Assembly (NCBI GenBank): GCA_021807595.1
Contig: JAKBCS010000022.1
Location: 1-48,683 of the forward strand
Length of the DNA stretch: 48,683 nucleotides
Origin: Planctomycetota bacterium
Lineage (GTDB): Bacteria > Planctomycetota > Planctomycetia > Gemmatales > Gemmataceae
Reading direction: 5' to 3'
In this document: positions 1-48,683 of the stretch, piece after piece
Position numbering within the stretch: the first letter of the stretch is position 1
Layout of the letters: each line of letters starts with the position of its first letter
The notes under the pieces: generated by a model
Seen by the model: only the letters and a program-made list of their open reading frames with translations
The model's database searches: none
Told to the model about the DNA's origin: nothing
Program-made: the position numbers and the translations under genes

Positions 1-282
1 ATCGTCGTGAAAAAGCTCGGGATATTCCAACTTGATCATGGCCGCACAAGAGCCGGAGGGAACGACAACGGTTTGGCCATTGTCGAAGGTTCGCAGTGTG
101 TGGCGAGCCAACTCCCGGGCTTCGTTGCGATATCCGCTGTTAAAATGCGGTTGACCACAGCAGGTTTGCGATTCGGGAAAGTCAACGGCCACGCCGAGAC
201 GGCGGAGCAAACGCACCGTGGCCACGCCGACATCGGGAAAGAGGGCGTCACCCAGACAGGTTATCAGCAGCGATACGCGCAA
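1..282 (-). CDS. lutA: LutA/YkgE-like Fe-S oxidoreductase subunit, N-terminal part
   Basis: The visible 94 codons match the start of the LutA (YkgE) family, a cysteine-rich-domain protein of the L-lactate oxidation complex LutABC. They open with a beta strand (RVSLLITCLGDALFPDVG), continue to the CCG motif in QTCCGQPHFNSGYRNEA, and then to PSGSCAAMIKLEYPELF, the usual order in this family. The CCG cysteines are expected to bind an Fe-S cluster. The most likely start is TTG at 282-280, which overlaps the end of the upstream GMC gene by 35 bases; no ATG lies nearby in this frame. The gene leaves the window at its left edge, so the second CCG half and any lutB/lutC neighbours are not visible. 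The family call is firm; the role in lactate use is taken from the family. Confidence 0.85.
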   Translation of the reverse strand, partial: MRVSLLITCLGDALFPDVGVATVRLLRRLGVAVDFPESQTCCGQPHFNSGYRNEARELARHTLRTFDNGQTVVVPSGSCAAMIKLEYPELFHDD

Positions 283-1290
283 CGGTCTCTCTCCTTGGCG
301 GCGAGCGTTCGAGCATCAGATCGACGGCCTTTTCGGCAATCATCACGACCGGCGCGTTGGTATTGCCGCCGATCAAGGTGGGCATAATCGAGGCGTCTGC
401 TACGCGCAACCCCGTCGTTCCATGCACTTGCAGGCGCGGATTGACGACGCTGAGAGTATCCTTGCCCATTTTGCAGGTTCCGGCCGGATGGTAAAGGGTT
501 TCGAGTCGATTGCGCAAATCGTCGGCCAGTTCTGCTTCCGTGGCGATGTGCGCGCCGGGTAAGCGTTCGGGACCGCGATACGAATCGAAAGCGGAAGCCT
601 GAACGATTCGCCGAGCCAAACGAATCCCTTCGACGAGAGGCGATACACATGTTCGATGAAGTACGCGGGAGCGAAGTACGGTTGCAGATCGGGGCGTTCG
701 AGTCGGGCATCCGTGCGGACGAAACCTCCTCCCTCGGCCACGTTCGAGGTCGATGGCCCCTTGCCCCGCAACCAGGCGCGGAGAAAGTTTAACAACGTCG
801 CTGCTCGATCCAGCGCCACGGGCTGAGTACAGGCATGGCCGCCTCCGTGGAGGACGTGATCCTGTAGGTTCTTCCCAACGCCCGGTAATTCGACCGCGAC
901 GGGGATATTGAGCGATTCGAGATCGTGTTGTGGACCAATGCCGGACAGCATCAACAAGTGAGGCGAATGAATGGCCCCTCCGCACAGCGCCACCTCGCCG
1001 CCCGTTCGCGCCTGTTCGAGCCGTCCGCGCCGCACATATTCGACGCCGACCGCTCGATTGCCCTCCATCAACACGCGGGTGGCGTGCGCGCTGGTAACAA
1101 TCGTCAAGTTGGAATGCCAATCGACGGAGGTTTTAAACAGGCGCGAGAAAGCGGCGGGGACGTGAATGAACGGATGGCGATCCGCTCCGCCCGCTTCGAG
1201 CAAGAGGACGCGCAGCCTGGACTCTTCGCTCAGACGCGAGGCCACGACACAACCGGCGCTGCCGCCGCCGACAACGATGTAGTCGAACAT
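248..1290 (-). pseudogene. GMC-family FAD-dependent oxidoreductase, internally deleted and frameshifted
   Basis: The N-terminus is a good Rossmann FAD site (YIVVGGGSAGCVVASRL) and the C-terminus carries GMC hallmarks: HPAGTCKMG, then VNPRLQVHG and GGNTNAPVVMIAEKA. These lie in two different reading frames. The N-terminal frame runs from 1290 to about 650 and the C-terminal frame from about 650 to 248. Two pieces seem missing. Near 1120 the text jumps from SVDWH to NLTIVTSAHATRV, skipping the GGSS(S/T)xN block expected there. Near 650 it jumps from APAYFIEH to LVEGIRLARRIVQ with a change of frame. The remnant has about 347 codons, where GMC enzymes usually have 500-550. It begins 15 bases after the esterase and overlaps the lutA start. 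It is probably a pseudogene; assembly error at repeats is the alternative. Confidence 0.8.
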
Positions 1291-1305
1291 GCCGCCGTCC
1301 CAGAG

Positions 1306-2046
1306 TTACAGCAATCGCCGGCTCTCGTGTTCGAGTCCCCGATGGACGAAACGCACCGCGCGCTCGGCCATGCGGTTGAAATAGTCCCAACTGTGGCCGC
1401 CGGCTTGCGTTGTCAGATCGAGTTCGTGCGGGACGCCGAGCGCACTCAGTTTTTCGTGCAGTCGATCGTTGCCGCGATGCCAGGCGACATCGGTTGGATC
1501 GATGCAGTAGAAAATGTGCGGCGGATACCTACTGGGATGAATGTGCATGGGGGCCGTGTCTTGGCGGCACTGTTCCTTGCAGTCGTACATCTCGTCGATC
1601 GGCGTGCCTTGGCCGTACCATTCGTAATACTCGATGGCCGGGGAAATGGCGGCGACAACGGGAAACAGATCGGGACGCTTGAAGGCGAGCCGCAGCGCTC
1701 CCTGTCCGCCCATGCTGATACCCGTCAGTCCGATGCCGCGCGGCTCGATGCCCCAACGCTGGCGGAAGAACGGCACGATGGATTCGAGGAGATGACGCTC
1801 CGGTGTCCTAATCGGATCGAACTCCGTGCAAATGCGATCGCCCCACCACGAGCGACGCCCGTGCGGGCAGACACAGACGAGACGCAATTCGTCGAACAGT
1901 TGCGTAAAGGCGGGACGTTCGACGAGCGTTTCCAAGCCGTGGCCGTGTAGATAGATCGCGCCAAAGCGCGGTTTGAGGGTAGCAGGCAGGTCGTATACAT
2001 CGGCGGGTTTGCCACCGATGTCGAGGCGAGTCCAGACGCCGTTCAT
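1306..2046 (-). CDS. Alpha/beta-hydrolase, esterase D-like
   Basis: This 246-residue protein belongs to the putative esterase (PF00756-like) branch of alpha/beta hydrolases, which cleave carboxyl esters. The nucleophile elbow is GISMGG with Ser111. A C-terminal GGHSWDYF supplies the likely catalytic His218, and the acid is probably Asp183 or Asp186 in IDPTD. The N-terminal YLHGHG resembles an oxyanion-hole segment. No signal peptide is visible, so it is probably cytoplasmic. The ATG at 2046 follows purine-rich AAAGGA and AAGGG on the minus strand. It is the third gene of a compact minus-strand run (2427 down to 1), followed 15 bases later by the GMC remnant. The substrate is unknown. Confidence 0.82.
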   Translation of the reverse strand: MNGVWTRLDIGGKPADVYDLPATLKPRFGAIYLHGHGLETLVERPAFTQLFDELRLVCVCPHGRRSWWGDRICTEFDPIRTPERHLLESIVPFFRQRWGIEPRGIGLTGISMGGQGALRLAFKRPDLFPVVAAISPAIEYYEWYGQGTPIDEMYDCKEQCRQDTAPMHIHPSRYPPHIFYCIDPTDVAWHRGNDRLHEKLSALGVPHELDLTTQAGGHSWDYFNRMAERAVRFVHRGLEHESRRLL

Positions 2047-2065
2047 TAGGCCCTTTTCCTTTCGC

Positions 2066-2278
2066 TCAACGCGGAATCAGGAGACAGAGTGCAGCCATGA
2101 GGAAAGTACATGGGGGCGGATGAGGAAGAATCGATCGCTCTTCCTTAGCCTTCGTGACGATCTCGGACGGATTCGGCAAGTCGGTCTCCTCCGAGAGCGA
2201 CAGCAACTTCATCTCGGCTTCGGCTTCAGACAAATATCCGGGGGCCAGATCGCATTCCTCAATCGTAAAAGGTTTCAT
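2066..2278 (-). CDS. Small hypothetical protein, 70 aa
   Basis: I do not recognise a family. The start ATG (2278-2276) overlaps the TGA of the preceding 50-residue ORF as ATGA, a classic sign of translational coupling, and this is the main reason for calling it. The protein opens MKPFTIEECDLAPGYLSE, has an acidic helical middle and ends with a short hydrophobic stretch (TFLMAALCLLIP). It ends 19 bases before the esterase start, which places it in the same transcript. It could be half of a two-component small module such as toxin-antitoxin, but no motif supports that. Confidence 0.5.
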   Translation of the reverse strand: MKPFTIEECDLAPGYLSEAEAEMKLLSLSEETDLPNPSEIVTKAKEERSILPHPPPCTFLMAALCLLIPR

Positions 2279-2427
2279 GTACTCGATGATGGAATCCGCC
2301 TTTGAAGCCTGTACAGATTCCTTTGCTCGTCCAACACGCGAACTTCTACCTCGAATCCCTTCACCCAGCACCGATACCTTCGTCCAGGTTCGAGAACCAC
2401 AGGTGCCAGCGTCTCAGCCACGGTCAT
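2275..2427 (-). CDS. Small hypothetical protein, 50 aa
   Basis: A 50-residue ORF begins MTVAETLAPVVLEPGRRY and is basic, with alternating hydrophobic residues that suggest a small beta fold. The ATG at 2427 follows CCGGAGAG on the minus strand, about six bases upstream, which is a convincing ribosome binding site. Its stop overlaps the next gene's start by four bases. It heads the minus-strand cluster and lies 150 bases from the divergent hpt start. No family or function is recognised. A longer in-frame start (at 2724) exists but would overlap hpt. Confidence 0.5.
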   Translation of the reverse strand: MTVAETLAPVVLEPGRRYRCWVKGFEVEVRVLDEQRNLYRLQRRIPSSST

Positions 2428-2577
2428 GGTTGCTCTCCGGTTAGGCAAGCTCATATGTACCGTATTCGATTCTACCGTGGCAGCGATTCCTTGTCGCCCC
2501 TGCAACAACTCCCCGTTTCTTACTCCTTGCTTATCATGTTCCCTACGATCCTTCGCGTCCTTCCCGGAGTGCGCCGC

Positions 2578-3087
2578 ATGAAAGTCCTGCTGTCGGCGGA
2601 CGATATCCAACGACGAGTCGCCGAGATGGCGCGGCAGATTGCCGACGATTATCGCGGCCAACCCGTTACCATCGTCGGCGTCCTCACCGGCTGTTTGATG
2701 TTCCTCGCCGACATCGTGCGCCATCTCGATTTACCGCTGCGCATCGCTCTGTTGCAAGCGTCGAGCTATCGCGGCGAAGCGACCGCTCCCGGTGAATTGC
2801 GCATTCAAGCGGACCGGCTCCCCGATCTACGCGGACGCCATGTACTCTTACTCGACGACATCCTCGATACCGGACAAACGCTGGCACAATTGCGCGCCCA
2901 TCTGCGGAATCTCGGAGTCGCTTCACTCCGCGTCGGCGTGCTGTTGCGTAAAGAAGGGCGGCAGAAAACACCTATGGAAGTGGACTACTGCGGCTTCGAC
3001 ATCCCCGATGCCTTCGTAGTCGGCTACGGCTTGGATTTCAACGACGAATACCGACATTTGCCTTATATCGCTATTCTAAATCGGTAG
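2578..3087 (+). CDS. hpt: Hypoxanthine phosphoribosyltransferase
   Basis: This 169-residue protein has the usual HPRT length and motifs. It transfers phosphoribose from PRPP to hypoxanthine or guanine in purine salvage. VTIVGVLTGCLMFLADIVR is the usual loop I region, and VLLLDDILDTGQTL (from about residue 96) is the PRPP-binding signature with the paired acidic residues. The family C-terminal segment DYCGFDIPDAFVVGYGLDFN, which contacts the base, is present. I chose ATG 2578 because GGAG lies about ten bases upstream and the protein then starts like family members; an in-frame ATG at 2536 is possible. It is a cytoplasmic enzyme, single-standing, with a GT4 gene 59 bases downstream. Confidence 0.93.
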   Translation: MKVLLSADDIQRRVAEMARQIADDYRGQPVTIVGVLTGCLMFLADIVRHLDLPLRIALLQASSYRGEATAPGELRIQADRLPDLRGRHVLLLDDILDTGQTLAQLRAHLRNLGVASLRVGVLLRKEGRQKTPMEVDYCGFDIPDAFVVGYGLDFNDEYRHLPYIAILNR

Positions 3088-3146
3088 CGGCGTCGGTGGG
3101 TGACGTGCCTCGATCCACCTTGCGGATTCTGGTTTATGGGCTATTT

Positions 3147-4226
3147 ATGCGAAGCATTCTTTTCGCGATAACGAGTTTGGATTATGGCGGAGCGGCGCGG
3201 CAACTCAGTCTCTTGGCGTCCGGTCTGGCGCGCGATTCGTTCCGAGTCCGCGTCGCCGTGTTGGGGGCGGAGACGCCTTGGGTTTCGGGTTTGCGGAGCG
3301 AAGGCGTGGAAGTGGAGGTATTGAACCGGCGACGGGCATTCGACGTGTTGCCGTTCGCGCGCCTGCGGCGTCTGGTGCGCTTGGGGAAGCCGGATATCGT
3401 ACACGTCTGGGGCGCGACGGCATTGCGCGCTTTGGTGTTGAGTGGAAGTCAGTCACCGAGCCGATTGTTCGTCAGTTCCGCGCTATCGTTCGTCGAGAAG
3501 ACCATGCCTCCGGATCGTTGGTTGCTTCGGCGCGTTCGCGGCGCGATCGCCTTTGGCGAAGCGGAGGCAGAACGCTATCGAAGGCTAGGCGTTGCCGACG
3601 CGCGCCTCACCGTCGTCGCTCCGGGCATGCCCGTTCCCGAGCAGATCGTCGCGCCGGCCGCGTTGCCGGGCATCGCCGACCACGAGCGAGTGCTTGTGGG
3701 ACTGGGACCGATCGAGCGACACAAGGGCTTCCGCGAAGCCGTCTGGGCCTTCGACATCTTGGCGCACTTTTACGACGACGTACATCTCGTTCTCGCTGGA
3801 GACGGGGCGGATCGCCCCCGCGTCGAGCGCTTCGCTCGGCAAATCGGCGTTCGTCCGCGCGTCCACTTTCTCGGTCCCCACGTCGAGTCGGCCTCGCTTC
3901 TGCAACGCGCCGACGCGGTGTGGGTGCCAAGTTTGCGTGGCGGCGGCGTTTGTGCCACACTAGAAGCGATGGCGGCAAGTCGGCCCGTGATCGCTTCGCA
4001 CCTGCCGGACTTGGCCGAGATTGTCGACGAAGGACAAACCGGCTTCCTCGTCGAGCCGGACGACAAGGCCGCTCTCGCTCGGAGGACGCGCCGCTTGCTC
4101 GACGACGCCGCGTTGCGCCGGCGCATGGGCGAAGCCGGTCGGAGACGAATCCGCGATTGTTTCTCCGTGGTTCGTCTCGTCGAAAGCTGTATTCGGCGAT
4201 ACGCTGAAGTAGTCCATTTAACGTAG
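3147..4226 (+). CDS. Glycosyltransferase family 4 (group 1)
   Basis: The protein has 359 residues in a GT-B fold. The N-terminal half begins RSILFAITSLDYGGAARQ, an acceptor-domain start common in GT4 enzymes. The C-terminal half contains LVGLGPIERHKGFREAVWAF, LVLAGDGADRPRVE and a donor-binding segment GGGVCATLEAMAASRPVIAS followed by LVEPDD. The usual EGxxxxxxEA motif appears here as GGGVCATLEA, keeping the second Glu. It probably transfers a sugar from a nucleotide donor to a lipid or glycan at the inner face of the membrane; donor and acceptor cannot be read. ATG 3147 is preferred over GTG 3096 because the family starts at this beta strand, although the ribosome site is weak. glgC follows 54 bases later. 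Confidence 0.87.
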   Translation: MRSILFAITSLDYGGAARQLSLLASGLARDSFRVRVAVLGAETPWVSGLRSEGVEVEVLNRRRAFDVLPFARLRRLVRLGKPDIVHVWGATALRALVLSGSQSPSRLFVSSALSFVEKTMPPDRWLLRRVRGAIAFGEAEAERYRRLGVADARLTVVAPGMPVPEQIVAPAALPGIADHERVLVGLGPIERHKGFREAVWAFDILAHFYDDVHLVLAGDGADRPRVERFARQIGVRPRVHFLGPHVESASLLQRADAVWVPSLRGGGVCATLEAMAASRPVIASHLPDLAEIVDEGQTGFLVEPDDKAALARRTRRLLDDAALRRRMGEAGRRRIRDCFSVVRLVESCIRRYAEVVHLT

Positions 4227-4280
4227 GGCGGTTCGAGCGGAGCAAGCCCCGCCGAGCGGGGAATAAGGGGATTCGATTTC

Positions 4281-5534
4281 GTGCGTGAGGTGTTGACTTT
4301 AATACTGGCCGGGGGCAAGGGCACACGCCTCGAACCCTTGACCCGCGACCGCGCCAAACCGGCCGTGCCGTTCGGCGGACTCTATCGCATCATCGACTTT
4401 ACGCTCTCCAATTGCATCAACAGCGATCTTCGCCGCGTTCTGGTGTTGACCCAATATAAGGCGCGCAGTCTGTCGCGGCACATTAGCGCCGGCTGGAGTT
4501 TCTTGCCGCGCGAACTGGACGAATATATCGAGGTGTTGCCGCCGCAGCAGCGCATCGACGAAAATTGGTATAAGGGAACCGCCGACGCAATCTATCAGAA
4601 TATCTATACTATCGAGAAAGCCAATCCGCGTTATGTGGTCATTTTGGCCGGCGATCACATTTATAAAATGGATTACGGCCACATGATCCGCGCCCACATC
4701 GAGCGCGGTGCCGAATTGACCATCGGTTGCATCCCCGTGCCGCGTAAAGAGGGCATTCACTTCGGCATCATGGACGTGGACAAGCAAGATCATGTGGTCG
4801 GCTTTCTGGAAAAACCCGCCGATCCGCCGGAGATGCCCGATATGCCCGGCCAAACGTTGGCCTCCATGGGCATTTATGTATTCACCGCCCGCACCATGTT
4901 CGAGCTGTTGTGTCAGGACGCCACCCGTACCGACAGCGATCACGATTTCGGCAGAAACATCATTCCACCTATCCTCGGTTCGCAGCGCGTCTTCGCCTAT
5001 CGCTTCCGCGATCAGAACCGCAAAGAGGTTCCCTATTGGCGCGACGTGGGCACCCTCGACGCCTACTACCAAGCCAATATGGATCTCATCAATGTCGATC
5101 CGGTATTGAATCTTTACGACCGCGAGTGGCCGATCCGCACTTATCAGCCGCAGTTGCCGCCGCCCAAGTTTGTCTTCAACGACGGCCAGGGCGAAAACGC
5201 GCGGCGCGGCGAAGCCCACGACAGTATGGTGTGTCAAGGAGCGATCGTCAGCGGCGGTCATGTCCGCCGCAGCATTCTCTCGCCGAACGTTCGCGTCAAC
5301 AGCTACGCCGTCGTCGAGTCGTCGATTTTGTTCGATGGCGTCAACGTCGGTCGGCACTGTCACATACGCCGAGCCATTATCGACAAGGAGGTGCTGATTC
5401 CGCAGGGCACGACCATCGGCTACAATCTGGAACACGATCGCCAGCGCGGCTTCACCGTCACCGAGCAAGGCGTCGTCGTCATTGCCAAAGCGGAACTGCC
5501 GGAATCCTTCGCGGAACGCCTCAAACAATCGTGA
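4281..5534 (+). CDS. glgC: Glucose-1-phosphate adenylyltransferase
   Basis: ADP-glucose pyrophosphorylase, the committed step of glycogen synthesis, makes ADP-glucose from glucose-1-phosphate and ATP. The 417 residues match family length. The N-terminal nucleotidyltransferase domain has LILAGGKGTRLEPLTRDRAK, YRIIDFTLSNCINS and WYKGTADAIYQN; the glucose-phosphate site region FLEKPADPPE follows near residue 175. The C-terminal third has the left-handed beta-helix pattern (VVESSILFDGVNVG, IRRAIIDKEVLIPQGTTIG). The start is GTG at 4281, with AAGGGG about ten bases upstream; no better ATG exists. Other glg genes are not in the window. A small anchored protein begins eight bases after the stop, so the two are probably co-transcribed. 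Confidence 0.95.
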   Translation: MREVLTLILAGGKGTRLEPLTRDRAKPAVPFGGLYRIIDFTLSNCINSDLRRVLVLTQYKARSLSRHISAGWSFLPRELDEYIEVLPPQQRIDENWYKGTADAIYQNIYTIEKANPRYVVILAGDHIYKMDYGHMIRAHIERGAELTIGCIPVPRKEGIHFGIMDVDKQDHVVGFLEKPADPPEMPDMPGQTLASMGIYVFTARTMFELLCQDATRTDSDHDFGRNIIPPILGSQRVFAYRFRDQNRKEVPYWRDVGTLDAYYQANMDLINVDPVLNLYDREWPIRTYQPQLPPPKFVFNDGQGENARRGEAHDSMVCQGAIVSGGHVRRSILSPNVRVNSYAVVESSILFDGVNVGRHCHIRRAIIDKEVLIPQGTTIGYNLEHDRQRGFTVTEQGVVVIAKAELPESFAERLKQS

Positions 5535-5542
5535 GCCTCTCC

Positions 5543-6091
5543 ATGTCAACTCCTGTCTCCCGCCGTCGTTCTCGCAACTGGATATTCTTCTTCGCCGTGC
5601 TAACTGCCTTAAGCGTTGTCGCGCTGATCGCGCCGCTGATTTACAATTTGAGCATTCAATTGCAACCGCGGCAATTGACCGACGCGCGTCGCCGTTGGGA
5701 AGAGCGAGCGGCCACGAACTACGATCTGGAATGTCTGCGACAAGTTCGCGTCGGCGGACAAGAGGAGAAGAGCCAATACCTCGCCCGGGTTCGCAGTGGA
5801 CGCGTCGTCGCGGTCGTCGAAGCCGGCGAGTTGATCTATGCCGATCCCTCGCTAGCGGCGGTTGTAGGTTCGAGCGCGGCGTGTCTCTCGCAGCTCGATC
5901 CGACTCCCTACGACATGCCGGCACTGTTCGCGGAAATCGATTCGGTGCTGCGTCAAAGCGCGGCGGCGGAACGGCGTTTCTATCTCAAGGCGGACTTCGA
6001 GAAAGACGGCCATCCCTCGCATTTCGTTTCTTACGATCCGCGCACCAAGAGCAGGGTCGAATGGTTCATCAAATTGTCGTTCGATCCGTAG
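5543..6091 (+). CDS. Membrane-anchored protein resembling DUF6174
   Basis: A 182-residue protein with a basic N-terminus (SRRRSRNW) and one transmembrane helix (about residues 14-35, IFFFAVLTALSVVALIAPLI). The rest should lie outside the cytoplasm. The segment RRWEERAATNYDLEC followed by an ARVRSGRVVAVVEAG strand resembles DUF6174-type domains, which have a Trp...Asn-Tyr start and a turn rich in beta structure; this is pattern recognition, not a search. The C-terminal half (YLKADFEKDGHPSHFVSYDP) fits the same fold. It follows glgC by eight bases, but nothing in it suggests a glycogen role. Confidence 0.65.
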   Translation: MSTPVSRRRSRNWIFFFAVLTALSVVALIAPLIYNLSIQLQPRQLTDARRRWEERAATNYDLECLRQVRVGGQEEKSQYLARVRSGRVVAVVEAGELIYADPSLAAVVGSSAACLSQLDPTPYDMPALFAEIDSVLRQSAAAERRFYLKADFEKDGHPSHFVSYDPRTKSRVEWFIKLSFDP

Positions 6092-6187
6092 TCGCCTCAC
6101 CAACCGGCTTCTCTCCGAGTCCGAAGTATCCGCGAGCGAGGTCGTTTCCATCGCGGACGCTACCGGCCGCGCCGGAAACCCATCGCC

Positions 6188-6216
6188 TTGGTTTTGTGTC
6201 CTCTTCTTCCTATAGT
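6188..6216 (+). promoter_or_regulatory. Candidate sigma-70-type promoter for the 6290 gene
   Basis: TTGGTT (6188-6193) and TATAGT (6211-6216) are separated by 17 bases, close to the vegetative consensus (five of six at the -10). It lies 74 bases upstream of the hydrolase start, in a relatively AT-rich pocket between genes. The match is by eye only. Confidence 0.4.
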
Positions 6217-6289
6217 GGAAAGACGCGGGTTGCCGGAATGGGAACGGGGACGCCGCTTCGAGATTCGCCTTGGTCGCGCGGAGCCGCCG

Positions 6290-7129
6290 ATGGTTGACAA
6301 TGCTCCTTTCCTCTCTTGCCACCATGCCGGCTTGACTGTCGAGGGGTACTCCCGCGCCGCCGTGCAGTCGTACTGGCGAATCCCGGAGATGAAAATCGGC
6401 TTCGATCTCGGCGGGCAGCCGTGGGATTTCATGGGCACGCCGACTTGGTTTGTCTCGCATACGCACCTCGATCACGTTGCCTCGCTGCCCGTGTATGTGG
6501 CCCGGCGGCGCATGATGCGCATGGAGCCGCCCACGTTGTATGTGCCCGCCTACGCCGTCGAGGATTTACGCCGCCTGCTCCTCGTCTTTCAACGGCTCGA
6601 CCGAGGGCGGATGCTGTGCGACATGCGCGGCGTCAACGCCGGCGACGAGATCGAGTTGTCGCGCGATCACGTCGTCACCGCCTTCGCCACCACGCATACG
6701 ATCCCGTCGCTCGGATTCGTCGTCTGGGATCGGCGATTTAAGCTGAAGGAAGAGTATCACGGGCTGCCCGGCGAACGGATTCGCGATCTGCGGCTATCCG
6801 GCGTGGCGGTCACACACGAAGTGCGCACGCCGTTGCTCGCCTACACCGGCGACACCAATCCCGCCGGGCTGGACGCCTATCCCCCCGTGTACGAGGCCAA
6901 GATTCTCATCACCGAACTGAGCTTCATCCGCCCCAACCATCGACGGGAGAAGATTCACAAGTTCGGACACATGCACCTCGACGACTTCATCGAGCGGGCC
7001 GATCGCTTTCAGAACGAATTGATTATCTGCGCGCACCTCAGCACGCGGTATCATCCCAACGAGGTCAAGCGCGCCGTCGAGGCCAAGATGCCGCCCCGGC
7101 TGCGCGAACGCATTCGTTTGTGGCTATAA
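6290..7129 (+). CDS. RNase Z-like metallo-beta-lactamase-fold hydrolase
   Basis: This 279-residue protein has the metallo-beta-lactamase-fold metal motif [12 protein letters not shown] near residues 60-70, preceded by MKIGFDLG. Later metal ligands are likely in [10 protein letters not shown] (Asp) and [10 protein letters not shown] (His). The order and spacing resemble the RNase Z/ElaC branch, which processes tRNA 3' ends, and the ending [14 protein letters not shown] is typical of that group. It may be a divergent RNase Z or a related phosphodiesterase; AAA-type tRNA docking cannot be judged. ATG 6290 is chosen because GGAG sits six bases upstream; an in-frame GTG at 6188 overlaps the proposed promoter. 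PilZ follows after 92 bases. Confidence 0.78.
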
Positions 7130-7221
7130 CCTTTTGCTTGTCGCATAAGCGTATGCTAGGGTTTCTCTCGACGGAGCTTCCGAGGAAGTCCCGCTCCGCG
7201 AACGATTTGGAAACCCCTACG

Positions 7222-7722
7222 ATGAATTCGATCCTGTCCCCCCTGACTTTCTTCACCTCTCAGCCGTGGACCATACCTTCGATCGGCTTGTTGGTGGCGA
7301 GTCTGGCATATCTGTTTGGCCGGCGCTGGTTGGTCGCGCGGACGAAGGCAAAGGCAGTCGAGCCTGTCGAGGAAGTATCGCCCCTTTTGACGACGGCGAA
7401 ACGGAAAAAAAATAGCGACCCGGATCGACGCGCCGCGCCGCGCCGCCGAGGCAGCCGCGTCGAAGTTTACTTGGCCGACGAGGCGAAGACCAAGCAAGTT
7501 ATCGGTTGGGTGATCGACCGGTCGATGGGCGGTTTGTGTCTGCTCGTCGAGCAACCGCTCGACGAAGGGAGCGCGCTCAAAGTTCGTCCGCGCTCCGCGC
7601 CGCAGACCGCTCCGTGGTTGTCCATCGAAGTGCGTTCGTGCCGGGCCGACGGAACCGAATGGGAAGTCGGTTGCCGATTCCTGAATCCGCCGCAATGGAA
7701 CGACTTGCTGCTATTCGGTTGA
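7222..7722 (+). CDS. Membrane-anchored PilZ-domain protein
   Basis: A 166-residue protein with an N-terminal membrane helix (about residues 17-35, SIGLLVASLAYLFG), a charged linker and a C-terminal PilZ domain. The c-di-GMP-binding signature is present: RRGSR supplies RxxxR, and DRSMGG supplies DxSxxG about 25 residues later. The end (VGCRFLNPPQWNDLLLF) resembles the closing strand and helix of PilZ domains. PilZ proteins read cyclic di-GMP levels, so it may link that signal to a membrane partner; the partner is unknown. The start at 7222 gives a normal membrane anchor, although upstream purines are poor. Confidence 0.8.
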   Translation: MNSILSPLTFFTSQPWTIPSIGLLVASLAYLFGRRWLVARTKAKAVEPVEEVSPLLTTAKRKKNSDPDRRAAPRRRGSRVEVYLADEAKTKQVIGWVIDRSMGGLCLLVEQPLDEGSALKVRPRSAPQTAPWLSIEVRSCRADGTEWEVGCRFLNPPQWNDLLLFG

Positions 7723-7898
7723 GAGCGCATCCCGTCCTCGGTACTCCGCAGGCGAGAGGGAGCCAGCAATTTGCCTCTCTCCCTGGGCTGCCGAGGCGAG
7801 CGAGGTAGGTGGAAAAGCTCCAAAATGCTCTTGACTCGAACCGTTTTTTCGGCCACTCTAGCTCAACGTCCCACACCAAGACCAAGGAGGGTCATTCC

Positions 7899-8171
7899 AT
7901 GTTCTACCAAACCGAAGCGAAACCGCAAAACTGGCGGGCCGTGGCTGTGTTCGATGATCGGAGCGATTTACTCGTCTACCTCGGACGTTCTTCGACTCAG
8001 GTTCGCGCCAATTTTGTCCAAGCCTTCTTTGAAGTCCTCGACGAAGAGGAACGCGAGAATGTCCGTTCCATTTCGTTGCAACATTGGCACGGCGCTGCCG
8101 ATGCCGGACGCTGGCTGCATCAGACCAATCTGACCGTACCCGCCAGGGCCAAACTTGCCCGAACCGCCTAA
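7899..8171 (+). CDS. Small conserved-looking hypothetical protein, 90 aa
   Basis: The ORF is preceded by AAGGAGGG, a near-perfect ribosome binding site, nine bases before ATG 7899. The 90-residue product is soluble with no signal peptide and looks like a small alpha/beta domain: WRAVAVFDDRSDLLVYLGRS, a helix, then VRSISLQHWHG. It ends with a basic tail. A strong hairpin terminator (8197-8239) follows, so it is probably transcribed alone or as the last gene of its unit. The upstream gap 7723-7898 holds short imperfect GAGAGG/CCTCTC repeats. Function is unknown. Confidence 0.7.
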   Translation: MFYQTEAKPQNWRAVAVFDDRSDLLVYLGRSSTQVRANFVQAFFEVLDEEERENVRSISLQHWHGAADAGRWLHQTNLTVPARAKLARTA

Positions 8172-8196
8172 AAGACCAGAGCGCGCGATCCTAAAC

Positions 8197-8239
8197 ACCT
8201 CGGCCGCTGTCCTTTTCTACAGCGAGACCGAGGTTTTTT
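8197..8239 (+). terminator. Rho-independent terminator
   Basis: The arms ACCTCGG and CCGAGGT, with inner CGCTGT and ACAGCG, form a long stem around a T-rich loop, followed at once by TTTTTT. It lies 25 bases after the stop at 8171. The rest of the 8172-8480 gap shows no convincing gene; a short ORF there overlaps the terminator and has no ribosome site. Confidence 0.8.
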
Positions 8240-8480
8240 CTGTCCGATTGCATGGGAATCGCCGTTCGGACGCTCGGCGCTCGCGCCGCGAGGAAGAAAT
8301 CGCGCTACGGACCTTGCATCGGCGCGAAAAAAACCGAACAATGAAGGAAGAAGGTTGCGCTTTCCCAGGCTTCGCTCTCCTCGTGCCGGGAAAGGAGCGC
8401 GAAGGAGATGGAAGTGCTGCCCAAAGGGGGTAACTTCAGTACGATCGGTGCGCATCCACGAACGAATTCGAGGAACTCAC

Positions 8481-9227
8481 ATGAATCCCTACAGCTCGCT
8501 CTGCGATGACTTCGGGGTCTACGTCTATCTTAATACCAAAATGGATCTTCCGTCCGGTCGAGAGTCGGTCCTGCACTTCTTCGAGCAACTGCGCAAGACG
8601 TATCCCCAAATGCTCGATTTCGACCGCCGCGAGAATGGCGAGTTCGTCTTAGAGGAAGACCGCGAACAAGGGAGCTACCGTTGGGTCACGCTGGAAACGC
8701 GCCGCCTGTGCGCCGGTTACGTCAATCCTCCGGAGTTGGAGAACGCCGATTCGTTGCACGAACATCTGTTGGAAACGGCTCCCTTTCACCTCGACTTCGG
8801 TTCGCTGGACGTGGACGCCCTCGATGTGCTGTTCGCCTTCGATTTCACCTATGGCGGCAATCACGATGAGGTCGTCGCCGAGGCGCTGGGTCTGAACACC
8901 ACGCTGGAAAGCCTCATGCAGATGCCGGGCAGCCGCGTCCTCAATTACGAACCCTCGTTGATGTTGTCGTTGGACGATTCCTGCCGATTGCAGTGCCGCA
9001 TGAGCATCGAGACGCGAACGAACTTCTATCAAGTTCGCACCGGACAGTTCCCGGAGGCACCGATCAGCGTCTACTTCACCGTGCGGCAATACTGGGGGCG
9101 GCAGCCGTTCAAAGACTTCCCCGAATCGTATCGCAACCAACGGCGCATCTGTCAGGAACTGGTGGACTCGCACATCATCCCCGCGATTGTGCGTCCTCTC
9201 GCCCAGACGATAGCCGCGAAACAGTAG
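8481..9227 (+). CDS. Hypothetical protein, 248 aa
   Basis: I do not recognise a named family. The product is soluble and acidic, with no signal peptide or membrane helix. It begins MNPYSSLCDDFGVYVYLNT, contains FFEQLRKTYPQMLDFDRR, a central segment FHLDFGSLDVDALDVLFAF, and ends in an amphipathic helix (RRICQELVDSHIIPAIV). The high content of ordered alternation and of aromatic residues suggests a folded alpha/beta protein with two repeated beta-rich halves. AGGAACTC sits just upstream of ATG 8481. The gene stands alone between a terminator and a repeat, so context gives no hint. Confidence 0.7.
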   Translation: MNPYSSLCDDFGVYVYLNTKMDLPSGRESVLHFFEQLRKTYPQMLDFDRRENGEFVLEEDREQGSYRWVTLETRRLCAGYVNPPELENADSLHEHLLETAPFHLDFGSLDVDALDVLFAFDFTYGGNHDEVVAEALGLNTTLESLMQMPGSRVLNYEPSLMLSLDDSCRLQCRMSIETRTNFYQVRTGQFPEAPISVYFTVRQYWGRQPFKDFPESYRNQRRICQELVDSHIIPAIVRPLAQTIAAKQ

Positions 9228-9284
9228 AAGGGGAGTAGGATGGCTGCGTTCGGTTCCTTTTCCAAGAGACTATCTCAGAAGATC

Positions 9285-9384
9285 CCTCTCTCCCTTGCAC
9301 TCAGGGGAGAGAGGTAGGGGGTAAGGGGCGAGAAATCTCGGACGACTCACCCCCCCTCACCCCCTGAGTGCATCAAGTGAGGGG
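9285..9384. repeat. GC-rich inverted-repeat element
   Basis: CCTCTCTCCC and GGGAGAGAGG form a perfect 10-bp stem at 9285-9314. A second pair, TGCACTCAGGGG (9296-9307) and CCCCTGAGTGCA (9361-9372), forms a larger palindrome across the element. The same architecture, with TGTACTCAGGGG and CCCCTGAGTACA, recurs at 33479-33603, so this is a dispersed family. It fills most of the gap between the 8481 gene and the aminotransferase. Confidence 0.75.
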
Positions 9385-9413
9385 CTTCTCGGACAAACTC
9401 GAACTGGTCGCTT

Positions 9414-10661
9414 ATGAATGTAAATTACAGCGCTTTTGCATCGGGATTGACCGCCGAGACAGCCTTCGACGTGCTCGCCGTGGCCAAACGACTTAAGGCT
9501 GCCGGCAAGGACACGATCGAACTCCAGATCGGCGATAGTCCTTTTCCCTCGACCAAACACGCTCGCGCCGCGGGGATCGCCGCCATCGAAGGGGGAGCGA
9601 CACACTATTGCTCTTCGCCGGGTCTGCCGGAGTTTCGAGAGACCATCGCCCAGAATTACGAGCGCGAGTTCGGCGTTCGTATCGGTCCCGAAAATGTCGT
9701 CGTTGGGCCGGGGGCCAAGGTATTCGAGCAGTTCTTCTGCGAGACGTTCCTCGATCCCGGAGATGCGGTTCTGCTCTTCACGCCACACTTTCCAACTTAC
9801 GAGCCGAACATTGCCCGCCGCGGTGCGCGTGCCGTTCTCAGTCCCCTGCGAGCCAGGAATCGGTTCCGCCCCGACCTCAACGACGTGGAACGCTTCGTTC
9901 GCCGCGAGCCGAAAGCCAAAGCAATCTTTCTGAATTCGCCGCACAATCCGACGGGCGGCGTGGCCACGATCGAAGACATGCGCGCGCTGGCCGAATTGTT
10001 GGCCGACCGCGACATCGCCCTGTTCAGCGACGAGCCGTATTGCCACATGGTCTGGCAGGGCCGACACGAAACGCCGTTGACCCAGACGGGGATGTTGGAA
10101 CGCACCGTGGCGGCGTACACGTTCAGCAAATCGTACAGCATGAGCGGTTGGCGGCTCGGCTACGCCGTGAGCAGTCCCGCCATCGCCGAATTCATGGGCA
10201 AAGCGATCAACACCTCGCTGTCGTGCGTGCCGCCGTTCGTGCAACGATCCGGACAAGCCGCCTTGTTGCACGATGCCGACGAGCGCGACAAGGTCATGGG
10301 GCAATTTCGGGCCAAGGTCCAATTGCTCGTCGAGGCGTTGCGGCGCGTGGAGGGAGTGACGGTGGTTGAACCGGCCGGCACCTTCTATGTCTTCCCCGAC
10401 GTTTCCGCCGTCTGCCAACGCTTGGGCATTCGTTCGCACGGTTTGGCGATGTACTTGCTGGAAGGGGCCGACGACCGCTTGGGCGTCGCCTGTCTGGGTG
10501 GCGAATGCTTCGGGGCCGCCGGCCAGGGCTATCTGCGCTTCAGCTGCGCCGAGCCGGACGCGAGATTGCGCCAAGCCATCGCGTTCCTGAGCGAGGCCGT
10601 GACCCGAACCGACCGCGTCGAGCGCTATCTGGAGAGCAACCCTCGCTTCCGGCTCGGATAG
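9414..10661 (+). CDS. PLP-dependent class I/II aminotransferase
   Basis: A 415-residue fold-type I aminotransferase of the AspC/AlaT group, expected to move an amino group between an amino acid and a 2-oxo acid using PLP. The order is typical: HYCSSPGLPEFRETIA (substrate-domain start), VVGPGAKVFEQFF, LNSPHNPTGGV (conserved Asn), LFSDEPYCHMVW (Asp and Tyr), and YTFSKSYSMSGWRLGYAV with the Schiff-base Lys and the phosphate-binding Arg. The C-terminal RFSCAEPDARLRQAI contains the likely carboxylate-binding Arg. Substrate specificity cannot be read. It is single, with a repeat element upstream and a converging WD40 gene 16 bases downstream. Confidence 0.9.
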   Translation: MNVNYSAFASGLTAETAFDVLAVAKRLKAAGKDTIELQIGDSPFPSTKHARAAGIAAIEGGATHYCSSPGLPEFRETIAQNYEREFGVRIGPENVVVGPGAKVFEQFFCETFLDPGDAVLLFTPHFPTYEPNIARRGARAVLSPLRARNRFRPDLNDVERFVRREPKAKAIFLNSPHNPTGGVATIEDMRALAELLADRDIALFSDEPYCHMVWQGRHETPLTQTGMLERTVAAYTFSKSYSMSGWRLGYAVSSPAIAEFMGKAINTSLSCVPPFVQRSGQAALLHDADERDKVMGQFRAKVQLLVEALRRVEGVTVVEPAGTFYVFPDVSAVCQRLGIRSHGLAMYLLEGADDRLGVACLGGECFGAAGQGYLRFSCAEPDARLRQAIAFLSEAVTRTDRVERYLESNPRFRLG

Positions 10662-10677
10662 TTTCACGACGACATTC

Positions 10678-11802
10678 TCAGCTCACGATCTGCTCTTGAA
10701 GTGGTGCCTCGCTCACGAAGAGGCGCAGCGCTCGGTGGCACGACGCACAAGGGATGGGATCGGTCGATAAAGCGGGAGCCTCGGAAGTTTGACCGCAGGC
10801 GGGACAAATGTATTGGTACGACCGCGAGATTTTCTGTTTGCCCAGAAACCGCGTGATGACGCCGGACTTCGGCTTGAATAAGGGCGTGGCCGAGGCCAAT
10901 AAAGGCGCGCTTTCGTCTCCATTGAGGTTGACGAAATGAAGTAGGCCGCTTTCGCTGCCGAGGACGAGATCGCTCCCAGTCGGAGACAGATCGCCGCAGT
11001 GGGCGCGAATGCCACTGTCTAACTCGGCTTGCAACTCGAAATTGGGCATCGACCATAATGCCAGCCTGCCATCGGCGAGGATCGTCGCCACCGTGCCGTC
11101 GGGCAAACGCCAGCACCCGCGCACCTCGTCCTTGAGCTTTACGGCCGCCGCTTCTTCACGGCGACCGAGATCCCATAGCTTAACTACCCCCTCGCGGTCT
11201 CCAGAAACCGCCCAGCGTCCGTCCCGCGACAAATGCGCCGAGGTGATGCGATCGGCGTGACCCGTCAGGCGCGCGATTTCACAACAGGTCTCAATGTCCC
11301 ACAACCGTAAGGTGGCGTCGTGGGACCAGGAGAGGAGTTGTTTCCCGTCCGGTAGCCAACGACAACCCGACACAATATCTTGATGGCCGCTCAACGCCTG
11401 CCCCTCGCGTTCGTTACCGATCCGGCGCAGCTGAATCTTGCGATCCCACGAAGCGGTGGCCACGAAGAGTCCATCGGGCGAATACTGAATGGAGGAGATG
11501 GGGCGAATGTGTCCGACGAGGCTCAATCGCATCTGATGCGTGACGGCGTTCCACCAACTCAGCGTCCCATCCATCGAACCGGACAGCCAAGACGAGGAAT
11601 CGGGCGCGATCGCACAGGTCGAGAGCGGTTTGACCGACGCTTTCAGAGTCGTTAGCCGCTGGCCGTTTGCCGATTGCCACAATCGCAAACAGCCATCCCA
11701 TCCCGCCGAAAGCACGAAGGCTCCGTCCTTGCTGTAGACGCAAGAAAAAACCTCGCCGCCGTGGCCTTCTCCGTCGCCGCCTCGAACGCCGAGGGTCCGC
11801 AT
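10678..11802 (-). CDS. WD40-repeat protein with C-terminal zinc ribbon
   Basis: A 374-residue protein made of about seven WD40 blades. Clear repeats are VFSCVYSKDGAFVLSAGWD...LRLW, ISSIQYSPDGLFVATASWD, VSGCRWLPDGKQLLSWSHDATLRLWD and ITSAHLSRDGRWAVSGDREGVVKLWD. Such propellers serve as protein-docking platforms. After the propeller, CPACGQ and CASCHR (about residues 336 and 355) give a CxxC...CxxC zinc ribbon, an unusual tail. There is no signal peptide. The ATG at 11802 follows GGGAGG about six bases upstream. It converges with the aminotransferase and is divergent from bamA. The partner is unknown. Confidence 0.85.
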   Translation of the reverse strand: MRTLGVRGGDGEGHGGEVFSCVYSKDGAFVLSAGWDGCLRLWQSANGQRLTTLKASVKPLSTCAIAPDSSSWLSGSMDGTLSWWNAVTHQMRLSLVGHIRPISSIQYSPDGLFVATASWDRKIQLRRIGNEREGQALSGHQDIVSGCRWLPDGKQLLSWSHDATLRLWDIETCCEIARLTGHADRITSAHLSRDGRWAVSGDREGVVKLWDLGRREEAAAVKLKDEVRGCWRLPDGTVATILADGRLALWSMPNFELQAELDSGIRAHCGDLSPTGSDLVLGSESGLLHFVNLNGDESAPLLASATPLFKPKSGVITRFLGKQKISRSYQYICPACGQTSEAPALSTDPIPCASCHRALRLFVSEAPLQEQIVS

Positions 11803-11915
11803 CGGTCGCCTCCCTTCCTCGCGCCAGGAATCGGTTTCGCCCCAAAAAATATAGCTCGCAATTTATCTTCGCGCCGGATCAAAAAGGACTAAAGATTCGA
11901 GGCCGGAAAGCCGCC

Positions 11916-11944
11916 TTGACATCGATGTCTCGTTTGACTATCGC
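11916..11944 (+). promoter_or_regulatory. Candidate promoter for bamA
   Basis: A consensus TTGACA (11916-11921) is followed 17 bases later by TATCGC (11939-11944), a weak -10. It lies 47 bases upstream of the bamA start. The -35 match is perfect, the -10 poor. Confidence 0.35.
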
Positions 11945-11990
11945 TTCGACCTCTCGTGCGCGAGTAGGTATCCGACGCCAGGGCCATACC

Positions 11991-14348
11991 ATGCAAGTGA
12001 AGGAACGGTTCCACTCTTCCAAGGTTCGCTGTACCGGCGTGCTGCTCGGCCTGCTTCTGCTGGGCCGAGCCGTGCTGGCTCAGGGACCGGCTGGATCGGG
12101 GAAAGTTCTTATCGGTGATGTTCTCATTTCCGGCAATCAACGCATGAGTACCGAGCAGATTAAGGTGCGCCTGCGTACGCAGCCCGGAAACGAATACAAT
12201 CCCGCCGTCGTCGACAACGATGTCCGCGAACTCTATAAGACCAATCAGTTCAGCACCATCCAGACGTGGCAACAAGCGGATGGGCTGGATAAGGTCAAAA
12301 TCTATTTCTCCGTCCGCGAGATGCCCAATAAAGTAAAGAGTATCGAATTCAGGGGCGCGAAACACATCAAGAAAGACGAGCTGCTCAAAGCCGTCAACAT
12401 CAGCGTGGGGATGGCGCTCAATCCGAATCTGAATTTGAAGGGATGTGGAGAAATACAAAAGAAATACGAAGAGATGGGCCGATCCCTCTCCGATTGCTTG
12501 TTAATCAAAGGGCAAAGTTTGGCCGACACCGAAGTGATCTATCAGATCACCGAGGGGCCGAAAATTGTGGTGCGCAACATCGAATTCGTCGGCAGCAATT
12601 TCGTCGGCGGAGAGCGGCTGAAGACGCAAATCAAATCGTCGAAACAGTGGTTTCATCTCATCGGCGGAACGTACAATCGCGCAATGGTTCAGGCCGATAT
12701 CGGAGAACTGTACAAGTATTATCACCGATTTGGCTTCGAGGACGTGCGCATCGAGCCGGAAGAGACGCGCTCGGCGGACGGCTGCGAAGTCACCCTTATC
12801 TTTCACGTTCGGGAAGGGCTGCGCTATCGCATCAAGGACGTGCCCGACGTCGTCAATTCGCAGTCGATCCCGCGCGAGCAACTGATCGCCCTTTCTTCGT
12901 TTAAGCCGGGCGAGTATCTCAGCGAAGACAAGATGAACGCGGAGACGCAGATCATCAAGAATTACATGGGATTCCACGGGCGTGAGGCACAGGTTGAAGC
13001 GAGGCCCGTTTGGGTCGAAGGGATGCCGGGTTATTGCAACGTGCAGTACGTCGTCATGGAACGACCGCCGGCGCGCGTCGCTCAGGTCTTTATCACCGGC
13101 AACGAGCGCACCAAGGCCAACGTGATCCTCCGTCAAGTGCCGTTGTATCCCGGACAGATTCTCACCTATCCCGATATGGATATTGCCAAAGCGCAATTGA
13201 GCCGCTTGGGAATTTTCACAAGCGGACAAGACGGCCCGGCACCCGACATTCGTATTATCAACGCGGAGGAAGATACCGAATACAAGGACATTGCCGTCGA
13301 CGTTCACGAGGCCAACACCGGCAGTTTGATGTTCGGCGTCGGCGTGAACTCCAACACCGGCTTGACCGGCAGCATCGTCCTCAACGAGCGCAATTTCGAT
13401 CTGTTTAATCCGCCGACCTCGCTGCAAGATTTCTTTAACGGAACCGCTTGGCGCGGCGCGGGCCAGAACTTTCGCGTCATGGCCATGCCCGGCACCATCA
13501 TGCAGCAATACATGGCCTCGTTCACCGAGCCGTACCTGTTCGATACCACCAACAGCTTCAGCGACAGTCTCTATTATCGCCAGATGTACTATAACGAATA
13601 CTTCGAGCAGCGCGAGGGGAATAAGGTTGTATTTGGACGACAATTGAACCGATTTTGGAACATTGGCATCGGTGCGCGCATCGAAAACGTCAACGTCGGC
13701 AACGTACCCAGCGGCGCGCCCATCGACTATACGTCGGTGGTGGGCAATAACTTCCAGGTCGGCTTTCCCATCACGCTGACGCGCGACAGCCGCGATAATT
13801 TGATCCGCCCCACATCCGGCAGCCAGCTGCAAATGTCGTACGAGGAATTGACCGGCGAATTTACTTTCGGCGTGGTGAACGTGATCGGCAACAAATACTG
13901 GACGACGTATCAGCGTCCCGACGGCAGCGGACGGCACGTCTTGGCCTATCGCGGACAGTTCGGCTTGGCCAGCGACAACACGCCGGTATACGAACGCTTC
14001 TTTGCCGGTGGTTTCACCACCATTCGCGGTTTCCAGTGGCGCGGCGTCGGTCCCAACACCAACGGCTTCTTCACCGGCGGCGATTTCATGTTGCTCAACA
14101 GTTTGGAGTATCAAATCCCCATCAAGGCCAACGATCAGATTTTCGTCGTCGGCTTTGTGGACAGCGGCACCGTTTCGCCACGCATCAACCAGTTCAGCAA
14201 CTACGCCGTGTCGGCGGGCTTTGGCATCCGCTTTACCGTTCCCATGTTGGGTCCGGTTCCCATCGCCCTCGACTTCGGCTTTCCCGTCGTCACGCCGCCC
14301 GGCGACATCAAACAGATCTTCAACTTCTGGATGGGTTTCACGCGCTGA
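11991..14348 (+). CDS. bamA: Outer-membrane protein assembly factor BamA
   Basis: A 785-residue Omp85-family protein, the core of the machine that inserts beta-barrel proteins into the outer membrane. It has a signal peptide (basic start, then VLLGLLLLGRAVLAQ), several POTRA repeats between about residues 35 and 420 (for example LIGDVLISGNQRMSTEQIKV, VVRNIEFVGSNFVGGERLK, VAQVFITGNERTKANVILRQ), and a C-terminal 16-strand-type barrel. The barrel contains TTIRGFQWRGVGP, the conserved RGF motif of lid loop 6, and ends in a strand closing at FWMGFTR. ATG 11991 is chosen because the signal peptide starts there. No bamB or lpx genes lie nearby. Its presence indicates a genuine outer membrane. Confidence 0.9.
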   Translation: MQVKERFHSSKVRCTGVLLGLLLLGRAVLAQGPAGSGKVLIGDVLISGNQRMSTEQIKVRLRTQPGNEYNPAVVDNDVRELYKTNQFSTIQTWQQADGLDKVKIYFSVREMPNKVKSIEFRGAKHIKKDELLKAVNISVGMALNPNLNLKGCGEIQKKYEEMGRSLSDCLLIKGQSLADTEVIYQITEGPKIVVRNIEFVGSNFVGGERLKTQIKSSKQWFHLIGGTYNRAMVQADIGELYKYYHRFGFEDVRIEPEETRSADGCEVTLIFHVREGLRYRIKDVPDVVNSQSIPREQLIALSSFKPGEYLSEDKMNAETQIIKNYMGFHGREAQVEARPVWVEGMPGYCNVQYVVMERPPARVAQVFITGNERTKANVILRQVPLYPGQILTYPDMDIAKAQLSRLGIFTSGQDGPAPDIRIINAEEDTEYKDIAVDVHEANTGSLMFGVGVNSNTGLTGSIVLNERNFDLFNPPTSLQDFFNGTAWRGAGQNFRVMAMPGTIMQQYMASFTEPYLFDTTNSFSDSLYYRQMYYNEYFEQREGNKVVFGRQLNRFWNIGIGARIENVNVGNVPSGAPIDYTSVVGNNFQVGFPITLTRDSRDNLIRPTSGSQLQMSYEELTGEFTFGVVNVIGNKYWTTYQRPDGSGRHVLAYRGQFGLASDNTPVYERFFAGGFTTIRGFQWRGVGPNTNGFFTGGDFMLLNSLEYQIPIKANDQIFVVGFVDSGTVSPRINQFSNYAVSAGFGIRFTVPMLGPVPIALDFGFPVVTPPGDIKQIFNFWMGFTR

Positions 14349-14365
14349 GCGAGGAAATGGGAAGT

Positions 14366-14743
14366 TCAAGGGAGGCCCGCGGGGCCGACGGCAGGAAAAT
14401 GCTTACCGGGCATGGTATCGACGTAGGGAAATGGCGCGCCGTTGTACAGCCAATAGCCCCTATTGTCGATCTGCCAAATCCGCGGCACCATCCAACCGCT
14501 GCGGTTTACGCCGTAGTTATGCCAGACCTGATAGGCGCTGGGTTGATAGCCCGGAACCGGATAGGGGAGCGCGGCCAGAGGCAGCGTGGGCACGGGGCGA
14601 CCGGCGGGGGGCAGCACTCCGCGCAATGGCTGATAAACCGGAGGCATCGCGCGAGGCGGCGACAGCCGTTGTTGAGCGCGCGCCTCGGCGACCGAGAATA
14701 TCGAAGCGGCAATCCAAATCGACGAAAGGAAACGATGTGGCAT
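14366..14743 (-). CDS. Exported Pro/Tyr-rich hypothetical protein, 125 aa
   Basis: The ATG at 14743 follows GGAGGT at ideal distance. The first 25 residues are a Sec signal peptide (FLSSIWIAASIFSVAEARA, cleavage after Ala). The mature part is rich in Pro, Tyr and Trp (LPYPVPGYQPSAYQVWHNYG, IWQIDNRGYWLYNGAPFPYVD) and short, suggesting a small envelope protein. A longer in-frame start at 14791 is less likely. It converges with bamA, 17 bases away. I know no function for it. Confidence 0.7.
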   Translation of the reverse strand: MPHRFLSSIWIAASIFSVAEARAQQRLSPPRAMPPVYQPLRGVLPPAGRPVPTLPLAALPYPVPGYQPSAYQVWHNYGVNRSGWMVPRIWQIDNRGYWLYNGAPFPYVDTMPGKHFPAVGPAGLP

Positions 14744-14957
14744 GGAGAACCTCCGCGTCCATGAAACGGCATGAGTGGAACGATTCTCCATTGTCGCATC
14801 TTGCAGGATCCGATCCAGTGTTCCCCTCGCCCTCCGAAAAAAAATGGGTGGTTTGCTTCGTCACTCTCGGCAGATTCATCACAATCGATTCGCCAGCCCG
14901 TAGCGTTCGCGAGGGGTGTTTGGTTCCCGTCGCTGGCGCTGCGGGCTGGCACGCGAC

Positions 14958-15713
14958 TCATTTGCCGTCGCCGCGCGTCAGATAAGTGCGATCCGAGGCG
15001 GGGACGGATCGTCGAGCCGTCTCGCCGTAGGCGGGATAGGACCACTTCGGCGCGGCCTTGGGCAACGACACGGCTCGTCCTTCGAGCGGGACAGTGCGTT
15101 GGGGAGCGGTGCGTATCGGCGGGGTGTCTTGCGGCGCGGGCACGGCGTTTTGCGGCCCGCCATCGTAGGGATAGGTACTGTCTTCGCGTCGCGGTTGCGG
15201 CAGCGGAGGGGCTTGCGGCTGGACTACCACGGCGGACGGCTCGCTCAGCGTATAGATGTTGGCCGTGGTTCCAACGCACGGTCCATAGAAACCGCCGTAG
15301 CCAAGCCCATAGCTGGGATAAAAGCCGCCGTAGCCGTAACCCAGGCTGTAGCCGTAGTAGGGCCGATAAAAGCCGCCGTAGCCGAGACCGAGACCGTAGT
15401 ACGGTCGATAGAAGCCGCCGTAGAAGGGACGATAAAACCCGCCTCCGTATCCGCCCCAGCCGAAGCCGCGATAGCCGCCCCAGCCGCCGTGATAGCCGCC
15501 CCAGCCGCCGTGATAGCCGCCCCAGCCGCCGTGATAGCCGCCGCGATACCAAGTACGAATGGCATCCGCGCCTTGGCCGTCGTCGCGCAGAGTTCGCGCC
15601 GGCGCGCTGTCTCCGCCGAGAAGACGAATGGTATCGCCGCCCCGCGACGCGCCCGCCCAAGCGAGAACGCCTACCGCCGTCAACGCTCCGGCGAGGAATC
15701 GTTTGCCGCGCAT
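14958..15713 (-). CDS. Exported Gly/Tyr-rich repeat protein
   Basis: The 251-residue protein has a signal peptide (GKRFLAGALTAVGVLAWAGA), a Gly/Tyr/Trp/His-rich middle and a Pro-rich tail. The middle contains three exact GGYHGGW units and then GFYRPYYG-type units. Such low-complexity composition suggests an extended, possibly surface-associated or matrix protein. ATG 15713 has AGGAGGG about eight bases upstream; the longer start at 15749 lacks one. The gap 14744-14957 on its 3' side shows nothing I can name. Function is unknown and its sequence is too repetitive for confident family assignment. Confidence 0.7.
   Translation of the reverse strand: MRGKRFLAGALTAVGVLAWAGASRGGDTIRLLGGDSAPARTLRDDGQGADAIRTWYRGGYHGGWGGYHGGWGGYHGGWGGYRGFGWGGYGGGFYRPFYGGFYRPYYGLGLGYGGFYRPYYGYSLGYGYGGFYPSYGLGYGGFYGPCVGTTANIYTLSEPSAVVVQPQAPPLPQPRREDSTYPYDGGPQNAVPAPQDTPPIRTAPQRTVPLEGRAVSLPKAAPKWSYPAYGETARRSVPASDRTYLTRGDGK
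15481..15543. repeat. Three exact 21-bp tandem repeats inside the Gly/Tyr-rich gene
   Basis: Units start at 15481, 15502 and 15523, and differ only in the last base of the third. Each encodes GGYHGGW on the minus strand. Identity at silent positions suggests recent slippage or unequal recombination. Confidence 0.85.
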
Positions 15714-15872
15714 GGTCGTGCCCTCCTGTAGAGTTGAGAGATACTCCACCCCACTCGTTTCTTCCGCAATGGGCGTTTCATCGAACCGTAGGGGTGTATA
15801 TAGATTCTACGTCGTTTTCCCCGAGCGCGTCAATTCCGCCGCGCCGCTTCGATGGAGAGCGACGCCATCTCG

Positions 15873-17519
15873 CTAACCGAGGTAGGGGCCGAGCAGGTAC
15901 TTTGCAATCGAGAAATAGATGACGATGCCGGTGACATCGACGAAGGTAGCCACAAACGGATTGGAGGCGATGCCAGGATCGACGCCGAGACGCTGGAAAA
16001 TCAACGGCAGCATGGAACCGACGAGCGTGCCCCACAAGCAGATCGTGGCCACGGCCAAGGCGATCACCAGCGACAGCGAGTAGCGATCGACCGGCGGATG
16101 AAACACCTTGCACTTGGCGGGCAATTGAACGATCTCAAAGGCCGCATCGACGGGATCGGGGACTTTCTTAAACTCGGCGTCGTCGGGCAAGGCTACCTTC
16201 GTGTCGTGTTCGTCCACCATGCTCTGTTTCAATCCCTTTGGGATATGAACGATCCGGATTGTTTTTTTCCATCTCCACCAGCCCTCTTCTTTCTCCTCAA
16301 TCTTGAGAGGTCGATTTTTGGGGACGCGGACCTGAAACGGTTCGGGACGTTGCGGGGCACTGCTTCGGACGCTGGAGGGAGTGAGTGAAGCGCGGCCGAA
16401 CCCGATCAACCCCAAGGTAATGCCCAACACCAATCCCATGAGTATCTCGTGGCGGAGGACGCGGAGCCAATCCTTGCCCGAAACTTGGCCCAACGCCATC
16501 GCCCGCGTAATCAGTGTCGCCGCCTGCGAGCCAGAGTTGCCGCCCGTCGAAATGCACAACGGAACAAACAAGCTGAGGACGACGACGGCGGCGATGGCGT
16601 CCTCGAACGATGCCAACGCGCTGAAAGTCAGTAGCTCGGCCAAAAACAGACCCGATAACCAAAACGCGCGCTTCCACCACAGCTTGACGAAACTGGTTTC
16701 GAGATAGCTTTCTTCCAAAGGGCCGACGGCCCCCATGCGATGTACGTCTTCGGTGGCTTCCGAAACCACCACGTCCATCACATCGTCGTAGGTGACGATG
16801 CCGACGAGGCGGTCGTCGCCGTCGAGAACGGGAATGGCCAACAAGTCGTAGCGCGTGATGTCTTGAGCGACTTTTTCGCGGTCGTCGGTCACGCGCACCG
16901 TAATCGGCTGGGCATCCATCAGTTCGTTGACCGGCACCTTGCGGGCCGCGAGGATCAACTCGCGCAGCGTCAACACTCCCAACAGACGCCGCTGATCGTC
17001 GACGATGTAGATGTAATAGATGGTTTCGCTATCGGGCGCTTGCAGACGCAGCCGGTCGAGCGCTTGTTCGACGCTGATATTGGCCGGCAGCCAGGCGTAG
17101 TCGGTGGTCATCAACGCGCCGGCGGAGTTTTCCGGATACTCCACCAGGGTGGCGATGTCGCGGCGATCGGCTTCATCGACGAGACGCAGCAGGCTCTCGA
17201 CGACCTGCGGATCCAGCCGGCGGAGCAGATCGGCGCGATCGTCGTGGGACATTTGTTCGATGAGCCGCGCCATGTGCGGCCTGCCGGTTCCCTCGACGAG
17301 CTGTACCTGCCATTCCAGAGGGAAATAGACGAAAATGGCGGCTTGAATGGCAATGGACGTGGTATTGAGGAATCGCCATACGTCTTCGACGCTGAAATCG
17401 CCGGCCAACGACTCGGCAACCGTGGCTGGATGCAGCGTCTCGCAAAACGCCTCCATCGCCGGTACATCGTCTCGTTCCAGCAGCAGTCGAGCTTCCGGAG
17501 TAAACAGTGGATGCGACAT
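15873..17519 (-). CDS. mgtE: Magnesium transporter MgtE with a soluble insertion
   Basis: An MgtE-type Mg2+ channel of 548 residues; family members are usually about 450. It has an N domain (about residues 1-130), a CBS pair (about 131-255, including ITVRVTDDREKVAQDITRYD) and a membrane domain with CISTGGNSGSQAATLITRAM, the conserved pore region. The N and CBS domains sense cytoplasmic Mg2+. Residues of about 377-478, between the third and fourth membrane segments, are a charged block (RPEPFQVRVPKNRPLKIEEK, then GWWRWKKTIRIVHIPK) that typical members lack. The last two helices and GVDPGIASNPFVATFVDVTG are intact, so the protein should be functional. It follows panC by 44 bases and is probably in its operon. 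Confidence 0.92.
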   Translation of the reverse strand: MSHPLFTPEARLLLERDDVPAMEAFCETLHPATVAESLAGDFSVEDVWRFLNTTSIAIQAAIFVYFPLEWQVQLVEGTGRPHMARLIEQMSHDDRADLLRRLDPQVVESLLRLVDEADRRDIATLVEYPENSAGALMTTDYAWLPANISVEQALDRLRLQAPDSETIYYIYIVDDQRRLLGVLTLRELILAARKVPVNELMDAQPITVRVTDDREKVAQDITRYDLLAIPVLDGDDRLVGIVTYDDVMDVVVSEATEDVHRMGAVGPLEESYLETSFVKLWWKRAFWLSGLFLAELLTFSALASFEDAIAAVVVLSLFVPLCISTGGNSGSQAATLITRAMALGQVSGKDWLRVLRHEILMGLVLGITLGLIGFGRASLTPSSVRSSAPQRPEPFQVRVPKNRPLKIEEKEEGWWRWKKTIRIVHIPKGLKQSMVDEHDTKVALPDDAEFKKVPDPVDAAFEIVQLPAKCKVFHPPVDRYSLSLVIALAVATICLWGTLVGSMLPLIFQRLGVDPGIASNPFVATFVDVTGIVIYFSIAKYLLGPYLG

Positions 17520-17563
17520 GGTCTCTCCGTGGCTCGAGGGTGGGTCCGGTCGTTCGATCCACC

Positions 17564-18418
17564 TTACGGAATCAGCAGGTTGTCGATTAAGCGCGTGCCG
17601 CCGAACTTCACGGCGAGTGCCAACAAGAGCGGGCGACCCGGCTCAATCTCCGTCGCCTCGCACAGTGTCTCCGCGTCCACGACGGCGGCATAATCGACAA
17701 CCGCGCCGGGTGCCGCGCCGATTCGCTCGCGCATCCGCTCCCGGATCGCGGCAGCGCTACGCTCTCCCCCTTCAATGGATCGCCTCGCTTCGATCAGCGT
17801 ACGATACACGACGGTGGCAAGACGGCGCTCCCCCGCATCAAGATACGCATTCCGCGAACTGAGAGCCAGACCATCCGTTTCCCTCACCGTCGGACAGACA
17901 CACACCTCCACCGGCACATTCAAATCCTTCACCATCTGTTGCACGATTCGTACTTGCTGTGCGTCTTTTTGGCCAAAATAGGCTCGATCCGGCTGCACCA
18001 GATGAAACAATTTCAGGACGACCGTGGCCACGCCGCGAAAGTGTCCCGGTCGGGATGCGCCGCACAAGACATCCTGCAACCCCGTCACTTCCACATAGCT
18101 GCGATAATCCGGCGGATACACGACCTCCGGCCGGGGATGGAAAACGAGATCGACGCCGGCCTGCCGGCATAGTTCCAGGTCGGTGGCCAAGGGGCGCGGA
18201 TAGCGTTGGAGATCCTCGTTCGGTCCAAATTGCGTCGGATTGACGAAGATGGAAACGACGACAAAATCGTTCCGACCGCGCGCCGCTTCGATCAGACTTC
18301 GATGTCCGTCGTGCAGCGCACCCATCGTCGGCACCAATCCGATGGTCTGCCCCTTTCGCCGCGCCTCGGCGACAACGGCGCGCAACGGCTCGATCTCGGC
18401 GACGACGGCGGGTTTCAT
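17564..18418 (-). CDS. panC: Pantothenate synthetase
   Basis: Joins pantoate and beta-alanine with ATP, the last step of vitamin B5 synthesis. The 284 residues match family length. Motifs are in order: LVPTMGALHDGHRSLI (ATP-binding, HIGH-like), VSIFVNPTQFGPNEDL, a pantoate-site segment GHFRGVATVVLKLF, YFGQKDAQQV and LALSSRNAYL (KMSKS-like SSRN). It is cytoplasmic. Its ATG overlaps the stop of the upstream CYTH gene by four bases, so the two are translationally coupled. panB and panD are not visible here. Confidence 0.95.
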   Translation of the reverse strand: MKPAVVAEIEPLRAVVAEARRKGQTIGLVPTMGALHDGHRSLIEAARGRNDFVVVSIFVNPTQFGPNEDLQRYPRPLATDLELCRQAGVDLVFHPRPEVVYPPDYRSYVEVTGLQDVLCGASRPGHFRGVATVVLKLFHLVQPDRAYFGQKDAQQVRIVQQMVKDLNVPVEVCVCPTVRETDGLALSSRNAYLDAGERRLATVVYRTLIEARRSIEGGERSAAAIRERMRERIGAAPGAVVDYAAVVDAETLCEATEIEPGRPLLLALAVKFGGTRLIDNLLIP

Positions 18419-19002
18419 GGCGCGTTCTCCGGATTGACCGCCGGGCGCGGCGTCCCTTGCGCCGACAGCAGCAGATTGAGATACGAACGCCGCTCCAAAT
18501 TGGTCAGCCCCAACGAGACCGCAGTTTCCTGTAACACGACGCGGGCAGACTCTTTCCGTTCGTCTTCGGCCACGATTTCCACTTCCGCAAATCGACCGAG
18601 CCGTTCGACTTCATCCAGACAAACGGTCAGCGTGAAGCCTCCTCGCTCCAGGTGATACTGGCGGCGTCGCTTGCGGACCACGGCGACGGGACGATAGCCG
18701 AGATGCGTCAGCATTTGCTGTATTTGTTCGGCAGCTTCCTCGCCGTCGCGTAGAAGAATCTCCAACTCGGTGCGAATCTTCACGAGTCCGGGGTGCTTCG
18801 GTCCCTTGTAGGTGAGATAGTTCGCCTCGCCGACCCGGCGGAGACGAAAAGCCTCATCGGTGCGAGCGAAATCGCGGTCGGGAGCGTTGAAGTAGTGGTC
18901 GATCTCGATCTGTTCCACGCCGCGCCGCGCTTGCCAATCCACGAGGTGGCTTTCGATGGCGGCAAAATCGGCGTCGGCGAATTTCTGTTCGATTTCGAGC
19001 AT
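18415..19002 (-). CDS. CYTH-domain protein, CyaB (class IV adenylate cyclase)-like
   Basis: A 195-residue CYTH protein starting EIEQKF, the ExExK signature that binds triphosphate and metal. Further triphosphate-tunnel residues fit: FRLRRVG, YLTYKGPK, VRKRRRQY and an acidic EVEIVAED. The family acts on triphosphates, as class IV adenylate cyclase or as a thiamine/inorganic triphosphatase. Sequence alone does not decide; the short form with ERRSYLNLLL at the end resembles CyaB-like enzymes. It is co-translated with panC (ATGA overlap). The 207-base divergent gap to the Rieske gene probably holds promoters for both sides. Confidence 0.82.
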   Translation of the reverse strand: MLEIEQKFADADFAAIESHLVDWQARRGVEQIEIDHYFNAPDRDFARTDEAFRLRRVGEANYLTYKGPKHPGLVKIRTELEILLRDGEEAAEQIQQMLTHLGYRPVAVVRKRRRQYHLERGGFTLTVCLDEVERLGRFAEVEIVAEDERKESARVVLQETAVSLGLTNLERRSYLNLLLSAQGTPRPAVNPENAP

Positions 19003-19209
19003 GAGAAAGTTCTCTTCACGGAGTCCGACGCCGACGCCAGTAAGGACATGGTTCGTAATAATCTTCCGAATTCACAGTGCTGTACTGCTAATTGTAACGA
19101 TCGTCTCGCCGCATAGCAAACGCCGTCGTTCTCCGGCACGACTCCGAATAATCCGGTAGAATCTATACGATGACGCGAGGCAAGCGCGCGGACGAAGTGG
19201 GGGGGACTT

Positions 19210-19575
19210 ATGGCCGATCGCGAGCAAGGTGAGGCGAGGCAGATGGGCGAATGGCGGACGGTGTGCCGCGTCGGCGAACTGGCCGAGGGCGAAGGCAAGA
19301 CCGTTACGCTCGGCGGCCGGCTCATCGCCGTCTTTCATACGCAAGGGACGTATCGGGCTATCGACGATACTTGTCCCCACATGGGCGCGTCGCTCAGCGG
19401 CGGATACGTCGAAGACGGCATCGTGACCTGTCCTTGGCACGCTTGGCGTTTTCGCTTGTGCGACGGCGTTTGGGCGGACAATCCGCGCATCAAGATCGAC
19501 TCCTACGAAGTTCGCGTCGAAGGCGAGGCCGTGCAAGTGCGCGTAAACCCATCTGAAAAGGGAGCGAAGCCATGA
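19210..19575 (+). CDS. Rieske [2Fe-2S] ferredoxin-like protein
   Basis: A 121-residue soluble Rieske domain. Both cluster boxes are present: CPHMGASLSGG (CxH) and CPWHAWRF (CxxH), about 18 residues apart. The form resembles small NirD-like or dioxygenase ferredoxin components that pass single electrons. A redox partner is not identifiable from sequence. ATG 19210 follows a G-rich stretch; an in-frame Met at codon 12 is also possible. Its TGA overlaps the next gene's ATG, so it is coupled to a cytochrome-like exported protein. That is odd for a cytoplasmic ferredoxin. Confidence 0.88.
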   Translation: MADREQGEARQMGEWRTVCRVGELAEGEGKTVTLGGRLIAVFHTQGTYRAIDDTCPHMGASLSGGYVEDGIVTCPWHAWRFRLCDGVWADNPRIKIDSYEVRVEGEAVQVRVNPSEKGAKP

Positions 19576-20093
19576 AGCAGGCGCGGCGATACGGATTCGT
19601 TCTTTTGACCGGCGGAATCGTGGCGACCAGTTTGTTCGGTCAGGCGCGTCGGGCACCGGAACTGCTGCCTCCGCCCCTGCCGCAGGGAGCGCCTCGGTTC
19701 GAGGCATTGGCGGAAACGAAATTGCTCATGGAAGGCTTGGCACAGCCGAACTATCGAGCCTTGGAAAAGCACTTGCAAGGCAAGGGGCCGCAAGACGTGG
19801 AAACGTGGAAGTTCGCGCGCGGTCAGGCGTTGCTCGTCGCTGAGACGGGGAATTTGCTGCTGTTGCGCCCGCCGCGCAACGATGGACGCGATGCCTGGAT
19901 GCGCCGCGCCGCGGAGATGCGTCAAACGGCCGGCGAGTTGGCCCGGCATCTGGGCAACCGCGAATTGGCGCGCAGCCGCGCGGCGCTGCGCGCTTTGACC
20001 GACGAGTGCAACACCTGCCATCGGACCTTCCGCGTGCCGGCGCGCATTGGGCCGAACGTCGAGCCGGAGAACGATCGCCGCGATACGAATTGA
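19572..20093 (+). CDS. Exported cytochrome c-like protein with one CxxCH motif
   Basis: A 173-residue protein with an N-terminal signal (RYGFVLLTGGIVATSLFGQA). The body is helical (FEALAETKLLMEGLAQPNYR, WMRRAAEMRQTAGELARHLG) and ends with CNTCHRTFR, a single c-type heme site, near residue 151. Four helices with a C-terminal heme site is the layout of the cytochrome c' family, which binds NO or CO rather than acting as a standard carrier. It should lie in the periplasm. The start overlaps the Rieske stop by four bases, so the two are translated together. The fold call is by pattern only. Confidence 0.78.
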   Translation: MKQARRYGFVLLTGGIVATSLFGQARRAPELLPPPLPQGAPRFEALAETKLLMEGLAQPNYRALEKHLQGKGPQDVETWKFARGQALLVAETGNLLLLRPPRNDGRDAWMRRAAEMRQTAGELARHLGNRELARSRAALRALTDECNTCHRTFRVPARIGPNVEPENDRRDTN

Positions 20094-20262
20094 AGCATTC
20101 TGAACCGAAGCGCTTGACAACGGACGCTCCTCCCTTTAGGACTACAAGGCAATCTCACTCCGGACGGGAAGGATTTTGCAAGATTCGTCGTTGCACCGCG
20201 AATGAGTGTATGTAGGCAGCGTCCCGGAACTCCAACACGCACCGAGCAGGCGAGAAACACCT

Positions 20263-21126
20263 ATGTCCGTTGCACCTCCACAAAGTCCGCCGTCGAAGTC
20301 CGCCAGCGACAATCGACAACTCACCATCGTCAGTCATTCCACCTTGTTTTACTGGTGGCCGGTATGGGCGGTGGGTTTTTTGCTGGGAGCCGCCTCGATC
20401 TTCTCCAACTCGAAAATGGCCGTCGTTCCCGACGGAACCCGCGCGCGGCGAAACGTCGAGGTGCCAATCATCGGCAAAGATGGCAAAGAGGTCTTGGAGA
20501 AGCGCGAGATCCTCTTCTTGCCCGAAAATAAGCACTTGCCTACCGTCGATCCCAACGATGCGAACTCCGCCCCGCAAGATCCGCGCCTGCACATCTGGAA
20601 CGGTCGAGGTTTCGGCGTCCTCTACGCCACGGTGTTGCTCCTGGTCATCGTTATCACCAACGTGCCGATGCGCGGCATGTGGTCGTTCATGGTGATCTTT
20701 CTCATCATAGCTCTGTCGATTATCTTCGCTCTCGCCGGTTGGTGGGAGATCATTTTACGCCACCTCAGCTACCTCGATATTCGCATCAACGCGGGCGGAT
20801 ACTTTTTCATCTCCGGCATCCTCTTTTTCCTCTGGTTGTTCACCATCCTGTTGTTCGACAAGCAGGTCTACATGGTGTTCACGCCCGGCCAGTTTAAGGT
20901 TTGTACCGAGGTGGGCGGAGGAGAACAGACGTACTCCACCATCGGCATGACGCTGGAGAAACAGCGCAGCGATCTATTCCGCCATTGGATTCTCGGCTTC
21001 GGCTCCGGCGATCTGATCGTCAAGACGACGGGAGCGCAAGCGCATCACTTCGAGATGTCCAACGTGTTGTTCGTCAGCCGGAAAGTGCAGCAAATTGAAG
21101 ACATGGTGCGCAAGATCCCGGATTGA
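20263..21126 (+). CDS. Hypothetical membrane protein, four predicted TM segments
   Basis: A 287-residue protein with one TM helix near residue 35 (WWPVWAVGFLLGAASIF), then an 80-residue extracytoplasmic or cytoplasmic segment, and three further helices (about residues 125-215: VLYATVLLLVIVITNVP, SFMVIFLIIALSIIFALAGW, FFISGILFFLWLFTILLF). The C-terminal 75 residues are soluble (VFTPGQFKVCTEVGGGEQTY, then LGFGSGDLIVKT), resembling a membrane-proximal PH-like beta domain, which is a guess. ATG 20263 gives a reasonable N-terminus; an earlier in-frame ATG at 20206 has no ribosome site. The gene ends seven bases before rfbD. Confidence 0.72.
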   Translation: MSVAPPQSPPSKSASDNRQLTIVSHSTLFYWWPVWAVGFLLGAASIFSNSKMAVVPDGTRARRNVEVPIIGKDGKEVLEKREILFLPENKHLPTVDPNDANSAPQDPRLHIWNGRGFGVLYATVLLLVIVITNVPMRGMWSFMVIFLIIALSIIFALAGWWEIILRHLSYLDIRINAGGYFFISGILFFLWLFTILLFDKQVYMVFTPGQFKVCTEVGGGEQTYSTIGMTLEKQRSDLFRHWILGFGSGDLIVKTTGAQAHHFEMSNVLFVSRKVQQIEDMVRKIPD

Positions 21127-21132
21127 TCCTCT

Positions 21133-22005
21133 ATGCGATACGCCGTACTCGGAGCCGCCGGTCAGTTGGGGCGCGATCTCTGCCCTCGACTCGAAGGCGA
21201 AGTCGTGGCACTGGGGCGCACCAGCGCGCCGGCCGTCGATCTCAGTCGCCCCGAATCGCTGCGCGCGCTCTTCGACGAAGTGCGTCCCGATGTCGTCGTC
21301 AACTGCGCCGCCTACAACTTCGTCGATAAAGCCGAGAGCGAGCCCGAAGCGGCTTTTGCCGTCAATGCCTGGGGCGTACGCGAATTGGCTCGCTTGTGCG
21401 CCGAACGCGATTGCTGGCTCGTTCACTTCAGCACCGATTACGTCTTCGGTCTCGATGCCGCGCGTCGACGCCCTTGGAGTGAGAGCGACGCGCCGGGGCC
21501 GGTCAGCGTCTATGGTCTCAGCAAGTTGGCGGGTGAATATCTGGTGCGCGCGCTCTGTCCGCGCCACCTCGTCCTCCGCACTTGTGGACTTTACGGCGTG
21601 TGGGGCAGCGGCGGCAAAGGAGGAAACTTCGTCGAGACGATGCTGCGACTCGCCGGTCAGGGCAAGCCGTTGCGGGTCGTGGACGATCAGACTTGCACGC
21701 CCAGCTACACGGTCGATGTCGCCGAAGCGACGGTCGCTTTAATGAAAACCGGACAGACCGGGATGTACCACCTGACCAACTCCGGCAGCTGCACTTGGTA
21801 TGAATTAGCACGAACCATTTTCGAGCTATCCGGCCTATCGGTCGCTCTCTCACCGATCCCCAGCCGCGAGTATCCGGTACCCGCGCGCCGCCCCACCTAC
21901 AGCGTACTCGAACTCGCTGGGTTGCGTGAAGCCGGGATCGCTCCTCCTCGACCGTGGCGCGAGGCGTTGACGGCCTATCTGCAAGAACGGCTGCGGAAAA
22001 CTTGA
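21133..22005 (+). CDS. rfbD: dTDP-4-dehydrorhamnose reductase
   Basis: The last step of dTDP-L-rhamnose synthesis, reducing dTDP-4-keto-rhamnose with NAD(P)H. The 290-residue SDR protein begins YAVLGAAGQLGRDL (GxxGxxG nucleotide site), and has VVNCAAYNFVDKAESEPE, HFSTDYVFG and the catalytic YGLSKLAGE with Tyr and Lys. The C-terminal segment YPVPARRPTYSVLE is highly specific to RfbD. It begins six bases after the upstream membrane protein's stop. The other rfb genes are not in the window, so rhamnose synthesis is inferred from this enzyme alone. Confidence 0.93.
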   Translation: MRYAVLGAAGQLGRDLCPRLEGEVVALGRTSAPAVDLSRPESLRALFDEVRPDVVVNCAAYNFVDKAESEPEAAFAVNAWGVRELARLCAERDCWLVHFSTDYVFGLDAARRRPWSESDAPGPVSVYGLSKLAGEYLVRALCPRHLVLRTCGLYGVWGSGGKGGNFVETMLRLAGQGKPLRVVDDQTCTPSYTVDVAEATVALMKTGQTGMYHLTNSGSCTWYELARTIFELSGLSVALSPIPSREYPVPARRPTYSVLELAGLREAGIAPPRPWREALTAYLQERLRKT

Positions 22006-22110
22006 GTGAATCGGCTATCGTCGTGAGATGAATCGAGTCGGAAGGAACGACCTTTAGCGATGCTGCCGAATGCGACGCGAGCAGAGGGACCATTTTTCTC
22101 TCGATTTACT

Positions 22111-22138
22111 TGTACCCTCTCAATAGTGAGCTATATTC
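22111..22138 (+). promoter_or_regulatory. Candidate sigma-70-type promoter for the 22238 gene
   Basis: TTGTAC (22111-22116) and TATATT (22133-22138) are separated by 16 bases. It is 100 bases upstream of the ATG, in the only AT-rich stretch of the gap. No terminator for rfbD is visible between 22005 and this site. Confidence 0.4.
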
Positions 22139-22237
22139 GGAAGAGACGCCCTATCTTTCCCATATTGCGCCGGTTCGCGCTCGTTTTCAAGAAACGAGGG
22201 AGCGCTCGGATTCCGGCCTGAACAACGAGGTTCCCCT

Positions 22238-22600
22238 ATGAGCAGCGAAAGCGCCCTGTCTTCGGATTTCGTTGTCACGGATCGGCGTGGCGGCGATCGT
22301 CGCCAACAGATGGATCGACGCAAACGAAACATCCCCGTGGCCGTCGAACGTCGCGCCGGCACGGAGCGGCGGGAAAAGGGGGAACGGCGACGCCAAGTCG
22401 ATCCCACCACCTGCGAGAAAGACTATAGCGACGAGGAAATCGTGTTCATGAAAGCGATGGAGCAATACAAGCGCTCGAACCGCCGACCTTTTCCAACGTG
22501 GAGCGAAGTGCTGGAAGTGCTGCACTCGTTGGGCTATCGCAAGACCGAGGAGGCGACGGTGCTACCGGGCCTGCCCGTGATTCCGGTACTCGGCGACTGA
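22238..22600 (+). CDS. Arg-rich hypothetical protein with repeated RRxxxRR pattern
   Basis: A 120-residue soluble protein with GGTTCCCCT just before ATG 22238, a modest ribosome site. The N-terminal 50 residues carry four clustered Arg units: DRRGGDRRQQMDRRKR and ERRAGTERREKGERRR, resembling the RxxxR half of PilZ domains without the partner DxSxxG. A helical C-terminus follows (EEIVFMKAMEQYKRSNRR, WSEVLEVLHSLGYRK), similar to short regulatory domains. Possible roles include RNA or nucleotide binding, but nothing is certain. A repeat element follows the gene. Confidence 0.65.
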   Translation: MSSESALSSDFVVTDRRGGDRRQQMDRRKRNIPVAVERRAGTERREKGERRRQVDPTTCEKDYSDEEIVFMKAMEQYKRSNRRPFPTWSEVLEVLHSLGYRKTEEATVLPGLPVIPVLGD

Positions 22601-22636
22601 GGATAACCTCAAGCCTGGAGCGATTTCTTTTAGCTC

Positions 22637-22758
22637 CTCGTTGCCACGCTCCGCGTGGGAACGCACGTTCGGACGCTCCGCGTCTCGTCTCTGGCGTCTC
22701 GTGGCTCCCGCCGCAGAGCGGCGAAGCTTTCGTTCCCACGCAGGAGCGTGGGAACGAG
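22637..22758. mobile_element. Miniature element with terminal inverted repeats (MITE-like)
   Basis: The 122-bp element starts CTCGTTGCCACGCTCC (22637-22652) and ends GGAGCGTGGGAACGAG (22743-22758), matching as inverted repeats at 15 of 16 positions. Internal copies of CCGCGTGGGAACGC and CGTTCCCACGCAGG add further palindromes. It has no coding capacity. Similar GTTCCCACGC-type repeats are widely seen in bacterial genomes. It lies alone in the 335-base gap between the Arg-rich gene and the metalloprotease gene. Confidence 0.7.
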
Positions 22759-22934
22759 TGAGATGTATCAGTCTAATTCACGGCCTGCGACACAGACGAG
22801 GACAATCCTTGCCCGCGTCGCGGGCCGTCGCAGCTTGGGCTTGAGCCGCCGTCGCGGACTTGTTGGGGCAAACGGAAGCAGCTAAGCTGAGTTTTTCGTA
22901 CTAGGCTTTCACCACGACTCAACGAGGAGAATCC

Positions 22935-25640
22935 ATGAAACGCAGCCTGATCCTTGTGCTGCCCCTAGCCGCGCTCACGCTCGGCCTCTTCGGACACGCT
23001 CAAACACCGACCCAACACTCCGGCGACGCGGACAAGAAATTCGAGGACTTCGACAAAGTCGTCAAGGGTGCCAAAATCTACGATGGCCTCTTTCGTTTGC
23101 ATCAGAAAGACGAGAACCTCTTCGTCGAGATCCGCCAAGATCAATTGGACAAGCCGTTCCTGTGCCCCATCGCCATCGCGCGCGGGGCCGGTCTGGGCGG
23201 TTACACGCTCAATTTCGACGATCAATGGGTCCTGCTCTTCAAGCGAGTCGGAGACAAAGTACATCTGGTTCGTCGCAATGTCCGCTTCCGCGCCAAAGCC
23301 GGTTCGCCGGCGGCGCACGCCGTCGAAACCACCTACTCCGACTCCGTGTTGATGGCTCTGCGCATCCGTGCGATCAATCACGCCCGCAACGCGGTGGTGC
23401 TGAATTTCAACGACGTGTTTATGACGAACTTCGCCCAGTTGAGCCTCGGCTCGTTCGACGCCAATCGCAGCACTTGGCACAAGATCAAAGCCTTTTCGCG
23501 CAACGTCGAATTGGAAGTGTCGGCGACGTTCGATGGCGGTCGGGGCTTTTCCTTTTTCGGCGACGACGAAGACAGCGTCATCGACAGCCGCGGCAAAACG
23601 GTCGTCATTCATTACGGCCTCTCGCAACTGCCCGACGGCGGCTATCAATCGCGCCTTGCCGACGACCGCGTCGGCTACTTCCTAAGCGTCGTCAAGGACT
23701 TCAGTTCCGACAGCGACGACACTTCGTTCCTGCGCTTCGTCAATCGCTGGCGGCTCGAACGCGCCGAACCGATCGACGCCAAACATCCCGAAAAGCTGTC
23801 GGCTCCCAAAAAGAAAATCGTCTTCTGGATCGAGAAGTCGGTGCCCGACGAATATCGAGCGGCGGTGCGCGAAGGCATTCTCGAATGGAATAAGGCGTTC
23901 GAAAAGGTCGGCTTCCGCGATGCTATCGAAGTGCGCCAACAAGAAGGCGAGGACTTCGATCCGGAAGACATCAACTACAACACGTTCCGTTGGATCACGA
24001 CGGATCAGGGCTTTGCGATGGGACCGTCGCGCGCCAATCCATTAACCGGAGAGATCCTCGACGCCGACATCATTTTCGATGCCAGCATGGTGCGCTTCTG
24101 GCGCGAAGAGTCCAAGCTGTACCGAGGCGAAGGCGCTCCGGCCAGCCTCATTCAAGCGACGCACGAGGGATGGGGATTGTTCGATCCGTTGACCCCTTCT
24201 CCGCGATCCAACGAAACGGACGCGAGTTGGAACGATGCCCCGAAAGCGGAGCGCGATCGCCGCCGCGCGAGCTGGATGGCGGCGCGGCGCGGTCTGTGCC
24301 AATGTGGGACGCATATGCGCTATGAGTTGAGCATGGCCGCGATGTCCCTAGCCGCCAAGGGCGACCTCAAGCCCGGCGACAAAGCGCCCGACGAATTGAT
24401 TCAGCAAGCGATCAAGGAAGTGACCATGCACGAAGTCGGCCACACGTTGGGCCTGCGCCACAACTTCAAGGCCAGCACCATGCTGAAGAACGAGCAGCTG
24501 CACGACACGGCCATCACGCGCAAGCAGGGACTTCTCGGCTCTGTCATGGATTATGCTCCCATCAACCTTGCTCCCAAGGGGGTCAAGCAAGGCGATTACT
24601 TCTCGACGACGATCGGGCCTTACGACTATTGGGCCATCGCCTACGCCTATAAGCCGTTGACCGGCGGCACCGACGGCGAACTGGAAAAGCTGCGCGAGTC
24701 GGCCAAAGATAGCGCCAAGCCAGGCCACGACTACGGCACGGACGAAGACATTTCGAGTACCTCCGATCCGCTCATCAACGTCTGGGATCTCGGAGCCGAT
24801 CCGATGAAGTTTGCCCAAGATCGCATCCTGCTGGCCGAGAGTTTGCTCAAGGGGCTTGAGGATCGCGTCGTGGATAAAGGTGAAGGCTATCAGCGCGCTC
24901 GGATCGCTTTCAACGTGTTGCTCAATCAGTACGGTAACGGAGCGTACTTGACCGCGCGTTTCCTCGGCGGCGAATATGCCCACCGCGATCACCGAGGCGA
25001 TCCCGAGGCGCGCGATCCGTTCGTGCCTGTGCAAGCCGACAAGCAGCGCGAGGCGTTGAAATTCTTGCAAGAACACATTCTGTCCGACAAGCACTTTCAG
25101 TTTTCGCCGCGTTTGTTGCGCCATCTCGGCGCGGATCGTTGGCTGCACTGGGGCAACGAGCGAGGCGCGGGTTCGGTCGATTTTCCCCTCAACGAGCGCG
25201 TCCTCGCCATTCAACGCATCGTACTGAGCCGCGCGTTCGACGCGCGGATGTTGGCCCGCGTGCAGAACAACGCGGCCAAGGCCGAGAAGAACGAAAAACC
25301 GATGATCGTCGCGGAAGTGTTTCGCAGCGTCACGGATGGAGTTTGGAACGAGTTGGCCGAGAGAGACGGCAAGCGCGAACTGACAGCTTCGGTGATGCGC
25401 CGCAACCTGCAACGCGAACATTTGAAGTACCTGTTCGCGCTGGTGCTGGGCAGTCGCGCCTCCGTGCCGGACGCACGCAGTTTGGCTCGAATGCACCTGC
25501 GCGAAATCAACAAGAAAATCGACGACCTCTTGAAAGACAAGCAAATCAAGGTCGAGGATACGGAGCGGGCGCATCTGGAAGAGTGCCGCGAACGCATCGA
25601 CAAGGTTCTCAACGCCTCCATGCGGGTACAGGAACCCTAG
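22935..25640 (+). CDS. Exported zinc-dependent metalloprotease (DUF5117/DUF4953 type)
   Basis: A 901-residue protein with a signal peptide (LILVLPLAALTLGLFGHAQ). The N-terminal half resembles DUF5117 (DGLFRLHQKDENLFVEIR, VVIHYGLSQLPDGGYQSR). The catalytic motif is HEVGHTLGLRHNF, around residue 498, an extended metzincin HExxHxxGxxH; the Met-turn LLGSVMDY follows about 40 residues later. It should be a periplasmic or secreted protease. Such large metzincins are frequent in Planctomycetota and Bacteroidota. GAGGAG sits seven bases before ATG 22935. The substrate is unknown. Confidence 0.88.
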   Translation: MKRSLILVLPLAALTLGLFGHAQTPTQHSGDADKKFEDFDKVVKGAKIYDGLFRLHQKDENLFVEIRQDQLDKPFLCPIAIARGAGLGGYTLNFDDQWVLLFKRVGDKVHLVRRNVRFRAKAGSPAAHAVETTYSDSVLMALRIRAINHARNAVVLNFNDVFMTNFAQLSLGSFDANRSTWHKIKAFSRNVELEVSATFDGGRGFSFFGDDEDSVIDSRGKTVVIHYGLSQLPDGGYQSRLADDRVGYFLSVVKDFSSDSDDTSFLRFVNRWRLERAEPIDAKHPEKLSAPKKKIVFWIEKSVPDEYRAAVREGILEWNKAFEKVGFRDAIEVRQQEGEDFDPEDINYNTFRWITTDQGFAMGPSRANPLTGEILDADIIFDASMVRFWREESKLYRGEGAPASLIQATHEGWGLFDPLTPSPRSNETDASWNDAPKAERDRRRASWMAARRGLCQCGTHMRYELSMAAMSLAAKGDLKPGDKAPDELIQQAIKEVTMHEVGHTLGLRHNFKASTMLKNEQLHDTAITRKQGLLGSVMDYAPINLAPKGVKQGDYFSTTIGPYDYWAIAYAYKPLTGGTDGELEKLRESAKDSAKPGHDYGTDEDISSTSDPLINVWDLGADPMKFAQDRILLAESLLKGLEDRVVDKGEGYQRARIAFNVLLNQYGNGAYLTARFLGGEYAHRDHRGDPEARDPFVPVQADKQREALKFLQEHILSDKHFQFSPRLLRHLGADRWLHWGNERGAGSVDFPLNERVLAIQRIVLSRAFDARMLARVQNNAAKAEKNEKPMIVAEVFRSVTDGVWNELAERDGKRELTASVMRRNLQREHLKYLFALVLGSRASVPDARSLARMHLREINKKIDDLLKDKQIKVEDTERAHLEECRERIDKVLNASMRVQEP

Positions 25641-25714
25641 AGTGCGAGAAGGCGAGCGATGGGTGTCAACTCTCCGATGTTTTTCCAATCGGAGAGCGAA
25701 CGCCCAGCGCTCGT

Positions 25715-26293
25715 CTATTTTTCCGCGATCGCGTCCAGATCGAGAAATGTGCCGCCGTTCTCGACGAGATCTTCGCCGACCGCGCAGGTCCACAAGATAC
25801 GCACTACGCAGTTCCAGTGGGTCGTGCCGTCTCCGGTGGGGATAGCGACGTGGACCTTCTGTCCCAGAAGGCGGCGCGTGCCGATCAGACGAATACCGGA
25901 AGGCGAGAGATCGCGGCTGAAGAGCGTGTACTCGCGGCCTTCCTCCGTTCGCACTTTGACTGGCTGCACGAAGTCGATGCGATCCTCGCCGCGTCGATCG
26001 TGGCCTTCCTTCGAAGTACGATGGTTCTGAATCACCTGGCGGATTCTCTTCTGAATTTCGCTTTGCCGCGATTGTTCCTCGCGGACGCGGTCGCTGAGGG
26101 GGGGGCTGTAATAGTAGCGGCCCTTGCGATAGGCCAGCGAGTCTTGGGCCACGGCCAATACCGCCTGCCACAACGTCTCGCAGACGCCCGCCCCCTTTAG
26201 CACCGTGCGAATCTGACGCGGCAGGATGTAACCCTGACGCCGGGCCTCACGAACGACAAGCTCCGCGACGCCTTGTAGATTCGTCGAGATCAT
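25715..26293 (-). CDS. PilZ-domain protein with N-terminal helical domain
   Basis: A 192-residue soluble protein. The N-terminal half is helical (GVAELVVREARRQGYILPRQ, VCETLWQAVLAVAQDSLAYR), ending in a Tyr cluster (RYYYSPPL). The C-terminal half is a PilZ domain: RGEDR gives RxxxR and DLSPSG gives DxSxxG about 25 residues later. It probably reads c-di-GMP and passes the signal through its N-terminal domain. AAGGAC precedes ATG 26293 at seven bases. It converges with the metalloprotease gene; no cyclase or phosphodiesterase is nearby. Confidence 0.78.
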   Translation of the reverse strand: MISTNLQGVAELVVREARRQGYILPRQIRTVLKGAGVCETLWQAVLAVAQDSLAYRKGRYYYSPPLSDRVREEQSRQSEIQKRIRQVIQNHRTSKEGHDRRGEDRIDFVQPVKVRTEEGREYTLFSRDLSPSGIRLIGTRRLLGQKVHVAIPTGDGTTHWNCVVRILWTCAVGEDLVENGGTFLDLDAIAEK

Positions 26294-26424
26294 GGAGTCG
26301 TCCTTTGCTGCAAATGCGCCTTCGTGATCTTGTGGTTATCGCGAGCCGATCTGAACAATTCGCTCGGCTCGCCGAAACTCCGCGCAAGTGTAGCATTTTT
26401 CTCGCGTCGAGGGGGTCGGCTATC

Positions 26425-27015
26425 TCAGGGCGTGGGGCGAGACATTCCCGCTGCTTCTCGAAGACCGCGCTGCGCCGCTTCCCATTCGCTGGCCGCCTCG
26501 CACTCGATGCGCCGCGTCAACTCCGGACGGTCGAGGGGCATCCAGCAGGTGAATCGTGCCCTTCCGTTCGGCAGTTTGTCCATCCGAAAACTGAGAACGC
26601 CCAGGTCTCTCATGCGTTCGTGCAAAGCCGTCCAATCGGCATCGGCATCGGCACGGCCTGTGGGACGGACGGCGACGCCGAGTTGTTCCGGCGGCGGCAG
26701 CGTCAGCATCGGCGGCCGCGCTGGTTTGGGTTCCTCGGGGGCCTGAGCGCGGACCACGGGCTGTCGCCGAGACGGCGACGCGGGGACGGCGGTGACGGCA
26801 GGCGCGCCGCGCCCTCGCGGTACCAGCGCGGGAGCGGCAGGCATGGAAGGAGGCGGTGCGGTCAGCATGGGAGGCGCGAACATCGGCGAACCGCCGATGA
26901 AGGGTGGAGGACACCCTTGCGGTCCTCACGGAAACGCGCCGGATCGGTTCGGAACGATGAAGCCGCCAAGCGTGGCGAGCAAAAAGAAGAAGCGATAGCG
27001 CGAATCCTTGCGCAT
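26425..27015 (-). CDS. Exported Pro-rich protein interrupted by an in-frame TGA
   Basis: From ATG 27015 (TGGGAGGG about eight bases upstream) the frame encodes a signal peptide (KDSRYRFFFLLATLGGFIVP, then NRSGA), and meets a TGA at 26926-26928, codon 30. The same frame continues to 26425 without another stop: Pro-rich linker (MLTAPPPSMPAAPALVPRG) and a folded C-terminal domain (TALHERMRDLGVLSFRMDKL, RFTCWMPLDRPELTRRIEC). Internal Met 26883 would give 152 residues without a signal and with no ribosome site. The conserved frame suggests one gene with a recent nonsense mutation, a sequencing error or a recoded UGA. Family is unknown; it looks planctomycete-specific. Confidence 0.6.
26881..26918 (-). 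other. Two adjacent perfect hairpins just after the in-frame TGA
   Basis: Hairpin one has AAGGGTG/CACCCTT arms (26900-26918) with a five-base loop; hairpin two has CATCGGCG/CGCCGATG arms (26881-26899) with loop GTT on the minus strand. They begin 7 bases after the TGA (26926-26928). They lie inside the reading frame of the Pro-rich gene, so they may be coding coincidences in GC-rich DNA or RNA signals. Confidence 0.55.
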
Positions 27016-27332
27016 GGACTATCCCTCCCAACCTCGATGAATCGAGGCCGTTATTTCAACCGGGAATTGGGGACGAAATAAAAAGACGAGTCCAAAAGGA
27101 GCGAATGTCTCGAAGCGGAGGAGGGTATAGCAGAGCTTCCCAACGCGGAAAAGATCAACTTCACAAGTCGGGCGCTCTGCACAATTTACACATCGAACGG
27201 ACAGAATTACAAGAATGCTTCCCGCGATTCAAATCCTCAAACACGCCGCGCTCGCCTCGCATTGACTCGCTCTGGGTCCGTGTGGTAGTGCATCACGCGT
27301 TTATTCGCCCCCTCCCTTAGTTCGGGTGAACC
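27016..27332. other. Intergenic gap with a short perfect hairpin
   Basis: The 317-base gap separates the minus-strand Pro-rich gene from the sulfotransferase. CCTCGATGAATCGAGG (27032-27047) is a 7-bp perfect hairpin close to the Pro-rich gene's start. TTGACT at 27264 could be a -35 for the sulfotransferase but I see no good -10. The rest shows no gene or repeat. Confidence 0.4.
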
Positions 27333-28085
27333 ATGCCTTTGTGCATCGCCGGAATGCATCGCTCCGGAACCTCCATGATCGCCAGTCTCTTATACGATTG
27401 TGGACTCGATCTGGGTCCACAAAACGACATGCTCAAGCCCGCGCCCAACAACCCCGAAGGCTTTTGGGAGAGTCGATCCTTTCTTGGCCTCAACGACGAA
27501 CTCTTGAATGCGCACGGCGGAACCTGGGATTGCCCGCCTCGCCTGGATGCCGTCGCTTGGGAGAACGAGACAAATCTGCATCCGCTCCGCGTTCGGGCGA
27601 AAAAACTCGTGCATCGATTCGTCGATCGTGAGCCGTGGGGCTGGAAAGACCCGCGCAACTCGCTTACCTTGCCGTTTTGGCGAACGCTGTTGCCGGAGAT
27701 GAAGGTTCTGATTTGCGTCCGCAATCCCCTGGCCGTGGCGGAATCGCTGTGGGTGCGCAGCGAGATACCCCGCGCCGCAGCGCTCCAGCTTTGGCTCCAC
27801 TACAATCGAAGCGTTCGGAGTTCCGCTCCCGCTTCGAGCCGACTCGTCACCCTCTGCGACAACTATCTCCACGGGCCGCAAACCGAATTGCGCCGCGTGT
27901 TGGACTGGTTTGGTCTGTCCGCGACCGAGGAAACCCTCGAACGGGTTTGCCGTCGCGTCAAACCCAGTCTCTTGCATCATCGAACGACACAGAACGATCT
28001 CGAACGGGCGGGCGCTTCGGAAGAGATGCTCGCTTTGTACGCAGAATTACGGGAGGAGGCGCTGCTCCTCCCGAGTGCTGTTTGA
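27333..28085 (+). CDS. Sulfotransferase family protein
   Basis: A 250-residue P-loop-like protein starting LCIAGMHRSGTSMIASLL, the 5'-phosphosulfate loop of PAPS-dependent sulfotransferases. The usual 3'-phosphate segment is VLICVRNPLAVAESL, with Arg. WGWKDPR, a common element of this family branch, lies between them. These enzymes move sulfuryl groups from PAPS to carbohydrates or other acceptors; Planctomycetota carry many. The ribosome site is weak, but the family starts at this Met. It converges with the Sec-candidate gene, nine bases away. The acceptor is unknown. Confidence 0.85.
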   Translation: MPLCIAGMHRSGTSMIASLLYDCGLDLGPQNDMLKPAPNNPEGFWESRSFLGLNDELLNAHGGTWDCPPRLDAVAWENETNLHPLRVRAKKLVHRFVDREPWGWKDPRNSLTLPFWRTLLPEMKVLICVRNPLAVAESLWVRSEIPRAAALQLWLHYNRSVRSSAPASSRLVTLCDNYLHGPQTELRRVLDWFGLSATEETLERVCRRVKPSLLHHRTTQNDLERAGASEEMLALYAELREEALLLPSAV

Positions 28086-28094
28086 GGCGATCGG

Positions 28095-29210
28095 CTACGG
28101 TTCCATCTCCAGCGCGATCCGCATTTTGACCGTCTGCGGTTTTCGCTCCCAATGCCAGACGAAGTCGGCACGCTCCGATACCAGAGCCAGCGAGGCAAGC
28201 GTTCGCTTGTCGCGGTCGGCTTGGGCGATCCCCACAAAATGAGCGGTTATCTGCCCTTCCGTCGGTCTGCCGATTGGAAAGGACATCTCCAGATCGCCGG
28301 ACAACTCGATACGGGCCTCTTTCTCGGACCCAGCGAGGAGCTTGGCCGTCAGCGTCGCTTTCTTTAATTTGGAATCCGAGGTCTTCCAGTACGGCCCCGG
28401 TGGATAGCCGTACTGAAACAGCTTGCCGGCGATCTTTTCGGGGATCGTCCAGGTCGCATCCGCTTTCGCGTCGGCGGGAGGCAAGAACGCCTGCAACTCC
28501 TCGCCCGTCAATTCCACGCGATCGTTGCTCACGCCTCGATTGTCGCCCTTGGCATCGACGCGCGTCCAAATGTGGATAAATCGCCCCTCTTTTGTCTTTG
28601 GTTTTGCGTCGTGCTTTTCGGCGGCGCTGGCTCGAATCGCCTCGGCGTCGCGCGGCTTGAGCTTTTGCTCTTCGACGATCTTTTGCAGAAACGGCAGGAG
28701 ATTCTCAGCCTTATACGCCTTCTGCACGCGCTGGGTGGCCAACACGTCGCCGTTGGGCGCGACCACGAACACGCACACCGCGCCGCCTTCCATTTTCCGC
28801 CGTGCCCGTTCGGTGTCGAGGCGTTCGAGTTCCGCCTGTTCGTCGCCGCTTCGCTTGTCGCGCTGGTAGTCGTCGCGCGACAGCCAGACCGGCACGAAAT
28901 ACTGGGTGATGATCTCGATGATACGCGGGTCGGAGAGTGAACTCACTCTCATGTCGCGCGCGCCGTTTCAGCACCGCCCCGTCTCGATGTTGCCGTCGTG
29001 CGTGAACAGAAAAAGAGGCTGCTTCTCTCGTTCGCCGATGCGCCGGGCCGGCATCAGCGACGAAGTCCAGGGGATTTTGCGCCAGGCGTTGGTATCGCTG
29101 CCCTTAATGGCGTCGATGCGTTTGGAAATGGGATCGACCTCGCGTTGGTCGGCGGACGCTGTCAGGACGGCCAGCGCCGCAAGGGCGAGGACACTCGCTC
29201 GAAACTTCAT
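28095..29210 (-). CDS. Candidate selenoprotein: exported thioredoxin-fold protein with Cys-UGA motif
   Basis: From ATG 29210 (AAGGAGGC seven bases upstream) the frame encodes a signal peptide (FRASVLALAALAVLTASA), a linker with AWRKIPWTSSL, and QPLFLFTHDGNIETGRC, a thioredoxin-like strand leading to an active-site Cys80. Codon 81 is TGA (28968-28970). The frame continues without shift to 28095: NGARDM, then SDPRIIEIITQYFVPVWLSR, the expected thioredoxin-fold helix and strand, then a 220-residue C-terminal part. Without read-through the second half would start at Met 28952, which lacks a ribosome site. Read as selenocysteine, the product is 371 residues with a CU pair. A hairpin follows at the right distance. 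Recent nonsense mutation remains possible. Confidence 0.62.
28933..28950 (-). promoter_or_regulatory. SECIS-like hairpin downstream of the in-frame TGA
   Basis: On the minus strand the arms GAGAGTG (28950-28944) and CACTCTC (28939-28933) pair perfectly around loop AGTT. The stem begins 17 bases after the TGA and the loop 24 bases after it. Bacterial SECIS elements as described by the bSECISearch model need a stem of 4-16 bp, loop 16-37 bases from UGA and a G in the first two loop bases. All three hold here. Confidence 0.55.
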
Positions 29211-29340
29211 GGTCGCCTCCTTGTCGTAAAGATGGGGAACGACGTGTTATACCCCAAGGAACCGAAAGGATGCCAGCCGATCTTGCATCGCCGACCGGGA
29301 GAAGCTATGAGCCACGCTTATCCGAAACGGGAGGATGTCC

Positions 29341-30336
29341 ATGTCGCGGCGAATAATTGCAAGGTTATCGCTGGGTAGCATCGTGGCGTTACTGACGGCG
29401 GCGGGAACATGCCGGGCCGAACTCGTGTGTTCGGAGTCGGTGGTCGACAAGGGCGAGACGCGCAGCGGCGTGCCGTTGTCCCATCGATTCACCTTCGTCA
29501 ATCGCGGGGCCAACCCCGTCGAGATTACCGACGTTCGTCCGAGCTGCGGGTGTCTGGCTCCGAAGTTGGAACGCCGCATCGTGCCGCCGGGAGAGTCGGG
29601 CGAACTCTTGCTTGAAATCAACACTTTGACGCAGCCGGACGGGGAAAACGGCTGGCGCGCCACCTTGCGCTACAAGGACGGCGCGGGCGAACGAGAACTG
29701 CCGCTCTACGTCCGCGCCCGCGTCGTCCGCGAAATCGGGGTAGAACCGCCCGCGCTGGCCATCTACACCGATTCGTCGCTGGGCCATGAAATCGCGGTGA
29801 TCGATCGGCGAACGGAGCCGTTGATGGTGCGGGCCGTAGTGGCCTCGTCGCCGCACGTTCGCACGCATTTGGGCGAACTCAAACGCGATGCCGCCGGTCG
29901 TTGGCGGCGGTCGATTCGAGTGGAAGTGTTGGCCGACTGTCCCGAAGGAACCCACGAGGAGACGCTGCGCATCTGCACCTCCGATGCGCTCTACACCGAA
30001 CTGAAGGTCCCGTTCACGATCGTCAAGCGCGCCCGACTCCAGACGAGCGCCGCCCCCGCTTCGGTGGTGCTGACGGCGACGGGCAATGAACCCCTGCCGT
30101 CCCGCGTCGTGTTGTTGAGCGCGGCGGACGACCGCGAAGTTCGCATCGACCGAGTCGAGACGGATCACCCGGCGGTCGAATGCCGTTGGGCACAAGGTCC
30201 GGGACATCAGGCGACGCTGAAAATCCGCGTCGAACGCGGCCGCATAACCGGCGACCGCCTCCGCGCGTTCGTCCGCGTCCACCTCGGCCAACCGGCGGAG
30301 ACGATCCTTATCCCCGTTAGCTGCCTGCTTCGCTAA
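29341..30336 (+). CDS. Exported DUF1573-type protein
   Basis: A 331-residue protein with a signal peptide ([20 protein letters not shown]). The first mature domain is DUF1573-like: [20 protein letters not shown], then RPSCGCLAP with the typical CGC, an immunoglobulin-like beta domain. Two further beta-rich domains follow ([36 protein letters not shown]). Such proteins are periplasmic; their role is not established. ATG 29341 is preferred over 29335 because GGGAGG then lies six bases upstream. Its 3' end overlaps the converging cyclophilin gene by 20 bases. Confidence 0.8.
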
Positions 30337-30817
30337 CGCGCGCTGAAACGATGGCGACATCCTTGGTGGGCACGTTCTCATGGGGACCGCGTCGCCCGGT
30401 CGCTACCGCCTTGATCTTGTCCACCACATCCATGCCGGACACCACTTTGCCGAACACGCAGTACGGCGAACGGCGGTCGTCCAAGCCGCTGTTGTCCACC
30501 ACGTTGATGAAGAATTGCGCCGTGGCGCTGTGCAGATCGTTGGTGCGCGCCATGGCGATGGTTCCGCGCGCGTTCGACAGGCCGTTGGGCGCTTCGTTGC
30601 GGATGGGATCTTTGGGCTTTTTCTGCTTCAGACCCGGTTCAAATCCGCCGCCTTGAATCATGAAGTTGGGAATGACGCGATGAAAGATCGTGCCGTCGAA
30701 GAAGCCGTCTTCAACGTAGGAAAGGAAGTTGGCCACTGTCTCGGGCGCTTTGTCGGCGTCCAGCTCCAACTCGATGGCTCCGAGCGACGTTTCGAGAACG
30801 ACCAAGGTAGCGGGCAT
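30317..30817 (-). CDS. Cyclophilin-type peptidyl-prolyl isomerase, cytoplasmic
   Basis: A 166-residue cyclophilin that speeds proline isomerisation in protein folding. Active-site segments are [19 protein letters not shown] (Arg, Phe and Gln), [20 protein letters not shown] and [17 protein letters not shown]. It has no signal peptide, so it is probably cytoplasmic. ATG 30817 follows GGAGGG at seven bases; an upstream in-frame Met at 30844 lacks one. A paralogue with a lipoprotein signal lies 48 bases upstream on the same strand, so the two likely share a transcript. Confidence 0.93.
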
Positions 30818-30865
30818 GAATCCGCCCTCCAAACAAATAAGCACATCACGGATGGGTAAAGAAAT

Positions 30866-31522
30866 CTATTTCCTGTCGGCGCGGCGAATGGATTTGATGG
30901 TAACCTCCTCGGCCGGTACGTCGCCCATGACGGGTTGCCCTTGGATGGTGATTTCCTTCGTTGTCACTTTCTTGATTTTATCCACCACGTCCATGCCTTC
31001 GATGACCTTGCCGAACACGCAGTAGCGCGGCCGGTCGAGTTTGCCGCTGTTGTCCACGGTGTTGATGAAGAACTGCGCCGTGGCGCTATCGAGGGCGCTG
31101 GTGCGCGCCATGGCGATGGTGCCGCGCGTGTTCGACAAACCGTTGGGCGATTCGTTCTTGATGGGATCGCGCGTCTTTTTTTGCTTGCCCTTGAGGCCTT
31201 CGATGGACGTAACGTCTTTCAGTCCTGGCTCGAAACCGCCGCCCTGGATCATGAAATCTTCGATGACGCGGTGGAAAATCGTTTTGTCGTAAAACTTATC
31301 GTCCACATAGGTGAGAAAATTCTTGACCGTAATCGGCGCGTGGCCGTCATCGAGTTCGACCTTGATTGCGCCCATCGACGTGTCGATGATGACGACCGGC
31401 ATTTTGGCCTCGCCGCTCGCCTTGTCGGACTTCTTTTCATCCGCCACGCCGCTTCGATCCTCGGCGCAGGCAACGATGACGAGGGAGACGAGTGCCACGG
31501 TAAGAACGAGGTAACGCCGCAT
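30866..31522 (-). CDS. Cyclophilin-type peptidyl-prolyl isomerase, exported lipoprotein
   Basis: A 218-residue cyclophilin with the same core as its neighbour ([53 protein letters not shown]). It is preceded by a hydrophobic N-terminus ending IVAC, which fits a lipobox with Cys19, then a charged linker of 20 residues. It is probably a periplasmic folding catalyst anchored by lipid. An insertion (KDVTSIEGLKGKQKK) lies before DPIKNE, longer than in its paralogue. A 25-bp palindrome lies 59 bases upstream. Confidence 0.93.
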   Translation of the reverse strand: MRRYLVLTVALVSLVIVACAEDRSGVADEKKSDKASGEAKMPVVIIDTSMGAIKVELDDGHAPITVKNFLTYVDDKFYDKTIFHRVIEDFMIQGGGFEPGLKDVTSIEGLKGKQKKTRDPIKNESPNGLSNTRGTIAMARTSALDSATAQFFINTVDNSGKLDRPRYCVFGKVIEGMDVVDKIKKVTTKEITIQGQPVMGDVPAEEVTIKSIRRADRK

Positions 31523-31580
31523 GTTGAAAGTCTCCTAACGAGGGATGGTTCGGCTCGGCCGCATCCAACAACTTCGGTTG

Positions 31581-31635
31581 GCCGCGACGCGAAGCGGAGC
31601 GCGTGTCGCTCACGCGCTCCGCTTCGCGTCGCGGC
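31581..31635. repeat. 25-bp perfect palindrome with 5-base loop
   Basis: Arms 31581-31605 and 31611-31635 are perfectly complementary (first arm starts GCCGCGACGCGAAGC), with loop TCGCT. It sits 50 bases after the PEP-CTERM gene's stop and upstream of the cyclophilin start. No U-run follows, so REP-like or rho-dependent processing signal is as likely as a terminator. Confidence 0.8.
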
Positions 31636-31684
31636 TCACCGATAGGATACGAACCGGCGCGGCTGAAAGAATAGGCAGCGCGAT

Positions 31685-32320
31685 TTAGCTCTTCCGCCGG
31701 CGCAACAGTAATCCGAGAGGCAACATGCCGATGCCGGCGAGGACCAAGCCCGAAGGTTCGGGTGTCGTCGAAGCGGTGATGGGTCCGGACGAGGGATCGT
31801 TAACGGTGAACCCAAGATGGGCGTGGGGATAGAACCAGGGTGCGGTATGAACATTGTCGGACGCGAAATTGACCATATATTGGTTGCTGCCGAACGTGGC
31901 GATCTGCTGGCCGTAGGATCGAAAGTCCAGATTCGAGCCGGACCAGGACAACTTTCCGGAGAGATAGCCCAGATGCAGCGTCTCGGTCGTTTTGGTTCCG
32001 CTCGACGTGGTATCGGTCAGCGTCAGATTCAGGCCGACGTTGGGGATTTTTTCTCCCCCAAATGAAGGAGGAAAATCGGAGGCAAACACGTTGGTTCCGA
32101 TCTGAGCGGGCGTGGTCGTCACCGATGCGGGCAGAACCCCTTTATTGTTACTCAAACGGAGAATGCCGTCGTCGCTATCGCGGTGCATCAGGGGATTGAC
32201 CCGCTCCCCTTCCGCGAGCCAGAAACGGTAGGTGATTTTGTCGGCGCGCGCGGCGGAACCGACGGCCAAACAGCACGCGGTCGCCAAACAGAAAACGGTT
32301 GCGCGTAGATTGAGAGACAT
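31685..32320 (-). CDS. Exported PEP-CTERM domain protein
   Basis: A 211-residue secreted protein. It has a signal peptide (FCLATACCLAVGSAARA) and a C-terminal PEP-CTERM tail: TPEPSGLVLAG, a hydrophobic helix and RRRKS. This is the sorting signal recognised by exosortase, which removes the tail and may attach the protein at the cell surface. The body is beta-rich with many Thr and Ser (VGLNLTLTDTTSSGTKT), likely a surface or matrix domain. Exosortase is not in this window. The 220-base gap to the next gene shows nothing I can name. Confidence 0.85.
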   Translation of the reverse strand: MSLNLRATVFCLATACCLAVGSAARADKITYRFWLAEGERVNPLMHRDSDDGILRLSNNKGVLPASVTTTPAQIGTNVFASDFPPSFGGEKIPNVGLNLTLTDTTSSGTKTTETLHLGYLSGKLSWSGSNLDFRSYGQQIATFGSNQYMVNFASDNVHTAPWFYPHAHLGFTVNDPSSGPITASTTPEPSGLVLAGIGMLPLGLLLRRRKS

Positions 32321-32540
32321 CCTTGCCCTCCTAAGGAATCGCGTCGCGCCGTCGTTCGGCGAGACACCACCAAATTTGCTCTCCTCGGCGATGGAAGTGG
32401 GATGTTAATGAAAAATGCTTCGTCCTGTCAACACGGGTTAAGCGGGCAGATCGTTCAAACTGGCGCTACCGGACAAGACGGGCGAGGTTGGGACGCAAGT
32501 CCCCACGATCGGCGCAAGCGCGGCTCGACCGTGAGAGATT

Positions 32541-33359
32541 CTATTCGCCCCCAGCGCGCGATTGCTTCGACCGCACTCGCCGCACGCACGCCAGCAAGAA
32601 CTCGCAGTCCTTCCGATTCCAGTCCTTTTGCAATTCGGCGGCTTGCTCGTAATACTCGATGGACCGCTCCCACTCGCCTTCCCGTTCGTGCAGAGCCGCT
32701 TGGTTGCGAAGGTCGTAGGATCGCACTCGGTCGAATTCCGCCAAGATCAACAGAAAGTTCGCCTCGGCCTTATGGGCTGTCATGTGGTGTTCGCGTTGAA
32801 GATACGCGATCCCGGCGGCAATCGCACTCTTTTTCTCCTCCGCATTGGCCTCGCGCTCGTTGGAGAGATGTTGGGAGTAAATCTGCAAGGCTCCTTGATA
32901 CCGAGCGTCCTTGAGAAGTCTTTTCGTGCGCGCGGGGGCAGACCGATAGATCGAGACTCCGATGGCGAAGCCGATGACCGCGGCGGTCAACGATGCGAAA
33001 GGGATGCGATAGGCCAGAGGTTTGCCCAGAGAATCGTACTTCTCCCTGCCGATCAGCTGGACGATTTCCTCGTCGGTGACATTGAGATAGCGTCGGCCCT
33101 GGTAGAGGACGTACTTTCCATCCCACGACCAGAAGTTAAACTCCTCGTCGAACACGGAGAAGTGTTGATAGAAGAAGCCCACGGCCAGATCGAATTGCGT
33201 CTGCTGGCGCAGCTCCGCGCGCACCTCCGGCGGTAAATCGCAGACGTGAACGAGTGCTTCTCCCGTTCCAAAGGGGATAGCCTTTTGATCCCTCGCCCGT
33301 GCGGTACTCGTCAAGCAGGGCAGCACGAGAATAGCGGCGGCGAGCAATTGAGGCTTCAT
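32541..33359 (-). CDS. Hypothetical exported protein with one internal TM helix
   Basis: A 272-residue protein with a signal peptide (QLLAAAILVLPCLTSTARA), a domain of about 100 residues (ALVHVCDLPPEVRAELRQQT, FWSWDGKYVLYQGRRYLNVT), one TM helix around residue 125-145 (ASLTAAVIGFAIGVSIY), and a helical C-terminus with TPR-like pairs (GALQIYSQHLSNEREANAEE, WERSIEYYEQAAELQKDW). This may place the TPR part in the cytoplasm. No family is recognised. The start is divergent from the 33666 gene across a repeat. Confidence 0.65.
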   Translation of the reverse strand: MKPQLLAAAILVLPCLTSTARARDQKAIPFGTGEALVHVCDLPPEVRAELRQQTQFDLAVGFFYQHFSVFDEEFNFWSWDGKYVLYQGRRYLNVTDEEIVQLIGREKYDSLGKPLAYRIPFASLTAAVIGFAIGVSIYRSAPARTKRLLKDARYQGALQIYSQHLSNEREANAEEKKSAIAAGIAYLQREHHMTAHKAEANFLLILAEFDRVRSYDLRNQAALHEREGEWERSIEYYEQAAELQKDWNRKDCEFLLACVRRVRSKQSRAGGE

Positions 33360-33436
33360 CGCAGACCTCTACTTTTTTCAGAGTAAGATCGTCGCGCGCG
33401 AAAAAAGTGAACGAAAAAACTTCTCCCACGCCACTA

Positions 33437-33625
33437 TTAACAGTACAGCGCTACTCTAGCGAAGCGGACACTTTCCCCCCTTCTCCCCTGTACTCAGGGG
33501 AGAGGGGTCGGGGGTGAGGGGTGAGCGACGGAACACGACGTCGAAGCTGCTTTTTCCCCCCAAACCCCTCAACCCCTTTCCCCCCCTGAGTACACGGGGA
33601 GAGGGGAGTAGCGTTGTACGGTTAA
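33437..33625. mobile_element. MITE-like element with 20-bp terminal inverted repeats
   Basis: Left end 33437-33456 and right end 33606-33625 match as inverted repeats at 18 of 20 positions (outer bases TTAAC and GTTAA). The inside repeats the 9285 family core: CTCCCCTG and CAGGGGAG at about 33483-33502, and CCCCTGAGTACA near 33584. It is 189 bp and has no coding capacity. It fills the 306-base divergent gap between 33359 and 33666. A TTAA duplication at the ends is possible. Confidence 0.7.
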
Positions 33626-33665
33626 GATAGCGACTAACGCCTCCCTTGCGAAAGAGAGACCCGCA

Positions 33666-35963
33666 ATGCGTTTAACCCTACGAACCTTATTGGCCTACCT
33701 CGACGACACGCTGGAACCGCTGGAGATCAAAGCGATAGGGCAGAAGGTTTCCGAGAGCGAGACGGCGCAGGAGCTGATCGCCCGCATCAAACAAGTGACG
33801 AGACGGCGGCGCATCACCACCCCGCCGGCGAGCGGCCCAAATGCGTTCGATGCGAACGTGGTTGCGGAATATCTCGACAGCGAACTGTCGTCCGAGCAGA
33901 TTTCCGAGTTGGAGAAGATCTGTTTGGAATCGGACGTACATTTGGCCGAGGTTGCCTCGTGCCATCAGATTTTGACCTTGGTGTTGGGCGAGCCGTCGTC
34001 GGTGCCGCCGACGGCCAAGGAGCGCATGTACGGTCTCGTTCACGGCAAAGAGGCGATCCACTCGCGCAAGGCGGCCTCGAAGGGCGGAGCGGATTCGTCG
34101 CCGTCCTCGGCCGATGCCGAAGCGGACGAGGTGTTTCTGCTCGGATTGCCGTTCTATCGCCGAGGCAGTTGGTTGCGCTGGGGCTTGCCGTTGGCTGCCG
34201 TCGTGCTGTTCGTCATCGTCGGCGTGGCGCTTTGGCAATTGATCTCCGGCGACAACCAGACGCGCCAAGTGGCACAGAATTTAAACGGCAAAACGGAGCC
34301 GCTAGACTCCGGGGAGAAAAACAACGGCAAATCGCCGGAGAAGGACGACGGCGACAAGACGGGGAAGCCCGCCGAACCTCCCAGCCCAAAACCCGATAAA
34401 TCGACCGCGAAAATCCCAGACGAGAAGTCGCCCTCAACCGAGAAGAAGCCGACTCCGACCGAAACCGAGAAACCGGATAAGACTCTGCCCAAGGAAAAAC
34501 CCCTGGAGACAAGTCCGGATAAAGACCCGGTCGCTCCTCCCACTCCAGCCTTCGCGAGCCGGGACGCGCCGCCGCGAGGCGAACGGGTCGAAGTCGGCAA
34601 ATATCACATTTCCGATCTTGGACCGCAGAGTTTGTTGGTGTATCGAGAGAAGGACGACTGGAAGCGCGTTCTGCCGGGCTCGGGGGTGTTCAGCCACGAT
34701 CTGCTCGTGAGTTTGCCCGGTTATGCCAGTGAAATACGGCTCAACTGCGGCATTCATCTGTTGCTGCGCGGGCATCTCCCCGAATTCACGCCGGTCGAGG
34801 ACGATCCGAAGCTGCGCGACAAGCCCAATCCGATGCACTATCTCCAAGAATGCGCCGTCACGCTGCACAAGCCCGCCGGCGTCGATGTCGATCTAACATT
34901 GCATCGCGGCCGGCTTTTCGTCTCGAACCATACCTTGAAACAGCCCGGCGCACTGACGACGCGGCTGCGCTTCGTGAGCAATCAAGTCTGGGATCTGACC
35001 CTGCAACCGGAGGCGGAAGCCATCGTCGAGTTGATTAAACACCACGTCGGCGGCGTTCCGATTTCGACCGTGCAACTCTGTCTCCTCCAAGGCAACGCGA
35101 CGTTGACGCTCGCCAACGACCAACGGCCGCTCTCGGTTCCCGGTCTAGCCTATTTCAATTGGGACAACGCCCATCCACCTTCCAACTATTTCGCCACTCC
35201 TATCACGAAGCAGCAGCGCGACGCGATGGTCCGTAAGGAGTTCGCCAAGCGACCGACGGTCGGTTTGTCCGCCGACGCTCCCGGCATGGAACGCTCCTTG
35301 AAGGCCATCCATCAATTGATGACCGTCGATCGAACGCCGACCGCCGCCCTCGAGGGCGTCCTCGATAAAGCGGGAAAGCAATACCCCTACGAGCATCGCT
35401 TGGCCATCTACTGCCTCGGCGCGTTGGATGAGATCGGCGAGTTGCTGAATATCTTGAGCAAAGGCGATGTGGTCAATTCTCCCGATCGTCTCTGGGTCAT
35501 CGTGGCGTTGCGGCGTTGGCTGGACCGCGATCCGCAACAGAGTCAGAAACTCTACGATCCCGACACGCGCAAAGGAATCTTGATCGAACAGCTCTCGTAC
35601 ACCACCGAGCAGTCGCAGCGCGTTGTGGACCTTCTGCGCGATCCCTCGGTCGAGCAGATCTTCACCTCGAAGGAATACTACGAGGAACTGGCCGGCGACT
35701 TGACGAGCGAGCGCGTGCCGATCGCGGAGTTGGCGCGCTGGCGGCTGAACGGGTTGGCCGTCGGAATGTTTCAACTCGATCTGCCGCGACTCAAAGCCTT
35801 TAATGCCGCCATACCCAGCGAAATGCGCAAACCGGCGATGGACGAAGTCAACTCCGCGATTCGAGACGGCAAGCTACCGCCGCCGGACCCTCGCAACGGC
35901 ACACCAGGCGTCGGGGGGCGGACCAACCCGAAAGGCGGCGGCACGAAACAACCCAAACCCTAG
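33666..35963 (+). CDS. Large membrane-anchored hypothetical protein with Lys/Pro-rich linker
   Basis: A 765-residue protein of a layout common in Planctomycetota. The N-terminal 120 residues are helical (LRTLLAYLDDTLEPLEIKAI, VVAEYLDSELSSEQISELEK) and resemble anti-sigma-type dimer domains. A TM helix follows at about residues 172-193 (LPLAAVVLFVIVGVALW), then a 100-residue Glu/Lys/Pro/Asp-rich linker (KPAEPPSPKPDKSTAKIPDE), and a large C-terminal part with beta-rich segments (ISDLGPQSLLVYREKDDWKR) and helices. Function is unknown. GAAAGAGAG precedes ATG 33666. Confidence 0.75.
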   Translation: MRLTLRTLLAYLDDTLEPLEIKAIGQKVSESETAQELIARIKQVTRRRRITTPPASGPNAFDANVVAEYLDSELSSEQISELEKICLESDVHLAEVASCHQILTLVLGEPSSVPPTAKERMYGLVHGKEAIHSRKAASKGGADSSPSSADAEADEVFLLGLPFYRRGSWLRWGLPLAAVVLFVIVGVALWQLISGDNQTRQVAQNLNGKTEPLDSGEKNNGKSPEKDDGDKTGKPAEPPSPKPDKSTAKIPDEKSPSTEKKPTPTETEKPDKTLPKEKPLETSPDKDPVAPPTPAFASRDAPPRGERVEVGKYHISDLGPQSLLVYREKDDWKRVLPGSGVFSHDLLVSLPGYASEIRLNCGIHLLLRGHLPEFTPVEDDPKLRDKPNPMHYLQECAVTLHKPAGVDVDLTLHRGRLFVSNHTLKQPGALTTRLRFVSNQVWDLTLQPEAEAIVELIKHHVGGVPISTVQLCLLQGNATLTLANDQRPLSVPGLAYFNWDNAHPPSNYFATPITKQQRDAMVRKEFAKRPTVGLSADAPGMERSLKAIHQLMTVDRTPTAALEGVLDKAGKQYPYEHRLAIYCLGALDEIGELLNILSKGDVVNSPDRLWVIVALRRWLDRDPQQSQKLYDPDTRKGILIEQLSYTTEQSQRVVDLLRDPSVEQIFTSKEYYEELAGDLTSERVPIAELARWRLNGLAVGMFQLDLPRLKAFNAAIPSEMRKPAMDEVNSAIRDGKLPPPDPRNGTPGVGGRTNPKGGGTKQPKP

Positions 35964-36064
35964 CCGATCTCGCTCGAGTTGATCTTGTCGGCGAACGCGA
36001 TTCTTGTTGTTATCGCCTCCCCGCGCGGCTGGCCCCGTCTGCGCGAGGGAGGAACAAGGACCGT

Positions 36065-37003
36065 ATGCGAACACGCATTCTCGATCTCGATGGCGGCGTC
36101 CGGCGACAAGTCGCTCTGTTGCGGCGAACGCGAGCCGAGGTTATTCCCCTGGGCGATTGGGGACCGCGGATTCGACTTGCCTGCTCGCACGGAGCGTTCG
36201 CTCGATTTGAAAGCCGACTTGCGCAACTCACCGGTGACAATCGAGAGTCCGAACGCTGCCTAAACTTTGTCGGATCGGGAGACTTCCATCACGTCAGCTT
36301 AGCACTCCTGCGCCGCTTACGCGGTCCTTTTAACTTATTGGTCCTCGACAAACATCCCGATTGGATGCGCGGCGTGCCTCTGTTGCATTGTGGCACTTGG
36401 CTGTGGCACGCCGCCCAGCTTCCGGGTTTGCAGCGTATCTATCATCTCGGCGGTGCGATGGATTTCGACAACGCCTATCGCTGGCTGGCACCTTGGCCGC
36501 TCCTCCGCTCCGGCAAGCTCGTTGTCGCTCCCGCGCTCCACAGTTTCAGAGGGCGATGGTGGAAGAAGATTCGCCATTCCCCGCTGAGGCGAAGTCCCGA
36601 ACGTCCACTCTCGCGCGCCGACCTCGAAGACTGGCTGGCTCCCCATCACGCGGATCTCGCCTCGTGGCCGTTGTACATATCCTTGGATAAGGATGTACTC
36701 TCCGCCCACGACGCCGCGGTCAATTGGGACTCCGGCTATCTCCGCGTTCCCGAGGTATTCGTCATCCTCGATGCCTTCCTCGACGCGGCGAACGAGCGGT
36801 TGGAGGGGATGGATGTGGTCGGCGATTGGTCGCCGATTCGGGTGAACGGCTGGCTGCGTCGCTTTTTGGACTGGAGCGAACATCCGCCGTTGTGCGTCGG
36901 ACCCAATGAGGCAACACGATGCAATGAAGGGATGAACCTTCGCCTGTACGAACGCCTCTCGCATGGGGGGCTGCATACGAGGCAGTTGACCCGCGCCGCA
37001 TGA
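36065..37003 (+). CDS. Arginase-fold (ureohydrolase-like) protein
   Basis: A 312-residue protein with arginase-family metal motifs in order but altered. FVGSGDFHHVSLALL stands for the usual GGDHS region. LVLDKHPDWMR stands for DAHxD, with Lys in place of Ala. PLYISLDKDVLSAHDA stands for SxDxDxxDP. Most Mn-binding Asp and His residues are kept, so it may bind metal, but the substrate is probably not arginine or agmatine. The end WLRRFLDWSEHP is unlike the family. The start is chosen at ATG 36065 with GGAGGAAC upstream. Confidence 0.72.
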   Translation: MRTRILDLDGGVRRQVALLRRTRAEVIPLGDWGPRIRLACSHGAFARFESRLAQLTGDNRESERCLNFVGSGDFHHVSLALLRRLRGPFNLLVLDKHPDWMRGVPLLHCGTWLWHAAQLPGLQRIYHLGGAMDFDNAYRWLAPWPLLRSGKLVVAPALHSFRGRWWKKIRHSPLRRSPERPLSRADLEDWLAPHHADLASWPLYISLDKDVLSAHDAAVNWDSGYLRVPEVFVILDAFLDAANERLEGMDVVGDWSPIRVNGWLRRFLDWSEHPPLCVGPNEATRCNEGMNLRLYERLSHGGLHTRQLTRAA

Positions 37004-37061
37004 CGCGCCGCCCCGCAGCGCCTGAAACGAAAAGTCGAGCAGGCGCTGCGAACCTATCGGA

Positions 37062-37667
37062 TCAACACTTGCGGAGAACGCCAACCAACACGCCGAGGAT
37101 GCACGATTGCGAACGCGGATCGACGTAGATCGGCTGCATTTTGCCGTTGGCCGGTTCCAGACGCACTTGTCCCTTGTCGCGGTAGAAGCGCTTCAACGTC
37201 ACTTCGTTGTCGATCATCGCCACCACGCGCGCACCGTTTTCCGCCGTCGATTGTTTGTGAATCACCACGAAATCGCCGTCGTCGATGTGATCCTCGATCA
37301 TCGATTCGCCGCGCACGCGCAAGGCATAATTATCGGGTCCGCAGAACAGGTTGCTGAAATCGAGATAGTCCTCTTCCACGATGGCTTCCGTCGGCGTACC
37401 GGCGGCGACGGAACCGACCAACGGCAATTCCGCTCCGGGCGGCCGGTGATCGACCAGCTGAATCGCCCGCGCCGATTTGCCCTTGCGCAGAATCAAGCCC
37501 TTGCTCACCAGGGCGTTCAAATGGCACATGACGCCGTTGGGCGATTTGATTTCGAAGGCCTCGCCGATCTCGCGCACCGTTGGCCCGTACCCGCGCGATT
37601 CGATCTTGTGCTTGATAAACTTATAGATTTTCAGTTGCTTCGAGGTTAACTTGGTTAGGTCGGCCAC
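37062..37667 (-). CDS. lexA: SOS repressor LexA
   Basis: A 201-residue transcription repressor of the SOS response. The N-terminal domain is winged helix (LTSKQLKIYKFIKHKIESRG, then VREIGEAFEIKSPNGVMCHL). The self-cleavage site is Ala89-Gly90 in VAAGTPTEA, followed by the S24 peptidase-like domain with Ser122 in RGESM and Lys159 in EVTLKRF. The start is GTG at 37667, with GGAGGA eight bases upstream; the longer in-frame start at 37949 has no ribosome site. It is divergent from trpD across a 285-base gap holding palindromic sites that could be operators. Confidence 0.93.
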   Translation of the reverse strand: MADLTKLTSKQLKIYKFIKHKIESRGYGPTVREIGEAFEIKSPNGVMCHLNALVSKGLILRKGKSARAIQLVDHRPPGAELPLVGSVAAGTPTEAIVEEDYLDFSNLFCGPDNYALRVRGESMIEDHIDDGDFVVIHKQSTAENGARVVAMIDNEVTLKRFYRDKGQVRLEPANGKMQPIYVDPRSQSCILGVLVGVLRKC

Positions 37668-37774
37668 GATTCGGTCCTCCTTCAAAAATGCTGTGGAGCG
37701 CAAATTATGTTTCGGGGTCGCTCGACCCGTTGCCCTCACGTCGCGTCGCCTTCGACCTGCCTCGCCCTTTCGGA

Positions 37775-37807
37775 TTTCCAGCTGGAAAACGCCTCGGATT
37801 CCAGCTG
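37775..37807. promoter_or_regulatory. 14-bp perfect palindrome and a half copy, candidate LexA operator
   Basis: TTTCCAGCTGGAAA (37775-37788) is a perfect palindrome in the lexA-trpD gap. TTCCAGCTG recurs at 37799-37807. It lies about 108 bases from the lexA start and 146 from that of trpD. LexA sites differ between phyla, so identity with an operator is an inference from position and symmetry. Confidence 0.45.
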
Positions 37808-37952
37808 AGAGAGGCAAGCTGCTTGTCTCGTCCAGAAATCTGTACCTTAGTATATTAGACGAACGTACACAAAGAAAGAGATTTTTTGGAATCGCGAAAG
37901 GAATTCGTGTATGGTCAAGCAAGGGGGCACTCATCGTCGGGGAGAGCAAGGG

Positions 37953-38990
37953 ATGACCTCATCGTCGCCGTCGCCGGCGTGGTTTGTACCGACGCTGGAA
38001 ACCCTGTTGGCTCGACGCGATTTACCTGCCGTTCAAATGTGTCAGATGATGCACGACCTCTTGAACGGGTCATGCGGCGAAGTCGAAACGGCGGCGCTGT
38101 TGACGGCGTTGCACGCGAAAGGTGAAACGGCGGACGAGTTGGCGGCGGCCGCGTCCGTGCTGCGCGAGTATTGCCTGCCTCTGGCCGCGGGGCGAGACGA
38201 CGTTCTCGACACCTGCGGCACGGGCGGCGACGGCAGCCGAACATTCAACATCAGCACCGCGACAGCATTCGTCGCCGCCGCCGTTGGGGTTCCGGTGGTA
38301 AAGCACGGCAACCGCGCCGTCTCCAGCCGCAGCGGCAGCGCCGACGTGTTGACCGCGCTGGGCGTGCGCGTCGAGTTGGATGCGGCCAGGGCGCGAACGT
38401 GTCTCGATCGAACCGGCATGGCGTTCTGCCTGGCCCCCTTGTTCCATCCGCGCATGGCCCGCATCGGCGAGGTAAGAAAGCGATTGGGCGTGCGAACGCT
38501 CTTCAATTGTTTGGGACCGCTGGCCAATCCGGCGGGAGCGGCCTATCAACTTCTCGGAGTGGGGCGCGTGGAGTGGCTCGATTGCTTGGCAGCCGCGCTG
38601 ATTCGATTAGGCACGCGCCGCGCGATCTTAGTCTGTGGCCGAGATGGACTCGACGAAGTGAGCCTGTCGGGGCCGACTTTAGTGCGCGAGGTGACGGCGG
38701 GACAGACGATCGCCCACGAGTGGACGCCGGACGATTTCGGTCTCGCGCCGTGCCAGATCGAGGAACTCCGGGTGGAGGGGCCAGACGAAAGTGCCGCCGT
38801 CATTCGAGCCGTCTTCCGAGGCGAGGAAGGTGCCCCTCGAAGGGTCGTCTTGGCCAACACGGCGGCGGCATTGATGGCGGCGGAGCGAGTCGCCTCGTTA
38901 CGCGAAGGTGTGAAACAAGCTGCCGCGGCGATTGCCGACGGAAGAGCCTGGAACGTGTTAAACGAACTCATCGTCCAATCGAACAGCTGA
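37953..38990 (+). CDS. trpD: Anthranilate phosphoribosyltransferase
   Basis: The second step of tryptophan synthesis, joining PRPP to anthranilate. The 345 residues match family length. Motifs in order are LDTCGTGGDGSRTFNIST (PRPP-binding), VVKHGNRAVSSRSGSADVL, FLAPLFHPRM-type CLAPLFHPRMARI, and RTLFNCLGPLANPAGA. A further conserved GRDGLDEVSL near residue 230 is present. It is cytoplasmic. ATG 37953 has GGGGAGAG upstream; a longer in-frame start at 37911 is less likely. No other trp gene is in the window. A nucleoside hydrolase homologue follows after 70 bases. Confidence 0.94.
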   Translation: MTSSSPSPAWFVPTLETLLARRDLPAVQMCQMMHDLLNGSCGEVETAALLTALHAKGETADELAAAASVLREYCLPLAAGRDDVLDTCGTGGDGSRTFNISTATAFVAAAVGVPVVKHGNRAVSSRSGSADVLTALGVRVELDAARARTCLDRTGMAFCLAPLFHPRMARIGEVRKRLGVRTLFNCLGPLANPAGAAYQLLGVGRVEWLDCLAAALIRLGTRRAILVCGRDGLDEVSLSGPTLVREVTAGQTIAHEWTPDDFGLAPCQIEELRVEGPDESAAVIRAVFRGEEGAPRRVVLANTAAALMAAERVASLREGVKQAAAAIADGRAWNVLNELIVQSNS

Positions 38991-39060
38991 GACAAGACGA
39001 CGGAACCGCAAGTCGACTCGAACACAGTGACTTGGACGCCCTGAAGAAGGACTGCTTGAA

Positions 39061-39984
39061 ATGGCACGCAAGCTGATTATCGTCACGGATACGGGCATCG
39101 ACGGGGCGTTTGCCGTCGCACTAGCCTTGAACGACCCGGACCTCGATCTCATTGGATTGGCCGCTACGGCGGGGAACGTCAGCTCCGAGCAAGCGACGCG
39201 CAACGTCCACTCGCTCATCGGGCTATTCGATGCACCGCGCTGGCCGCGCCTGGGGGCCGCACTGCCGGCCGATTACGGCATCGACGCGGTCAAGCTGCAC
39301 GGCATCGGAGGATTTGGCGGCGTCGATCTCCCCTGCGCCCAGTTGCACCATCCGCATCCTAGCGATAAACTTCTCCTCGATTTAATTCATCTGCATCCCA
39401 AAGAAACGACCGTTGTATTGATGGGACCGGCTACGACCTTCGCCCGCGCGCTAGACCGCGATGCGGATATGGCCAAGTCGATCGAACGACTTATCGTCGT
39501 CGGCGGCAGCTGGCAAGAACCCGGCGACGCCTCGGCCGTCGCCGAATTTCATTTCTTCTGCGATCCCTTGGCCGCGCGTCAGGTGCTGCGCTGCGACGCG
39601 CCCATCACCCTCCTTCCCTTGGACGCGACGCGAAAAATGTTGTTCGCGCCGACGGAGTTGTTATCGCTGCCGGAGTCGGGGTCCAGAACGACCCAATTTC
39701 TAAGGCAAATCGTTCCTCAAGGCATAGCCGGGGCGGCCAGTTTGTTCGGCATCGAAGGCTTTTACTTGCAGGATGTTCTCGGTCTGCTCCCTTTGGTATT
39801 ACCGGAGGCGTTGACGACAAAAACGGTCTCCGTCGATGTCGAGACGCAGGGCGAATTGACGCGTGGCATGAGCGTATTCGATCTGCGTTGGGGTACGGAC
39901 AGCGAATCGAACCTCGAGTTGGTGACCGGGGTCGACGTATCGGCGGCGAAGAAGTACGTTCAGCGTATTTTGAGTTTGCAATAG
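39061..39984 (+). CDS. Nucleoside hydrolase (IUNH) family protein with altered metal motif
   Basis: A 307-residue member of the inosine-uridine nucleoside hydrolase family, which cleaves the N-glycosidic bond of nucleosides. VLMGPATTFARALDRD, IVVGGSWQEPGD, AEFHFFCDPLAARQVL and ITLLPLDATRKMLF are typical. The Ca-binding N-terminus is usually DxDPGxDDA; here it reads IVTDTGIDGAFA, so the first Asp, the Pro and the last Asp are replaced. The central Asp pair keeps one of two. Activity is therefore uncertain. It probably shares a transcript with trpD. The rRNA terminator converges with its 3' end. Confidence 0.78.
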   Translation: MARKLIIVTDTGIDGAFAVALALNDPDLDLIGLAATAGNVSSEQATRNVHSLIGLFDAPRWPRLGAALPADYGIDAVKLHGIGGFGGVDLPCAQLHHPHPSDKLLLDLIHLHPKETTVVLMGPATTFARALDRDADMAKSIERLIVVGGSWQEPGDASAVAEFHFFCDPLAARQVLRCDAPITLLPLDATRKMLFAPTELLSLPESGSRTTQFLRQIVPQGIAGAASLFGIEGFYLQDVLGLLPLVLPEALTTKTVSVDVETQGELTRGMSVFDLRWGTDSESNLELVTGVDVSAAKKYVQRILSLQ

Positions 39985-40016
39985 AAGAGAAGAGAAAACG
40001 GATAGGAAGCGGGGGG

Positions 40017-40060
40017 GGTAAAAAGGTAACGGCCCTTCAGATTGCTCTGAAGGGCCGTTA
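40017..40060 (-). terminator. Rho-independent terminator of the rRNA operon
   Basis: Arms AACGGCCCTTCAGA and TCTGAAGGGCCGTT (40028-40059) form a perfect 14-bp stem with loop GCAA-type. On the minus strand it is followed by ACCTTTTTACC. It begins six bases after the 5S 3' end. Confidence 0.9.
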
Positions 40061-40065
40061 TAAAA

Positions 40066-40175
40066 TCCCGGCGATAACCTACTCTCGCCCGCGAAGGACT
40101 ACCATTGGCCCTGGATGCTTAACGGCCGTGTTCGGAATGGGAACGGGTGTGACCATCCAGGTATGTTCACCGAGA
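40066..40175 (-). rRNA. rrf: 5S ribosomal RNA
   Basis: About 110 bases. On the minus strand it starts TCTCGGTG and ends CGCCGGGA, which pair as the 5S terminal helix with two G-U pairs. The conserved core CACACCCGTTCCCATTCCGA, followed by ACACGG and GTTAAGC, is present, as is GAGAGTAGG near the 3' end. Exact ends are within a few bases. Confidence 0.92.
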
Positions 40176-40184
40176 AAGCTCATA

Positions 40185-40240
40185 ATTTTATCCCTTGCGG
40201 TCGAGCATGTATGACATGCTGGATCCACATGGGATAAAAT
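40185..40240 (-). other. Structured 23S-5S spacer
   Basis: ATTTTATCCC (40185-40194) pairs with GGGATAAAAT (40231-40240), and inside it AGCATGT (40204-40210) pairs with ACATGCT (40214-40220) around loop ATG. This nested hairpin is probably an RNase III-type processing signal for the 5S precursor. Confidence 0.6.
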
Positions 40241-40312
40241 GGTTGTATAAAGATGGCAGGGTAAGTAATTGCATTATCGCATGATCCTGAGTGATCGAGA
40301 AAAGGATCAATG

Positions 40313-43178
<2,866 letters not shown>

Positions 43179-43186
43179 ATTGATCC

Positions 43187-43601
43187 CGTCCTCGACCTCG
43201 ATTGCTCAAGGTTGTTGAAGCCGGTATCACTTCCAAGTCACTAATCCCGTCCGCCGCATGATTCGCGTGCGTCGGGAAAGAGTAACGATCCTTCAATCTC
43301 TACTCTCAGGTCTCATGCAGAGTTCGCAAGATACGCTGTCACGGTCGGCTTACGCTTCCCGTGACTTCGTTGCTTGTGAAATTGCAACTACTTACCGCTG
43401 CCAAATTGTCAAAGAACTTCACTTCCGGTCCATAGCGACCGTCGTGTCTTTCGTGCGGAGTTAGACGCCTCCGATGCACGAAGGATTCATGTTTTTTACA
43501 CCGTCCCCCCTGCGCGACAAGATCGACGTCAAAAAAAATCCAACCGGGGTCGATTTCGCTCGTCTCGCTGGGCGCAAATTGGGCCAAATTTCCCTGCAAT
43601 C
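43187..43601 (-). promoter_or_regulatory. 23S leader region without 16S, with boxA-like site
   Basis: This 415-base gap is the operon leader. GTTCTTTGACAATTTGG (minus strand, 43401-43417) resembles the NusB-NusE boxA antitermination site. A hairpin with TTCGTG/CACGAA and CGGAG/CTCCG arms lies near 43460-43490. A weak promoter candidate (TTGTCG, then TAAAAA 16 bases later) lies at about 43508-43534. No tRNA or 16S sequence is present. Confidence 0.55.
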
Positions 43602-44039
43602 TCACACGCGCCCATACAGATACTCGTTCAGCAGAAAAATTGTCTGCTCTTGATGCGCCACCTGGAAGGCGTTCAAATCTCCGATGGAAACGACCCCCAG
43701 TAAGCGCTCCGCGTCGTCCACCACGGGTAGATGGCGAATGCGGCGATTCTTCATCGCGCCGCGCGCCTCTTCCAAGGTGGTGTCCGCCGTGCAGCACGCC
43801 ACCTCCCTCGTCATCACCTCATTCACTAGGGTGGAGGCGGGATCGCGTCCCTCGGCCACGACGCGCTGCAGCACGTCGCGCTCACTGAACATCCCGGCGA
43901 TACGATCCCTGTCCAGAACCAGAACCGCGCCGATGTTGTGTTCGGCCATGTACCGAGCGGCTTGCGCCACGGTGGATTCCTCGTCGAGCGACCAAACTTG
44001 ATTACCCTTTTTGGAAAGAATGTCGCGGACAATCGCCAT
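43602..44039 (-). CDS. CBS-domain pair protein
   Basis: A 145-residue soluble protein made of two CBS motifs. The first is VWSLDEESTVAQAARYMAEH, then IGAVLVLDRDRIAGMFSERD; the second is ACCTADTTLEEARGAMKNRR, IRHLPVVDDAERLLGVVSIG. Such pairs bind adenosine nucleotides and regulate partner proteins; the partner is not evident. AAGGAGC precedes ATG 44039 at seven bases. The gene lies upstream of, and in the same direction as, the rRNA operon and ends about 70 bases before a possible rRNA promoter. Confidence 0.87.
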   Translation of the reverse strand: MAIVRDILSKKGNQVWSLDEESTVAQAARYMAEHNIGAVLVLDRDRIAGMFSERDVLQRVVAEGRDPASTLVNEVMTREVACCTADTTLEEARGAMKNRRIRHLPVVDDAERLLGVVSIGDLNAFQVAHQEQTIFLLNEYLYGRV

Positions 44040-44406
44040 GTTGATGCTCCTTTGTGCGGGATTCTGAATCGAGGGCGCGTCTCGTCGGCGGGATGCGCCG
44101 AATACGCGACGAACCGTTTCGTGGAAAGGGATTCCTAAGTTTATCGCGTCTCCCGGCCCGTTACAATCTTTTATTGGAGCGATTGTGCGGATTGCGCCGC
44201 CGGTAGCGAGGGGGTGGAGTAAGATTCCGGAGATTTGAGGAATTCGTGTTGTACTCCGGCGCGAAGATCGGGAAAATAGAAAAACATTGAGGATGATCCG
44301 GATGATAGGAACCACGCCCATGTACCGCCCTCGTGGGTTGGCGGGTTCCCGAGCAGCACCGAACTTCTTTTAGCGAGTACACCTCAAAGAGCGGAGTGGA
44401 ACAGCT
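44040..44406. other. Divergent intergenic gap
   Basis: This 367-base gap lies between the divergent CBS and zinc-ribbon genes and must hold their promoters. I see no strong -35/-10 pair, repeat or RNA gene; small ORFs in it lack ribosome sites. Confidence 0.5.
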
Positions 44407-47400
44407 ATGGCGAAACACTGCACCGTCTGCAACAAGGAGTACGGAGACGACTTGGCGGCCTGCCCTCACTGCGCAGCCGCGAGAAAGACCCATTTGGCCG
44501 GTCGCGTCGAAGATCGAACGACGCAGCTGGCCGATTCCGCCGTCGATTACGATGCCCCCGCGGCGGAACGAACGAGTGGTGAGCCGATCAGCGGCGCATC
44601 GGGGGTCGCCTGGTCATCCCTTGTCTCCGAGCCGGCGGACGAACACGTCAAAATCGATTCGCCTTCCGACGCCGATCTGTTGTCGAACGCAGGCGCAGCT
44701 GTGACTCACCACGATTTGGTCGGTGAACTGCCTCCCATCGAACCGATTGCCCCCCTCGATGTTGGCGCGGACGAAGAGATGGTCGAACTGGCCGAGACGC
44801 CTCCCAAAGCGAGTCATGGGGTCTCGGACTCGGAAGTCGATCTCGGCGCGTCTCCGGTGGAACTGATCGAGGACGGTTCCGGGGCAGTGCTGCACGCCAA
44901 GCCACAAGGCGAATCGGACGCGATCGTGGCCGAGTTGGTCGGCGATTCCCTGCATGTCGATGCCGCGAGCGATTCCAGAATGCGTCTGGGCGAACATGCG
45001 GGCGAGGAAGCGGCGCTCGACGCGCTCGATGTCTCGGCGGAATCCTCCCTCGTCGATCTGGGCGCGAAGCCGGATGGCGGCAGCGACGATCTGGCGGGGG
45101 AGGCAGCGGGGCGTGTCGTCGAGATGGCAGACGGCAGCGGCATCGATCTGGAGGGATTACCCACGCCGACTCCATCCGCTTCCGACCTCCATCCTTCTTC
45201 GGAATCGGCGGTCGATCTCGGCTCTCATGCGGAGATTCCCACCTCGTTCGGCGAGGGTAGCGGACCCAAGGTCGGCTCCGGCATTGATGTGGGCGACAGT
45301 AACGAGCCGGGAACCATCGATCCGATTAGCGATCTGTCCATGGAAACGATGCTCGCGGAAGGCGCGACCGTCGAGGCTTCCGAAGAGCCGACCGTTGCCG
45401 TCGAGGAGGAAGAGGCCGCGGTCGAAGCGGAAGACGAAGAGAAGCCCCAGAAGCCGGCCAAACCGCGGTCGCGCGTTCCGGCGCTCGTCGGCGGAACGTT
45501 CCTCGGTATATTGCTCGGCGCGGGCGGACTGATCGGGGCGCGCGTCGGCGGCGTCGATGTTCCGGCGATGATCGGAGTGGCCGAGACAGAGAAAGCCCCC
45601 GTCGCTCGTCCCAACAATATCCCCATCGTGCCGCAGGTGACGTTCGATTCGCTCAAAGTCATGGTTCTCAACGGCGATTGGGAAGGCGCGGGCAAGGCCG
45701 GAATCGAGACCGCGCCCGCGAGCAAGCCCGACGAGTTGGCAGCCCGCGGCGATTATCGCTTGGGCGCATACCTGCAAAAGGCGGGCAACAAGATCAACCC
45801 GCAAGACCCGGCCCTGCAACCGGCGCTACAAGACCTTCAAAAGGCGGCGGAGCAAAACGACGCTTTAGCGATCTACGATCTCGCGTTTATCAAAGAAATG
45901 GCCGGTCAACTGCTGCAAGCGCGAGCCGAATACGCCAAAGGCGCGCAGACCTTCCAAGCCGACCCCGTGAAGAAACAGCAATTCGACGCCGCCGTTCAGC
46001 GGGTCGATTGGAAGACATCGGCCAAACCTGCCGGCGCGGCACAATTGCTACCCGCGGGCAAGGAGGAGCGCACCGTCCTGTTGGCCTTGCTGCTGATCGG
46101 AATGCAACAACCGGGCCAAAACCCGCAACAACCGGCACAGAATCCTCAGCCCCCAGCCCAAGAAGAAACTAAGGAAGCCGGGTTCGACTTCTGGCAGGCC
46201 GCCAAACTGGCTCGCGAGGGGAAGTTCGCCGACGCCATTCGCCTGCTCGATCGCGCGCGGGCCCAGCACGACCAAAGAAGGTTTAGCAGACTGCGCAAGG
46301 CGCAAAATCCGCTCAGCGATCCGGCGGAAGACATCTTTCTCCGCTGCTGCGATGAACTAAAGCCGTTGTGGCGCATCGAAGATCGCCTGCGCGGCGAGGG
46401 CTATCTGACCGAGAAGAACAGTCCGGAAGAAGCGTTTCAGAAGCTCGTGTCGTCGGCCCAGACGAACGCCGCATTGGTCAAGGATACCAACGATCGTCTG
46501 TTGGCGGCGAAGCTCATCGCGCCCGGCGACGATTTGAGCAAAGGCGTCGTTCGCCTTATCGACGAAAAGAAGAAAGCCGAGGACAAGGCCGACGATCTGG
46601 CCGGGAAGCTCACCAAAGCCCAAGCCGACGGCAAGAAACTGAGCGACGATTTGGCTGCGGCGAAGAAGTCTGTCGCAAGCCTTGAAACCGATTTGACCTC
46701 TGCAAAAGAGCAAATTGCCAAGTTGAAGACCGCCAACGGCGAACTCGATGCTGCCTTCAAGAAAATCGTCGCCGAGTTGGCCGCCGCCAAGTTCCTCGAT
46801 CCCGACGGCAAGCCGAATGTCGTCGACGCCGTCAAGAAAGCCGTCGATGTCGCCAAGATCAAAGATCCCCAAGGGATGCTTCGAGAACAGCGCATGGAGA
46901 TCGATCGGTTGGCGGCCTCGCTGAAGGACCGTTGGAAGCCGGACGAGATGTTGCCGCTGTGGTTGCTGCTGCTGGACGAAAACAGGGCGCGAGACGACCT
47001 GGCCCTTCGAGCCGGCAAGGACGTGGATCGCGTCACCGCCGATAAGACCGCCTCGAAAGCGCGCAAGGGCGAGGCCGCCGTGGTATTGGGACTCGCCCTG
47101 CGCAACACCGAGAAGTTTGCCGAGGCGAAAAAGATGCTGGAAGCGGCGCGCGGCTCGGTGGATAAGGGCGAATGGCTCGTTCGCGCCGAAGCCGCTCTGA
47201 AAGAGGTTGCCGATCCCGCTGCCTATTTCGGAAAACAAGCGCAGACCCTCTACGACAAAGGCCGCATGGACGAGGCGTTGACCGTGCTGGCGCGGGCCAT
47301 GACGGTGCTGCCGCCCAACGCGCACGGAAAGCTGTTGGCTAAGCGCAGTTCGATCGAATTGGATGCGGCTCTCTCGAAGGCAAAAGGCAAACTCTCGCCG

Positions 47401-48312
47401 ACCGATCCGTTGCTGGCTGCGGCGCGAAAGGACGCCGCCGAAGCCGTCAAGGCGGGCTTGGCCGAAGGACATTATGCCACCGGACGCATCGCCGAAGAGA
47501 CGGGGCAAATCAAGGCGGCAATCGCCGGCTACCGGGCTGCCTTGGCCGCCCATTCGGCTCTGGATGCCGAAGGCGCGAGTTATCGCATGGCGTTGGCGCG
47601 CGTGCTGATGCAATCGAGCGACGGCAACGCGGCTCAAGCGCCCGGTGGAGCCAAGGTCGGCTATCTCGACCCGGCTCCCTATCCGGCGCGACACCACCAA
47701 GACATGCGGCGTCTGGTCTTGATGTTGACGTTTGGGATGCAAGCGCCGCTGTCCGGCGGAGACGATGCCGCAGCCGAAGAGGCGGAAAAACTCGCCGACG
47801 AAGTCTTGACGGCCGCGCCGGGAACCGTGCCGTTCAACGTCCGCTCTCAGGCATTGGCCGTTAAAGGACGTTGGAATGCCGCCCTGCAAACCTACGTCGA
47901 GGGCGTTCGCCCCATGCTGCCGCGCGAGTACGGCAACGGGCTGATGTATCTGATCCTCAATCATCCGCGACTGAAACGGCCCGACAGCCTGCGCATCCCC
48001 AATCCCCAAGAGGCCGAACGCTATTTCGACGAAGGCCTCAATTTCTACTTCGACCACGACTATGCCAACGCCGAAAAGTCGTTCGCTCTGGCCATCGAGA
48101 ATAACGGCGGCGATGCGCGGTACTTCTACTACTTGGGCCTGTCCAGGCTGGTCCAGAATCGTCGCCGTGATGCCGTCGATGATTTCGACCAAGGCGCGCT
48201 GTTGGAGAATCTCAACCGACCGGCCCCCGCCGCCGTCAGCGAATCGTTGGAGCGCGTTCAAGGACCGATGCGCCGCATCCTCAACGATGTCCGTCAACGT
48301 CCCGATCGTTAA
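44407..48312 (+). CDS. 1301-residue zinc-ribbon, membrane-anchored TPR/coiled-coil protein
   Basis: Residues 1-25 form a zinc ribbon (CTVC, then CPHC; Cys5, 8, 19, 22). Residues of about 30-350 are acidic and disordered with repeated short motifs of the form S-x-VDLG (SEVDLGAS, SSLVDLGAK, SAVDLGSH). A TM helix follows at about 356-382 (ALVGGTFLGILLGAGGLIGA). TPR-like helical repeats, a Pro/Gln linker (about 565-588), a coiled coil (about 718-795, ADGKKLSDDLAAAKKS) and C-terminal TPRs (FDHDYANAEKSFALAIEN) complete it. The ribbon plus TPR layout with a membrane helix is characteristic of Planctomycetota. Function is unknown; scaffolding is likely. A hairpin terminator follows. Confidence 0.85.
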   Translation: MAKHCTVCNKEYGDDLAACPHCAAARKTHLAGRVEDRTTQLADSAVDYDAPAAERTSGEPISGASGVAWSSLVSEPADEHVKIDSPSDADLLSNAGAAVTHHDLVGELPPIEPIAPLDVGADEEMVELAETPPKASHGVSDSEVDLGASPVELIEDGSGAVLHAKPQGESDAIVAELVGDSLHVDAASDSRMRLGEHAGEEAALDALDVSAESSLVDLGAKPDGGSDDLAGEAAGRVVEMADGSGIDLEGLPTPTPSASDLHPSSESAVDLGSHAEIPTSFGEGSGPKVGSGIDVGDSNEPGTIDPISDLSMETMLAEGATVEASEEPTVAVEEEEAAVEAEDEEKPQKPAKPRSRVPALVGGTFLGILLGAGGLIGARVGGVDVPAMIGVAETEKAPVARPNNIPIVPQVTFDSLKVMVLNGDWEGAGKAGIETAPASKPDELAARGDYRLGAYLQKAGNKINPQDPALQPALQDLQKAAEQNDALAIYDLAFIKEMAGQLLQARAEYAKGAQTFQADPVKKQQFDAAVQRVDWKTSAKPAGAAQLLPAGKEERTVLLALLLIGMQQPGQNPQQPAQNPQPPAQEETKEAGFDFWQAAKLAREGKFADAIRLLDRARAQHDQRRFSRLRKAQNPLSDPAEDIFLRCCDELKPLWRIEDRLRGEGYLTEKNSPEEAFQKLVSSAQTNAALVKDTNDRLLAAKLIAPGDDLSKGVVRLIDEKKKAEDKADDLAGKLTKAQADGKKLSDDLAAAKKSVASLETDLTSAKEQIAKLKTANGELDAAFKKIVAELAAAKFLDPDGKPNVVDAVKKAVDVAKIKDPQGMLREQRMEIDRLAASLKDRWKPDEMLPLWLLLLDENRARDDLALRAGKDVDRVTADKTASKARKGEAAVVLGLALRNTEKFAEAKKMLEAARGSVDKGEWLVRAEAALKEVADPAAYFGKQAQTLYDKGRMDEALTVLARAMTVLPPNAHGKLLAKRSSIELDAALSKAKGKLSPTDPLLAAARKDAAEAVKAGLAEGHYATGRIAEETGQIKAAIAGYRAALAAHSALDAEGASYRMALARVLMQSSDGNAAQAPGGAKVGYLDPAPYPARHHQDMRRLVLMLTFGMQAPLSGGDDAAAEEAEKLADEVLTAAPGTVPFNVRSQALAVKGRWNAALQTYVEGVRPMLPREYGNGLMYLILNHPRLKRPDSLRIPNPQEAERYFDEGLNFYFDHDYANAEKSFALAIENNGGDARYFYYLGLSRLVQNRRRDAVDDFDQGALLENLNRPAPAAVSESLERVQGPMRRILNDVRQRPDR

Positions 48313-48321
48313 CCATCGTCG

Positions 48322-48353
48322 GCTGCCGGGTGAGGGTACTCTCACCCGGCAGC
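48322..48353 (+). terminator. Hairpin terminator-like element
   Basis: GCTGCCGGGTGAG (48322-48334) and CTCACCCGGCAGC (48341-48353) form a perfect 13-bp stem with loop GGTACT, ten bases after the large gene's stop. There is no T-run, so termination would be rho-aided or through RNA stability. Confidence 0.6.
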
Positions 48354-48445
48354 TACGCTTACGCTTCGCCGAACTGCCATTGACGCCAAATCCATTCTGC
48401 ATTCAAATCCGCGTATCCTCTAACTCCACGGAAGGAGATCGATTT

Positions 48446-48683
48446 ATGGCCCGATTGCGATTTTGGAGTGTGGCAGTGCTGGCCCTCGCCTTGACTGGAA
48501 ACGCCAGCCAGACCGGACGAACCCAACTACCCAGTATGAGTTCGAGCAACTCAACGATGTCGATTCCGAACCAAACGACGGCAAGCCCGGCAGGACCAAC
48601 CGCTTCGTCAAATTGCTCGTGCGTAATCTACGCTCTCAGCGATCATGGTTTTGATGCCGACCTCGGCAAGTGGATCGCCGAGA
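48446..48683 (+). CDS. Secreted hypothetical protein, N-terminal part
   Basis: GAAGGAGATC lies just before ATG 48446, a strong ribosome site. The visible 79 codons encode a signal peptide (RLRFWSVAVLALALTGNAS), a Ser/Thr/Pro-rich linker and the start of a domain reading CSCVIYALSDHGFDADLGKW. The pattern IYALS...D...GKWIAE occurs in exported planctomycete proteins of unknown function, as I recall. It runs off the right edge of the window. Confidence 0.65.
   Translation, partial: MARLRFWSVAVLALALTGNASQTGRTQLPSMSSSNSTMSIPNQTTASPAGPTASSNCSCVIYALSDHGFDADLGKWIAE

Follow-up and report, generated by a model that had tools for sequence, protein, structure and literature searches.

A gene on the minus strand of the stretch of planctomycete DNA analysed here (48,683 nucleotides, hereafter the window) almost certainly inserts selenocysteine (Sec) at an apparent stop in its middle. 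With high confidence we read its product as an exported thioredoxin-fold oxidoreductase in which Sec would be the catalytic nucleophile, the UGA being recoded via SelB, tRNA-Sec and a SECIS element. A preliminary description, made from the DNA letters, had proposed that the gene encodes a selenoprotein, and this proposal is now supported by homologues carrying the UGA, by selB and a Sec-type selD in the same genome and by a covarying SECIS-type hairpin.

The UGA-containing frame and its homologues

Direct reading of the sequence, with the TGA read through, gave one frame of 371 amino acids closed by a TAG. The protein begins MKFRASVLALAALAVLTASA, continues with DQ after the putative signal peptide and further on reads LFLFTHDGNIETGRC-U-NGARDMRVSSLSDPRIIEIITQYFVPV, the context of codon 81 being GRC-U-NGARDM. 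The coordinates of the frame and of its TGA, with no shift between the two halves, were as the preliminary description had given them, the minus strand having gone unstated there. Its further statement that the second half has no ribosome site of its own is borne out by inspection of the sequence: AAGGAGG stands before the first ATG, and no Shine-Dalgarno was seen upstream of the internal ATG at 28952, where a 285-aa frame starts five codons past the TGA. Elsewhere in the window TGA is an ordinary stop; the neighbouring sulfotransferase gene, for example, ends with one (28083-28085). The features of the gene are collected in Table 1.

Table 1. Features of the candidate selenoprotein gene (window coordinates)
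Feature	Position	Strand	Details and basis
Shine-Dalgarno AAGGAGG	29216..29222	minus	5 nt upstream of ATG 29210; sequence reading
Selenoprotein gene (predicted)	28095..29210	minus	371 codons + TAG stop (28097-28095), ATG 29210-29208; full-length homologues
Putative signal peptide, residues 1-20, MKFRASVLALAALAVLTASA before DQ	29151..29210	minus	sequence reading; cleavage site inferred
Thioredoxin-fold domain, residues 40-185	28656..29093	minus	AlphaFold2 + VIA-align
Cys80, partner just before Sec	28971..28973	minus	Cys at -1 in 39/79, at -2 in 37/79 Sec copies
UGA, almost certainly selenocysteine, residue 81	28968..28970	minus	UGA in 79/86 homologous copies, same column
SECIS hairpin	28933..28950	minus	5' arm 28950-28944 GAGAGUG, loop 28943-28940 AGUU, 3' arm 28939-28933 CACUCUC
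Arg88 (Sec+7)	28947..28949	minus	Arg in 77/79 Sec copies
C-terminal antiparallel beta domain, residues 210-369	28104..28583	minus	AlphaFold2; no clear structural relative

We searched 149 related whole genomes with the readthrough protein, rebuilt the frames of homologous loci by reading through the TGA, and used an iterative procedure to align them. The family was present in 50 of these genomes, and nearly all matches hold exactly one internal TGA. Whether homologues show UGA or Cys at this position was a check that the preliminary description had itself proposed; among the 86 copies covering it (from the 50 genomes with matches), 79 have TGA at the family column and the other seven carry Cys (two), Gly (two), Asp, Pro or Ser. 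An in-frame UGA kept across species or exchanged for Cys, as expected of a selenoprotein, is thus what the alignment holds. All seven copies lacking the UGA are paralogues within two genomes, G041 and G020, and all are continuous fused frames. In a wider sample of the phylum the family was found in 114 of 392 Planctomycetota genomes, with one TGA in most of the matches listed. Copy number reaches five to six per genome. A scan of named genomes located the family in Planctomycetota metagenome-assembled genomes and in two Acidobacteria, both of whose copies have the TGA and a hairpin.

The sister genome G003 retains the entire frame at 96% identity. Measured against it (NG86), dN/dS is 0.27 upstream of the TGA and 0.068 downstream, the latter value indicating strong purifying selection on the frame past the TGA. 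Because G003 keeps the frame, dN/dS is low and the TGA column is constant in 79 of 86 copies, the frame is not a product of chance. At one locus of G041 (L106, G041:C265) a single frame contains the family's thioredoxin-like domain twice (1146-1655 and 2169-2627), each with a UGA at the column; extra TGAs lie between them, and the locus is either one double selenoprotein or two genes.

The product of the divergently transcribed neighbour (window 29335-30336, plus strand) is a DUF1573 protein carrying the motif SCGC; Sec forms of such proteins occur elsewhere (PMC13188914). This neighbour is retained in G003 and is not evident in the more distant relatives L114-L119, and we therefore claim no conserved operon. 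Two adjacent genes for cyclophilin-type peptidyl-prolyl isomerases lie on the minus strand. Pfam confirms the one at 30317-30844; the other, at 30866-31522, was recognised from its sequence likeness and seems to begin with a lipoprotein-like leader.

The hairpin after the UGA and the Sec-decoding machinery

In the 57 nt starting at the UGA, a stem-loop follows the codon at a spacing of 17 nt (UGA to stem). Among 14 relatives of the gene's own clade, 98% of cells are paired, compared with 32-68% after a shift of the partner by one to three columns; columns 26 and 33 form C-G in eight sequences and U-A in six, and in L020 the pair at columns 25 and 34 changes from G-C to A-U while the protein changes from Leu to Phe. 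Sister subfamilies use another register, with a 6-bp stem and the loop CGUGN. Here 96.4% of cells are paired (30-48% after such a shift), compensatory changes occur in five of the six pairs and double-change cells number 56, compared with 15 in shuffles; RNAalifold predicts the helix of this larger subfamily unaided. An offset scan gave sharp peaks of mean pairing in the two registers, at 6.6 of 7 pairs (elsewhere ≤4.2) and 5.8 of 6 (elsewhere ≤4.1). The hairpin has decayed in the seven non-UGA copies, which retain 1-5 of 7 pairs and 0-4 of 6, and three Sec copies (L024, L025 and L060) match neither register well. Taken alone, the window sequence has an unremarkable folding energy (z = -1.4); the support for the hairpin is comparative and comes from covariation. 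The Rfam model SECIS_1 had no match in the genome; no control matched it either, which makes that search uninformative. With a covarying stem directly after the UGA and a G early in the apical loop (AGUU or CGUGN), the conserved hairpin is, on these comparative grounds, a bacterial SECIS element.

The preliminary description had named selA, selB, selC and selD as the genes to look for, of which selB and a Sec-type selD were found in the window's genome (G000), a draft assembly of 282 contigs, while selA and selC are absent from the draft and present in the three same-genus genomes. The selB match scores 340 bits in its main stretch and 385.8 with a second stretch (cut-off 242), and that of selD 351.8 bits, with an in-frame UGA of its own in GUAGK. 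This selD (G000:C218; L043 589-1626, minus strand) has its TGA within CAGUAGK, making SelD itself a selenoprotein; under table 11 its frame would begin downstream, at a TTG. The genome also encodes a selenoprotein of the known Trx7/PDZ type (G000:C172; L137 1301-2600), which matches NF041199 at 455.8 bits (cut-off 300) and has an in-frame TGA in the motif CPHUPDC. A second Thioredoxin_7 match 'with TGA', on G000:C148, was rejected, having no clear selenoprotein frame.

In G003, selA adjoins selB, and the homologous contig of the window's genome begins, at base 1, 22 bases past selA; the missing selA therefore appears, judging from this sister genome, to fall in an assembly gap. No convincing selC gene was found in the draft. 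All three same-genus genomes (G001-G003) have selA and a strong tRNA-Sec, confirmed in G003 by ARAGORN as tRNA-SeC(UCA). In G003, selC has a recombinase-like gene and a dispersed repeat next to it. Of its two flanks, the assembly of the window's genome contains just the left one, and in that genome selC is very probably present, though not found in the draft. In G003 a 475-aa tyrosine recombinase-like gene on the opposite strand (L134, G003:C209, 9792-11254) overlaps the 3' end of the tRNA-Sec gene, which suggests that selC is the integration site of a mobile element. A dispersed repeat of ~150 bp (window 33473-33624), with matches in both orientations, occurs in tens of copies in the window's genome, often at the ends of G000 contigs, and probably causes assembly breaks. 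The sole nearby literature tying Sec machinery to Gemmata concerns Gemmata obscuriglobus (PMC4807772) and, in the available part of its text, names no such protein.

These observations bear on the other ways in which the TGA could be explained. The genome is a draft of 282 contigs and a lone TGA is the simplest type of error, so that the gene could be a pseudogene or a sequencing error in which a Cys- or Trp-containing gene acquired the codon; the TGA, however, recurs in 79 copies among 50 genomes and in the two Acidobacteria, a conservation in independent genomes that refutes this explanation, and selection past the TGA is strongly purifying, leaving it a negligible probability. Slightly less remote, though still very improbable, is a real stop, by which a short exported peptide would be followed by a second gene or by a reinitiation product from the ATG at 28952. 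The 285-aa frame opened by that ATG is what speaks for it, but the ATG has no Shine-Dalgarno, the UGA falls inside a single thioredoxin domain, with a strand before it and the active-site helix after it, the non-UGA copies are uninterrupted fusions of the two halves, and the covarying hairpin is linked to the UGA. UGA is read as Trp or Gly in a few bacterial lineages, and genome-wide recoding of this sort (for example UGA as Trp), or suppression, might likewise carry translation across the codon. Against such a reading, to which we attach scarcely any weight, TGA ends genes of the window in the normal way, the copies without it have C, G, D, P or S in the family column and never Trp, selB and a Sec-type selD are present and the SECIS hairpin is specific to the UGA copies.

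Predicted fold, active site and proposed mechanism

The AlphaFold2 model of the whole protein has a pLDDT of 83, with low values over residues 1-23. In VIA-align comparisons the thioredoxin domain best matched Thioredox_DsbH 7tkv (Z 12.2, 2.9 A, 127 residues), other matches being DsbH 2ju5 (Z 11.8) and DsbD-gamma 2fwe (Z 11.0). Its topology is the beta-alpha-beta arrangement of a thioredoxin fold, the active residue standing where the active-site helix begins: Sec81 lies directly before helix 82-89. In an hhalign comparison with a YyaL/DUF255 protein of the same genome (92.5%), Sec81 falls on the first Cys of CHWC and Ala84 on the position of the resolving Cys; a multiple alignment agrees. The preliminary description had placed the TGA at the second residue of a redox pair, which is correct within the vicinal pair Cys80-Sec81, whereas relative to CHWC the TGA corresponds to the first Cys. 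A Cys is found at -1 or -2 in 76 of the 79 Sec copies, and the other three have no Cys in the three residues before Sec; at Sec+3 stands Gly, Ala, Val or Ser, one of the first three in 78 copies. The C-terminal domain has a pLDDT of 86 when predicted alone. Kinship of this domain with beta-barrels was considered and rejected, the matches being middling (best NspA, Z 8.1; Foldseek E ≥ 0.016) and taken to reflect a common arrangement rather than descent. PDB sequence searches returned nothing useful.

In the mechanism that we propose, UGA is recoded by SelB and tRNA-Sec under the direction of the SECIS hairpin 17 nt downstream in the coding sequence, a step shown by the comparison of homologues, and the signal peptide would export the protein. 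Sec81, at the N-terminus of the active-site helix, occupies the site of the nucleophilic Cys of CxxC in DsbD-gamma, DsbH and Thioredoxin_7; where that motif has its resolving Cys, the family has Gly, Ala or Val (here Ala84), and the Cys preceding Sec substitutes for it (CU, or CxU in sister subfamilies). Most likely, the selenolate would attack an envelope disulfide, other oxidised sulfur or a peroxide substrate, and Cys80 would resolve the intermediate by forming a Cys-Sec selenenylsulfide, to be re-reduced by a thioredoxin- or DsbD-type donor.

The chief functional alternative to this mechanism is the binding of a metal or metalloid. The protein would still be a selenoprotein, with Sec81 acting as a ligand of a metal or metalloid (Hg, Cu, As) in the envelope, or else as a peroxidase-type nucleophile, and not as a thiol-disulfide catalyst. 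The absence of the resolving Cys at +3 is compatible with such a role, as are the three Sec copies in which no Cys closely precedes Sec, and the vicinal CU pair also occurs in the metal-related selenoproteins HgcA, MbdU and SaoL of a 2026 inventory (PMC13188914). The fold and the position of Sec, on the other hand, match disulfide reductases of the DsbD-gamma/DsbH class, and the great majority of Sec copies (76 of 79) have a Cys placed for a selenenylsulfide. We consider a role other than thiol-disulfide catalysis possible, if distinctly the less probable, and retain the oxidoreductase as the preferred reading.

Family history and comparison with known systems

In a midpoint-rooted tree of 80 copies, the non-Sec copies are nested in Sec groups, with at least three label changes. 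Sec has been replaced by G, D, P or S (five copies) more often than by C (two). As five of the seven paralogues carry one of the former residues, some copies have lost selenol function. The sequences suggest an ancestrally Sec family in which Sec may have been lost mostly to non-Cys residues. That the whole amounts to a phylum-wide, multi-paralogue selenoprotein family, with Sec ancestral and Cys a poor substitute, is a proposition for and against which we see about equal grounds. If it is true, searches built on Cys/Sec pairs would have missed the family, which could be a main reason for the persistence of Sec decoding in Planctomycetota; the authors of deep-Sep state that their method may filter out selenoproteins without Cys-containing homologues (PMC12013277). 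Where UGA is taken as a stop, family members are read as truncated proteins. The family bears on what sustains Sec decoding in these bacteria and on how a Sec family exists with almost no Cys forms.

The preliminary description had also called the selenoprotein new, and as far as this can be tested the claim holds. NCBIfam release 20.0 (June 2026) was searched with the window protein and seven diverse homologues, and the sole (seleno)protein models to appear were those of VPGUxxT, at 11-15 bits with cut-offs of 275-350; the one model above its cut-off, a DNRLRE domain in the long L024 frame, is unrelated and was set aside. In Pfam, no family over the thioredoxin-like region reached its cut-off in the eight members scanned, and the window protein had no match. 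Thioredox_DsbH and Thioredoxin_7 scored 12-15.5 bits in homologues (cut-off 27, E 0.02-0.2), which, together with the lack of CxxC, places the proteins outside these families. The 2026 inventory lists 119 prokaryotic selenoprotein families, none of them matching, and never names Planctomycetes (PMC13188914). To these 119 the family adds one that is found in 114 of the 392 Planctomycetota genomes sampled. This is apparently a large, undescribed family of exported thioredoxin-like selenoproteins across Planctomycetota.

Among known selenoproteins, the Trx7/PDZ type (NF041199) likewise has an exported thioredoxin-like domain with Sec and shows weak profile similarity (hhalign 69%), a comparison with the genome's own Trx7/PDZ protein in which the residue pairing with Sec is not settled. 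Its motif CPHUPDC, however, has Cys before Sec and at +3, and it carries a PDZ domain. Members of the new family instead show CU or CxU, lack Cys at +3 and end in a beta domain; NF041199 (cut-off 300 bits) gave no match with the window protein or with the seven diverse homologues. VPGUxxT (NF041382/NF041383), also a thioredoxin-like selenoprotein, gave the window protein its best NCBIfam match, which covers the same region (E = 0.057). The window protein nevertheless reaches just 13.1 bits of the 275 set for NF041383, so that it falls outside that family, and its motif is GRCUNGA and not VPGU; at Sec+3, where VPGUxxT has Thr, 78 of 79 copies of the new family have Gly, Ala or Val. With Thioredox_DsbH (PF03190)/YyaL-DUF255 and Thioredoxin_7 (PF13899) the family shares a common fold, and its Sec aligns with the first Cys of CHWC; it differs in having (C)Uxx[GAV] for CxxC and a beta domain for the large C-terminal part of YyaL. 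DsbD-gamma is similar as a periplasmic thioredoxin fold (Z 11.0 to 2fwe), but the new protein is stand-alone and soluble, lacks the transmembrane part of DsbD and has a predicted Sec nucleophile with no CxxC. Mammalian thioredoxin reductase carries a vicinal Cys-Sec pair in its C-terminal GCUG tail, a flexible tail of a flavoenzyme; the vicinal pair is shared with the protein described here, where it is placed instead within a thioredoxin fold, at the active-site helix.

What the first reader, a model, noticed from the sequence alone, without database searches (positions are those of the whole stretch)
28933..28970. SECIS-like hairpin at the right distance from the TGA
Perfect 7-bp stem GAGAGTG/CACTCTC with loop AGTT; loop starts 24 bases after TGA, with G in the second loop position. 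This fits the published bacterial SECIS model (bSECISearch). A perfect stem at this place is less likely by chance, but coding constraint also acts here.
Basis: partly seen in the sequence, partly recalled or inferred. Interest (0 to 1): 0.7.

Follow-up and report, generated by a model that had tools for sequence, protein, structure and literature searches.

The report
Selenocysteine signal in planctomycete thioredoxin-like gene
The small RNA hairpin is a real signal that tells the ribosome to read a stop codon as selenocysteine, in a secreted thioredoxin-like protein that belongs to a large, apparently uncatalogued family of planctomycete selenoproteins.

Summary
The hairpin is real and lies on the MINUS strand (28933-28950), inside gene 28095-29210(-), 24 nt after an in-frame UGA (28970-28968) at codon 81. 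It is a bacterial SECIS element. The four relatives from genome contigs (49-96% protein identity) all keep the UGA and the identical 18-nt hairpin. Of 93 non-redundant UGA-bearing homologues, 90 have a SECIS-type stem-loop, against 24 expected from synonymous resampling. Synonymous constraint peaks over the hairpin codons, and stems covary. Eighteen homologues without UGA lack it at that place. The genome has selB and a selD that itself carries an in-frame UGA. selA and tRNA-Sec are not in this assembly, but congeners have both, and the contig breaks just beside where selA should be. The protein has a DsbH-like thioredoxin fold (Z 11.3), with Sec at the first Cys of CxxC. The family spans Planctomycetota. 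None of 11 members scanned passes a cut-off for a thioredoxin or selenoprotein model in Pfam or NCBIfam, and I found no matching entry in a 2026 inventory of 119 selenoprotein families.

The parts
28095..29210 (-). selenoprotein gene, 371 codons plus TAG stop, one in-frame UGA
   Evidence: Translation with TGA=U is open from ATG to TAG; homologues at 49-96% identity in genome contigs are open in the same way.
28968..28970 (-). in-frame UGA, codon 81, read as selenocysteine (motif GRC-U-NGA)
   Evidence: UGA at the aligned place in 108 of 116 homologous frames extracted; in the profile alignments to solved thioredoxin folds it meets the first Cys of CxxC or CxxS.
28951..28967 (-). 17-nt spacer between UGA and stem
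   Evidence: Sequence.
28933..28950 (-). bacterial SECIS stem-loop: 7-bp stem GAGAGTG/CACTCTC, loop AGTT (24 nt after UGA), loop ends A and U able to pair, GU at loop positions 2-3
   Evidence: Identical in four relatives, synonymous constraint, codon-choice probability, covariation, absence at this place from non-UGA homologues.
28971..28973 (-). Cys80 codon next to the Sec codon (CU pair)
   Evidence: Sequence; Cys or CxU spacing in most homologues, Ala in L030.
29151..29210 (-). N-terminal hydrophobic stretch, probable signal peptide
   Evidence: Read from the translation MKFRASVLALAALAVLTASA; inference, no signal-peptide program was available.
28656..29093 (-). thioredoxin-fold domain, residues 40-185
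   Evidence: AlphaFold2 model, mean pLDDT 77.6; VIA-align Z 11.3 to 7tkv_A and 11.2 to DsbH 2ju5.
28104..28583 (-). C-terminal beta-rich domain, residues about 210-369, no assigned family
   Evidence: Model secondary structure; no Pfam match.

Best explanation
The hairpin is a bacterial SECIS element. In the mRNA of gene 28095-29210(-), SelB carrying Sec-tRNA-Sec binds the GU-containing apical loop and upper stem 24 nt after the UGA and delivers selenocysteine to the ribosome stalled at that UGA, instead of termination. The product is a 371-residue, probably exported thioredoxin-fold oxidoreductase, in which Sec takes the place of the first (nucleophilic) Cys of CxxC and sits next to Cys80. 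Shown here: the gene, the UGA, the hairpin, its conservation and covariation, its loss where UGA is lost, selB and a UGA-bearing selD in the same genome, and selA plus tRNA-Sec in congeners. Inferred: SelB binding, Sec insertion, export, and redox activity.
For: Four of four relatives at 96, 60, 49 and 49% identity keep UGA and the identical 18-nt hairpin including synonymous positions. Class-1 homologues: synonymous identity excess 0.23-0.75 at codons +7 to +12, mostly under 0.2 elsewhere. 90 of 93 UGA sites have a 5-bp or longer stem with a G[G/U] loop 16-37 nt away; 24.2 expected from synonymous resampling; 306 of 1838 other codons of the same genes. Covariation: class 1 score 0.265 against 0.183 shuffled and 0.040-0.097 slid; class 2 score 0.787 against 0.201 and 0.035-0.239. 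Loop ends covary A-U, G-U, G-C around an invariant GU, as in the published model N1-G[G/U]-N-N2 (PMC13188914). Non-UGA homologues: 4 of 18 have 5 bp or more and 1 of 18 has 6 or more, none with the loop at +18 or +24. selB over cut-off; selD over cut-off with in-frame UGA in the motif ASCAGUAGK and its own GUU-loop hairpin at +33. tRNA-Sec or selA in 90 of 94 class genomes with a homologue against 137 of 303 without.
Against: No selA and no tRNA-Sec over cut-off in the window's own assembly. Against a true loss: contig C81, with selB, starts at the base matching 22 nt past selA in congener G177, the assembly has 282 contigs, and selD keeps its UGA. For tRNA-Sec the flank that is present (C179) runs on into other sequence at a dispersed repeat, so its absence is less well explained. 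Free energy alone is not exceptional (z -1.66). Three UGA homologues (of 93) have no stem of 5 bp or more in the allowed range. No experiment.
Confidence: 0.96

Rival explanations
1. The stem is a by-product of coding: the peptide MRVSSLS is conserved, and its codons happen to form a palindrome.
For: The peptide is conserved in the closest relatives, and a stem with G-U pairs has probability 1.5e-3 from codon usage, which is not vanishing for one gene.
Against: Rare codons are kept at every synonymous site at 49% protein identity; constraint peaks on the hairpin codons; changes in the stem are compensated (V to A: T-A to C-G; T with L to F: G-C to A-T; SS to GP: A-U to G-C). Class-2 homologues with other peptides keep a stem-loop 6 nt nearer the UGA with strong covariation.
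Confidence: 0.01
2. UGA is read as Trp or by simple readthrough, and the hairpin is a stimulator of readthrough, not a SECIS.
For: A stem-loop 3' of a stop codon can also stimulate readthrough (recalled, not tested).
Against: UGA is used as an ordinary stop (5 of the 13 window ORFs counted). In profile alignments the UGA column meets Cys, not Trp, and 5 of 18 non-UGA homologues have Cys there, none Trp. selB and a UGA-bearing selD are in the genome, and the family tracks Sec machinery.
Confidence: 0.02
3. The gene is a pseudogene, or the TGA is a sequencing or assembly error.
For: MAG sequence with 282 contigs; selA and tRNA-Sec are missing from this assembly.
Against: The same single UGA at the same codon in independent genomes across class and phylum, with protein conservation continuing downstream to the C-terminus.
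Confidence: 0.01

Closest known systems
Bacterial SECIS element (consensus model as given in PMC13188914, section 5; section read)
   Same: Immediately 3' of an in-frame UGA within the coding region; 7-bp upper stem, 4-nt loop, 24-nt spacing, GU in the loop flanked by bases that can pair (A-U, G-C), energy below -7.5 kcal/mol.
   Different: None of the tested constraints is broken. Homologous genes in one protein family use two layouts, loop AGUU/GGUC at +24 and loop CGUGN at +18.
Thioredox_DsbH / DUF255 (PF03190) and DsbH, DsbD-gamma thioredoxin folds
   Same: Predicted fold of residues 40-185 (Z 11.3 to 7tkv_A, 11.2 to 2ju5, 9.6 to DsbD-gamma 2fwe); the UGA column aligns with the first Cys of CxxC in 3ira.
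   Different: First Cys replaced by Sec, second by Ala or Gly (UNGA, UNNG, UGYA); an extra C-terminal beta-rich domain; no Pfam match for the window protein, and DsbH scores below the gathering cut-off in four relatives.
VPGUxxT family thioredoxin-like (seleno)protein, NF041383
   Same: Thioredoxin-like selenoprotein; weak profile similarity over the thioredoxin part (13.1 bits).
   Different: Far below its cut-off of 275 bits; other motif around Sec.
Selenophosphate synthetase SelD with Sec
   Same: Another UGA-bearing gene in the same genome with a GU-loop hairpin.
   Different: Unrelated protein; hairpin loop at +33.

Membership tests
bacterial SECIS element | apical loop 16-37 nt after the UGA | tested here: met
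   24 nt.
bacterial SECIS element | loop of 3-9 nt and upper stem of 4-16 bp | tested here: met
   4-nt loop, 7-bp stem.
bacterial SECIS element | G in one of the first two loop positions, mostly N1-G[G/U]-N-N2 with N1 and N2 pairing | tested here: met
   A-G-U-U; across homologues A-U, G-U and G-C at N1-N2 around invariant GU.
bacterial SECIS element | minimum free energy at or below -7.5 kcal/mol | tested here: met
   -18.4 kcal/mol for the 54 nt from UGA.
bacterial SECIS element | conserved in UGA-bearing homologues, lost in non-UGA homologues | tested here: met
   90 of 93 (5 bp or more) against 4 of 18.
bacterial SECIS element | binds SelB and directs Sec insertion | not testable with these tools
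   Needs experiment.
selenoprotein | in-frame UGA aligned with redox-active Cys of homologues | tested here: met
   First Cys of CxxC or CxxS in 3ira, 3f9u, 3ph9, 2lst profile alignments; Cys in 5 of 18 non-UGA homologues, the rest Ser 6, Asp 3, Gly 2, Pro 2.
selenoprotein | Sec machinery (selA, selB, selD, tRNA-Sec) in the genome | tested here: inconclusive
   selB and selD found; selA and tRNA-Sec not in this assembly but in all three congeners; contig break beside selA.
Thioredox_DsbH (PF03190) | Pfam gathering score | tested here: not met
   No match for the window protein at E <= 1; 14.1, 13.9, 17.1 and 21.6 bits against 27 in four of ten relatives.
Thioredox_DsbH (PF03190) | thioredoxin fold of the DsbH type | tested here: met
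   Z 11.3, rmsd 3.1 over 127 residues to 7tkv_A.
VPGUxxT thioredoxin-like (NF041383) | curated NCBIfam cut-off 275 bits | tested here: not met
   13.1 bits; relatives 12.3-17.2 bits.

The most novel reading that the evidence does not exclude
The window gene belongs to a phylum-wide, multi-copy family of probably exported thioredoxin-fold selenoproteins of Planctomycetota that no catalogue lists. In it the SECIS has moved by two codons and changed its loop type between homologous proteins, while the protein sequence follows the RNA (Leu to Phe, Ser-Ser to Gly-Pro in step with base pairs). Both layouts occur in one genome (G348: L029 and L073; G244: L027 and L084), so one decoding system presumably reads both.
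Probability: 0.7. Interest if true: 0.6.

Novelty: new member of a known kind. Interest (0 to 1): 0.5.

Why it matters
Standard annotation would cut this gene at the UGA (one search lists only 28095-28952, which starts after it), so a conserved, often multi-copy protein family of Planctomycetota would be misread as fragments. The family would enlarge the known planctomycete selenoproteome and offers about a hundred natural variants of a bacterial SECIS within one protein family. That makes SECIS recognition (invariant GU, pairing loop ends, spacing +18 or +24) directly testable.

Tried and rejected
Free energy of the local fold: not significant alone (z -1.66). Rfam at gathering threshold: only rRNAs in the window. 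Pattern scan of 397 genomes had the wrong spacing (13 N before ATG, 15 needed), so its 0 of 397 means nothing, not even for the window itself; not repeated because the genome search was capped. One search scanned a wrong 33-aa stretch and is not used. One search aligned stretches with a wrong offset and is not used. Gene neighbourhood: conserved only in the near-identical relative L018, none in six other loci, so no operon clue. PDB by Foldseek: no match at E <= 0.001; best is the Thioredox_DsbH protein 7tkv_B at 1.4e-3. The C-terminal domain was not predicted alone, so nothing is said about its fold. No covariance model was built. In the phylum search I looked at sequence for 19 loci with UGA and 10 without only; the other rows are cited as counts.

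Literature: searches. Read: PMC13188914 sections 5 and 7 (parts 1 and 2 of 3) and passages; passages of PMC4807772, PMC12013277, PMC1242214, PMC5330540. PMC4807772 reports Sec machinery and putative selenoproteins in planctomycetes, but its list is in a supplement that I could not read. PMC13188914 mentions a groundwater MAG survey (its reference 66) that I did not find. Either may hold this family, so 'uncatalogued' is limited to these searches.

Full report
The feature. The finding gives plus-strand coordinates, but the gene is on the minus strand: 28095-29210, ATG to TAG, 371 codons, open only if the TGA at 28970-28968 (codon 81) is read as a residue. The context is HDGNIETGRC-U-NGARDMRVSSLS. 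Seventeen bases after the TGA begins GAGAGTG-AGTT-CACTCTC (28950-28933), a perfect 7-bp stem whose loop starts 24 nt after the TGA.

Not chance. Enumerating all 31104 encodings of RVSSLS with the codon usage of eleven window ORFs, a perfect Watson-Crick stem in this register has probability 2.7e-5, and 1.5e-3 with G-U pairs allowed. The stem needs AGA, AGT and TCA, at 2.9%, 9.4% and 1.7% of their amino acids. The folding energy by itself would not have convinced (z -1.66).

Relatives. A genome-contig scan found four loci, all planctomycete MAGs, at 96, 60, 49 and 49% identity. All four have TGA at the same codon and the identical 18-nt hairpin. In 397 genomes of the class, 94 have a homologue at E <= 0.001. 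I extracted 116 homologous frames, of which 108 have an in-frame TGA at the motif and 8 do not. Two layouts exist. Class 1 (18 of 93 non-redundant sites, including the window) has loop AGUU or GGUC at +24: 14 of 18 keep all seven pairs in register, L066 loses the first pair, L070, L036 and L037 pair one base over with a GUU loop, and 18 of 18 keep GU at +26/+27. Class 2 (75 of 93) mostly has loop CGUGN at +18 with 5-7 pairs.

RNA-level selection. Comparing synonymous codon identity with the expectation from pooled usage, class 1 shows excess 0.23, 0.64, 0.75, 0.24, 0.49 and 0.30 at codons +7 to +12; class 2 shows 0.35, 0.57, 0.68, 0.59 and 0.40 at +5 to +9. Most other codons from -22 to +30 lie below 0.2; a few class-1 columns with small numbers of pairs, or driven by the closest relatives, reach 0.3-0.4. 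One class-2 column outside the stem, +1, is also at 0.36. A search for stems of at least 5 bp with a G[G/U] loop 16-37 nt from the UGA hits 90 of 93 sites; synonymous resampling predicts 24.2, and other codons of the same genes give 306 of 1838. For 6 bp the figures are 70, 11.2 and 153 of 1838; for 7 bp 30, 4.0 and 70 of 1838.

Covariation. Class 1 (17 sequences): 92.6% of cells paired, covariation score 0.265 against 0.183 in shuffles (0 of 500 as high) and at most 0.097 for slid structures; C-G 8 / U-A 6 at one pair, G-C to A-U at another, and A-U 12, G-U 3, G-C 2 at the loop ends. The number of further pair types is not above shuffles (6 against 6.6), and the number of pairs with double changes only weakly so (44 of 500 as high). 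Class 2 (66 sequences): score 0.787 against 0.201 in shuffles and at most 0.239 slid, with five of six pairs changed on both sides. In L030 the change to Thr is matched by Leu to Phe, and in L031 and L032 Ser-Ser becomes Gly-Pro in step with the pair: the protein follows the RNA.

Control without UGA. Eighteen homologues with no stop at the site have Ser (6), Cys (5), Asp (3), Gly (2) or Pro (2) there. Four of 18 have a 5-bp stem or longer somewhere in range and one has 6 or more, none with its loop at +18 or +24.

Machinery. The window's genome has selB over cut-off (C81) and selD over cut-off with one in-frame UGA in ASCAGUAGK, which I take from memory to be the known Sec position of SelD, followed by a GCGCAG-GUU-CUGCGC hairpin at +33. 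selA is not found, and the tRNA-Sec model finds only Ser, Leu, Tyr and other tRNAs below cut-off. All three congeners in the set have both genes, and ARAGORN confirms tRNA-SeC in two of them. In congener G177 selA occupies C42:778-2139, and the window genome's contig C81 begins at the base matching 2161, so an assembly gap is the simplest reading for selA. For tRNA-Sec one flank is present up to a dispersed repeat, after which the contig differs; that absence stays open. In the class, tRNA-Sec or selA is found in 90 of 94 genomes with a homologue and 137 of 303 without. The four exceptions are the window genome, G153 (88% complete), and G029 and G255, whose matches contain no stop.

Protein. 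An AlphaFold2 model from five sequences (pLDDT 77.6, pTM 0.63) matches DsbH-type thioredoxin folds over residues 40-185 (Z 11.3 to 7tkv_A, 11.2 to 2ju5, 11.0 to 3f9u, 10.7 to 3ira). The loop just after Sec is poorly modelled (82-88 under 50). A profile of 24 members aligns the Sec column with the first Cys of CxxC (CxxS in 3ph9) in all four solved structures listed (E 2.5e-4 to 0.14). So Sec takes the nucleophile position, the second Cys is Ala or Gly, and a Cys or CxU neighbour precedes it. An N-terminal hydrophobic stretch suggests export (inference).

Known or new. The window protein has no Pfam match and only a 13-bit NCBIfam similarity to VPGUxxT proteins, cut-off 275. Ten relatives pass no thioredoxin or selenoprotein model; the only match over cut-off is a DNRLRE domain at the far end of L036. 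The phylum search found the family in 156 of 372 genomes. Table 1 of PMC13188914, a 2026 inventory of 119 families and subfamilies, has no entry that I can match to it; entries are names and short motifs, so this is not proof. The SECIS itself fits the published model. I therefore call it a new member of a known kind: an ordinary kind of element in an apparently uncatalogued selenoprotein family.

Noticed in passing
L167 (G000:C218:694-1620, minus): selD of the same genome carries an in-frame UGA (ASCAGUAGK), so SelD is probably itself a selenoprotein; a perfect 6-bp hairpin with loop GUU lies 33 nt downstream.
   Followed up: partly
window 33473-33624: Copy of a dispersed repeat of about 150 bp with inverted arms; a query holding one congener copy gave 134 matches in the genome, many at contig ends, and it interrupts the region where tRNA-Sec is expected.
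   Followed up: no
L147:5304-5449 and matches in G000: A second stretch of about 145 bp in the congener's selA-selB region matches about 30 places in the window's genome at 65-84% identity; nature unknown.
   Followed up: no
window 40066-43176 (minus): 23S and 5S rRNA genes without a 16S rRNA or tRNA gene in the window; unlinked rRNA genes are known in planctomycetes (recalled).
   Followed up: no
window 29335-30336 (+), 30317-30844 (-), 30866-31522 (-): Beside the selenoprotein gene lie a DUF1573 gene and two neighbouring cyclophilin-type prolyl isomerase genes; the order is kept only in the near-identical relative L018.
   Followed up: partly
L067, L035 (Gly), L069, L189, L196 (Asp), L071, L190 (Pro), L135, L191-L195 (Ser): In most non-UGA family members the Sec position is not Cys but Ser, Asp, Gly or Pro, suggesting paralogues without the redox residue.
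   Followed up: partly
G348 (L029, L073, L077), G244 (L027, L084, L145): Single genomes hold both SECIS layouts, so the layouts are not dialects of different lineages.
   Followed up: partly
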